From assembly GCA_963920665.1 (NCBI GenBank), contig OY987264.1:21618906-21682905 (forward strand): a stretch of DNA of 64,000 nt. Reading direction: 5' to 3'. Numbering within the stretch: position 1 is the first letter of the stretch; each line of letters begins with the position of its first letter. The DNA is from Straminergon stramineum. Lineage: Eukaryota > Streptophyta > Bryopsida > Hypnales > Calliergonaceae. Made by a program: the position numbers and the translations under genes. The notes beneath the pieces are model-generated. The model made no database searches, was not told where the DNA came from, and saw only the letters and a program-made list of their open reading frames with translations. Positions 1 to 64,000 of the stretch are shown one piece after another.

Positions 1-2
1 TT

Positions 3-641
3 ACCACATGAAGAGGCAGCGGAAGAATTTAACGACGACGTTGTAGTTGTTATGGTAGTTGTTATGGTTGTTCTGGAGTCAGCATCCGATCCATCCCCGG
101 AGGCAGAAACAGAAGACCCTGATAAAATATTCTCTGTACAAGCAGTGGCTTCGGCGGGAAACAGGCAATCACCGCCATTGACGATTGGAGTGTCAACCCT
201 TCCTGCTTTTCTAAAAAGCTCCCTTACATTGAGCCAGCTGCCATGAAAACTCCTCACAATGCCAAATCTTTGGGAAGTCTGGCTTCCAAAGTGCCGCAAT
301 CGCAATGTTGCGAAGGCTGCATCCAAAAATGGCTGAAAAAATCCTTCCGATTTCAATACTTCGGTTCTGCCGCTACTACTCGTCATGGCTGGTCCATTTC
401 GATTCCGGGCATTCCCACACAGGCAGCAAAACTGTCCAGATTCGAAGACTCCTGGAGATGATTGCTCCTGCTGTTTTTTGTGGATGCAATGCTTTCCTGC
501 ATTGCTTTCCACCAGGTGGAAGCCAATCAGCATTGCCAGCAAGAGCCCAGTCAAGAGCCCGCCAGCTACTGTGAGAAACAGCCATACTGGCATCTCCGAA
601 CCTACTTCATAACCACTTGGTTGGTAGTGAAGTAACCACAT
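3..641 (-). CDS. N-terminal part of an unrecognised single-pass membrane protein (runs off the left edge)
   Basis: The minus strand is open from an ATG at 641-639 to the window edge, 213 codons without a stop. An in-frame TAA lies about 11 codons upstream, so the start is inside the window; a second Met (residue 17) could also be used. Residues 1-17 are polar/aromatic. Residues about 18-44 form one strongly hydrophobic helix rich in Leu, Gly, Ala and Val. A basic/Gln stretch (HKKQQEQ) follows, then a Cys-rich motif CCLCG near residue 72. The rest is Arg/Phe-containing and then Ser/Thr-rich, with a run ITTTITTTSS near the edge. The base composition is coding-like and CpG-containing. I do not recognise the family; a type I or II membrane protein with a soluble Ser/Thr-rich region is all that can be said. 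The 3' part lies outside the window. Confidence 0.68.
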   Translation of the reverse strand, partial: MWLLHYQPSGYEVGSEMPVWLFLTVAGGLLTGLLLAMLIGFHLVESNAGKHCIHKKQQEQSSPGVFESGQFCCLCGNARNRNGPAMTSSSGRTEVLKSEGFFQPFLDAAFATLRLRHFGSQTSQRFGIVRSFHGSWLNVRELFRKAGRVDTPIVNGGDCLFPAEATACTENILSGSSVSASGDGSDADSRTTITTTITTTTSSLNSSAASSCG

Positions 642-2240
642 AGAAAAAGAAAAGAATGCCCGGGAAAACACTTAAGCAGGTGTTTCAAACTCAAATTGCA
701 TTTGCAGCTTAGATGAGATTCATGTATTTTGACGATCGGTTGTTCTCCTATAATGTATCTGCCTATGGCACTTCTTAACGATATGGTTTCCTCGCTCCTC
801 TTCCACTGCATTCATAATAACAACAAAGACACCATGAGTATTATGATCTTCAGCCGGTAAAAAATGTAAAGCTGAAAGATTTGACACTCGCATAAGCGAC
901 ATTCAAGGAAACACGTTCTCGAAACCTTGCCATACTTTTAGCTTTCAGAACTCCGTAAAAAAATAGCTAGCTATGCTGCTTTTGTAAGCCACACTTAACA
1001 AATAGCTATATGGCACAGGACACAATTGATCCCGAGCATGCAGACATAGAAGCGAAAGAAACCCCAGAGACTTGAAAAAAAAGGCTCAACCGAAAGAACT
1101 CGACATGCGGAAGCCCTAGACCAACCGCAGACCCTTCAAGTTCAAAGTTCCTGGTGCATTGTATCCGGTTCCCACCAGTAGTTCTGCAAGCTGCCACTCG
1201 ATTAAAATTCGACAAAAAGGACTGCCATTCGCCTAAATTTCCGTATTAGTTTCAATAAAACCTTGGCCTCTCGAGCACTGCGTAAATTTCAATGAATATC
1301 CGTCAAAACGCATACCCCTAGTTCTAAACTCCCGCAAGGAATTTAAAGCGTTTCAATTCTCTTCCTTACAAAGTTGGAAAAACAAAGAAATTTATAAGAG
1401 CAGGAACAAACTGAAATCAATGCTCAATGCACGGTGCACCAGGAAATCTGTCCTCTTCATCAATACCCTGCCGACAACGTCCCCCAAAATATAGGAAAGA
1501 CTCGAGAAATCGTTCTCTGTATTTTCATGCTACTACTTTCCAATTCCAGTTTCTGATAAACATGCAGGCTCCAATCAAACCAAGATAAAGCTCCACGACT
1601 TAATTCGCACCAAACAGAGACCTGAAAGAGCATAACTATCAAAAACTCAAAACCTTCAAAAACTCTCCATGCCCGTAAATTCTCATCCACCTCGGAAACT
1701 AAAACGTCGCCATAACCTCACTCTCTTCAGACCTTGGACACTAAAACTCCGCGTAGGCTACAACCAAACCCTAAAATGCACCAAAACCTTGCTAACAACA
1801 CACGACTGGACGCCAGAAGAGCACACCATAGAGGCTCGCGTACGCAACCAATTCCATCGCTAGAAACAAACCCTGAGTAAACTCACTCCACCAATGCAAA
1901 ACATCGTCTTCAAGAACAGGTACAAACCCTAAGATACGACAACAAGGGCATGCAGGGCACCCGAACCTGAAGAGCAGTCTCGTTCTAATTGCTTCGCGAC
2001 TTGAGAAAAACTTCAGTTACGCGGCTTCGAGGAAGAATGGCGACCACGTTCCCAAAATGCTAGCTATGGCGACTCCAAAGTCGGGGAAGTTAACTTATGT
2101 CAAGAGCACTTCCTCGTGGTGCCCATGTTGCGCATTTCTTGAAGGTGGAAGACGAAGTCCACAGTGGACGAAGGAAAGCGAAGAAGGTGTCTTCAAAAGT
2201 CTTTCAACTCGCATTGTGAAACTGCTGGGAAAGTGATGAG
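642..2240 (-). other. Probable 5' leader and promoter of the edge gene
   Basis: This stretch is clearly richer in CpG and GC than the spacer that follows, and the change is abrupt near 2,240. Short open frames exist on both strands but none has coding character. The position directly upstream of the ATG at 641 suggests a long, possibly spliced 5' leader, as the other genes here also have. No TATA box or transcription start could be fixed. Confidence 0.4.
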
Positions 2241-4260
2241 AGTGAGGGTCCATGACCTCTATCCCTTTCAACCCCTAATAAGTGCACAACCTAAAAATAA
2301 TGAGAATTTTTTGGAAAATTTATAATAAGTAATTGAAAATTTTGGAATATGAATCATATTGTTGATTGGTGTAGAGCATTAATTTTTTCTTTTTTTTCAT
2401 TGATATATTGTATGATTCTTTCAAAAAAAATTTCAACAAGAACAATATGACTATGAGGCTTTGTCTTAAGTAAACAAAAATATTATTTTAATGATAGTTG
2501 ATAGTAGGGGAATTAAACCAAGAAAACATTGAATCATTGACACACAAGCAAAAAAAAAACCCATCTTACGAGTAGGACAAAGAAGAGGGAGACTAGTTAG
2601 ACTCCTCTACCCTAATCATGTTGTGGAGTGTGAATGAGGTTGTATATTGGATTTAGAAAACGTAGTCGATGCCGTAGTTTGTGTCCAAAGGACATAGCCA
2701 ATATATATTGATCAAATGAAGTTTATTTTTCACAATGTTTATTATTCAACAAGTAGATGGTTGAGCAATTCAGGATTAATTATCTTCATAAATTTATTAA
2801 TTTTAGAAGTTTTATGTAGCATCATCTCAATCATCTACATAACCATTTTGTTAAATTTTGTTAAGAAAAAACAAACCACAACATTCTTAGCTTGAATATT
2901 CCCACCCCTATTCTTGAGATTTGAGGAAAGAAAGAATATTATGTTTGGGAATGTATGACAAGGGGAGAGGTTAAAATGTAATCACTTAGAACTCCAATTC
3001 TTGACTATGATATTTTATTTTATTTTATTATTAAATTTTTCTACTTGTAAAGAAAGCAAAAGGACCACATGCATAGAGGCTTAAGAATATTATGACATTT
3101 ATGCATATATATTCTCATTGTTTTATTTTTCGAACATGACAATTTGTCACAAAGGCAAACATCCTACAACACTACCATGGATCCGTAGAACATTCTTGCT
3201 CCCCTAATTGAAGACCTAGGAGAAGTGACAAACCTCATAGATTATAAGTGGGAGACAAGCTCAAAATACAGCCTACCTCAATTGAACCCCCTATTCTTAT
3301 ACCCAATTTCATTTTGTTGCAACCTAGTACTCTAAGAACAAAGGATTTATGGTTTCCAATTGACCATTTTGATTGATTATACCATAGAAAATATATAATT
3401 TAAATTCAAAAAATCCTTTTATATTACTAGACTTTGTGAAGAATATTATGTATGTCTATAAAAAAAGAATAATGTTTTGGGAAAATTTTTTGAAATCTAA
3501 TAAAATTGCTTAAAACTATTCTAAATTCATGAAACTGAACAAGGCTTCTTGGTCTTTAATCCTACAAGGTCTTATAGGGACTGTCTACATAGTTACATAT
3601 TTTACTCTTAGAATACAACGTATGTATTAAAATATGACAAGACATACACCTTTTGGATTGAAAATTTTTCAACTAACTCCTTTTACATTTTAATATCATT
3701 TTAATATCTAAACTTTATCATGTTCAAATATGACATTGTATATATGTATAATACATAGCCATTTTACAACTTCTCAAAGATGTAGGAGGTGCAATAATGA
3801 TTTAAATTGGAAGTGTCATATGTCATTGGATACAAGTCAACATGAATATAAACTTTTGTAACTACTACCAATATACTTGTCAATTCATATATGTTGTATG
3901 TCAAATAAAAAAAAATACCATGCCACACTCAAATTGGGTTGTTTAAACCTTTAAAGATTAATTTAGTGCAAAGTGTATTCTAGTTTATATTGTGACAATA
4001 TGGTGTGGAGTTAGGGATTGGAATTGAAAGCTTTGGATGTAAATTTACAAGTGATGTTTTTATGAATTCAAGGAACATAACTATAGGTAATTTGCTTGCA
4101 TGGCAAAATATCCATTCCATATTAATTATATATTCAAAATAAAATGAAGAAAAAATACCAAATGCAACAAACAAAGTATAAATGATAAACAAATTGAAGT
4201 GCAATAGGAACATGAGATAGAAGAACAATCCATGTATCAAATTTGTTTTGTTTGATTTGT
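2241..4260. other. AT-rich spacer
   Basis: No open frame or recognisable element is visible. The sequence is almost free of CpG and rich in homopolymer A/T. Confidence 0.6.
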
Positions 4261-4262
4261 TT

Positions 4263-4727
4263 GATTTGTTTATTATAGTGAAATCTTTGAAATCATACAT
4301 CTCTCAGTCACATTTTTGATACGATCAAAAAATTCTTGAGGAGGAGTGCATAGACATTGGTTTGTAGCAATTTGATTCAAAGCAAAAAAAAGATTTTGAA
4401 GTTTTTATGAATTAAAAAATTACTTTTATATCTGTTTTATTATATTGTGGCAACAACACATGGTACACTATTCTATACAATAATTTAGATTGTTTGTTTG
4501 TTGTAGTGAGATCTTTAGAACTATATGTCCCTTGATCATGTTCTTCTTACCATCACAAAGCTCTTAGGGAGGATAAGTGCACAGACTTTGTTTTGTTGTT
4601 TTCTAACTCATGGCAAAAATGATATTGAATTTCAAAGTTTTATGAATTAAAAAATTAGATAATTAGTTTTATTTCTATTATATTATGTTGTGGCAGCGGC
4701 ACATAGTACACTACTATACAGTAAAGA
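4263..4727. repeat. Diverged tandem duplication, unit about 235 bp
   Basis: Copy 1 (about 4,263-4,484) and copy 2 (about 4,495-4,727) align along their whole length. Both contain in order TAGTGA-ATCTTT, a GAGGA/GGAGGA-GTGCA box, an identical TATGAATTAAAAAATTA, a TATTATATT-TGTGGCA box and an ending GTACACTA-T-TATACA. Divergence is substantial, so the duplication is old. It carries no coding frame. Confidence 0.75.
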
Positions 4728-5497
4728 AGATGTTGGATGATATCAAATCCATTTGTAATAAATGGTCCTTTTGATATTTCAGGCATTTACCTAAAACAAA
4801 AGTAGCTATAAAAAAATATCTATTCTTCACATGTTTGCTATGGATAGAAGAGTTTGTGTTGTTTCTACTCCAAAAAATGTTTTGTGCATTGTTGTGCACA
4901 TCATATGTACAATTGATATCACTTATTTCAAATGAAAGTACCACTGAAGCTCACCTTTGCAACTCAAATCTAAGAAATAGCAGCTTACCTGAGATATTCC
5001 TAATATATATATTCATCATTCTCAATAGTCTTTGGGCCAACTCCATGAATTATATTGTTCTCAATTGCCAACAAAATCAAAGAAAAACAAACCATGTGAA
5101 ATAACCCTCACTGAATTGTCAAAAGACAAAGCAAACCAAGTGGCATGATTTCTTTATTTTGCAAACAAATTTGTCTTGCAACAAAAGTGTGTTCGTCAAA
5201 ACTAAGTTTTACAAGGGCTTGCACACAATCATGACGTGTACTGTTGGGTACAATAATGTTACAATTTTTTCTCTTCCTCTCTCTAAATCTAAGTCATAGC
5301 CACTCTTTCCCAGCTCAATGCGTCAAACAAACAGTGTCTCTAGTCCCCCAAAGTTGCAAACACATCACTCTTCGAGTTCTAAACCTCTATGCTTAATTTG
5401 CTTCTAATCATGTAAGTTCATACTCACAATTGTAATCATTCTTTGGCCGCCTAATTCATGGATCACTCAAAAATTTGTCAGTTGCATCGCACCAACA

Positions 5498-5713
5498 ATG
5501 GCGACTTTGTTATGTGATGGCCAACCTTTCTTCAGTCCAATTCACTTCAGCGATTGCCTCTCTAAGTTACATCTTCCATTTCCATCTCCCAATTTTGTTC
5601 ATTCAAGCCTCCATCAGTTTCAATCGGCCTCGATTTCGTGGAGGTGCTTGTATTCCGTCGGCGCATTTAGGAGACTCCTTCTATACGCCAATGCTTATGG
5701 TTCAGTTAGTTGA
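5498..5713 (+). CDS. Possible orphan first exon with a plastid-transit-like N-terminus
   Basis: An ATG in a good plant context (AACAATGGCG) opens a 71-codon frame starting MATLLCDGQPFFSP. It is rich in Ser, Phe, Leu and Pro and poor in acidic residues, as chloroplast transit peptides are. A pyrimidine-rich CTCTCT leader precedes it at about 5,270-5,300. A GT donor could follow SISW near 5,643, but no downstream exon is visible before the next gene at 8.3 kb. It could be a gene remnant, a gene with a distant second exon, or chance. A longer overlapping frame (5,475-5,831) has no ATG of comparable context. Confidence 0.27.
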   Translation: MATLLCDGQPFFSPIHFSDCLSKLHLPFPSPNFVHSSLHQFQSASISWRCLYSVGAFRRLLLYANAYGSVS

Positions 5714-5831
5714 TCCGTCCGCGTCACTACTACGCACCCCGACTACTTGGCCTTCGCTGCAACTGTTCGAACGTGATCCATTGACATTTCAAATGTATTT
5801 TGCTACTGCTTTCATTTCCTGGTTGTTTTAG

Positions 5832-7680
5832 ATTTCATACATTCTTCCCACCATTTAGTTCAAGTTTTGTTCAAATTTGCGTTGCCAATCAAGTAAGTTT
5901 AATCCAACAAGTTTCTCTTCTATTCAGTATTCTCTTCCAGTCCAAATGTTAGATCATCAATTTCCCTACGTCACAACTACAATTACATGGATGCTTATGA
6001 GATTATTGTTTTCTCATTAGATTTCAATTCTTATAATGTGGACAAGAACATTGAGCATTGAAGAAAGAAATCTCATTGTTGGAATGTGCTAGAAGGGCAT
6101 GAAATGTAAAGACATAGCAAAACTAATACAAATGTCCCAATCCATTGTGTCTATTGTTTTTGAAAAATGCAAATACATTAGTCTCTTTCTATATATAATA
6201 GTCATGAATACATTAGCTATGAATCTTGAGTCATTTGGAACTAGAATGCAAAAGTTATGGCCAAAAAAACAAATAGTATAAAAGATGTGACCGAAAACAA
6301 TGCAATCATATGTTTCTTGCAATCACCCTTTAGTTAAGGTAGAAAAGCCCATTCAAGACACAACTTTGGATAAGTCTATTATGAACAATCTTCTTCCAAT
6401 AATATACAGTTAATACCACATGTGTACATCACAAGTATACATCCTCAATGGAATTGCCCAAACTTGGGATCAAAGAGGTTTCACTATCTTAGAAGTGATT
6501 ACAATTAGGTATACACCCAAACTCTTTAATTTGACCCTCTCTTTGGTATTAGATATAAGATATTATATACTTGCCACACTTCCTTATTATTGCTTATATC
6601 TTACCTTAAGGTATATGCTCACTTAATATTAAAGATGGTATCAACCTTGGAAAAATGCAATCCTATCACCAAGGTAGTCATCCCAAACTTTATTAGATTC
6701 TAGGATGAACCACGTAAAAACCTTGAAAGTCAACCATCAAACAAGTTTAATCTTTAATGTTAAGACATAGTTGATATGGATCTTAGAAATGAATTTTGGT
6801 ACAATTTTCAAATAGCTTCATTTTGCCAACACCACCCTAAATACCAAATGCAAAAATGCCTTTTGTTCAACAAGGACATTTGATGCAACGCAACAACAAA
6901 AACCAAGCTATTGTATGTTAATCAAGGTCAGATTCATTAGGTCCCATATGAAATCATTTCTTTTGGGGTAGAATATCCATTCATTGACTCAATTAAAAAT
7001 TTCTTTAACTTTGTTTTACATAGTTCAAAATATTTCAAGCCCTTTACAATAGTACAAGCAACAATACAATATGAATATTTTGAGATGCATAAATAAGTTT
7101 ACGTGATTATGGGAACCTTTAGCACTTAGTTGTCTGGAATTTGGAAACTGTGGGATTGAAGCCATATTTCCACGAAGTTAAGCCCACACAACTAAAGGGT
7201 GACTACAAATGAGGATAGATGAACCATGTACTTTGTTTAGTTCTCTTATTAAAATGATGTAAACTGACTTAAGTTACTTATTAAGCTTAAGTAGTGATGA
7301 TACCAACATGATTGGTCAATTCTTGAAGATGATAGCCTAGTATAGAAACAATTAGTTCATGCCATTCCATTAATATATATTCCATGGATTTATAAAGCGG
7401 TCACCTTCATATGTACGAAGTAAATTATTTTTTGTTTTTCAATTTTCATCAGATTTCTTCTTGGGGAATTCAAATTATTTTCATTACTATTTTCTACACT
7501 TTCCACATATGCTACGCAATAATTTCTGAAAATTTCATTACATGCCATATTTATTTAAATTTTGAATTATTTTTTAACAAATCTGAACCCAACGTAGGGT
7601 AGTCAAATCACAAGAATCATGCTTATTTGAATTCCATATTTTAACTGACATTCCTTAAATACTTACCTTCCGAATTCCAA
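5832..7680. other. AT-rich spacer
   Basis: No supported gene. Short frames are scattered and without family resemblance. The CpG-rich island of the next gene starts abruptly after 7,680. Confidence 0.55.
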
Positions 7681-7721
7681 GCCTTGCTAGACGTGCGAAA
7701 CGCACAGACTCCGTGCCAACG

Positions 7722-7849
7722 CACGTGCCCCAAACCTGCCCCACCCACTGCCCCCCAATACCGCGTGGGTCCCACTCCATCCCACGTCACCCTGCGTGCC
7801 TACTCGGCAATTTGTTCCCGATAGCAACGAATTAAACCACGCCACGTCA
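7722..7849 (+). promoter_or_regulatory. ACGT-core cluster: one G-box and two UPR-type elements
   Basis: CACGTG lies at 7,722-7,727, and CCACGTCA at 7,782-7,789 and again at 7,842-7,849. Read on the other strand the latter two are TGACGTGG, the consensus of the unfolded protein response element bound by XBP1 and plant bZIP60/bZIP28-type factors. They lie 475-540 bp upstream of the ATG of an ER-membrane protein gene, within a CpG-rich island. The site matches are seen in sequence; ER-stress control of this gene is inferred. Confidence 0.5.
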
Positions 7850-8323
7850 CTCTAAGTGCGTAAGAGGCTTTCCCGGCGATGTCGCTCCCGCAGCAGCACC
7901 AGCTCCTTTTAGCTTACTCGATTGCGATCGTCGGGCGCCTCTGTAGTAACGTAGTGCGTCGCTGATTCTTCTTTAACTTGTTTTCGCCACCCCCGTTGTT
8001 GATCGGATTCCATACCCATCGATCGATCCGCGTTTTTTTCATCTTGAGGTGTGCCTCGTCCGTCTCCTTCTGTCGCGTTTGCTTTTTTCCGCGTCGAATT
8101 TGGTGCAGGTTTGCGGCATCTTTAATTCAAGCTCGTGGTTGGTGTTGCGCGAGATTCTTTCTAGATCTGATACTTTTTGAGGATGCGTCTTCCCTATTCT
8201 TGTTACGATTGTGAAGCCTGATGCACGATTTCTGGTTTTAGCAGGAGCTCAGGGTGGAGCGGGAATTGAGCTTGAGGGTTTGGAAGGGAGGAAAAGCGGT
8301 TGTGGGTTTTTTGAATAAAGGCG

Positions 8324-11300
8324 ATGGCGGACGGGGATAGCCATGGCGTGGTGAGTTCGAATGGAGGCTATGTAGATCACGGGTGGCAGAAGGTGACGAA
8401 TGTGAAGAAGCAGAAACGGCAAGAGAGTAAAGCGAAGGTCGGGGAGAAGTCATCGACGAAGTCGGCGTCTTCGGACTCGAAGCTGTTTCAAGCACTAGAG
8501 GAGGAGTCTGCTGATCGGCGGGCCAAGCGGGAGGCTAGGATCCAAGCGGCGTTGGCTGGGGATGCGCATTCGGAGGAGGATAGTGATGCCGAGAATGAGA
8601 AGCCAGTGCAAGCGAATGAAACGGAGGTGAAGAAACCTAAAGTGAAGAAGCCGAAGAAGCCAAAAGTGACTGTTGCGGAAGCTGCGGCGGCCATTGATAT
8701 ATCAGATCTGTCGACCTTTTTATCAGACATTTCAGTAAGTCCCTTTTCTCAGGAACAAGTGTTCTAGGGTTTTAGGGTTCCAATTTTATTTGTGAATTTG
8801 GAAGCTTCAGGGCATCATCTTTGCCTGCTCTGTGTCCATGTGGGACCTGGTGAATCGTGTCCATTTGTTTTTGAAGCTGCGGTGCAGTATCCTTCAGTCG
8901 CTTTGTTTGCATTCGGAGAATGTGTTCTGGAGTGTTGCATTGCGACCTTGTGTATAGTGTTGTTTTCGTGTGTGAAGCTTGAGTCTAGCATGCTTTACCA
9001 AGAACGTGTTGTGCAGTGTTGCTTTTATGATCTAGTTTATGGTCCCCTTTTTATGTTTTGGGGTAGGTAATCTGATTGGGAGATCTGACTAAAAGCTCTG
9101 ACTTTCCCTCTGTCAGGAATCTTTCGCTGCCGTTCCTGATGTACAGCTTCTGCGATGTGCCGACTTCTTTGGACGTGCTTTCTCGGGAGTGACGACTGCT
9201 TCGTTTGCATGGAATAAAATACTTCGTGAAACTCCTCTTGTGAAGCAAATGGAGGTAATGTATGGTTCTGGCTGTGATTTAAATCTGCTATGGATTATTG
9301 TCTTAAATTACCGATTTTTGGCTCTTGACCGAAGCGTTGGGGAGCAATTTGCATCAGCACTTGCTACATTTACTGGGAAGGGAGACAGTTCTTGTGGACT
9401 GTTTGTTGCTACTCGAAAATCCAATTTCCTAATCCCCAAGACGAAGTGAGCTGCAGCTATCGTGCAGCTACTTATGAAATAAGCTATATAACCTCGTCGT
9501 AACTGTTCTCCCAGAAGGACAGAGCCTTTTGTAACAAGCTGTGTGTTGGTACTATTTATGGCTTGTTTGTCCTGTTGTGAATCCTAATGAGGACACCCTA
9601 CATATTACAACGTTTCTTCTTCTGGGTCTGATGCTTTGCGGACTCCCCATTAGGAAATCCCTGATCTACGCTTCAGTGTGCACTTTGAAGACCTCGTAAA
9701 TCAGTATCCTTACAGATTGTCTGCCAGTGGGTTATTGACAAAGCTTGACAGCAGCTTGCTTGCAAAAGCTGTCCCGCTTAGGATCTAATATTATTTTTGC
9801 AAGATTGGATTCCTCTAGGGGAAACTTTCTACCACCTTCAATACTTATAATACACTAAGATCCACATTACCTTGAATAGGCCTTTTTGCCTTCCATACCC
9901 TTAAATACCTTAAAGAAAGTTGATTCCTTTTATTACTGCTGTCGCAGAGATCACTTACTGAAATACATCTTGGATTACTGCAGATTCCTCTTTGCTTCGT
10001 GCCTGAGGCAGTGAACAAGATGCTGGCGGACTGGCTGGTACAAAGACCTGCGGAAGCTCTGTCTAAATTTATTCTATGGATTTTGAAAGAAGTTGTAGAG
10101 GATGCACACGCTCATATCGGCTCTCACAAGAGCTCTAAGGCTAATGCTGCTTCGTCACAGAGGACGAAGGTAGGAAACTCCTATGTTATTAATCATTGGA
10201 CAAATGTGCTATTTTTCGTTTGTTTTCCATTTTAAAGTTATTTCTGATTCTGATTCTTTCTCAAATGGTGAGGTCGGCAGTTTTTTGTGTTGAAAGCTCT
10301 GATTTGGCGGTACTAATTTAAATTTGTGGTTTCGAATGCAATTTCCAATGCAGGTTGGTATTCTAATTTTATTAGCAATAATCGTGAGGAGAAAACCTGA
10401 CCTTCTTCAGCATCAAGCTGGGGCAGTGCGTAATCAATTTCAAGCCCAGGATCAACTTCCCACGTTGGTGTGGGTTTATGGCCAGGTCTGTACGTCACTT
10501 TTGGCATATTGGTTTTACTGATTTTTCTCATTCTCCAGTAAATTGTTGTCATCTTGTATAAGCTTTTCATTAGCCTTCGAAAGATCAGACCCTGAACAAA
10601 CTGAAAGTAAAAATTTCGAGAAAGAAAAATAGATGTTTCCAGAGGTTTAACCCTTTAATGACAAACTATAATACGTCGACTCTGTAGGTTAAAACGTTGT
10701 GAGATCGTAGTGAACTTAAAACCGCATTGAATAGTGTTTCACTCAATTGTCTTCAGTTCTGAATAGGGTTTTGTTAAAGTGGTTCCCTGTATTTCAGTCT
10801 CTGGTAGCTATGATTATGTTTAAACCCGACATAATGCTCTAAATTTGGAACGTTGGCAGGCTGCGCAAGGGGACCTGGTGGTAGGTATGCATATGTGGGT
10901 GCAAAACCTATTGCCACTGGCTGTTGGAAAGTCTAGTACCCCTGCTTTACGAGACACAACCCTGCAGTTTATTGAGAGGTATGCAATATTGAAGTCCATG
11001 GTTGACACTTTTTTTATGGCCTAAGTGCTCTGTCTATAAGTAGAGTCAGTGTCGGAATCTAATAATTGATTACAGTAGTTCCAAAACATTTTTCTATCTT
11101 TAGTAAGTGTAAGTCTTGCCTTCCTAATTGTATTGATTCACTTGTTTCCTGGTGAAAGTTTCCTAAATGATTTAATGTTTCAAATAGCCAAGACTATTAA
11201 ACTTTATTAACCCTGAACATCGTTAACTTCTACTGGGTTTCACTTTCGGGTATTTTAGTGTAATTCGTTGTATACTGTATTCTTGTGTATATAAATCCCC

Positions 11301-13361
11301 TTAAGTGAAAATGATTGTACTTGTAATTAATTTTCTGCTGTTCTGCAGTGTTTTGTTTGCAAATTTAAAGAAGGCACGCCCTATACTTCTTAATGGAGTA
11401 TCAAGGAAAGGGGAGCGATTAGTGCCAGCAGCATCTTTAGATTCGGTGATGCGGGCTGCCTTCCCTGCAGAATCTGCACGAACTAAGGTATTTTCTTCAC
11501 ACACCCTTGATTTGCAGCGTGCTTCTCATTTACCATGTCAGAATCTTGATACTAACAACGGAATTTTTAGTGTCTTGCACAAAGATGGCAGTTTCTTATT
11601 GTCCTAGATTGTCAGTTGCTATTCGATGATTCTCATGTGAATTTCAGATATTAATTTGAGTAGCAGTCCTGAGAGCTCATGAAATGTTCCCACTTCTGAG
11701 ACTACCAATGTCTATTCTATTGCTATTTTATACACGTTTATTCAACCATATATTGACCATGTGTTGCTGTCTGCCGCAGGCTGCAGACAGGTTTCAAGCC
11801 GTGTACCCAATTATTAAGGAGCTTGCATTAGCTGGGTCACATAATAGCAAAACTACTCGACCTGTAGCACAGCAGCTTATTCCACTTAGCCTGGCAGCTT
11901 TATCACAAGGTGGAGGTTTCTTCTTTTCACACACAGGCCTCTTCACTAGGCAGTCAATGCGTATGATTATATGGAGTTCTACAAGATTCTGACAATTAAT
12001 AGTGTTGCTATGTAAGAGTGACCATAGATAGGTACCTGGGGTTGCAGGAGTGAGGAAGGGGGTTCAGAATCCGTTCCAGACTTGTCGAATTTTATGAATG
12101 TTTGCACGCCTAGTGACGCAATAGAGTGAGGGCACATAGCGAGTTCTCTAATTTTACTCTAATGGGTATCTTGGATCCCTAGGATTGGGTGAGGTAACAG
12201 AGCATGTGATATCAGAGAAGTAGATATTAATAAGGTATACCCTGAACTGAAATATTGTCTACTACGGGATTTTATCTAACTGTCGTCTTTTCCTGAATGC
12301 AGATGTGGAGGCACTTTCACAAGAGGCTTGCAGCAATTTCATTTGGTGCCTTTCCCAGAACTCAGATTGCTACCTACAGTGGGTACGCACTATTTCACTT
12401 TTCTGCTGTATTGATGGTACTGCAGAACCGCGCTGTATGGAGCTTTTTAAATTTGTTGCTTGACAAACTTATACTCTCTTTGTTTGAATGCTGATGGTTT
12501 GACTGTCCAACAACTTCCGCAGGAAAAGTTGCATATCGAGAATTTAAAAGCAAGTAACCGTGTGCTGGGTTACATTAGGCAAGAATGGAAAGAGGTTTCA
12601 CCTCGTCTTTCAGCCCTGCCTAGATTTAAGAAGACTCTTCAGGTTTTAAGATCCAAGGTGAGTAAATGGGATGTTTCTGCGTTGAAACTTTTGCGTTCCT
12701 GGCCTACGTAACATACCTGACATACCTAACATAAATTATATAGAATTGGTGATTGTTTTGGGTTGTTTATTGCTCCGTTAGTCGTTTTCTGTCTAAATTT
12801 CTAATCTTTTAAGCACCTCATGTATGTTCTCTCATTTTTCGTCTTCTTATATTACATATGATTTTAAATTTCTTGGATGGCAGAAGTTACCAAATGCTTA
12901 TGAAAATTAAAAGAAATTATGTTTCCAAAACATTTCTGTATGACAACAGTTGATCCCACCACAAAGATGTAATCCATTTTCACGTAATACATCAAGTTTA
13001 TGGACTTCCATGTTTAGCTTTTTATTTCCAACTATTAAGTGGCCTATTTCGCCTAGTATAAGCAGAGAAAAATACTAAGTAGTTGCATCTTCTGTTGAAG
13101 CAGCAAAAGCAGGCATTGGAGAGCGCACAAGGAGACCACGAATTGGAGGTTCAGCTCAAGATAGCAGATGGTCACTGCAAAGCCCTTTTGAGCAAGCTCT
13201 CGTCCTTCCCTGGTTGTGTGAGCGCAACCCTGACACTGGCAGCTGCTGCCGGAATGGCATATGGGTTCTATTTACTTAGCCCCGACCAGAACCCTTGGCA
13301 ATGGGACGGCTGGCTACTCCTCAGCAAGACCCATTTCGGGGGATTCTCGCTCGCTCAGTGA
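8324..13361 (+). CDS. TMEM214: TMEM214 family ER membrane protein (575 aa, 10 coding exons)
   Basis: Exons: 8324-8734, 9117-9254, 9984-10169, 10354-10485, 10860-10978, 11349-11487, 11780-11909, 12303-12382, 12523-12657, 13104-13361. All are bounded by GT/AG and keep frame, giving 575 residues, close to plant homologues such as Arabidopsis At1g70770. The N-terminus carries the family signature DHGWQKV and a Lys-rich stretch (about 105-122). Later come ADFFGRAFSG, LRETPLVKQME, IPLCFVPEAVN, the RRKPDLLQ block, QDQLPTLVW, LLNGVSRKGERLVP and a core FQAVYPIIKELALAGS. A hydrophobic segment near residue 540 (TLTLAAAAGMAYGFYLL) looks like the C-terminal membrane anchor. The start is the first ATG in frame. 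Human TMEM214 is an ER protein linked to ER-stress apoptosis; the plant role is not established. The last acceptor could instead be at 13,112 (three residues shorter). It converges with NCA1 across a 4-kb spacer. Confidence 0.94.
8765..8779 (+). promoter_or_regulatory. Double telo-box at the start of intron 1
   Basis: TAGGGTTTTAGGGTT lies about 30 bases inside the first intron of the TMEM214-like gene. Such AGGGTTT motifs near plant transcription starts bind telomere-repeat-binding factors. Function here is inferred from position only. Confidence 0.35.
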
Positions 13362-16300
13362 GCTCATTGCTGTCTTCGAAAGTGAGGTTCCAGCATGTGT
13401 CGAAAACAGGAGTATGTTGGTCCCCTTTAGACAAAACTGTGTTAACATATTAAACACAAATTATCTTCAGTTTTTTGAGGGGATAGTTTTTCTCTACAGC
13501 TTTTGGCATTCTGAATTCATCTTGATTAGTCGTATAGCCGCTATTTGTGAGTTTTCCAAATGTACTCTGAAATTTGAAAGAGTGATGATTGAAAACTTCT
13601 GATTCAGGACTTGCTTGTTTGGGAATGTGAGTCGTTTATTGTTGGGTTTTTTTTTTTCCCCTTCAGGACCTTGTGGTGACCTAAATAATATGATGGATGA
13701 CTGCTATGAAGTTATACGACGGTATCCTGAGGTACAATGTTATACTTCTAAGGACACATGAAATTTCATAATGCATTCATACCGTGTCCAAATGATTAGG
13801 TGAACGAGCCCATAACCGCCAACTTCCTATACCTGCCATCCTAATTTTGGCCCCATTGCCACCACAAAACTCACCCAAATCTGTCCATTTTCTGACAATT
13901 TCGGTGCATTAATTGCTTCAAGGGTTAACGTGTCAAGCCTTCATTGGAGAATACTCAAGTGCTCTTAGGTACATAGAATGGTGGTTATAGGTTGTATATA
14001 GGACATTTATGAGTCTAGTCTATTGGCCATTTTGTAATTTCAGGGCAGACCACTTTAGAAATTCATAGAAATTACATTTGTAATCAGAAAATTATAATTC
14101 CACTTGAGTTTGATTTGTGAAACATGCACCCACCTCTGACAAATATGTGCCCTTCCTAGAGTTGATCCCAATATACTTAAGATTGTAAATTAGTGTGGTA
14201 ATAGCCTTGTCTACCTTACATGTTGAAGTGCACACGAATCCTATTTCACTTGCCAATGAGTTCCAATAAAAAATAGTTTGTGTTCCATAATTGTTGTTAC
14301 TATTATTGCTAATTGTGGATGCACTAACCTCAATTATCCATCCCAAGGTGGATTTTTTTAGATTCTAACCATCAACAACATTTGACCATTTAAGACCAAC
14401 TTCATAGTCATGTAGTCAAACCAAATAGGTTCTCAATTTTTGTTGTGATTTTTTTAATTCTTTTTTGAAGATAGAAAAATACAGAAGCTTTTTAGGAATA
14501 TAATTTTTATTTCAATTGGCTTCTAGGAGCAAAAGTTATGCCCCCCTAGATTCAAAATAGAGCTCACCAGGAAGCACAAAAAGAATCACAAGATGTCAAA
14601 ATAAAATTTCCAAAACTTTGTTTCTTATAGAAAGTATTTTTGTATTGATGGAAAGATTTGATTTAATCTATTATAAACCCTACGGAACTTCTCATGAAAT
14701 TCTATTTATGAATTTGACAAGAAGTTCTACTAGGTTCTGAAAGCTAGAATATAATTTTGGATGCATAGACAATTAGGGACTTAGAAAGATTCACTAAGAA
14801 TGTAAAGGAGGTAATTAAAATTCTTTCTATTTCAAACAAGGTGGAAATTAATTTAGATTGTTGACTAACTTCTTATAATAACTTGGTTCATTTTTATAAC
14901 ATTAAGAAGTTGGTTAATTTTTGCCAAGTGTCAAAGGAAGGAGGCCCAATATTCTACCTTCATTCCAACAATTAAGTTACCAATGTTATACAAACTATTT
15001 TTTTTAAGTTCTAAAACTTTAGATTAAATAGAAAGGAGAGTAGGAAGCCACTACCTAGCTACATGGTGATTTGGTACATGGTAAATCAACAAAATAAAAT
15101 TAAGCTTTAACCTTGACATTAAGGGCATATGATAAACAATGCAAAATATCTTCAAATCTTTCATTCTTTGTATTCTATTTTCTAGTTTGAATGAATGACT
15201 CAAAAAGATTTATTTAATTTTTCAAATTTGAAAGCACATGTCTTCTATATGTGGAAAGAAATCAAATTTTTCTATACAAATTTGGAATTTTTGTGAATTT
15301 TTGAAGAATAAGTGAAGAAAATTCATATCATATAGAAAATTAGTTCAAATAATTTGAAAATTTAAGTGTAGGTATACATTATAGTTTAGAATATTTATAA
15401 TTTAAGACACAATGCCATGTCAATCTATATTTAGGAACATAGTTCTAAACACTCATCTTCAAACTAAAATAGAATATTCATTTTAAGAAAATTTTCAAAA
15501 TTTTCAAGCCAAGTAGAAACTAGACTTGAGAAGCTTCATTTTCTTAGTTTCCTTAGTTTTCTTAGAAGAAATACTAGAAAGTTAAAACCAAGTTTAGAGA
15601 GCAATGAAACAAAAGAGTTAAAATGCATTAGATAGGGATTCTACTTTTTTTAGTCAACAGACTATAGAAAATTAGGAAATAGCTACTATGACTTTGGTTT
15701 CACTCAATTATATCCGTACTCTATAAAATACTGAAGTTATATTCAAAAGAATAGATGAAAAATTAGGACAAAAATTGCATTTTCCTTGTCTAATATCACT
15801 CCTTACTTTTGTCACTAGAATGTTCAAGTCCTAGTTGACTAAACTACATTCAAAATAAAATGGTCAAATATCATGTTTGAGCTAAGTTTAGCCTTTTCAT
15901 TTTTGATAGAATATCAATCTTATATTTTTAGTAAATGATAAATGATATTATAGATTTTCTATCATTGTAAGAAATTTCACTTTGTTTTGTGAAAAATTGT
16001 TACCGTTTTTTTCTTATAGTAAAAAGTTAAAATGAATTGGTGAATATAAGAAAAAAATATAATTTATTTGAATTTATTGAAGAGGTACAAATAGCAATGA
16101 AGATTAGTATGAAGATTTGTCAATTAATTGTTTTATATTTTACATGTGGAACTCCTTGCCAGTGACCATCAAGTCAAATGCTACTAACAAGCTAGATTTA
16201 TCCTTTTATATAATGGATATATGAGATTTTGATATTTTTAACTATGGAAAGAATAAATTTTTTATTGATGTTTATTATTTCAGAAATTTTGAGGATGAAA

Positions 16301-17385
16301 ATCAAATTATTATGATTTTTTAAAGTAAGAAATGAAACTGAATCATATTGGTTCCAAATTATATATTGGAATAATTCAAAAAATTTATTGTATAAGAATG
16401 TTAGAATGAGAAAAAAAATTCCTTCAATTTAAATTGAAAATTCATTTCATAAGAAGAAATAAAAATGAAACACACACAATATTTTGTAATTTGGACCTTC
16501 ATGAGTTTCAAAGACACCCTTGGTTCATTCCCAAATATTTTAACCCTTAAAGGATGGATTGGTGACCATGGAAATCAACCCTTTTGGAACCGTGTGACAT
16601 TCATCTACTTCAAAAAAATCATAAATACTCATTGGAGGTCAAAGTATTGTAGAAGATCTCCCTTCTCTACACAAAATTCCAAGAATGAATAGTTGCAATT
16701 CTATCCTACATAAAGAGATTCTTTGTCATATCCATCAAACACTAAACGTCCATGTCAATGTTTATGGGTTAATGATGTTCTATAGAATTTTCTTGAATAG
16801 GGAGGGTGGGGATACTTCTACAATCACTTACCAAGAGCAATTCACTATACAGTACTGTACAGTAGCCCACAATTCATTGACAACCTTGATTTAAGATTTT
16901 CTTTAATAAAAGGAGCTTCCATGCAAGGGAAGCAATGCCTTGAAGTTCAAGAATGTTCCGTATGCTTATACTTGAATAATTTGCTTCTGAGTTGTATGGG
17001 CTGGCCTATTGAATTGTTCCTGGGTCTGCAGATGCTCGCCTACTAAAAGTGTATGAAAAACATTCATCTTAAAAAAAAATCTCTTCAAAATCAACTTACT
17101 TCCGGAAATATCGATCTTCTTGATAAATTCAAAAACAAAATCACGAATACATTGTATACAGAATAGGTTCCTCTAACTTAGTCCAAGAGGTAAACTACGC
17201 CCACTACCCTGTACTTTATCAACTGCTTATTATGTACATCTACAAACCCTGAATTGCATAAGCACTGGCAATCTAAAAGGCAAATGTAAAACTAGCTGAG
17301 ACTCAGCAATGTAAAGACTAGCTATTGGTTTCCAACATGTCTACATCACTCAATGACGAGTATAGGTCATGCTTGGCTTGCACAA
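13362..17385. other. Convergent 3' spacer between the TMEM214-like gene and NCA1
   Basis: Up to about 13,740 this is probably 3' UTR. A strong pyrimidine tract and acceptor end at 13,666, and a possible 65-base exon with donor follows (13,667-13,731), so the 3' UTR may be spliced. The rest is AT-rich and CpG-poor with no supported gene. A small palindrome around TACTGTACAGTA lies near 16,852-16,863. Short frames at 16.46-16.9 kb have no recognisable content. Confidence 0.5.
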
Positions 17386-20300
17386 TTATGTAGAGGCAGT
17401 AAGCTGACTTTGAAGAAAAGTCATCACTGACAATCGCTGCAACATTGCAAGAACATATATTAGTGTAAGCTATCAAGTAAGGGTAGAAAGAAAAACGATC
17501 ACAAAAGCTCTCCATCGATAGAAAACATTTTGATCAACTAGATATGAATATACAAAGTCGTATCTCACTCTTCATACACAAGAGGGCCACTTGTACATAT
17601 AATCATACTGGTTCATCTCCATAACGTACCTTCTTCTCAAGCATTGTGGTATCACCAATTTTTGGAGATGATAAATTTTCCAACTTTTTCAACGCTTCTT
17701 GGAAACCCTCGGTGGCAGCACTTTCATTGCCCAAGGCAAAATCTATATCTGCAACTTTTGCTAATGAAACTGCCACGTCCAAAAGCTGGCCAACAAGAGC
17801 AAAACGGATACGTTAACAAATGATTCTAAGTTTTCATCTCTCATCCAGCAGGCGCTCTAGAAAGACCCATTCGTGACGGTATGTTTTGGAAGGCATGGGA
17901 TCATACTGAAACTCGCGATGTACAAAAGAAAGCAAGAAAATATAAACCTCCAGGAATATATCATATACAATCCATAGAACATAAAGAGGAGCACTTGGAC
18001 CAAAACGTTATACCTGTGGAGACAGGGTAGTGAAATCAGTGGTGGCCTCCAGGCGCACATTGAGGGCCCGTGCATAGAAAGCCCGAGCACTTTCCAAATC
18101 CTGAGCATAGTACTTAAGGTCGCCAAGTTTGTTCAGTGAAACTGACAATGCATGCACCACCTGAGCCCAGTTGTGAGATGGCTCAATTAGTGTGATGATC
18201 AGAGTAACAGCATCCATATAAAAACGAATTTAATCCCTAAATGTCTAGCAGTGCTGTTGGTAGAGCCACTCTCGAAATATGGAAAAATCTATAACCACAA
18301 GTATATACATATTCTCTCATTTTTCATAAAATTACTATATATAGTAAGTTCAAAAGATTAAATAGCAAGCAGGTATGCCACGAGAGGCTCTGTCCCTTGT
18401 AGCACACAGTAACATTAGCTTGCTTTTCAAGTACGTGCCTCCTCAATCTTCCACACATTCACTTCCTCACCAAAATTCGTTTACTAGAACACAGGAAATA
18501 TAATTTTGGTGAATATCAAGAGCTAAATGCTTCTAAGTTGCTTTGACAATGATCTCTGAGTTTGACTACATGGATAATAATTTATAATCATGATTAACAT
18601 CTATTTGACATCGACGGCAGAAGAGTTCTAAGTTTCGTGGAAACCTCGTAGGTTTATACGTGTTGAAAAGAAAAATCTGCATCTAAATTCATAAATTAGA
18701 TTCACCCCCGACTCTCTACGATGTACTTTGAAACCAGCGAGATAACGCTGAATGTACCTCAGCGTCCCTGTCAGAGAGTTTCGTCAGCAATTCTGCACTT
18801 TCCTCATAATTCGCAATAGCTCCATCGGAATCTTGCATGGCTCGACTGCAAATCCAGTGTTGAACCGAAAGTTAATCCTTAGTTTTCTTAAGGGAATAAT
18901 AGTCCTGAGGTACTTACAGTGCCTAAACCGTTCAGATAAACGTGTCGCTGATGCACTAAAGCGGTTGCAGATACAATACAACAACTGAGAAAACAACAGA
19001 GTTTAAAAGCTAAAATTCTAATGTAGGAAGAGCTCGAGTCCAATATTTACCAGCAGTCGCCAAGCATTCCCAGCAATGCCCCCAATTGAGAGCAATTCTT
19101 AGAGGTAGCACCGGATCGTGACAACTCCTCTCGACAGTCCATCACACATAAAGCTAGCCTTGCTTTTGCACTTTCCAGATTCTTTCCCTCAAAAGCCTAC
19201 ATGAAGACACATTAGGAAGTCGCAAACATATTCTGAATGAAAACCGTTCTTGAGCAAAAGGGTGAAAACCACTAATAATTACTACACTACACAAATAAAC
19301 GACAGCGACTGTTCACCAGTAGCAATTAGTTCTTTCATCACCGAGAGATTGTAAGGTACACATGTAGCATCCTCTGGGTTACACCTCTTAAGTAATATAC
19401 GTGATCACTCCTAGGGATGAAGAACAACAACCATGTTACTGAATTTTGGGAAATAGGATACTCACCCTCATGGCTTGCTGCACTAAGAAACTCCCCTGTT
19501 CAATTGAAACATCTGCATACTTCACGGTGCCTGCAGATGCCTCTTCAACAGCAGACTGAGGAGTAGGTCTTCTGAGTCGAGCATGTCCTTCAACAAAACG
19601 GTCCACTAATCCTTGCATGTCGGGATCAGGCTCAATACTGTCAATATCAAGCCCACATAGGGGACAATCTTGAAACCGTGATATGCATGCCCTGTAAAAA
19701 ACGAAGGAAATTGCATTGAAATCGATACTTAATCCCAACGGCCTGGTGACAGCATTGAGAACATATGATACTCCAATCACCCGTTGAATAAAATTGAGAT
19801 TCTTAAAGCCATTGCTTAAAGAAACTAAGTTCACTCCACATTTCCCGATAATCAGAGTAAGCCTACAACAACTCCTTGATTAAGGAAGAGGATACTGAAA
19901 CCGTCAGTGAATTGATCCCGTCTTCTATACTGATCTCTGTTACCAGCAGGGTCTCATCTGTTCATACTTGGATGGACATATTAGCAGATTGGGTGTAAGC
20001 ATAGCTTCGATACATATCTATGGCCACTTATCTTTGAATAGAAATGGGGTTGTCTACTGTCACTAATACTGATCTACAACCTCCCACATTGAAGGTGCAT
20101 CAGTACTTCATACAAAATGATAAATCTCTACAGCTCTTCAGTGCTATCCTCAAATTTATACTCATATGTTCATATGTTAAAATGCACAAAGCGACGTACC
20201 CTCTCCCATATCCCATAAATGTGACACAACAACTGAGTCCCTCAAATTCTATACTATGAAACTACTCGAACGCAGAAGGCAACATTCATTCAAAAACTGA

Positions 20301-20867
20301 GCAACGCAGTTCCCTCATACTAACATAAGTACAAAACAGAATCTTAAGTGAACTGAGAGAAAGGTGACACACCAACCTGCAAAAAATGTGACGGCATGGA
20401 ACACATCGGCTACTATCATACAGAAGAGCTCGGCAAAGCACACAGCTGAAGGGCCCGATCTTAAAAGAAACGGAATCATAACCCAGAGGACATTTTCCTC
20501 CAGCTGCTGCCTCAATAGTTTCTTCTTTCCCGTCCGTCTCATCAGGTGCCTCGTCCCTGTTACTATCCTTACTCTCTCCGTCCTTTCTGCCATAGCCAAA
20601 GGGACATTTTCCTGGTACAGATGCTGCTTCACCCTTCGTTACTTCGGATTGTGCACCTATTGCCTGCTCATCCGCTTCCCCTGTCGCTGATGATTTCTTG
20701 CCAAACCCTAACGGACATGCACTCGCTCCAGTCTTTCCGCCACCATTGTTACTTTCGCGTTCCACTCGAGCCGTCTCATCAGCAATCGCTGCTTCACCAC
20801 CATTGTCACTTTTCGCCACTGGACACTTTTTACCTCCAAAACTCAGCTTCGCGAATGGACAGGCCAT
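17386..20867 (-). CDS. NCA1: NCA1 (NO CATALASE ACTIVITY 1), RING/TPR catalase chaperone (434 aa, 7 exons)
   Basis: Exons, in gene order: 20377-20867, 19466-19691, 19051-19196, 18758-18845, 18014-18160, 17630-17785, 17386-17436. All junctions are GT/AG and phase-consistent. In Arabidopsis NCA1 binds CAT2 and keeps catalase folded and active in cytosol and peroxisomes. The N-terminal 130 residues hold five short Cys-Pro motifs (residues 3, 15, 51, 88, 126; e.g. CPFGYG, CPLGYD). A RING-like finger follows (GPFSCVLCRALLYDSSRC, CRHIFC, then FQDCPLCG across the exon 1-2 junction). Then come the family block YADVSIEQGSFLVQQAMR and TPR-like helices (LGALLGMLGDC, HALSVSLNKLGDLKYY, ALNVR). The tail exon RLSVMTFLQSQLT matches the Arabidopsis end in style. 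The start is the ATG at 20,867: an in-frame TGA lies upstream, and a further-upstream GTG is not needed. Confidence 0.95.
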
Positions 20868-21515
20868 GGCCAAGCCGCACTCCACAACCGCACTTCACAA
20901 GCTGGACGAACCAACCGTCGTAATCTCAAACCCTACAACAGAAGAAATAGAATGCTCCTCTGTATTAGCAGATAAAACTCACGTTTGCGATCAAAGACTC
21001 ACACTCTCAGATTACACAACCCTAACACACTGAAGATCAATCGAAAGTACAATTTCTCAATTTCTCAGAAGTAAAATTTCCCACGAGGCTTTCAACCATA
21101 AAAATTTGCAAGAATATCAAAGGGACCGACCGAAACGCATCCTCAAACTCTCTTGCACCGACTGAAAATTAAAAAATATTACGAGCAGGTGGAAAACTTC
21201 GACTTGACACCACCGACACTACAGATCGCCATATCCAGCGACAAAGAGCTCAAATTGTCGTTTAAAAATAGGGCTAGAGTTAGCATGGAACAGACATAAC
21301 AATCAACGCACCTTGTTTTTGCGTTTGGATCAGTCAGCGAAAGCTCGACCGCGGATGCAGATTCCACCGCAAGTCGATAAGCCTCCTTCGTCTCCTGGCC
21401 TACCAAATTTAGCTTCTCGATTGTCCCAAACAATTTAGAGTGTGCCAAAATTACAGTGGCTCCCTGATAGTGTTGTATTTTGAGAGCATGTCCACCGCTG
21501 CGCGGTCAATTTGTC
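20868..21515 (-). other. NCA1 5' leader with probable intron and a non-ATG open frame
   Basis: An acceptor (polypyrimidine then TAG) precedes 20,932 and a donor AAG|GTGCG follows 21,312, so a leader intron of about 380 bases (21,311 to 20,933) is plausible. The putative leader exon is open from about 21,515 down to the donor, with coding-like text (KLFGTIEKLNLVGQETKEA, then RLAVESASAVELSLTDP), but it has no in-frame ATG. If spliced as proposed it would stop two codons after the junction. It could be an upstream frame started at TTG/CTG, part of another gene, or chance in GC-richer leader DNA. Confidence 0.4.
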
Positions 21516-21803
21516 TCGCTCAAACTTTACATAACTTAAAAGCAAAGCTTCCATGCTGTGTCTGAATTTGGAAACGAATTTTAAAGTTTTTCACATTCGA
21601 CATTTCATTTGTTGAATTTCGTGATGCTTTCACTTCTACATGAATACTGTGAAACAACAATTTAAAGAGAAGATTTGACTTGTTATTAATCTAAAAAGTA
21701 ACCAGAAAGTTCAAGTCCTTCAAAAAATTAGTTGGAAATGAAGTTGGAAATGTGCCTCCTTTGCTTTTTGTGAGGACCCCTAATTTTTGGAGACCAAGAA
21801 TTC
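21516..21803. other. Short AT-rich spacer upstream of NCA1
   Basis: This holds the presumed distal NCA1 promoter. No gene or clear motif is visible before the MITE. Confidence 0.4.
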
Positions 21804-21805
21804 TA

Positions 21806-21886
21806 CTCCCTCCGTTTGGAAATAGTGTATCCATTCTCAATGCAATCAACACTAAGAATGGATACACTATTTCCAAACAGAGGGAG
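21806..21886. mobile_element. 81-bp Stowaway-like (Tc1/mariner) MITE with TA target duplication
   Basis: Terminal inverted repeats of 32 bases (21,806-21,837 and 21,855-21,886) pair with a single mismatch around a 17-base loop. Both ends read CTCCCTC-GTTTGGAAATAG inward, the typical Stowaway terminus. TA dinucleotides flank it (21,804-21,805 and 21,887-21,888), as expected for Tc1/mariner insertion. It has no coding capacity. The near identity of the arms suggests a fairly recent insertion or a selected hairpin. It lies about 940 bp upstream of the NCA1 ATG, so it could affect NCA1 expression. Confidence 0.9.
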
Positions 21887-21888
21887 TA

Positions 21889-24850
21889 GTTTTCTTTTTT
21901 GACTAAAGCACATGTTCTTGTAGAATTGGAGAATTTCTTTTCTTTATAAAAGGTTTGGTCTATTCTAGGTCTTTAAAATATGCATACCCATAATCATCAT
22001 TGCCCCATATGTGACACCTACATTTGAATCAAGAAGCAACATTAAAACCTAGATTTTGATGATAGAAGCTATGTAAACAATTACAACTTGAGAGTCTAGG
22101 AAAGATGAGTATTGATTCTTGGTACACCTAAAAGCACCTAAAAACAATATTCATACAATATCCAAATAATTCATGCAAATACATTAGAATAATTTTTCAC
22201 TTGTCTACAAGATTCAATAAAAAAAAATTGCATTTTGTAATAATGAATATGCTCAGTTGCTATTAGTGTTGATTAGAAATGCACATCCTCTTTACTTGAA
22301 GACTCCTTCAACTTATTGTATCCTATAAATATACACCAAATGCATTAGTTAAATAGGGAATGACCAATTGCAAATTGAATGTAGGATAAAGTTGGAAAAT
22401 TTTATATTTGACATGTCTATAATTGACAAAATAGGATTGAACTTTAGTTGATATTTGAAAAGGCCTAGACAACTTTTCATCCATTTTGGCTACATATCCA
22501 ACTCACTTTCCAATAAGAAGGTGAAGATGCTCTAAAGGATCAAATCATCAAAATCTTCATAAAAGCATCCAAATTTCTAAAGTCATTCAACTCTTCCATC
22601 ACTCCTCATCTAGTTTTGTTTGAAAAATTAATATGTTTGTAGTTGTAAGATTATCATCACGTTTTGCCAAATGCATTAGAAGAGATTTGAGGGCATGAAG
22701 AGGCTATGAGTTATTTTGAGTTCCCAAGGTGTGGAAACTTGCCACATCAACAATATGACATAGTACAAACATTGTCATGTCAAAAAATAATAATATTTTA
22801 AATTATTTTTCTAATTTTTTTAATTCAATTTTAGGCATTTAATAGTGCTTTCTAGAAATTTTGTGAAAAATAAATTTTTCATTTTTTTTCCAAATAATTC
22901 GGAAATTCAACCTATTATGGGCTAGTTCCAATATCTTGTAGCATGGGGAACAATCTTGAAATGGGTTCTTGAAGCCCTCAATTCTCCTCTAATGTTAATG
23001 AATGTAGGCCAACTTAGCCCTAATTTTCATCCCCTAATTGTATACTCATCCACCATATATCTCAATCAATCTACAATTAGATATTTTGTACAATATTAGT
23101 CCTTCAATTGCCATTCAATTATAAGCCCATAGTTTAAATACAAGGTCATATTATTTTTGGGCCTTTGCAATGTAAGAGTAGGGTTTGTTTGTTTTTCTTT
23201 AAGAAAGATTCTTATTTTTAATCTACCTTATATAGAGCATTAGGGGAGAATGAACCTGTTGAAAGGCTTTGAGATTTCATACTAATTTTAGTACTAATTG
23301 AGGAGAATATGATTTCATCTACATCATCATTACTATTATTGTAGTGACCACTTGGCGTGTGGAAATTTCTCAAAAGCATGTACCAGCCATCCTCCATCAC
23401 TAAATCAAGAAATCTTAGAGATGGATTGGCTAGTGGCCAAATGAAATTGTGAAGATGGGTTGGATAATCATGATAAATATTTGAACCCATCATGCAAATC
23501 TCAGCCCAATTAATAAATTGAGAAGGATTTTTCCCATCCAAATTATTGATCTATGAAGCAACCCCTTCTTGGATTCAATTCTCCCCTAATGGACATTTGC
23601 AATGTAAAAGATGCTTCCACCTTAAATTAAAATAAAATACTCTTCTAAAAATTGAATGTCAAAAGGAGGGCAATGAGAACAAGAGTGCGATTTGTGCATG
23701 GAAAGAACCAAATCAACAACTAATAGGCAGGCAAATTAATGGCAACATGAGATAGCAGGGCATCAAGTGAAAGTCTATGGAACAAAGACTTTCCCTCGAG
23801 CAACAATCAGCCTCCACCACTTATGAAGTTGATCTCCATCATTGCCTGTCACTTACAATATAACCCTTTTATTGTCCAAGTCTTTGGCCCCAATGCACTT
23901 GTCAAGACACTCTGTATGAGTCCATCAACTTGAGCAAACTTGCCATTAACCGAACAGTTCTAATAACCGGACAACAAAATTGCCAAATATCGCACAATAA
24001 CTGAACAAGATGCAAACTTCGGGAACGATCTCATTGAGCGATGGGATCAAGATTTAGTCAATGATCAGTTGATCACACTCTGTGCGGTGAAGGGCTACAA
24101 GAAAATTTTGATTAAACTTCAACCTCATTGCCATTATATTGCAATAAAATTTGTTGGAAGTAACCTTTTTGCATTCTTTTTCTTTAGGGTGAATCTTCAG
24201 AAGACAATTAAGAATCATGCCAAATTTCATAACATTCAAGTCTTTATTTTAGCGAAGAGAAGTACTTGAATTTTGCCTCTGTGGTGACTGATGTAGAGGA
24301 TTGTTCTACAATTTTCTTATTTGAGGTTACATGGACAAGACCAGAACCCTAATTTAAGAAGAAGACAATGTGAGTAGGCCCCTTACTTGAGAAGCAAGTC
24401 AGAGCTGCAGGTAAGCAGGGAAATAGCCTCTCTGGAAGAAGAGTCTTGTTTCTACTAGTGGTACGTTTCGCATCTGCACTCACAGCAAAGACACAATTCT
24501 TAAAACTGGTACCAATCTGCGCTTCTCCACCAATACTGGTGGGAATTTAATCTAGTTCTAATTTAAAAAATTGACAAAACCACGAAACACATCTAAAACT
24601 CATGTTGCTTGCTTACCACACCTCGCGCCTAAAATCTTTGACGGCACTAGCCACTGCACATCTAATAAGTGCAAGTCCTTCAGGAGTAAAATGTTTTCTC
24701 AAATGTAGAATACAGTAGAGAAATTACAGATACTTGAGTTTCTCAATTGTAATCCTAGACTCATGTAAAAAGAATGGCAAAATTAGCCTACCCCACATAA
24801 CTCGCAGAGTAGGTACCAAGTTCTAAAAAATATTCAACGACCAGGGTTTG
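21889..24850. other. AT-rich spacer between NCA1 and the coiled-coil gene
   Basis: No supported gene. A 107-codon frame at 23,218-23,541 (minus) begins with a non-ATG codon and resembles nothing I know. The 3' UTR of the coiled-coil gene probably occupies the last few hundred bases. Confidence 0.5.
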
Positions 24851-27800
24851 TCATCTCGGAAAATTTCGGCTTACAGCCTTGAGAATCAGCATCACTCCTG
24901 TGGCAGCTATTGCCCCTGTTGCAGTCGCAGCAGGTAGGATATACTTCGTGGTCTCTATTCTCTTGTCAGCTTGATACTTTGCCAATTCCGACTCTTGGTA
25001 GAACTTTGCTTTTCTCGCACTTTCGCACTTAGCATCCTCCAAGGTTTCCTCAAGTTTTTTAACTTGTGACTGGCACTTGTCTCTCTCTTTTTTCAACTCA
25101 CTGAGTTCAGCGAGTAGTTCCTCACATTGGACATGTGAGCTAGAAATAGTATCTTGGAGACTCTTGATGCTAGCGTCAGAACACTTGAGATCAGCCTCCA
25201 GCCTCTCGTTCTTAGAAGATAGAGCTGCAAACATTCACCATGGCAAAAAAACTTAGCAAAAATTTCGTTGTCCTAAGACTTGAGAGCAAGATATATAATT
25301 AATGAAAATTCACTTCAAGGATTGCCACTCTCAGGCATAACCTTGGATTACTAATAAAATGACATGAAGTTAGCACTGGTGTAGTGCTGCTACAAGACCA
25401 TGAAAGCTTATGAATGAAAGCAAAATATGATACACTAGAGATGCAGCTCTGTAAAAACCACTATCAAGGGCACTCTAAACAAATCGTGGGTGACATGATC
25501 TCTTGCTTTCAGAGCACATATCAGTTGCCTATCTTTCCAGTTTGACAATCAATTTCACACGCAAGAATATAGGTTTGAGCAGAGCAACCAGAATAGGGAT
25601 TTACCTTGGATCGCCTGTGCTGCCTCATCTTTCTGGATCTGCAATTCACTTTCCAACAACTCAACCTTGAACGTTAACTCTCCAATATGCTCAGTTAGTT
25701 CCGTAGTATGAGATTCAAAAATGCCCTTCTCAATGTCGAGCCTTTCTGCGGCCTCGGTTGCTTTCGATTTAGCAGCTTCGAGCTCCTCTTGTATTCTTGA
25801 GACATGAGTTTCCCGCTCTTGAAACTTTTCGGTAAACTCCCTAGTTTTAGTGTCTAACTTTCCATCAACTTCAATAGCTCTGCTCTGAGTCACGTCCAGT
25901 TCATGTTGCAATCGCAATACTTCATTCTGAAGGCCATCCACTTTCTCACTGTATTCCTTCGTTCTAGATTCAATTAATGCCGACGCTTCAGAGGATTTTC
26001 TATTCGCAAGTTCAAGCTCCTCCTTCAGGGAACGAATAGTAGTTTCCAAGAGCGGCACTTTTCTCATAGTCTCCTCCTCTTGAAGAATTCTATCTCCTTG
26101 CTCCTTTTCCAGAGACTTAGAAAGCTCAGATGACTTGTCTTTTGCATTAATAAGCTCCTCGCGCAATTCTGAGACCGCTGTGCTCAACTCTTTGACTTCA
26201 GTCTCAAGGTTCTCGGCCTTCGCCTTAGCCATTTCTTTCTGAGAATGCAAATCCGTCAAAGTACCTTCAAGCCGAGCATTCTCCTGCTTCACACGTTGAA
26301 TCTCAAATTCTAACTTCTCAACAACCTGCGAGTACCACCGCATGAGTATGTTCAGTAATCATATAGAAAAATCGCCATCTAGAAACCCATGTATAAACAT
26401 GCTAAACTAATCTTATTTAGTTTAGCAAAGATAATTCCAATTAGCATTCAGAAAAAAATGAAAAACTGGAAGGATAAATCACAAGGCCAACGCCAAAAAA
26501 AAGATTTGTTGAAACCTAAGGTCAGAATAAACACCTCCTTCGTTGTTGAGAGATCTACACCGAGTGTTTCAGTGTCTTTCTCAAAAGCAGCTATCTTTTC
26601 TTGATCAGCAAAGCGAAGCTTTGTCACTTCCTCCAGCTCTCGACTTGACTTGGAGAGGTCCTCTTCCAATCCCCTCTTCTCAGATAGCAAAGAAATTTTC
26701 TCTTCCTCCGCGGTGGCCTTCTCCTGTGACAATCTAGAAGCCCTATCCTTCAAAGCCAGAAACTCTTCTTCCGGTATCTGAGAATCAACAAGCGCCTTAT
26801 TTGCACGTTCAAGTGAATCCACCTCTTTCGTAAGTGCCTTGTTTGTTTCGCCCAAAGTTTGATTGACCTTCTGAGCATCCTCGAGATCTTTTCTGGACTT
26901 CTTCACAGCATCCTCCAAACTCCTCTTTTCTGAAAGGAGAGAATCGTTTTCCTCGGTCAAAGAATCTCTCTCTGCATTCAACTTCGAGTTACTGTTCTCG
27001 GAAATCTCCAATTCCACTTCAAGTCCACGAAATTTACCAACTAGTGTTTCACCTTCTTTCCTAAAGAAATCGGCCTTCTCTTCTGCAACTGTGGCACTGT
27101 TCTGAGCTTCCTGAAGCTCAAGCCTAATCTCACTGAGTCCCCGTTGCAACCTGTCTTTCTCATCGGTAACAACATGTAGTTCTTTCAGAAGTGCAGTTTT
27201 TTCTTGAGTAATCTCTTCCACGTTGTCCTTCAACCTCAGGAAATCTTCCTCGGGGACTTGAGTCTTCCGAAACTCTTCACTCTCAGTTAAGAGAGAATTT
27301 ACCTTCTCCTCTAAGGCATCGATCTTGTCTTTGGCAGCTCGAGCAGTCTTTTCTTCTTCAACAAGGTTCTGCTCTAATGTAGACAGATGATTTTCTCGAC
27401 CTTCCTTCTCTGAAAGGAGACTCTTTCTCTCCTCCATCAAAGCAGAATTCTCCTCACTAAGATTTGAAGCACGTTCTCTCAAAGACACGAACTCGTTCTG
27501 TTTCCCATCCAACTCTTTCTGTCCTCTCACCAGCGATTCAATTTCTTTTTCAAGGGTAACAACCCTCTCGTTTGCAACAGTAGAAGATCTCTCTGCCTCC
27601 TCGAGTTCAACCCTGGAATGAGATACTGTTTCTTCCAGATGTTTCTTCTCAAAGATGAGGGAATCTCTTTCCTTTGCTAGTGCGTCCTGCTCAGATGTTA
27701 CGGCGGCCCTGTCAACTTCAGCTTCATTAGCCTGCATAAGCTCATGTGAGACATTTAGCTTAGTACTGGAACCTGGAATAATTAATTTTCTGAGCATCAC

Positions 27801-28810
27801 TCACTCTCCCAATGCATGAGGTACAAGAGTCAATCTTGCAAAATGATATGCCAAGGCGAATGATTCACTTACAAGAAGAAAGAACGGCCTCACAAAATGG
27901 ACAAGCTAAATTCAAAGAAAGTCGTGATATCACTGTTACAGAGAATTTTACACCATCTGACAATCTAAAAGCGAACACAAAAAATCAACTATGTTCTTTG
28001 CTCATTTTCGAAAAGATGCCTTCTTGAGAAGAAATTTGTGGTGAAAAATCAAGTAAAAGAGTCACTAACCACATTGAGCTGCTTTTCCAGATGCGCCACC
28101 TTCTTCGCAAGATCCTCTTTATCATCTCGAAGAGCTTTTACTTGCTTCAATAACTTGTCGTTCAAGTCGTGAAGAAGTAAAGCCTTCGGGCTGTCCATCG
28201 GTGAAGCTGGTGGCTGCACTCCAAGGGAAATAGCACGTTCAACAGGTGTCTTCTTCCTTGGAGAACTTGGAGGTCTGTCTGCTCCCCAACAAACGATATC
28301 GGCATCGACTTGTTAGAGGGAGAACCAGATTATCAACAACAAATTGAAATAGTACAAATGAGCTTAAAATCAAGAGGTTTCAGAAAGGACCAAGACTGAA
28401 CTAATAATCTGACTGGCTCAATGCCCTGCTCTTCATCCTCTCAACATAAACGACCAAAAAAAATAATACTTCATGAAATCGCTCTTTCTAGAGACAAGAA
28501 AAAACATTCCAATGGCAATTCGCGAACCTGAAATACGAGGAGACATCGAACGTGGAGACACTGAGCCTTCACGAGACACCGGACCACTCGGATATCGGGG
28601 AGTCGAGTTGGCAGACGGCGCCTCATCGCTGCTAGCTACAGACTGTCCATTCCGTTTCTCGGAAATGATGTCATGCTCACCAGAGTTCCCCGTCTCCACT
28701 CTGAGCTCACTACCGGTAACACCGGCTTCCGCATGAGGACTCGTGCTTTCATTCCCGTGATGCTTCTTCTTGTGGTGGCTCTTCTTGTGATTCTGGCCAT
28801 GGCCAGGCAT
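24851..28810 (-). CDS. Tail-anchored long coiled-coil protein (927 aa, 5 exons)
   Basis: Exons in gene order: 28528-28810, 28070-28278, 26535-27731, 25605-26325, 24851-25224. All junctions are GT/AG with matching phase. Residues 1-30 are His/Lys-rich (MPGHGQNHKKSHHKKKHH). A Ser/Pro-rich stretch follows, including SPRSMSPRISG and the SP-rich PPSSPRKKTPVERAISLGVQ. From about residue 145 to 895 it is almost continuous coiled coil. Exon 3 holds about five repeats of roughly 80 residues marked by L-L-SEK-LE motifs. The C-terminus is a hydrophobic segment (YILPAATATGAIAATGVMLI) with basic flanks and a short tail SRNFPR, typical of tail-anchored proteins of mitochondrial, peroxisomal or ER membranes. 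Plant PMD1/PMD2 (peroxisomal and mitochondrial division factors) are tail-anchored coiled coils and are one candidate relation, but they are much shorter; family assignment is open. For exon 3 I chose the acceptor before ANEAE because a TACTAAG branch-point-like motif lies at the right distance. An in-frame alternative lies 33 bases upstream. Confidence 0.88.
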
Positions 28811-29196
28811 TTTGTCTGCACAGAATCTACGCTAATCGTCAAAAGAGCAATAGAAAACGCACACACCTAACACAATCCAACTTCTTCATTTCCGTGAAAT
28901 AAACGTACCTCTTCATTTTGTAAATAAACATAAGCAGCGAGACAGCACTCGTAAGCACAGGCAACAATACAAGAAAGAAATATTGCATCATTTTGGCTAT
29001 TCAATGCACGAATAAAACCCCACAGACCTCAAGGAGCGACATCCTCTATATATCTCTTTCTCCCGTCACTTCATCCAAGCAATACCACGACGCAACACAA
29101 TGACGCAACACAAAGACGCCATACACACTCCGTCAACCAAGACCGACACAAATCACAAAGAAAAAATCAATCACCGACCAAAACAAAAGTCCATAT

Positions 29197-29232
29197 CACA
29201 CACACACAAACACACTCACACTCACACTCACC
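29197..29232. repeat. (CA)n/(CACACT)n microsatellite
   Basis: CACACA units followed by repeated CACTCA units, in the probable leader of the coiled-coil gene. Confidence 0.9.
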
Positions 29233-29401
29233 AGCACTTGTTGTCAACGCCACACAAGCACTCTAGCTCCAGAGACCAAATCCGCAGCCAAACATTCCAA
29301 ATTTCAGCGCCGGCAACGAAGTCGGACCACACCACGAGCTCCTCCGCCGCCGTAAATTGAGGAAGCGGACTCCAATTGACAGGGCGCTAGGGTTAGTTCC
29401 C

Positions 29402-29440
29402 GAGAGAGAGGAGGAGAAGGAGAAGGAGAAGGAGGTGGAG
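29402..29440. repeat. Purine tract of GAG/GAAGGA units
   Basis: Nearly pure purine on the plus strand, with GAGAGAG followed by three AGAAGG units. On the gene strand this is a CT-rich tract, a common plant core-promoter or 5' UTR feature. Confidence 0.85.
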
Positions 29441-29550
29441 TCGTGATGAGAGGACTGATGATCTTAGAATGGAGCTGGAAATTTGAAAAAGTCGTGGTGC
29501 GGCAAGGGGAGAGGCGACTTGAAATGTCAAGCACGGGAAGCAAGGAAAGG

Positions 29551-30440
29551 CCATTAAGACCTCATCCCTTCACTTGAGTGCTCATCCCTGGATATGATTT
29601 TAAAAAAAAGCAGCGTGCACGGCGTTTTAAAGGGGAAAACGCTGAAAGCAGCTGCAGGGGCGCCATCGCTGGCCCGGCAAGACGGGGTCGTTGTCGTCGT
29701 CGTCTTCTTCGTCTCCGACGGACGGGACAGAGACAGCCATTTCTTTTTGTTTTTTCTCGTGGTCAAGCGATTTGCATGCACCCTGCAAGTATGGAAAAAA
29801 TCAATAGAATCATCCACGAAATGTGCATCTTCATCCATTAATCGAATCTATTATCTAATAGTAGTTTTCATCCACATATTGGGCAAATCTAGTATATTCC
29901 TGAGAAGGGTTTGACGATTTCAACCATTTTTTTCCAACCTTTTTCTGTTATGTAAAAGGACCCAATGCCCCCAAACAGGTAAGATTCTGGCAAAAATTCA
30001 CCAATGCAAAGATGGATGGATGGATGACCTTTTGCTATCAGTTCAGTTCTGTTCTCGAATGGATGCACTTTAGGTTACAATTTGGGATGGGAGGGACCCT
30101 GCCTGCCTGCCTGCCTGGGTCCCATTCATTGATTGAATAAGAGAGAACTCGAAGTTAGCATTCTTTTCGAAGTGTGAGAGGCCGCTATAGGACCGACCCT
30201 ATCGTTACGGTCATGCTTTTTGGAGGACCCTACTATAAGTTAGGGTTTCCAGTCGCCAAGGCCTCCTTTTATCCATTATGTGGCCAGGTACACTTTCTTC
30301 ACAGCAAGGAGATTGTCCTGATGGACTCTTTGTTCTGAATGAATGCATCCCACATTTTGTCAGTCCTAATTAGTGTAGTTTATTAGGGTTAATTTCATGT
30401 CCCACATGGATTATTCAGATATAAGTTATGGGGGGTTTTG
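29551..30440. other. CpG island edge and spacer
   Basis: Bases 29,551-29,760 are CpG-rich, with a GTC repeat (about 29,686-29,712) and an inverted repeat GCGTTTT/AAAACGC (29,622-29,628 and 29,636-29,642). Beyond this are minor repeats, GGAT units near 30,013 and a TGCC microsatellite at about 30,098-30,117. No gene is supported; the apparent minus-strand frame here is the translated GTC repeat. Confidence 0.45.
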
Positions 30441-30448
30441 GGTGGGGT

Positions 30449-30843
30449 TTTTTTAAACAAATGAAACGGGATTTCATTGCCAAAAAGGGGGTAAATACAA
30501 CCAACCAGCCACAGGTGGCTTGACGGAACAAAACACAAACGAAAACAAACTCAAAAACAGCAGATATGATATATGGGTTACAAAATGAGCAAAAGAAATT
30601 GGAAGAAGATACTGTGGTTACAATTGACTACTAACTTAGGTTATTGAAATTGGTGAGACTGGATACTGGGTAGGATTCAGTCTGTTTCCAGACTCCTGTT
30701 GTGTGTAACATATGCCTGAAATCAGGATTCTTTTGACTCCCTTGTTGGCTGTCTTTGTGGTTGTTTGGCTTGCTGTTCTCGGCTAGGCCACTGTCTTGTA
30801 CTTTGCCTTTGCAATGATATTCTGTTTCATCTGTGTCCCCCAA
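30449..30843 (-). mobile_element. Truncated LINE-like retroelement 3' end
   Basis: Read on the minus strand, the segment ends with a low-complexity UTR running GTTTTGTTCCGTC...GGCAATGAAATCCCGTTTCATT and then an A tail (the T run at 30,449-30,455 on plus). That is the usual form of plant LINE 3' ends. A short frame upstream (30,631-30,843, containing GKVQDSGLAENSKPNNHKD) could be the last residues of a polyprotein. No reverse transcriptase motifs remain. A target-site duplication was not identified, and a processed retrocopy of some other gene is possible. Confidence 0.45.
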
Positions 30844-30849
30844 AAAAAT

Positions 30850-33800
30850 TCAGGATTCTACAAACTTAGTGTATGCAGTATGACCAAATGGCTACTCTCT
30901 AAGGATGGTTGTATCCACCATGGACAAGATACTAGTTCCATGCAAGATGTTGCTCAAGGAAACCAACAAGGATATGTCTTTGCAAATCAAGAGCAAGTGA
31001 CTACAAATGGTCAAGCTTCAAGAGGTGCATAGTAGAGATATTTTGGTAACTCTGTAACGTTGTTGTGGACACTTAGTGCCTAGTGGATGACAAAGAATCC
31101 TTCTATGTAAGATAGAAGTAGAAGTAGAGATGTTCATTTTAGAAATATTGGGTGAAAAGGTGAGGTCTTGCATGGTAGTTTGACCTCCAATGAGTATAAG
31201 GTAGAGGACCCATTCCTAACTAGTGGCCCCCATATTAGTAGTGTAGGCTAGGGTGTTCTCTTTCCACGTAGGTAGAGATGAGTAAATGGTAAATTGTGAC
31301 ACAATAAGGTGCACTATGATTGGCTATAGGATTCTCAATTTTGCAACTAGCTCTTGGTCAGAAATAAGACAACCTATATGACTCAATAGTATGGGATGAA
31401 TAGAATCTTCACCTAGAAAATTCACAGTAATTTTGTTTTAGAAAACAAACTTGTGAAAAATTATGGAATCCTTCTGAAATCTATGTTTGTACATGGGAAA
31501 AAATTTCCACTTGAGAAACCCACGCTTTAGATATGCTCAATTGCTTAAGTGGTCAAAAATGGGTCATCTACTTTAGTCTTGCATAGTGCTTTGGGGTTTT
31601 TTTTAACAAATGATTCACATGGTACCTCAAAGGATGATTTCTCCGATGATGAGCCTAGCATTCAAAGGCTAACCTTAGGACAATGCTTGCCTATGAACAC
31701 GATAATTACTCTAAAATGATGTAATTTTTGAACCATTAGGTGCATTCTCCATTTCTACAACAACCTAGGAAGTTATTGATTTGCCACTTTGGGGCCTCGA
31801 CATTCTTTTAGGAGAAAATACTCAATGAACTTTATGAGAATTTTCATGTGGAGTTTTCTAGCAATTTGCAAGTTCCAAAGAAAGTTTTATGTAGAGATTT
31901 AAATTTCATACCTTCCTCACATTATGATTGTGCTACTAAATGAAGTTCAATTTGTTTAACCCCTAAAGGACTAAGCTGCATTTTTTGGCAACATAGCAAT
32001 TTGGGGCAGCTCCCTACAAGGCTACAAATGAAATTTTTATTTTTTTTATTTCAAATTTTCACACAACATGGGGACCAGGTTTTTCTTTGAGGCCCAACAA
32101 TTTTCACAACTTTTGACTACATGGTCAAAAAGTTATTATATGATATGTAGTTTTTTTCTTAGGCAAGCAATCCAAACTGATAAAAAAAATCATTTTTGAG
32201 AAACAAAAATTTGAAATTAGTGTTCTAGATTTTTTCTCTACAGGGAAAGCTTTGAATCATTCCATTTTGATCAAAGAGATGAAAGTTATGAGGAGTTCTG
32301 GTTTGCAGGTGGTTATGGAATCTTTACTCTAAAAAATACTTTAAAAGTCCTTTATTTAATTCAATTTTCAATATTTTTGAAAAAAATAAAATCATTGGGT
32401 GTAGATTGTTTATTACAGCATCACAACCATTAGAATTGAAAATTTTCAATTCCATAACTAAACTCTTAACAATTTAGTATTTTGAATCATTCTCTACTTC
32501 TTTCTACTTACTATTTTTTTCCTATGTGTTGTACAATTCCAAATGATTTAAAAAATTTCAAGCTTTTAGAGAACTTGCCTTGAAGAATGAATCCAAAGAA
32601 GAACTACCAACATGGACATTTTTTCATACAAATGTGACCTTGTAAAGTGTTGCTGCCATGTTTTACATGGTGCTAAAAAAAGTTTTTTTGGCAATTCTAA
32701 CACTAATATCTTGCAATTTATATGGTGAAAATTGCTGAAATTTTTTCCACATCTTTTCAAACCAGAATACCGCAAGATTTTATAGTTATAGGTGTCCAAA
32801 AATATTTTATTTCTAAAATTTGTTACTTGTACTAGAAATGGCAGTTTGGAGTATTTTTGGTAAAAACATAGTGAAGAAACTTTAGGAGTTAAAGCATTGC
32901 TCTAAACATGACTCTAGTTTCTACTATGTATATAGTAGGGTTATAATATTCTTAGCTTCTTACAATTGATCAATTGTAGCATTAAAAGAAATTTTATAAT
33001 GTAAAATATAATTCACACTTTTTGCTATGCATAATTGACATTGCATTATTACAAAATCTCAATTTTAGAAATCCAAAACTCCATTTTTGGTGAGTTTTTA
33101 TGTGGTTTTTATAGATTTAGATTTTAAGTGAATGAAAAACATTGGTGATGAGTTTCAAACTTCAATTGAGTAGATTCTATATGTTATAAACATCTATGTG
33201 TGCATCTTTTATGTTAAAAAGAGGTCATGAAGTAACAAACAAATAATCTATAAAAAGTTCAATATTGAGATGCCTCTTGCCAAATTTTGCAAATAGATAT
33301 TTTCATATGGCAATTAAATTTTTCTATTTGAACCTCACACTATGACTACTTTTGTACATATGGGTATGATGGTACAATTAATTTGTCAAAATCTAGGAAG
33401 AGTTCTAGTATGTGAGCATAGGATTTATGAGCCCTTGAGCTAAGGAGTGGAATATATTATAAACATCATCTATGGCTATAGGTGTCTATGTTATCAACAC
33501 CTATATTATAGACTCTTTTCATGTTATAGACACATGTGTTGTAGACTCTTTTCAAGTTATAGTGTACCTATGTTATAGGTACATATGTTATAAACACCTT
33601 CAAATGGTTGTAGGTACATACATAAAACTAAGTTGAAGGCTCGTACACTCATGTCTCTTCACTTACGTGCTTGCATCATTGAAAATCTAATTACAATTTA
33701 GAGATATCGAAGGCCCAAATTCAACAAGCAGTTTGTATGAATATTATATTCTAGTGGCCAAGGAGTTAGACTTACATAGGTAGTTCTTGCTTACTATAGT

Positions 33801-36800
33801 TGTATATTGGCTAACCCCCAACCCCAAGTGAGGGGACATGACAAAATTAAAATAGATTGTTTTTTAGCCCTTTTGTAGTTTTGTTTCAATTCAATTTCAA
33901 ATTTCAATTGAAAGATGAACTAATTGAGCTCTGAAAATATATTCTCAAAAGTTAGAATTGTTTTTAGTTCTATGACCCCCAAATTACAAACTGATTAGGC
34001 TTGGAAAATGTCATGTTTTTTGGTTTTATTGTTTGGATAGAGACTAACTTATGGCATTAATTCTCCAGGTTCTAAATCCAAGTTTCCAAATCCTAACTAC
34101 AACCACATTTATATTGCACAATGGAGTTAGGATTTAGTTGGAGAAGACAGAGCTTCATAGTCACACCGTTCTTGTTAAATTAGCACAGATCATATATACA
34201 AAGGCTCATACATACATATATATACACAAAGGCTCATGCATAAAGTAGGACAAATGTTGATTTAGGTTTTAGGTCACTTGTCTTGAAAGGTGCCAAAGAA
34301 TAGTGGATTTTTGCCAATTTAACAAAATTGATGTTCTAAAAACATAATGAGCTTGGGCATTAAAAAGAAGAAATTTAAAAATGGATTCCCCTTTGGTGCT
34401 TACCAACAATACATTTGAAGTTTTAAAAGTCTAAAATCTCCTATCAACTTGTCTTACTCAACTCCTTTTACTTATTTGCCCTTCACTTAAGTAGGATCCC
34501 CTCAAAGTGGCACTTTTTTTTGTGCTTCATCTCTCAATGCACATTACACAAAAAAAATTGATTAGATTGTTAGCGATTTCAAGAAGAATCCAACCCAATT
34601 TGTTTCATAATTTTTTGATGCTCATTTAATATTCTACGAATTGTTAAAGATGAGAGCATAGAACACCTCCACATGCCACTAGACTCCCCTTAAACGGTCT
34701 ACATTGAAGCACGAAATCTTCAACTCCCATTCATTGCCTCAATAAACTTGAGGTAGAATTGGAGGAAATATTGGCACTTTTTCAACCATTTTTTTTCCCT
34801 TCTTGACCTACCAAAGGTGGTGGCAAATGGAAGGAGGTGATATTAGGTGCTCCTACCTTATTAGTAGAAAGGAGATTTAAAACACCAAGTTTTGACAATT
34901 TAGAGTAGCACTCCAAGCCCCCCTTTCTATTGATGTGTTATGCATGTCTCTCATAAGATGTCATAAGAGGTAAAAGCTTTATTTCTTTTTGTATGCATTG
35001 AAAAGGCATTAGATGAGATTTGAGGAAATAAGGGGCGGTTTCAGGCCTATTCTCCAAGCTATTCCTATAGTGGTGATGGCATGGCTGACTACTGTTAGTT
35101 GTCATAAATACTAAAAAAAAAAGGGTTTTTTGGGTCCTGAAATTGAAAAAAAGTTGAAAAAAAATTCAAAGAAATCTAAATAAAATTATGAAGTAGCCAA
35201 CGCCCAACCACATTAGCATTGTTGTAGTGACACAGTTTAGTAAGTTCCCATTGCCAGGAACTTATAGTCTTCTATTTGTTCCGAATCTCATCTAATGTTT
35301 CAACAATTTGTTTTGCTCAATTAATTGTAGATCTCCTCCCACATTGTACCATTGATCACATATATTGCAAATTGTGAATTGAATCACCTCGACAAACCAT
35401 TGCAAGTCTTAGCATGTGTCAATATTTGTGGAGTTATTTGGTTTTGAGCTTTGTACAAATTTGGATTGCAAGTTCTTGGATATTCATGGCAAGATTTTAG
35501 GATTTGGGTGTCAACCAACTATTTTCTTGAGTACTTGAATTTGAATTGTTATATCAATTCTCACACTATTGGAATTTGGTTAGGTTTAAGGCACAATTTG
35601 ATTAAGTGGGTCCATGTTAGATCACTATAATCGTTAGTTTGATTGCCTCCAATTTCTCACCTTCTTGGATAACAAAGTAAAAAATTTTCCCTAATTTGTC
35701 ATTGTGTAATTTTGTGATTCTCCATTGTTTGTAGCAAATTAAGGATCTTTGGACCCATAAAAGACCTTAAATTTTTCAAATTTGAGTATCCTAGGGTAGA
35801 CGACTAGTTCTTGAGTTTTTTCCAAAGGTAAAAGATGTTGTCAACTTTTAGGATTAATATGAGCAAAACATAAAGGCAGTTTAGATAGATGGTGAATTTT
35901 TATACAGTAACTTGTTCGGAATTGAGACATGGATTTTTCTTGAACTACTACATGGATTCTTGCACATTTGAAATGAATTAATTAATCCAAATGGCTCAAG
36001 ACTAAATATCAACAAAAACAACTCCAAACTAATGTCCATTTTCCGTGTGGAGGAAAAAATGAGAAAAAACCCAGATAGATTTTGAATCCAACTACAAGAT
36101 CTTGATTTACTAAGCACCTTGGTAGTATGTCTTAGTCTCTATTCCATCTATCTTATACACCTTTATCTCCTTCTCAATATTTTGATCTAAAGTAGAAGTA
36201 TTTGATTCCATCCACCCCCATCAAATTCTATAAAGTAGGGTTATATTACACTATTACCAATAATATGACCTCAAACTATTTTTGTAGTATATTTCAAGCT
36301 TTACACATGGTGCTAGATTGTTGTAAGTAGTAGAGCCATTAGTGACTAGTTTTGGTCCATTTTTAAAGACATTTTGAACATGCATCTAAAAGATACTTTA
36401 GGGTTTTTCAAGTCTTCAAATTGAAAATTCATTATAATTTTTTTTGAAATAGAATTTTTTCCTTGAAATATATGAATTTCATTTTTCTATAAGTAAACAA
36501 TAATCTATAATTGTAATTTTGACTTTATCCCCAAACATTAGCTTAAATGAAAGAGTATTTGATCTTTCTACCTTAATAAAATCCTAATCCTACTGTATCA
36601 CCACAAGTCTTCATCAACCAAGCCACAAAGACTGGAATTTTGTATTAACAGATCTTCAACAAACAAGAAGGCTTGATTCAAATCATTTCACAAACAAATG
36701 TTGAATTTTCTCATAGTTCTTGATTTCAAATGTTGTTAAGTTCAATTAAGAAAAACGTAGTTTCCATAATCTACTTTTAATTCCATATGGAATCTTTTAA

Positions 36801-39800
36801 AAATTGTTATAATTACTTAATCAACTAGTTTGGGCGTAAGATTTGGATGGCTCAAAAATTCATTGCCTTTGATCTATATGTATTATTGACTTTCTATTAG
36901 ATTGAGCTCAAGAAATACCCCAATTGTATCATGATATTTATCTCTATTATCTTCAATTTTGTTATAGAATCGTACAAATTAAGGATTTTTGGAATTGATA
37001 TGATTTTTACAAAAAATATTCTAGAAAATCATATGAATTGCATTTTGATGTTATTAATTATGAAGAAATGAATAAAAAGCAAAGGTATAGATTTTTATAT
37101 AGGAAAATATCAAATTCTTGAAATGTATGTTTTCCGATAGGAAATAATGAAGATTGATAAAATGTCAACATGATAGGTCCTCTAAGGGTTAAGCTAACAT
37201 TCAAATGCATCATAATAATAAAAACTCTTAAAGATTGTCATCTTTGCTATAAAATTGGGCTCAAAGGTAAAAATTGATTCTTGTTTAGAATTGTCTCTTA
37301 TCTATCACATGGTGATTGAACTCAATTCTTAAGCTTGAAATTTGGTTGAAGCTCTCTTGTTTTCTTTTAGTTAAGATAATTAAAATCCTTTGGATTATTG
37401 TTTATTGGAGTGGACCATTAGTTTTCAATGGAGTTTTACCCCTTAATGTCATAACCAAACCCTTAAGCCAACTTCATTAGTATATTTTTCAAAATTATGA
37501 TGTTTGAATTTTAAGTTGCAAACCAAATGAAGTTCCTAATAATCTAAATAATTTAAAAGCCATTTAGATTATCGGAGCCATTTTTTAGGATAGAGACTCT
37601 ATCTTGATGACTTAGATGGAATAAACAATTGGATATGATTCTTAGCATATTAGGATTAAATAAGCATTCATTTCAAAGATTAGTCAAAGCATTTTAAGCA
37701 AAACATAGGGATTTTGCATCCATTAATTCCTCTTGTAGTTCCAATTTATCTCACATTGCCATTGATAGTTGTAGTTTATCGTTGGTTTTGTTTGATAAAT
37801 CAAAGTGTGATAGATGAACATCTAGTTCTTAATTAATCCCTCAAGGGCAAGAAGATAATCAAAATATCCCAAATAGTAAAGATGTATTATAAAATGCACC
37901 TAAGAGTAATAATTTAATAATGATGTTTATATAAAAGTTGTAAAACCAGATCCATAGATCATATTTGTATAGTTGGATTTATTATTGCACTAACCAATAT
38001 TTATCAACAAAAATTAACTTTTGAAGTTTTATTGCAAAAAAGATGCATGGGTTTGTTAAATAGTTGCGTTTTGGAATTTGGAATTGGGCAATTGCATGTT
38101 GGTTTGGGAGAGTGATTTATTTTATAGTATAAGTGAATTATCTCATCATTAGAAAGTAAAATGGTTTACTTAAATTTTAACCTTGGAACCAAATACGATA
38201 AGTATGTTTGAAGAACAAATCTAGAGAGTATGACTTCAAAGATTGACATCATTTGTAAAAATCACAGACACTAAACAAATTGATAGTAGAGAAGAAACAA
38301 TATCACATTTATTTTTTCATGCCTAGTGTGCTATCAATCTATAATAATTTTTGGAGTTTGGTTCTTCCAATTCAAGAGACATTTGATTTACAAATTCATA
38401 ACTTCATTTATGCTTAATTTACAAATTTAGAACTTATTTATATGTTATTCAAAAAACACTTGCGAAGATGCTTTTAAATCCTTTTTCAATTGTAATAAGA
38501 TATTAAGATATTACAATTTCAGATCATAAGGTCAAGATGTACACCCTTTGGCACTTTAAACAATAGATTTAAGAAATAAATATCAAATGAAATTCCTTGA
38601 TGGGGTGCCCTTTTCCAATTTTTTTTTTATTGAAATCTAAATTTTCTATTGCTCATTTATCATAAGATGCTTGACATAAGATGCTTGATAAACAATGTAC
38701 GACAATCTATCTACAATATATATTACAACTTGTAGATGTATGTACTCACAACTTACAAATGTATTCGTAAATGTATTTACATATATTTATGTAATTCAAA
38801 TTTATTTTCATATCCATATACTGCTATATTTATACTTGAATTCATAGCACTATATTTAAGAGTGTATTCAACTAATTCAAGAAGGGGAGATTGCATGTGA
38901 TTTTAGAGTCAAAGTTTAATCTCTAAAGGATTGAGGGATGTTTTGGGGGCTTTAAGAATTTCAGATACACAATTTTGATGCCAATTTTATGGTCCTAATC
39001 ATTGGATTGAAAACATTAATCAAAAGAAATTGTTGTTTAGTTCCCTCAGTTGAGACCAAAAGCACATTTCACTTGATAATAGTACAATTGCTTTGTCAAA
39101 TTGGGCACAAATAAAGTGAGCTAGTAAGTTCTTAATGGAATACTTTTTCCTTCCAAAAATTGAAAAAAACTACTTTTGGACTTTGTAATACTCTATCTAA
39201 AAAAGTACAAAAGCCCCAATTAGACTTCTAGTCCATTAGGGGTTAATTATATGAACCATGCTAGAAAACTTATTCAAACTATTTTTTACCTCTAAATGCC
39301 CAATCAACCATTTTATGGTCATAGCTCAACCTAGGGCGTTGTTTTTGATTTGAAAAAACTATTTTTTTCAATTTTTTTGTTTAAGTTTTCTTTAATTAAA
39401 AAACAACTTAATCTAATATTGGAAATCCTTATTTAAGTTTCCTAAGATGAAGTTTTCTTTTTTCTTTTGATATTCAAAAATAAAATCTCTATGGTCAAAC
39501 CAAGTTTATAAAGAAAATTAAAAAAGTGTTTAGTATTTGCCTAATGTTGAAAAATTTACTATTTGGAGAAAGTGTTGATAGATGCTCTTGTTATCAAATC
39601 AATTTAGAATTGAAAGTTTGACCAATCATATAATTTTCAAATGCTAAAGATAAAAAATATATTTTTGGTAAATTTTTTAAGTTAAATCTTCAAAATTCAT
39701 ATGAAGAAATATTTAAATAGTTTTAAAATTTTGACCATTTAGATACACTTACTCTTGATGCTTAACATTAACTCCTTAAATGCAAACTTCAAAAAAGTTA

Positions 39801-40869
39801 TGAAACTTAAATTTTATAGCACATTTGGGTTTTGTCCAAAATCCTCGTGCCTTTAGGAGTTAATATATAATCATCGTCACGAACAATCTATGAGTACTTT
39901 GGTTTGACATGCCACTCTCAAAATGTCACAATACATGATGTGCTACTTTTAAACAATTATCTATTTTTCTAGAATACCAATTTTTAAGCCTTAGATACAA
40001 GGTTTTTTAGTCGGCATCAAGAAACTTATATGTGATGTCTGAAAAACAATATTGATTTTCTCACAACTTTTGCTTGTGGGTCTAGCCACCTAACTACCAC
40101 CCATTTTGGGATGGATAGGGAATCCTTTCCCAATATAAGAGGGTGTTGTATGAATTAAAAGAATTGTAGTGGAATATTTAGCCTCTTCTAGAAGAAATTG
40201 TAGGATTGAGGATGAAAGCCAACAAACCAAACTAATTTTGGAAAGCATTTGATAATTCAAAATCTTCAAAAAACCAACCCGATTTAAGTCATTTCATAGT
40301 TGTAAGCTTTATAAATGCATACTATTTCCAATTGAATCAATCATGCCCATTGACTCTTTATCATTAATCTATATTTGTAAGCAAATGTTGGATGTAGGAT
40401 TGTTTCTAAAAGAAAACAAACAACTATACTTTTGCATTTTCAATTTGTACTTTGTAATTCCAAAACCTCTTGCTATAAATTAAAAGCATATTAAATAATC
40501 AAGGCTTATTCCATTCTCCTTCATATTCTTGTGTTTATATTCACACAATGACAATGACTTGTAAATGATAAGCATGAATGGATGACAAATAAAACCGATT
40601 AACACTAAAATTTTAATAGGTTAAATGAAATTCAATATATATCTTACTTCATAAAACAAATTGTTGGCAAATGGCAATAGTAACGAACATTGTAAGGTCC
40701 TAGATTTTGTTATAGATAATAACTTTAGATATCCATTAAGTATTCAATGAGGTTCATGTTGAGCTCATGTCGAGTTTTCCACCAATCACAACCTCCAAAC
40801 ATAATTTGATCAAGAGTTTGGTGTAAAGTTTGGAATCTCCTAGCCTCTTTAAATTCTATTTGCAATACT
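30850..40869. other. Ten-kilobase gene-free AT-rich, CpG-poor stretch
   Basis: No frame longer than about 80 codons and no recognised domain on either strand. CG dinucleotides are rare while TG/CA are common. The sequence looks like very old, decayed DNA; only the degenerate repeat at 33.4-33.6 kb stood out. Confidence 0.55.
33448..33620. repeat. Degenerate short tandem repeat around ATGTTATAGACACCT
   Basis: At least five imperfect copies of a 14-34 base unit containing GTTATA-AC-CCTATGTTATAG, two of them with an identical TAGACTCTTTTCA spacer, are arrayed here. No coding frame. Confidence 0.65.
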
Positions 40870-42457
40870 TGAAAAAGATAACCCTAATGTTCACATAAAA
40901 TTCTATGAATTATAACATGTATTAGAATAATCTGGGATTTTGATTAAAAAAATGAAGGTCAAAATGAGAAACAATGTGTTTAAATTTATAAGCTTAGATG
41001 ATATAAAATGAAAACACAAAACTTATTAAGTGATTTGGATAATTGTGTACTACAATTCCAAAACTTGGAGCTTGCAATTGTAGCAATTCATCAAATTGTT
41101 GAATTTTTTTGAAAAAAAAATCAAAATAGAAACAAAACCTATCACACTTTATTTTTTAGTATAAAAAAGAAGAATAGAACCGTTGATATATATCTATATC
41201 TATATCTAGAGAGAGATCATTTATTTGAAATCCATTTTCACTTGTTCAATAGAAGCTTCTAAGAAGGTGGGGATGCAAACATTGTTGAATTAATGTATAA
41301 GGAACTTACCTAATCTAAATTGTCGATGGTCTTTTATAAATGCATACTTTCTTAAAAGAATTAAAATCAACCAAGTGTTTAACCAACTATAGTACTTTTG
41401 TAAAAAAATTCAATTCTTACATAGAAAGTTTTGTTAATTTGAATACCAATAATAATAAAACTTCTTTCATATTCTACCCTATTGATAATTGTATACATTT
41501 ACCTTGTCAAAATTCAGTACTAAAAATAGAAATTTTATTATGAATGACATTTTGAAGTTAATTACTTCTAAATTGATTTGACAAAGATTTATGAAAGTTT
41601 TTTCAAAATTGACTGTAAAGATAAATTCCAACATCTCTCCTATTGATGTAGTGAGACTGAAAAAAGATTGAAGAAGAAATATACCTATAATATACCACAT
41701 CTAACTTATATTTTGCCTAAAACTGCCAAGAACTAACTATAGGATTTAATTACATATCTCAATTGATTTCTCATCATGTCTAAGCTTACAATTAGTAAAA
41801 ACTAAAAAAATCTCACACTTGCAAACGAAGAGATCAAAGCTATCAAGCACAAAATCAACCTCAAATTCACTTCCTATCCTTGTACATGACAACGGTCTCA
41901 ATATTTGGTCTAAAATCAAATGACTTGAACTCAAGAATGATGGGTAGAGGATAAGGTTCAACTTTTGGCACACTAAGGTAGCTAGGCATCTCCTTCTCAA
42001 TCATTGTCGCTTTGAAGACAACTCAAATAGTGAAATTCAAAGCTCGTCCAATGACCCACATGTAACAAATTAAGTCAACCCCAAATTCTAAAAGTAACCA
42101 ATGGAAGACAAAGAGTACCTTGAGGCAAATAGTGAGAATTGAAGCATATTATATTTCAAGGATGTCTAATTAGAATAGTTTAGTGTTAATAGTAGATGTT
42201 CCTATGACCTCCACTTTGAAAATTTGTAGTTCATTCACATAATCTCTAAACATTCTCAAACCAATTGCATTCACTATCACACTTTGATTTGCTAACATTT
42301 TGGCAGCCCAATTTCTGTTCAGAGATGTTGGATCTCAAAAAAGCATTTATTTGAGGTGAGTATACTTAACTTCTCCCCTTGTTGATACTTGAAAGAAACA
42401 CTGCTCTAGTTGTCCTTGTATCAAGAGAGCGGGTCACCAAAAGTTGTTCACACACTA

Positions 42458-42782
42458 AGGTAGGAGGCTCGAAATCTGCACAGGCTTTAGAACCGCACAC
42501 CTCCTCAAATGTACACTGTGTGTACATGGGATTTTTTCATCTTTCAGGGATGTACCAACAGTGTACATTTGAGGAGGTGTGCGGTTTTAGAGCCCTACGC
42601 CATTTCGACTTCAAAAATTCATAACTAATTCTACAAAGCTCCAAAAAATATGAAACGACTTGGGTTAGATGTCAATTCCTCTTGTCTTTCAAGAAAAATT
42701 TACTGAAAAATATTTCAATAAGTTTCACCTCCCCAAAATTCAGTTTCAGCTCTTAGATGGGCGCTTTATGAACCTCCTACCT
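42458..42782. mobile_element. 325-bp TA-flanked insertion element inside copy A
   Basis: The ends are inverted (AGGTAGGAGGCTC at left; the right end reads AGGTAGGAGGTTC on the other strand) and both are flanked by TA (42,456-42,457 and 42,783-42,784). Copy B lacks the interval: its CACTA at about 48,819 runs directly into the sequence that follows the element in copy A, which gives an empty site. The TA duplication suggests a Tc1/mariner-type non-autonomous element. It carries the foldback at 42,469-42,608, and its right part is related to repeats at 45.75-46.2 kb and 59.38-59.56 kb. Confidence 0.65.
42469..42608. other. Pre-miRNA-like foldback (45-bp stem, 22-base loop)
   Basis: Arms 42,483-42,527 and 42,550-42,594 are both 45 bases and pair at 41 positions, including an unbroken 29-bp core (42,491-42,519 with 42,558-42,586). 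Mismatches are at arm positions 5, 8, 38 and 39. After a 7x7 internal loop, seven more bases pair (42,469-42,475 with 42,602-42,608). Size, loop and mismatch pattern are those of a young plant microRNA precursor. The element's own terminal repeats are much shorter than this stem, so the foldback is an internal structure. Transcription is unknown. Confidence 0.75.
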
Positions 42783-43682
42783 TATCTCCTAAAGACGTTT
42801 CTAACCACCCCAAGCCATTTGATTATCCCTTTTCTATTAATATCTCATTCTAATAATCCTGCTGCTATCAGCAAATTCTTCAGTGTCAAATTTCTGGGCA
42901 GGACCGTGAAAGCTCCCAATTCTCACGTACAGAACATATACACAAATTTAAGAATTTTTTTGGTCCAAAAGAACATTCAAATACGTCCAGCTCAGCATAA
43001 GAAAATTCAGAAGCACTGCTAATCAGTTTGTGAAACTTCATAACAACATATCTTCTTAGAACGACAGAAATCAAAAAGATGAATTTGATCATACCATTGA
43101 GTTGAGGAATCATCTTTGAACACCACCAGCCTGGGTCGCCAATAACTTAAGACTGGTTCCTTCTTCCCAATCAAATTCTCAACAATGTTCTGCTCTCACA
43201 CATCGTAAGTCCCAACGTCAGTCTGTGCAGTCAATGCACAGATGCGGGTTGAACTCCTGAACAAAACGAAAAGGATACCCAACTATATATTAGTTCTGAA
43301 ACACGAGGGCCTTCTACCCTGAAGAAGACGACCGTTCAAATTTAAGAGCAAGCCGACCTGAAAGAAACGGCATTAACTAAGGCAACGTTAAAACCAAAGG
43401 TAGATGGAAGAAAACTCCCGATGCACTAAGAATTATAGGAAGAATGGTTTCTCTCTACTACTGTAGTTCTTTTGAGTCTATTGAGATCGGACACCATAAT
43501 GCCATCAGAGCCTCACCTTCACTTGCTGGGCTTTTACAACAGCTAATGTGCTGATTGGCTGCAGAATATTGTGCTCCGCCAGAGCCACGGGAACTGTGAG
43601 TCCAGCGCATCTGCAAAATGCCTCACATCGCATACTGCAAAAACGAAGAACATGGACGATCAACACCAGACTTGGACTGTTA

Positions 43683-44072
43683 TCACTCGGGTCTCAGCAC
43701 CAGAGAATCAGAGACATAAAGAGTCGAGGAAGTGAACATCAAACCAATCACAGAAAATAATGGATTTCTATTCAAGATTTCCCTGGAGGAAAAGCCCAAC
43801 ATAACAATGGCCAACAGGCTAATAGTTATCGAATAAATTGTCACCAATGCAATCAACATGGTGGCCAGAAGGTAGCAAAAGCTGTTGTACAAGAAATAGT
43901 GTAAGCATTCCAAACTGACAACTAGGGAGCTTTGAATATCACAAGTAAAGAATTGAACTTGCTCAAAATCAAATATCATATCAGCAGCAACTTCAACAGC
44001 TAGAGAGCATGAAATTTCAACAACACCGTCACCATAGACGATAGCTATGATCCAGATCAGATTACGAGCCAT
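43683..44072 (-). CDS. Unrecognised 129-codon frame with two hydrophobic segments
   Basis: An ATG-initiated frame in the CpG-retaining part of copy A, starting MARNLIWIIAIVYGDG. A second hydrophobic segment lies at about residues 66-92 (YLLATMLIALVTIYSITISL). The matching part of copy B starts MARNL and then is broken by stops and a deletion, so the frame is not conserved. I see no family match. It may be chance in duplicated non-coding DNA. Confidence 0.18.
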   Translation of the reverse strand: MARNLIWIIAIVYGDGVVEISCSLAVEVAADMIFDFEQVQFFTCDIQSSLVVSLECLHYFLYNSFCYLLATMLIALVTIYSITISLLAIVMLGFSSREILNRNPLFSVIGLMFTSSTLYVSDSLVLRPE

Positions 44073-44480
44073 ACACTAAGCTTCATGCAAACTCCGCTTT
44101 TGGTTTCCTCGTTCATCAATTTGTTTCCTATTCTCAACATGGAAAATCAAAAAAGAAATACTAAACCAAGGGTCACTTCAAAATGAAGAGAAACATGTTC
44201 CGATTTTCAAGTAGGCACTGAATTTTGAAGCGTGTTCAGTGACCTAGACTGGTTCTGGTACTTTTAAAGCTGAAATTAAAAAAAAAAAATTACCACGACA
44301 AATAAAAATAGGGAAGCCTCTCAATTTGCACATTGATCAATATAAATCATACGGTCTTTAGTAGTTCCAAAACCTTTCTCCCTCACTAGACCAGCTAGCC
44401 TTCCCAAGTGAGTCCAATGTGAGGTTTTTGAACCTTGGAATAATACCTCATGCAAAAGTGGCAATAAGCCATACGTAAAT

Positions 44481-45180
44481 AAGAATATAGCTATAGAAGC
44501 ATTCAACATTCAAGTGCTTTCTACAAACTTCTTTGCCTTTGGTTGAAGACACTAGAAATCTCCTCTCACCTCACTATACCAATACAATACTCAAAACATT
44601 GATAGTTTAGTCAAATTTATTAATAGCATAAAACTATCTAATTTGCCATAGGTAACCAAATGTCAAAAGATGCAAATATATTGTTTAACTACATCTAGGG
44701 TTGTGTTCCTCTTCTACTCCTTTGACCCAACAAACCATTGATGGATTTGGGTGCATTAACCCCTAACCGCTCAATGCTTGACCAAGTTCAAAATAACATT
44801 TCTTTTGAAGTGTTATAGATATAATTTTCATTGAGTTATAGAGATCTCAATTGTACAATCTTTTAGTGCACTTGTAGATCACGTGCATCAAATTTGGTGT
44901 CATTTGACTACATAGATTGCAAGATTATAATGTTTTAGTGTTGAAAAAGGATGCTGACATTTTCCTAAAAATACATTTGGAGGCAAAATTTGGTTTCTAA
45001 ATCTACTCAAATGAAGAAACTTTAAACTAAAAAGTGATTCAAAATCAGCGTAGAAGCATATCAATGAAAAAAATATCATTCAATTGACTCATTGTGTGTG
45101 CAAAATGGCTTTGAAATGTCAAAAAATAGCAAGAAAAGTTGCAAAAGAATACATCAAAAATTGAACCTCCTGCTAAAATT
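44481..45180. other. AT-rich spacer
   Basis: No gene or element recognised between copy A and the repeat block that follows. Confidence 0.45.
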
Positions 45181-45730
45181 CTTCTCAATCACTCATAACT
45201 TCTTGGATTGATATGAAAATTTATACATATAGTCTAGACTAGTCTACACAACTGTTTCACAAAAAATTCTTGGAAACAAACATTGTATGAAGAAGAAACA
45301 AGTTGCCGAAGTTCACTGTAATCCAAAAATGTCAGGATTTCGAACTTCAAATTGCTCCCAAACTTTCAAAACAACCTAAATTGACATGAAAATTCTACCA
45401 CAACAACTAGACTTCAAGGGGAACATAACCCAACAAATTTTTATTGAAAATGAACTTTGGATGAAGGAGATACAAGCCCCCAAAGTTGCAGCCATCAAAT
45501 GCAGTTTGGTGAACTCAAATTGAACTTGTGAACTTCGATTGACTTCCAAAAATTCAGTATATCTTGGATCGATCTAAAATATTTACCACACATACGAGAT
45601 GACAGAGTGCAAATTTTACATCAAGTTTTATTGAATTCAAACATCGGATGCAAAAGTTACAGGACTTTGAATTTGACCTGAGGATACTTTTGGTCCCCTT
45701 GGATGGTGAGGGGTTAATAAACAGTTTGAT
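45181..45730. repeat. Degenerate tandem repeat, period about 170-190 bp (about three units)
   Basis: Successive units share, in order, CTT-GATT/CTAAATTGA followed by TATGAAAATTTATAC / CATGAAAATTCTACC / CTAAAATATTTACCA (near 45,214, 45,387 and 45,573). Each then has an AAA--AACATTG-ATGAAGAA / GAAAATGAACTTTGGATGAAGGA / GAATTCAAACATCGGATGCAAAAG block. Divergence is high, so the unit length is approximate. No coding frame. Confidence 0.55.
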
Positions 45731-45748
45731 AGACCAATCCATCTAACT

Positions 45749-46212
45749 TCAAAATTCCATCACTAATTTGATAAGACTCCCTGAACCAGGAATCCAAGGG
45801 CTTTGAATGCAAGTTCAATTTATCTTTCAAGAGAAATTCACTAAAAGAAATGTTTTAAAAGGAGATCACCCCTGGCACCCTCCTAATCTTACCTGAAAAT
45901 CTAACTTCAAAAGAATTTCAAACACAGCAGACTAGACTAGAAGCAATGGACAGCATATCAAAGTGATGCACAGCCATCTTCAAAATCCATAACTAATTCC
46001 ACAAGTTAGACTTTCAATACCATGAGTATAAATGCATTAAATGCAAGTTCAATTTGACTTTCAAATAAATAAATAAATTTGAAAAAAAATGTTTCAGAAG
46101 GGGCCTCACCCTGTACACCCTCCTAATCTCACTTGAAAAAGAATTGCTTGATCTGGAGGATTCCAAGCATAGCAGTGGAAGCAATGAACAACATATCAAA
46201 GCAATGCACACA
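45749..46212. repeat. Tandem duplication, unit about 230 bp
   Basis: Unit 1 is 45,749-45,972 and unit 2 is 45,973-46,212. Both run CTTCAAAAT-CCAT-ACTAATT, ATGCAAGTTCAATTT, CTTTCAA, a CACCCTCCTAATCT box, then AGCAATG-ACA-CATATCAAAG. The first half resembles the right part of the element at 42.46-42.78 kb and the copy at 59.38-59.56 kb. Confidence 0.75.
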
Positions 46213-46287
46213 CTTGGTGAACTGGTGGAATCCCATCACTAAGAGCAAACTCCATTGTTTTTCATTCAGGAGATTTGGAGTTGCTTC

Positions 46288-46527
46288 TCACCAAAAATGA
46301 TCTAATGTATCCAAATGTATCCAAATCGACCCCACGATTTGTCCTTTGAGACTTTTACCACTCACCCCAAGTTTTGTCGCTATTTCAGGGAATGAAAAGC
46401 ATAGGGGTTGGCAGTAGTGCTCTTGCAAGCCTGAGCGCCTGAGTGCCTTCACAGCCGGCTTCGTCTTCGGCTGCTGCTGCTTCTTCCCCATTTTTCCAGT
46501 GGCAAAGAGCTTCTTCTGCCTGTCCAT
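46288..46527 (-). CDS. Isolated small frame in a CpG-retaining patch
   Basis: A 79-codon ATG frame (MDRQKKLFATGKMGKKQQQP) lies in a patch (about 46,300-46,720) that is visibly GC- and CpG-richer than its surroundings. A GTGAGTGG donor-like site follows AAACTTGG inside the frame. Overlapping frames on the same strand, one containing YGQAEEALCHWKNGEEAAAA, also look protein-like, so the true frame is uncertain. It may be a captured or decayed gene fragment. No family recognised. Confidence 0.2.
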   Translation of the reverse strand: MDRQKKLFATGKMGKKQQQPKTKPAVKALRRSGLQEHYCQPLCFSFPEIATKLGVSGKSLKGQIVGSIWIHLDTLDHFW

Positions 46528-46739
46528 ATGGGTTCCTCACTTCTTTCTTCTTGAGCAGAATTTGTGCAGCAGTCATAAACAACACAGGCTTTGTAGGAGG
46601 AATCTTTATACCAAAACAGACAATAATAATGGGAATCTGGTAAACTCAATGCTCTCTTAATAATGACACTAAATTCAGAGAGATCTGGGCATTCTGTCAG
46701 CACTCTTCTGCGTGTTGGCTACTGGAGCATTCATGCACA

Positions 46740-47429
46740 TAAGAAGATACATAATGCTTCCCGCACCTTCAAAATTTTTTTATTGGAATTAAATGCAAAT
46801 GGATTTTTTTTTCTTAATTTTAGAAAATGACGAGAAAAAAACGCTCTCAAATTTGTACGTATTTTCAAACAAAATGAGTAGAAAGGTCAAAATTGACCAA
46901 ATAGGATCCTACAATTAAAAATTTTAAAATTTCCATATGCATTAGTTTTTGAAATTGAAATTGAATGATTGATATAGTATTAGCATGCCATTTGGAAAAT
47001 CTTCAAAAAATTTGGAACCATTCTAATTATTTTATGTTTTTGATTACACAAGAAGGAACCTTGTATTTTTAAAATTTCTAAAAATACAACTTTGAAAGGA
47101 CTCCTTCTAAGCTGAATTTGTTTGTGCAAACCAAAGACTAGAAATGTCCAAGAAAATGTTTCTTTCCATCCCCACTATTCCTTTCATTGTAAAAAACTTT
47201 AGTGTGTTTGCTCCCCTTTTGTACAAGACTACATTATCTAAATCATTTTGAAATACTTCTCACATTGAAATTTTGAAAATCAAATGATGCAACATCTATG
47301 TTAACTTGTTACTCTACAAGATCCTACTTTCCAAATTTTTGAGATTTGTTTCAAGCTACCAATAATTTGCCATTGAAAATTTGAAGAGGACATATTCTAC
47401 CTTCTTAGTCCTTGAGAGGTTAAAAGGAT
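46740..47429. other. AT-rich spacer
   Basis: Nothing recognisable. Confidence 0.45.
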
Positions 47430-50010
47430 AACTCAAATTTGTAGATAAAACTCTATTTAGTATAACATGTATTAGAATATTCTAGAATCTTGATCAGTAA
47501 TGAAGATCAATATGAAAAATAATATTTTTAAATTTTAGATTTGACATTAATTTTAAAAATAAAATAAAATAAAATAAAATAAAAACTTATTGAATAATTT
47601 GGATTATTGAGCATTGCAATTCTAATACGTGGAGCTTTCAAGTGTAGCAATTCATTGAATTTTTGAATTTTTTCAAAAAACTTAAATTGGAATAGAAACA
47701 AAAATTGTCACATTTTGTTTAGAAAATAAAAATCAACCAAGTGTTTGACCAAGTGTGGTTCTTTGTAAGAAAATGCAATTCCTACATAGAAAGTATTCAT
47801 AATTTGAATACAAATAATAATAAAAACTACTTTCATATTCTACCATGTTGACAACTCTAGAAATGTACCTTATCCAAATTAGAAATTGAAAATAGAAATG
47901 GTCTAGTGGGTTACATTTGGAAGTAAATTGCTTCTAGATTGTTATGACAAAGATTTGTGAATCAAAAAAAAAATTGACTATAGCCTACATCTCCTCTTTT
48001 GATGCAAACTCAAAACTAGTTCAAGAAGAATTATACCTATAATATGGTACATCTAACTTAGGTTTTGCCTAAAACGGTTGAAATCTAGGAGTTGAAATAC
48101 ATATCTCAATTGATTTCTCATCACATCTAAGCTTATGACTACCAAGAAAATAAAAGATTTCACACTTGCAAACAAGAGGTCAAAGCTATGAACCACCAAA
48201 TCAAACTCAAATTCACTACCCATTCTAATACATGACAACACTCTCCACATTTGGTTTAAAATCAAATGACTTGAACTCAAGAATGATAGATAGAGAGTAA
48301 GTTAGGGTCAACTTGTAGAACACTAAGGTAGGTAGAGCCTTTTCAAATACCATTGCTTTGAAGACAACGAAAATATTGCAATCAAAGCTTGATCTAATGA
48401 CCCACGTGCAACAAATAAAATCAATACTAACTTCTCAATGTAACCAATAATGGGAGATGAAGAGTTCATTGAGGTAAATAATTAGAATTGGAGCGTATCT
48501 TATTTCAAGAATGTTTGATTAGGTGCTAGTATTAATAGTAGGTGCTCCTATGACCTCCACTTTGAAAATTTGTAGTTTATTCACATAGTCTCTAAACATT
48601 CTCAAACCAATTGCATTCGCTTTTGTTCTTTCATTTGCTAACATTTGGGTGGTCCAATTGGTGATTAGAGATGTTGGATCTCTCAAAAGCATCTATTTGA
48701 TGAAGTGAGGATACTTTACCTCTCTCTTGTTTGATACTTGGAAGAAACACTTCTGAAGTTGTCCTTGTATTTGGCTTCTAAATGCAAAAGAGTGTTTTAC
48801 TAATAAGGTGTTCATACACTACCTTTGACAAACATTTTTAACCACCCCAGCCATTTGATTATCCTTTTTCTATTAATACCTCATTCTAATCTTATTGTTA
48901 TCAACAAAATTTTCACTATCAACATTCTAGGCACAATTGTAGAAGTTGCCCAATTCCCATATACAAAAAAATACACATCAAAAGAAACTCATGAGTCTAG
49001 AGACATGAGGTAGTTCTAAAAAGTGAGGGCCTTCTACCCTAACAAAGACGATTCAAATCTTAGAGCAAGTGAGCTTGAAAGAAACATTAGGACAATGGTA
49101 CAACCAAAGATACAAGGAAGTCTGAAAAAAATTGTTGCAATAAAGTGACTAAACATAGGAAGAATGTTTTTTGCACTATTTCTTTTGACATTCTTGAGAT
49201 TAGATACCATAATGCCATTGGAGCCTCACCTTCACTTGTTGAGCTTCTAGAATAGTTAATGTATTGATTGGTTGTAGACCACCATGCTCTATGAGAGTCA
49301 TGGGGACTATGTCTCGTGCATCCGCAAATTTTCACATTGCATATGGCAAATAAGAATAAGGATATGGTAAATACTAGAGTTGGACTGCTATTACTCGTGT
49401 CACAACATCAAAGACATAAGGAATCAACAAAGTAGACACCAAAGCAATTATAGAAATGGAATACTATCTAAGATTTCCCTAGAAGAGAAGCCTAGCATAA
49501 CAATGGTTAGCACTAGTTATCAATAGTAGTTTCAACAACCAAAGAGCATGATAGCTTTGATGTGGAACAAATTACGAGCCATACACACAACTTCATACAA
49601 ATTCCTTTTCGTTTCCTTGAACATCAATTTCTTCCATACTCATTATATGGACAAACAAAGAAGAGATATTCAACTAAGGTTCACTTCAAAATGAAGAGAA
49701 ACTTGTTCCTATTCTCAAGTAGGCACTAAATCTTTGAGGTAAGGGTACTTTGAAAGCTTAAGCGATGAAAACAATCACTATTAAAAATAAAAATAAGGAA
49801 GCTTCTTGAATTTGCATATTATTCAATATAAAGCATATGGTCTTTGATAATTCCAAAAAATTTCACCCTCACGAGCCTAGCCTTTCCAAGGTTCGTTAAA
49901 AGATGGTTTGCTTCATCTTTTGAACCCCATTGACAAATGACTAGTAGAGCACCAATGTCATGCAACACCCAAAGTCTTTACAAGATTTAGGCAAAACATA
50001 AATATGGGTA
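47430..50010. repeat. Direct segmental duplication, copy B (2.6 kb)
   Basis: This is the shorter, CpG-depleted partner of copy A, 5.5-6.5 kb downstream in the same orientation. It lacks the 325-bp TA-flanked element and about 0.7 kb elsewhere. Many A-copy CG dinucleotides are TG or CA here, for example in the match to 43.5-43.7 kb. A (TAAAA)n stretch at about 47,556-47,584 is private to this copy. Confidence 0.85.
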
Positions 50011-52963
50011 TCTAAACTACATCTAGGATGTAGCTTCCAAGTAATGTGTTCCCTATAGATTGCCTTCATGAGATGCTAGGCCCCAACATTGAAACACTTC
50101 ATCATGGGATTTTGTCTGTAATTTCTTAATAGTAGTCTTCATGCAAGGGAAACAAATGAGAACTAGAATACTTATTTGTGGTAGAACAACACACTAAAGC
50201 ATATTCACAACCATCAACAATGGTCTATATTAGAAGAAGAATGAGCCCTAAGGAGAGCCAATGAGTTCTAGGAAAGCAAGAAAAGGCGATTGAAACCAAG
50301 AAAAAATGAAAGAAAACCAACACACTACAAGGCTTGAATTGTGTAGGACAATTTCATGATATAATTGATTCTAAAAAAATGGAAAACACTCTTTATATTC
50401 AAATGAATGGAAACTTTGAAAAGGTAGTTATCAAATATCGTGTGGCCACTACCATCTTAGATAACATTATTGAACAAATTAAAAAATATTTAATAATATA
50501 TATTATTATTAATAATTAAATCATTCTTATTTCCCTATATATATTATTTCTTTCAGGCACTATTCTAGTTCACAGACTTGAAACGGCCCTCTTGAGACCT
50601 TGATTGCATTGAGATTCATACATCCATTGTAACTAGCATCCTCCAAAACAAAACCAACAAAAGATTGCAAATATTCACATAAGTGATGGAAAGTCAAAAT
50701 TTAGGTTGAGAAGTTGACTTGCACTTGATCTCTTTAGAATATGTTATCCCAATTACTTATAAGCCTTCTAATTCGTCTATTGTAGCAATATTTACTTTGG
50801 ATGTGGTCTTAGGCTTTAGAGATTCCAATGGTCTAGTTAGGATAGTAATTTTTGAATTTTTTAGAACAATTGAAGATGATTCATGACTTTACCATCAACT
50901 ATACCATATACATAAAAATACCTTCTAATCTATTACCAACTTCCTCTCTAGATGGACAATGGATCTATCTACAAATAGGACAATCTTCAATGCATTTTTT
51001 TGTAATTGTGGCTTATATGAGTCGACCCCACAATTAGACACAACAAAGTTGTCAAAGCCAAAGGTTAGTCATCCAACAAAACCAAAGTGAAGAAAATCAA
51101 TAACATGTGATGCACTAAGGATTCCGTTTAGCTAAAAAATGTGAAACCATAATAGAATCTTGAACAAAGCAACAACGCCTGCCTTAAACATCACTACAAA
51201 TAATACACCAACTAGCAATTAATGCACTCACCATAAATAAGGTTGTCGGTGAAGCAAGACAAAATTGTAGGGAAGAAAATCCTTTCTTGGGAGACTTTTG
51301 CATAGAGGCCTCACATTTTGAATACCACAACTTGAAGCAAACAAAAAGCTTCTCATCAATTTCACACAAAATAATCTCAAGACTCCAAAGGACAATAGTT
51401 CAAGAAAATGACATGATGACATCCACTTAGTAAACATTCGTTTTGACAATGTGCACCAAATTAATACATTCCCTTCAACTCAAAAAGATTGGGGCATTGG
51501 AAGATTCTTCCCACCATAATATTGAAACAACTAACAACAAATGGATCAAAGAAGTACAACGGGACATGGTCCCACACATTTTTGAAGTCAATATGTACAT
51601 GCATGTTTGTAGAAGAGAGGGCCATTGCTGTCAAATCACAATGTCAATTTCTACCATGCATCAATTTCCCAATTTAAATCTCAATTTCCATTTGCTCCAT
51701 GATGGTGCCTTATGAAAAGAAACTCCACTTGATTGTGATCCATTTCAAAAACAAAACCTTACACACTCTTGCCCACAAAAAAGAAACAATCTACTATCAA
51801 TACACATGATTCTCAAACTTTCAAATATCATAGTTACTTCACACAATTTCCATAAAGTGAATGCCAAGACAAGCTACAATCCAATTTTGACTCTCAACAA
51901 GAAACAAAACAAAATTCAAAACTCAAAAAGCCATGTTCAAATGTGTATTGAATTACTAACAATGGTACACCAAGTTTCACTAGCCACAAAGTTGAAAAAA
52001 CATTTGCACCACCAACATATACCTATATTGGGACAAAATCCATAATGAATAGGAACTTGCAAGGGTTTGGCAAATAGTCTACAAAAGGCCATTGAAGGCA
52101 CACCAAGATGCCCTTCCTTCGACCACAACACACTTGCACAAATATAGTAGCTACTATGGCATAGCAATTGAATAAACAATAGAACACCCAAACTATGCCC
52201 TATCCAAGAACAAAAGCTAGAAAAACCAATGGACAAGACTACATGATATGATCTTCATTCTCACAAATAGTAAAGCAAGTCAACAAACCTGCAGATTCTA
52301 TCATAGGAGATATTTCACCTCCAACTCCTCACTGCCTTGTCAAATCTCACTCAAAAGCGTGTCTTCATTGTCATCCTTTGGGGAAACTGCAATGAGAATG
52401 ACCAAATAGACAAGGGAATCAATCCCTTTATAACACTACTTGAGTACTCCAAATTCACCATTCCAAATTGAATGGATCCATTGCCACTCACTTGACAAGG
52501 AATAAATTCACACATCAACCAATCTTCCAATGTCCTATAAGAAAAAAGTCTATACTATGATTCCATGCAAGCAAAGAAAACTTTCCATGGAAGCAAACAT
52601 ACCAAAAGAAATGTTGGAGCTAGGCTAGGTAATGGTTTAGAATAAACTTGCATACAAACGAAATGCGTAGGCAAGATGGCTGATAATCTCAAGTGTTCTA
52701 CTATTACTTCAAAAAAAGTTGGAGTGATACTTTTCATCAAAAGCATTAGCAAGAGATGAATTGGAGGGGCAAAACCAAGGTTGATAAAAAGCAAAATAGG
52801 TATTAGAGCAATATACATTGTTGTGTTTGCAAACCATTGTAATCACCTTAAATGCCTAAATGAGAATCTAGAAAGCTACATAAAAGTAAGAATGTTGGCA
52901 TGTTTAAGGCAATACCAAATTTGGTGGACAAGTACAATCCATCTCAAACGACAACACTTCTCG
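50011..52963. other. AT-rich region downstream of the HNL receptor
   Basis: No supported gene. A perfect 18-base AT palindrome lies at 50,491-50,508. Several 60-100 codon minus-strand frames (51.2-52.8 kb) are hydrophobic and without family resemblance. If the receptor's last donor at 53,021 is used, a small terminal exon would have to lie here, but I could not identify it. Confidence 0.45.
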
Positions 52964-55900
52964 TTACTCAAATGAAATGCAACAAGTAAGAATTATGATG
53001 ATTAATGTAAGCCGAACTGACCTTGGGAGAGAGATGTGGCAACCACGTTGCTCAAGCTCTAGGAGGAAGAGTTCCTGACTTGCATCCATCACTTCCAATG
53101 CATCACATCCAATTAAGTTCAATGTTGATAGTCGAGTCAAGTTTGTGATTGACCCTGGGAGGCGCTTCAAGTTCTTAGAGCCTTGTAGTTCAAGATGTTC
53201 AAGGTGGATCAATTGGCTAAGAGATGAAGGGAGCTCCTCCACTTTGTTCATATCATGAATTTCCAAATTCTTCAACGAGCACAATTGCCCAAACATGTCA
53301 AGCAACCCTTCCAATTTCTCCATGGAATGAAGATAGAGACTTTCTAACTTCACCAACCTTGACAATGAGGCTGGAAGCTTCTTCAAGTAACTCCAGTGAG
53401 CATCCTTCACCGTGAGACTTTGGAGTTCAGTGAGATCTCCCAAACATTCAGGCAACTCCTCAAGATGGAATCTATTGTGAAATTCAAGAACCTTGAGGCT
53501 AGGGCACATGGGAAAACCAATTGTAGAAATAGATGGAAGCACCAACTCTTGAAGATGAGAGGACAAATTCTTAACTACTGGATTCCATAACCTTTCAACC
53601 TTCTCTTCTGCAATCTTCGTCCTCAATTCCCCAAGAAAAAGGCCGGGAATGAAGTTATTACAATTGTGTAGATTGAGTTCCTCAAGTTGTGACAATTGTC
53701 CAAATGATTCGGATGGATTCTCTATGACCAAGTTCTTGCAATTGAACATATTCAATGTTCGAAGTTTGTGTAATTTGCCCAAGGATTTAATTGGTAGTTG
53801 AAGGCTGTTACAATTCACTGACTGAAGCTCAATCAAGTGATCCATTTGTCTTGTAAACTCAACCATGCTCCTCAAACTATAGCAAAGGCTTAGGTAAAGG
53901 TACCCAAGGTTAGTCAATTGGCTGACACATGAAGGAACCTCCTTCAATGTCCAACATCCAAAAAGTTTGAGTGTTTTAAGATTTTCCAAACGCCCAATCT
54001 CACATGGGAGACTTCGTAGATTTCCACAATAGGAAACATCAAGCTCCAAAAGGTGAACCAACTTGCCAATTGATGCCGGAAGTTCTTCTAGTTTATAACA
54101 ACTTCTTACATGTAGCACACGCAACCCAGTACAAAACCCAATCGCTTCAATAGCTTGAGGTATAACCTTGTCTTGAATCGCAACCAAAGAAAGCCAAGAT
54201 AGCTCCTTCGGACATTTCCTTAAAAGAAAGTCCACAACCTCAATTCTACAATTGCTCAAATTTAACAACCTCAAGCTATCAAAGTGTTGGATTGTCATTT
54301 CTCCTTTTCCATTCGGATTTGCTTGTGATGGAAGTGCCACTACTCTCGATTGACACTCTTGTAATGATATCCCTTCAATGGTTCTTGAGCCCTAACAAAG
54401 ACCATCCAACAAAAAGAAATAAGATCCATGATATTCAAATTCATAAAATAAAGTAAACAACATACAATAATAATCCTTCCAAACATCAAAGTTATGAATA
54501 ATTAGTTATGTACATAAGGAGATTTCTACTTTCCATCACACAAGGATTACCTCATCATCTTCCAAAAACCTCTCAATGTCATCAACCTCCCACAATCGAG
54601 TCACCTTTCTCAATGACTCATGTAATCCCTTCAATGATAAATCCCTTACAATTCTCCGACCCATATCCCTCAATTGGTCATGGATTGTATAAGGATGACT
54701 CCATGTATTGTATTTACCAACTTTGATTAGAGATCTCTCACGTAGAATCTCCAATCCTGTAGGTGAACGCCAAATCCATCCTATGGATCGTTCATCCAAA
54801 GAGCATGATTCCTCACAAAAGAAACAAGCAAAGTCCAAAAACATGCGCTTATGGTTATTGTCCAAATCCTCATAGCTAATCATTAGTCTCTTCCACAAAA
54901 CTTCATTCTCATCACCCCCATCAAAAGATCGGGCTGTGCGTAATTTCTGAAGTGCCTCTTCCCATATTTCTTTTTGTTTTCCAATAGAGTACCTACGTTG
55001 CTTATGTAAATGTTGCCCAATAACCTCCAAGCTTAGAGGGAGACCACAACATGCCTTGGCTACATTCACAGCCAAAACCGCAAAGTCTTTCATCTCATCA
55101 TCTCCACCCTCAATTCCATGGAATGCATGGTACTGAAACAACTCCAAAGCTTTAGAATCATTTAGGAGTTCCACATCTATGATTTCCACATCCTTCAATC
55201 CTTCCATATCAATAAGATCATCCAAGACTTGACGGTTGCGACATGTCACAATTACTCGGCTGCCACGTGAAAGGTTGTTTTGAAATGTAGGCACTTGCAA
55301 ATCTTTGAGGGTTTTGGACTCTCTCACATTGTCAATTACAAGCAACACTCTACTTCCCATTATGCAGTGTCGGATCCTTTCACACTCATTCTCACTCTCA
55401 CATGTTTTGCTAGCCACCTTTCCACCACATATCTCCTTGAACAATTGCCTTTTGGCACTAGCCAAATCGTCTAGTCTCACATCTTGTAAGAAACATGCTT
55501 TATCATAAGACTTGGCTTGCATATTAAACACAAATTTGCTTATCGTTGTCTTTCCAATCCCACCCATTCCAACAAGGCCAATGATGGAAACTGAACGTAG
55601 CTTCTCACAAATCATACTTTGCATGTCATCCATTCCCACCAATTTGTTGGGGAGTTCCAATAGATGATGCTGTCGCTTCTTTTCATGAACTTTGATCACC
55701 TCTGAGATGCATGTCGTCAATGATAGATAGCTGGAATTTTGTTTGCTTTGTGGTTTACAAATATCAAAATGACCTGCAGCCACTGCCAAAAATCCATGCC
55801 CCTCCTGTCGAGCAGATTTCTCTGGGACAACTAGTCTTCCCTGTCCATCAAGCACCAATCATTCAACAACAAAAAATTACTACAAGGTCCAGAAATAAGA

Positions 55901-57060
55901 AATGCAAAGACAAATCAATGAACTAAACTGAATACTAGAAATTCAACTCAAGACAAAAGCAAGAAACAAAAGGAGATGCTCACATGTGATGTAGCATGCG
56001 TCTCGCCAATATTATAACAAATCCACTGATTGCTGTTTTCTTTGTATATGTTTTCAAATTTAGAGTTGAGTCGACAAACTTCAGGAGAAAATTCCTCGAG
56101 ACAACTCATACAAGCGCCCTTTGAAGTAGAGGGATTCAATGGTAAAGCATCAACTAGTACTCCAGCATGAGGAGTTGCATAAAAATGGAAAGCCCGTAAA
56201 TTATGGAGTAAATTCGAAACCTTTTCGTGATTTTGAAAGTCTTCAGACCCGGTTACAACAATTTGCTTGGCAACCAAGCCTCCAAAACTATGGCACACAA
56301 ACACCACTGGACAATCATGTTGGCCTATATCTGCAGAGGCCATCTGTTGAACAAGACTCTCTCCCAAAATATATGGCTCCATCCTCCCAGTAGTTGATGT
56401 CCGCATAACGTTAGCATCATAAGAAAGAGAGAGAATTCTTGCTTGCGGAAATTCCTCCGCCAACCATGTCTCCGGCCAACAATTGTCAAGTTCCCCATTC
56501 CTTGCCAACCAAGTCCTCCAATATGCTTCTTTAGACCCATCAAACTCTAGGCCATGAATGAAGACTATTTCAACATCCACTCGATCCTGGGGCTCATGGA
56601 ATAAATAAACAGCTTCATTCAACTGCAAAATAGAACATGAATGAAAACTTGGAAATTCATTCATTGCTTGTGACATCCCATTCCTTGATGATGAAATGTA
56701 AGTTTCTCCATACAAAGCACAATATAGAATCAGAAAGTATGTACCTCCTTCCCATGAGTAGAATTGGTAGTCCTAGGTGAAGAGGTCGAGGCAATTGTAC
56801 CTAATTCTCATTGGCAAACATGACATCAAAACCTTGAATGAGGAAACCACATCAAGCACATAATGAACCAAACAAGAAAAAGTTCCTTCAACCCCAATGT
56901 CAACTTCTAATAAAGTGCCCACTAATACGAAGAGAAGGTTGAGACTATGAAATGAACCTCCAGAACTGTACGACAAGATTGCATTTCGCCATAGCTCACT
57001 TAGCCGAGTCAACATAGAGTCTTTGTCATCACCAACTTTCTTTTGACTTTCTTGTGCCAT
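52964..57060 (-). CDS. Hydrolase-NBS-LRR (HNL) immune receptor, about 1,190 aa
   Basis: Exons in gene order: 57071-56833 (first Met at 57,060), 56622-55984, 55840-54551, 54391-52964. All are joined in phase. Exon 2 is a SERAC1-like alpha/beta-hydrolase: IVFIHGL (oxyanion loop), WPETWLAEEFPQARILSLSY, nucleophile elbow CHSFGG (Ser codon at 56,289-56,287), FYATPHAG. Its end continues in exon 3 (RLVVPEKSAR, GHFDICKP, with the presumed catalytic His). Exon 3 then carries NB-ARC: P-loop GMGGIGKTT, kinase-2 LLVIDNV, RNBS-B GSRVIVTCRN, GLPLSLE, and IHD in place of MHD. Exon 4 starts GSRTIEGISL, as TIR-NLR genes do after NB-ARC, and encodes about 14 leucine-rich repeats (e.g. LEELPASIGKLVHLLELDVS). 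Odd points: the first Gly of the elbow is Cys, and a donor (AAG|GTCAGT, 53,021) near the 3' end may lead to another exon. The extreme N-terminus is unresolved. The role is probably intracellular pathogen sensing. Confidence 0.92.
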
Positions 57061-58300
57061 CAGGGAGTTGACTACAAAAAGAAAGTAAAATACAAGTAAA
57101 CCTACAACAATCACATTGTGCCAAAATTAGTGAATGAAACTAAAAAATAAGTCAAAATGCACTCAAACACAAAAAAATACACAAAAAAAATAAACTTACA
57201 CCATCCACTCTAGAATTCAACGTTGACAAATAGTATAACCAGTGGAGAATTTGAATCAACAGACTTGTTGCAAAAATACAGAGCATATTCCATAGATTTC
57301 CATAAATGGATTTTCAAGTGAGAATTCAAATTTTCGAGGAAAACATGCAAAAATGAATAAATGACCATCCAAGTGGATGTAATCATGACAGAGGGACAAG
57401 ACACTGAACACTTATTCTAACAACATAGACCTTGGAAAAATACAAGTTCAAAAAGATCACGAACCAACAGAGTTCATCATACAAACTCACGCTAGACAAC
57501 TCCTTCACTCTTACTAGGAGCAAACATTGAACGTGCTCACTATGAACAACCTCCACAATTGAAGAATCAAAAATGGCTTGGATAGAGCTGACTCACCCAC
57601 GCACACACACAATCCATGTCAACACATGCTCGGTGTGGGCCTCCATTAGCCATCGAAAAATCCACCACTCGCAGCAAGTACAATACAAGAAAACCTGAAA
57701 TGATCAGCATGGGCCAACATCCTTGAAAACCTGCACAAAAAAAAATCATCAAAAGATAATTAGACCACATCATCTGCTCTGGACTCAAAACGCTACGATG
57801 AATACGTCAACATCCCAACGGATGCACCGGCGTAGAAGACCTACCATTCAACTCTGAAGAAAACAGATTGTCCGAGAAAATCCTTATTCACTGCCTGTCC
57901 GACCAGTGGGAAGTCTCCAGACTAGGTCATCTATCAAAATTCGTCATGAAAGGTGGGGACGATGTTCATGCTCTCAACAAGGAGAGTGGCTCAAGGGCTA
58001 GCAGTTCAACATCGAGCTTCATAAACATTTCGTCAAGAAAAGAAGTTCAGGAAAATCATGCAAGACTTTCTTTCCATGCACGCTCATCCACACCATCGTC
58101 ACCACGATGCGAATTGTTCTCCTGCTACACTCTTGGAAGATGCCCATTCGACTTCCACGCTTTCACGTCCATCTTGCATTCCGGATGTTCCCTCCTCCAA
58201 TCCCCGAGGTAGATCTAGCAAAAGCTTCTTCAGCACTTCGAATTGCTTTTGAGAAAACTAGACTTTGCAATCGAATCTGCAAGACTCCCAATCCCACACA
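57061..58300 (-). other. Upstream intron and unresolved 5' exons of the HNL gene
   Basis: A very strong pyrimidine tract and acceptor end at 57,072, so the exon at 57,071 is internal and at least one more exon lies upstream. A second strong tract and acceptor (near 57,732) is followed by sequence resembling that around the 57,072 acceptor (GGTTT-CTTGTATT-TACTT), suggesting a small local duplication. No unambiguous start codon exon was found. A plus-strand frame at 57,868-58,212 is open but lacks any family feature. Confidence 0.45.
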
Positions 58301-59326
58301 TTAGGGTCTTCAAATTGGTACCAACAAGGCAAGTACTGCCCTGGTCCCGGATTTTCAATCACCCGTCTGACATTCACCGCAAAACAGTGGGTTCGATCAA
58401 TCACCCACTACAAACATAGAACTCCGACAAGCCTGACAAGGAAAACACCATCCCACGCAAAAAACTCTCACAAATCTCCGAAGACCTCCACTAAACCTCT
58501 ATGAAAGTACAGAACCGGCCAGACAACGACTCGAATGCACCTACGTCATCCTCCTGAACCTCCACTCTCCACAGAATGCTCCGCTCTTAATTACATCTAA
58601 AATAAATACCACACCAAAAACTTTCTTTTCCTCAGAATCCAAAGACACATATCCAGCATAGATCGATGTAACCACCCCTTACAATTTGTCGGTACAGAAA
58701 GCAGGACGTACTACAGAAGTTCAAGGACATCCACAAGAAATCCATAAAGGAAAAAGGATCTGCTCCGAGAGTGGATACACATCCCAATAATAAGACCATC
58801 AAAGCCGCACCACACTTCGCCTGCGTACAAACCACCACATCGAATCTTCGTAACGTCTACAAAGAGGCTAGGTTTAAAAAATATACGATGCTATCTTGGC
58901 CGGCGCAAAAACGTGATACAGCTCGGGGGCTACCCGAGCATCATCTGACCTAAAAACACAAACTTCTTCACTCTGCCTCGGGGCTCCATCACCTTCAACT
59001 TCGTTCGAAGACGAGGAGACACACACGAAGCTCGCGATGGGCTACCGTCTTCTTCGAACTCAGCAGGAACCTTAGTTTGCTCCTCTCGCGGACAATACGG
59101 GCACTCTCCACATGCTCGAAGGCCCAACAACGGACAAACGCGAATGAAACCTCGGGTTCAGACGGATGAATAGTCCCGAACTCTCCTCGTCAACAAATTC
59201 AGGAGAACCCTGGAACAAGTTACGCCTGTAAATCCTCTTGTCAGGAGAGAAATGCTAATAAGCTAGAAGGTTCGCAAAGTGCTCGGGCTCTGAAAGCCTC
59301 CTCTCACGCAGAGCTACAATTTGCTT

Positions 59327-59560
59327 CCTTAATGCAAAAATAGTGTACAATTCAATAGGTGCACACTATTAAGGACCACAGCTTTTCAATTGCAAAAATT
59401 CAGAATTAATTCTTGAAAACCCAAGTAAAAATGAACGACTTGGATTAGATGTCAATTCCACTGGTCTTTCAAGTAAAATTTATGGAAACATATTACAGTA
59501 AGTTAACCTCCCCGAATAGATTTCCAGCGTTCAAATGGGTGCTTTATGGAGCTCCCAGCT
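59327..59560. repeat. Diverged relative of the 42.46-kb element with a small hairpin
   Basis: Bases from about 59,385 align with 42,610-42,780 (ACGACTTGG-TTAGATGTCAATTCC, GTCTTTCAAG, ACCTCCCC, GGGTGCTTTATG). The segment just before it forms a smaller imperfect hairpin (59,327-59,333 plus 59,341-59,348 against 59,359-59,374) where the other copy has its 45-bp foldback. Confidence 0.6.
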
Positions 59561-60719
59561 TCGCACAACTCCATCCAAAGAACGGATGACCTAGGATGGA
59601 AAGGAATGGGAGAACGGGGCCAGATACACAGGGGACCAGCAACGCATTCCGAGGGTCTTTACAAAATCCAAAAACACACAAAGCAATGAAATCCACCCGA
59701 AGCTTTTCATAAGAAAAATATACACACATTCCGAACACTAGTTTAGACCTGACTGCCAAAACCTTCCGCAACTCTAGAAAACTCCTTACTTCCCGGAAAA
59801 CGAAGAAAAGAAAGAAATCCCCAGGAGAGACCATTCAAGACAACTTCTCTACCAACGTGGACAAAAAAGTAATGCAAGGGGCCAATCGCCATTCACATTG
59901 AAACCAACCATTTCAAAATTCACAGTCAACCTGCCGGGATCGAAGCATAACGCAACTTCATGCACAGCGCATGCTAAACACAGATCCGAAAGAAGGCCTA
60001 TCGAAACCGACATCCCACGGAACAAACATGGTTCGATCGAAGCCGAGAACTGGATGCACAGACTCGGAGAGGCCAGACAAGAAAAACAACAGACTTACTA
60101 AACCTTCACATATCTAGTGCGACAATCCTCTGGAACTCACCACTAGTCCACACTCCGGACAAAGCACCACGGAACGGAACCCAAAGCCAGGCAATCGACT
60201 GCGATGCACCCAGTTCATCACCAAGAACAAGAAACCCACAACAGAATGCTCCGCGCTCCAATCCCGCTCAAACAAGGACTTTCAACGGAAAAAGCTCTGC
60301 CTTGAGAGACACCACACCCGAACGGTCTCCACCTCTGACTTTGTCAGGAAGAAGTAACAGGGTCTGCTTCGAACTTTCAGTAACACTCCTACAAAGAGTC
60401 GATCGAAGCCTGCATCGAAGCCACTCGAGGTCCTTCGGCTCGGTACACCCCCACCAGATGGAAGCTTTCAAGCGAAAATCTCGAGGCTAGGGTTCCAACA
60501 CACACCTTCTGGATCGTGGCCAGCTTGGGTGCTCCACTCCTTCAAACTCCTCAGGTGCTTAGGCATCGTCGCTTGGAGACAAGGAGACACCGGAAGTTCA
60601 AGCACAGCGGCGCTCCCGACATCTTCCCGCACGGGCTCCCAGGCTTTCCCTCGCGACCTCAGTCAGCCCACCGAAACGGCGCAAAAGTTCGTATGGATAG
60701 AGAGCTCCACAACCCTGCG

Positions 60720-60746
60720 AAACCCTAATTCCTTGAAATAAGGGTT
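60720..60746. promoter_or_regulatory. Opposed telo-boxes
   Basis: AAACCCTAA at 60,720-60,728 and AGGGTT at 60,741-60,746, in the most GC-rich part of this end of the window. Paired telo-boxes mark many plant gene starts. Here the start could serve the HNL gene (minus) or an unidentified plus-strand transcript. Confidence 0.35.
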
Positions 60747-60840
60747 CTAATGGCCTTAACCCGTTTTAGGCCCCCTCGCGAGCCGTACGGTACCCACCCA
60801 CCCCATGCAATTCACGCGGCCTAGGCCTGGGCCTTATACC

Positions 60841-63120
60841 CGGTTCATATACCCGGCACTTGGACCATTCCAGTGGCTCTTGAAACAGCTACAGTATTGA
60901 AACCGCACTGCTGGCTACTCCAGCAGACAAAGCAGTTTACGAGGTCCGAGCTAGAGGGAGAGAATGCCTCCGTATTGAAGGACTTAGCTAGAGAGGTGGG
61001 TAGATTTGGAGAAACCACCCCACGTGGGTCACAAATTTCTTGTTTATACACTTCCTTTACAAGAGCTAAGCCTGCTCTTCGTTGATTCTTTCACACATTG
61101 AACTACTAGTTGTATTGTTTGTGGAAGAGCATTGCTGGGTGACTTGACAACAAAACCTCATTGCTGTTGCTGGATTTCGCCGATCTGTGACAATTGATTG
61201 TAAAGACCACACGATAATTCTTTCCTAATCGAAAATGCATGAAACCCACTAGGTTGGGGGAGTGGACTGGACAGTACGGGATGGACTGAACTCCGCAACA
61301 AAATGGAGACAGTCTCTGAAACACGAAAGAGGAGAACCCTGAACCGCATATTGAACACATATTAGCATCCTGACTACCTTTGGCAACAAGCGGGGAGCAC
61401 TGCAAGGATGTCCCTGGGGAAAGTCTTTCAGCATCCAAGGAGTTGTTTTTGTGGATTCACTAGATTTTTTCTGGATTTGCCGCAATTTCTTCCAGCCCCC
61501 TGATCTAGCACTTTCCTAGCATGAAGGCCTAACTTCTCCATCTAGACTTACCGACAACAGATTGTTGTCCAATTCTGCATACTAGGCAAATCTACTTTGG
61601 AGCCACAGGTGATAGAGAATCAGAGCAAGCTACACAAATACAGGCTATCACTCCTTCAAACTGGACACTCTTTGTCGAACTCCACGTCCTAGGAAATTCA
61701 ATTTGTGGGGTGGGGGTGGGGGTGGGGGTGGGGTGGGGCGCGGGGCATGTTACAGCAAAGAACTGGACTGGACTGGACTGGAGATACCAACCTGAAGATG
61801 AAGGTAGAGGATATGAGTTATAACTTTGCTTGGTCTCAAATAAACAACTGTCAGCAGTCTCGACAGAACACATCCAGTTTCGAATTATGGATCCTCCGTT
61901 TCAAAAAGCTACATGGATTGTTCATTCGCCTTTCAGTCATCTGGCTCTTGCTGACTGCTGACTGCTATCTCTCTGACCTGAGAAGAAGAAATGGTTGTAG
62001 CAGTTTGATCCCTCCTTGAAATGATCTCACCCAGCATATCTTTCGTCAAACTTCATTTCCATGCTCACATTTATTTACCTTCGGTTGGATCGAAGATTCT
62101 GAAGGCCTGGCCAAAGCTCGGATATCTCACAAAGATACATCCATTTTCTTGTACTGTTCTTTCCGCCAGACAACTTACCGAACGTCTCCAGACGCTGTAT
62201 CTTCGTTTTTTGTTTCCTCTCTGTGAAGGACACACACGCACAGTCAGCTCACCTGGAATGGGATTTTGAATCCCCTGTTTGAAAATGTATAGTACATAGC
62301 AGGGAAATGGTCCCAGTAATGCTGGGGGATTAACGTATAACGAACAATTTTCAACATATTCAAGGGATTCATACAACGGATTCAGAAATTTCTCTAAATC
62401 CTTTCTTGCGTATCTGAATTTCTGGCGCAAATTGGGTAGAGAGGATCGCTGAGTGATGCACAACACTTTGGTATAGTCAATTGGCAGAAGTTTGTGCGAA
62501 ATCCGGGTGGGAACTGGCCGTTGGAATGACATTGAGTGAAAGGGATGGCTGACTAGCAAATTGCGGTCACAAGTGCTGCATATCCAATCTTTCCAGGAGA
62601 ATCTCTGAGCGTCGGCGTGTTGCTAAGGCAAGAAATTTGCAAAAAAATGTGCTCCATCGGAGAAGGATTTGAGCGCTGCGGCAGTCAGAGGGAGCCGGAT
62701 TGCAATTAGGATCTCGAGCTGTGAGAATCTTCATCGGATGGACATTGAGATATCTCGTCTGGCAGTGTTCGGGCATTGGAAAACTTGATGGATGCAATGT
62801 CCTTTCAGATGCACTGGAACTTTCATCACGAGCTGTACTATACATAAGCATGGCGTGTTGTTTTTGGGAGATCCGCGGGTGGAAATCCTCGACCGGGCAA
62901 TGCCGGAAGTCTGTATTTTGTGAGCTATGACGAAGCTCACCTTATTCAAATGATCTACTCACGAATTAAAAACCACTCTGCAGATTTGGGGAGACTTTCG
63001 TAATAACTTTCGAATGGCTGAAATGACCACCCGTGGAAGATAGCCGCAATTGAAAACGTGAGTGCATTTGGTATGTTAACGATGTGCGTATGGATTCTCG
63101 CTTTAGTAGAGTAAGCCTTG
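60841..63120. other. CpG-retaining stretch without a resolvable gene
   Basis: GC and CpG content resemble the gene leaders of this window. Two frames are worth naming. One is a plus-strand frame ending at 61,085 with protein-like text (LKPHCWLLQQTKQFTRSELE, VLKDLAREVGRF) but no ATG at its start, so an exon is possible. The other is a 153-codon minus-strand ATG frame ending at 62,071. Neither matches a family I know. A spliced leader or a long non-coding transcript are alternatives. Confidence 0.3.
61707..61745 (+). repeat. G-run tract (GGGGGT)n, potential G-quadruplex
   Basis: Seven runs of four to five G separated by single T or a short CGC, on the plus strand. An ACTGG microsatellite (about 61,762-61,782) follows 17 bases later. 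Confidence 0.9.
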
Positions 63121-64000
63121 GGTACAAGGACGGTATATGATTTTAATATTCTATTGTAATAATAATATAAAACACTCAAAATAGTTCAAACTGCATTATT
63201 TTTAAAAATTAAATTTTTGAATTTATGTACTCTTGGGCTTTGAATATGTATAAGTACGAAAGCATCTAACTTATTAGGCAATTATGAATACTAATCCGAA
63301 AAAGATGATTTATTTGCAAACTCAAAACCTCCATTTTGTAAAGATATTTGCCACTATTGGAGATAATTCGATCCACAACATAGTTAGTTGCTACAATTTT
63401 CTTTCCTAGAGTAGTTGTAAAGTTGTAACAAGTGAGAAGACATCTAAAAGAGTGCATCACAACTTAACTTGGCTAATCATTTAGAGTCTTCTTCCTCAAG
63501 TATGAACTAAAAGTATCTTGGATAATCTATTACAATTGTCTCCCTAAATGTATGGACTCAAAGGATTTGAAACAAGAACCTTTGAAATTTAGATTGATTG
63601 AACAATTGGTAATGTTTTTGAATATATCCTCATGATGTCTATTGCACAACTCAATCATACTTAGATAAATTAGTTGCTTAAATGCACACAATAGACCCCA
63701 TAGAGTTAATGCAATAAAGCACTTCTACTTTAATGTAAGCCTACATATGGTTTTGTTTTAGTCTTCTAATCGGCTCAATTATGATTGTCTAAAATGCGAC
63801 TAAAATTTAGGCATTTGATGACACAAGATGTATACAATCTGAATATGAGAGATTAACTAAACATAAAGTGATGATGTTTTTTTATACCTATAAATTGTAA
63901 TTTAAAATTTCATAACCTATTCATATGGTATTCAAATAATGCGTGTAGCGAAAGTGCATTGGAATCCTCTTTCTCATGCCAATAAGATCTAATATAATAA
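63121..64000. other. AT-rich spacer at the right edge
   Basis: No gene or element recognised; CpG-poor like the other spacers. Confidence 0.5.

Follow-up and report, generated by a model that had tools for sequence, protein, structure and literature searches.

The HNL class of receptors (α/β-hydrolase-NBS-LRR) was named in 2012 from Marchantia polymorpha, in which transcribed members exist; as far as the accessible part of that study goes, none was found in mosses (Xue et al., 2012, PMC3352924). Hydrolase NLRs have since been reported from the mosses Ceratodon and Sphagnum (PMC10952240, PMC11218826), and two of the hydrolase domains of Marchantia elicited HR-like responses in Nicotiana (PMC11218826); a fern survey, in its accessible text, did not find such receptors in ferns (PMC12512272). 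Their biochemistry is described as an open question (PMC10952240). In fungi, SesB-like effectors belong to the same α/β-hydrolase superfamily and likewise constitute the N-terminal effector of an NLR (PMC9815663). The first-pass annotation of the locus described below had called the class described from Marchantia and largely unstudied; that description is dated, given the Ceratodon and Sphagnum members (PMC10952240) and the HR-like assays (PMC11218826) in print.

Here we describe a gene from the moss Straminergon stramineum, located in a 64,000-nucleotide stretch of genomic DNA (the window). It occupies positions 57060-52351 of the minus strand and combines an α/β-hydrolase, an NB-ARC domain, a winged helix and leucine-rich repeats in a single frame. 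Judging from its sequence, it almost certainly encodes an intracellular immune receptor of the HNL (Hyd-NLR) class, as the first-pass annotation had proposed; domains, intron phases and homologues agree in supporting this assignment. Three further copies (L038, L039 and L040) lie on the same strand beyond the right end of the window, no more than about 100 kb away (contig C2, 21.71-21.78 Mb), and the splice sites of the window gene recur in these neighbours when the copies are aligned.

Exon 1 (57060-56958, amino acids 1-34) begins with the ATG at 57060, and its donor GT is kept in all three neighbouring copies. Just upstream of this ATG, the conserved TTTTTGTAG is possibly the end of a 5′ UTR intron. 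Splicing the donor at 56957 directly to 56622 breaks the frame and was rejected; a 56-bp exon 2 (56800-56745, amino acids 35-53), with acceptor and donor kept in three of three neighbouring copies, regains it and was therefore included. Since further in-frame GT sites are present in this stretch, this structure is the best model, short of proof. Exon 3 (56622-55984, amino acids 54-266) encodes the bulk of the hydrolase, with its HG, CHSFGG and PH motifs and the predicted catalytic acid, and exon 4 (55840-54551, amino acids 267-696) encodes, without interruption, the C-terminal part of the hydrolase, the NB-ARC domain and the winged helix. The leucine-rich repeats follow in exon 5 (54391-53022), which probably ends at 53022: because the GT donor at 53021 is kept in all four aligned copies, an end at 52964 is doubtful and cannot be taken as certain, and the stop codon there would represent read-through into an intron. 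A putative exon 6 (52534-52351), whose acceptor AG is likewise kept in four of four copies, would add a short C-terminal tail; alternatively, exon 5 is read through to the stop at 52964. Directly before the last donor, 11 bp are present in L039 and L040 and absent from the window gene and L038, so that the copies diverge in the reading frame of the last exon and in their C-terminal tail. The intron phases are 1, 0, 0 and 0 after exons 1-4 (the phase-1 intron following amino acid 34, the phase-0 introns amino acids 53, 266 and 696) and 2 at 53022; all introns are bounded by GT and AG, and the model has no internal stop. Of the extent originally given to the gene, 52964..57060, the start is thus retained, exon 2 had been missed and the end is probably wrong.

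The hydrolase and NB-ARC motifs, the repeats and the in-phase junctions noticed in the first pass are all present in this frame. The border between hydrolase and NB-ARC exons, however, had been placed at the 55,984/55,840 junction, which in fact falls within the hydrolase, upstream of its His segment. The fusion is instead carried by exon 4: an open reading frame of 440 codons (54536-55858) contains the end of the hydrolase, AGHFDICKP, as well as the P-loop, GMGGIGKTT, and no intron separates the two. Because exon 4 carries the two unbroken, the fusion is physical and independent of the 55,984/55,840 splice. The same exon-4 fusion is found at 15 of the 23 other loci examined in this 326-Mb genome; seven have no P-loop before their end, and one has no match in this region. 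Among the 45 best relatives listed in the search with the hydrolase, many of them uncurated metagenome open reading frames, V-R or V-S, a donor-like end, stands exactly at the exon-3 end position in 25, a V/M-Q-L/I start in 14, and both together in 12. P0121, from a public assembly, reads from the hydrolase over the exon 3/4 border into the first P-loop residues in one frame.

In Pfam, the 1171-residue model matches NB-ARC (E 5.1e-27), WHD_ROQ1 (3.9e-8), several LRR families and DUF676 'putative serine esterase', the latter barely above threshold (score 21.6 bits, cut-off 20.3). No TIR, CC or RPW8 family was matched in Pfam, NCBIfam yielded no matches, and a PDB sequence search with the hydrolase returned none up to an E-value of 1; a homologue with 53% identity folds as an α/β-hydrolase in its structural model. 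The NB-ARC match spans 54869-55618 (minus strand, amino acids 341-590) and includes GMGGIGKTT at 55570-55544, LLVIDNV and GLPL, with IHD downstream of it at amino acid 652; we take these to be the P-loop, kinase-2, GLPL and a variant of the MHD motif. Within the hydrolase, alignment and fold order point to a full predicted triad on the minus strand: Ser165 (AGT, 56287-56289) as the nucleophile, in CHSFGG; Glu260 (56002-56004) as the acid, placed by fold order and located at the end of a late strand in the homologue's model; and His290 (CAT, 55769-55771). The first residue of the nucleophile motif is Cys (CHSFG), as opposed to the textbook Gly. In PADLOC, the hydrolase matched a single model, PDLC02918 'DUF626_VIII' (E 3.8e-8), and a distant relative of it, the 404-residue metagenomic protein P0163, carries CTD9 of prokaryotic ABC-three-component systems. 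Going by these two matches, similar hydrolases may serve in bacterial defence.

The window gene shares its domain order with the Marchantia HNL genes and, as far as these are described in the accessible text, also the number and phase of the phase-0 introns, of which there are three, two of them upstream of the NBS and one downstream (PMC3352924). It differs from them in having an extra phase-1 intron after amino acid 34 and in lacking an intron between hydrolase and NBS, its second phase-0 intron being situated within the hydrolase, ahead of the His (PMC3352924). Furthermore, it comes from a moss, the group in which that survey had found no HNL (PMC3352924). Our protein searches scored only candidates with words in common and gave the best 120 or best 45 matches. 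The nearest named protein among the best 120 is from Ceratodon purpureus (38% identity over 92%), followed by proteins from Sphagnum and then from the liverworts Calypogeia and Riccia; the hydrolase is present in 94 of these 120, and no Marchantia or Physcomitrium protein is named among the best 120 or best 45 listed. Five of the Ceratodon hydrolase-NB-ARC proteins (P0003, P0011, P0015, P0018 and P0025) are named 'ZZ-type domain-containing' in their sources. The winged helix of the window protein matches WHD_ROQ1, and the TIR-NLRs RPP1 and Roq1 are the top PDB entries for the model of a homologue, so that the NB-ARC may be nearer to that of TIR-NLRs than to that of CC-NLRs; unlike RPP1 and Roq1, the window protein has a hydrolase and no match to TIR. 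In proteins of the EDS1 family, an EP domain comes after the lipase-like domain and NB-ARC is absent, whereas here NB-ARC and LRRs follow the hydrolase, which sets the window protein outside that family. Finally, fungal SesB-type NLRs have nucleotide-binding and repeat domains different from those found here.

In the proposed mechanism, the LRRs and an ADP-bound NB-ARC domain would keep the protein off at rest. Recognition of a pathogen molecule by the LRRs would cause the NB-ARC domain to swap its nucleotide and oligomerise, in the manner of TIR-NLR resistosomes, and the oligomer would bring the hydrolase domains together, leading to an immune output and cell death. The hydrolase, labelled SERAC1-like in the first pass and of DUF676 type in the window protein, had been suggested there as the signalling or executor domain; it is quite likely the output module. 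In the window copy, the predicted output is most likely that of a Ser hydrolase acting on a lipid, an ester or a thioester, although we consider the chances that catalysis is required for it to be evenly balanced. Overall, we favour an NLR whose output comes from its hydrolase domain, which is probably catalytic in this copy. This reading is based on the presence of the triad residues, on the HR-like responses to two Marchantia domains (PMC11218826) and on the selective constraint on exon 3, which is the strongest among the three exons bootstrapped. Relative to L038 and L040, dN/dS is 0.43 and 0.44 in exon 3, 0.78 and 0.59 in exon 4, and 0.70 and 0.66 in exon 5; against L038, 140 of 1000 bootstraps reach 1 or more in exon 4, leaving its constraint unclear, and 25 of 1000 in exon 5, a borderline value. 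Exons 1 and 2 (0.99 and 0.53) are too short for judgement.

The main evidence against a catalytic output comes from the relatives, as the nucleophile is lost at 12 of the 16 hydrolase-NB-ARC loci of the window genome. In an alignment of 95 domains (the window's and 94 from the best 120 matches listed), the nucleophile column contains 67 Ser, 17 Gly, 9 Cys, 1 Asp and 1 Thr. With later searches added (198 rows, the window and 197 of 277), it contains 110 Ser, 58 Gly, 16 Cys, 2 Asp, 1 Thr and 11 gaps, and in a set of 208 rows that takes in 23 further loci from the same genome as the window, 119 Ser, 70 Gly, 16 Cys, 2 Asp and 1 Thr. The last set omits 12 of the 198 rows for being shorter than 150 residues, one without a letter in this column, the weak own-genome matches L034-L037, as well as L009 (the window gene itself) and L033 (a second piece of L015). 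By parsimony, on one quickly searched tree each with many weak forks, the nucleophile changed 12 times on a first tree (137 rows, 3 of 140 having been dropped) and at least 16 times on the 208-row tree. On the latter, a group of 24 rows that includes the five 'ZZ-type' Ceratodon proteins has Gly throughout.

This repeated loss tells against a mechanism that is catalytic throughout the class, and conventional serine hydrolases can be ruled out for many of the relatives. The strongest alternative is a pseudo-hydrolase, in which a preserved pocket would bind a lipid-like or small-molecule ligand, or else a partner protein, with the signal passed on through conformation or oligomerisation and the Ser of the window copy dispensable. 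A similar mode is proposed for EDS1-family lipase-like proteins. On the 208-row tree, the nucleophile and the acid E260 (12 changes) are indeed far more labile than G168 (none), G167 (1) or H76, K172 and P204 (2 each), with H205 (6) and H290 (7) in between. Yet V271 (13), D122 (15) and F166 (15) are similarly changeable, so the nucleophile column is not the sole labile one. Of the 57 rows added from the Riccia search, 47 have a letter in this column, and in 36 of them it is Gly; by name, 35 of these 36 are Riccia, and four other Riccia rows have Ser. Against a pseudo-hydrolase, Ser is kept in 50 of the 54 rows with Tyr at position 164, which are mostly from Sphagnum, the 16 Cys rows could still have a working nucleophile, and His290 is retained in 166 of 173 rows, which would be odd if catalysis had never mattered. 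For the window copy, which keeps its Ser as do five stand-alone genes of the same genome, we therefore regard a pseudo-hydrolase as rather unlikely.

Within this genome, the 16 fused loci, the window gene included, comprise 12 with Gly and 4 with Ser, and all five stand-alone genes have Ser; at the 21 of 24 loci where the codon was read, Ser is encoded by AGT or AGC and Gly by GGT or GGG. The exon 3 match is free of stops in ten of the 12 fused loci of Gly type, so such genes are kept without the nucleophile. Stops in this match occur in L011, L012 (two), L013 and the stand-alone L019, and L015 has a 2-bp deletion, which leaves the window gene and L010 as the Ser-type fused loci without either defect. 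When the window genome and Ceratodon are combined, Ser is present in 7 of 39 fused and 11 of 12 stand-alone rows (Fisher p 7e-6; the ambiguous window-genome loci L014, L028 and L032 left out, and the stand-alone P0142 and P0157 sharing one Ceratodon gene name). We nevertheless dropped the idea that fused domains lose Ser and stand-alone ones keep it, because the residue differs in none of the three kinship-independent pairs on supported branches. For bryophyte HNLs as a class, it is possible, and we propose it tentatively, that the 'hydrolase' is no executor enzyme but a ligand- or partner-binding pseudo-hydrolase in which Ser was often lost under an otherwise conserved pocket, with enzymatic members, the window gene among them, and non-enzymatic ones coexisting in one genome, perhaps as functional partners. 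The Ser-type and Gly-type relatives of this genome constitute a natural experiment on the need for catalysis; if it is not needed, the class operates unlike an enzyme-output receptor. While the gene class itself is known, and the described moss and Marchantia Hyd-NLRs belong to it (PMC11218826, PMC10952240), the state of the catalytic residues is the point added here: no report of their loss in hydrolase NLRs was found in the accessible literature, a weak negative, as subscription papers and preprints lay outside the search.

A less probable alternative to a catalytic output domain is an integrated decoy, in which the hydrolase mimics a stand-alone cellular hydrolase targeted by pathogens and the output passes through the NB-ARC domain or partner receptors. 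Decoys tolerate the loss of catalysis, and candidate templates exist: beside the 16 fused loci, the five stand-alone genes L046-L050 (contigs C2 and C9) are related to the receptors' N-terminal domain, retain Ser, Glu and His and end 62-75 codons past the start of the exon-4-like match, although exon 3 of L047 is interrupted by an in-frame TGA. Ceratodon likewise has stand-alone relatives among the best 45 matches listed. However, the hydrolase holds the N-terminal position, the usual place of an executor, in all eight homologues inspected, Pfam finds no additional TIR, CC or RPW8 domain, and the Marchantia hydrolase domains trigger HR-like responses on their own, without the remaining receptor (PMC11218826). 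A decoy is thus improbable.

Very improbable, in turn, is a decaying copy without function. Damage is seen in two of its closest three copies, a 2-bp deletion in exon 3 of L040 and a truncation of L039 that removes the NB-ARC domain, whereas L038 is intact in the parts compared. Introns (identity 0.86-0.91) are about as similar between the copies as exons (0.84-0.98), and exon 4 is not clearly constrained relative to L038. The window copy itself is free of stops and has GT and AG at every model intron, and over exons 1-5 its dN/dS is 0.66 and 0.59 relative to two neighbouring copies, and not one bootstrap replicate out of 1000 is at 1 or above in either comparison. That two adjacent genes, a hydrolase and an NB-ARC-LRR, were wrongly joined can be dismissed with near certainty despite the stand-alone hydrolase genes in the same genome, as exon 4 runs uninterrupted from the end of the hydrolase into the NB-ARC domain, likewise at the 15 other loci, and P0121 crosses the exon 3/4 border in one frame.

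Rfam and tRNA searches of the window gave no matches. An open reading frame on the minus strand (20286-20894) has no Pfam matches and contains repeated motifs resembling CPFGYGRK and CPLGFGKK. Two long open reading frames on the same strand (25555-27800), with weak Pfam matches below the cut-off, are coiled-coil-like and perhaps represent exons of one gene.
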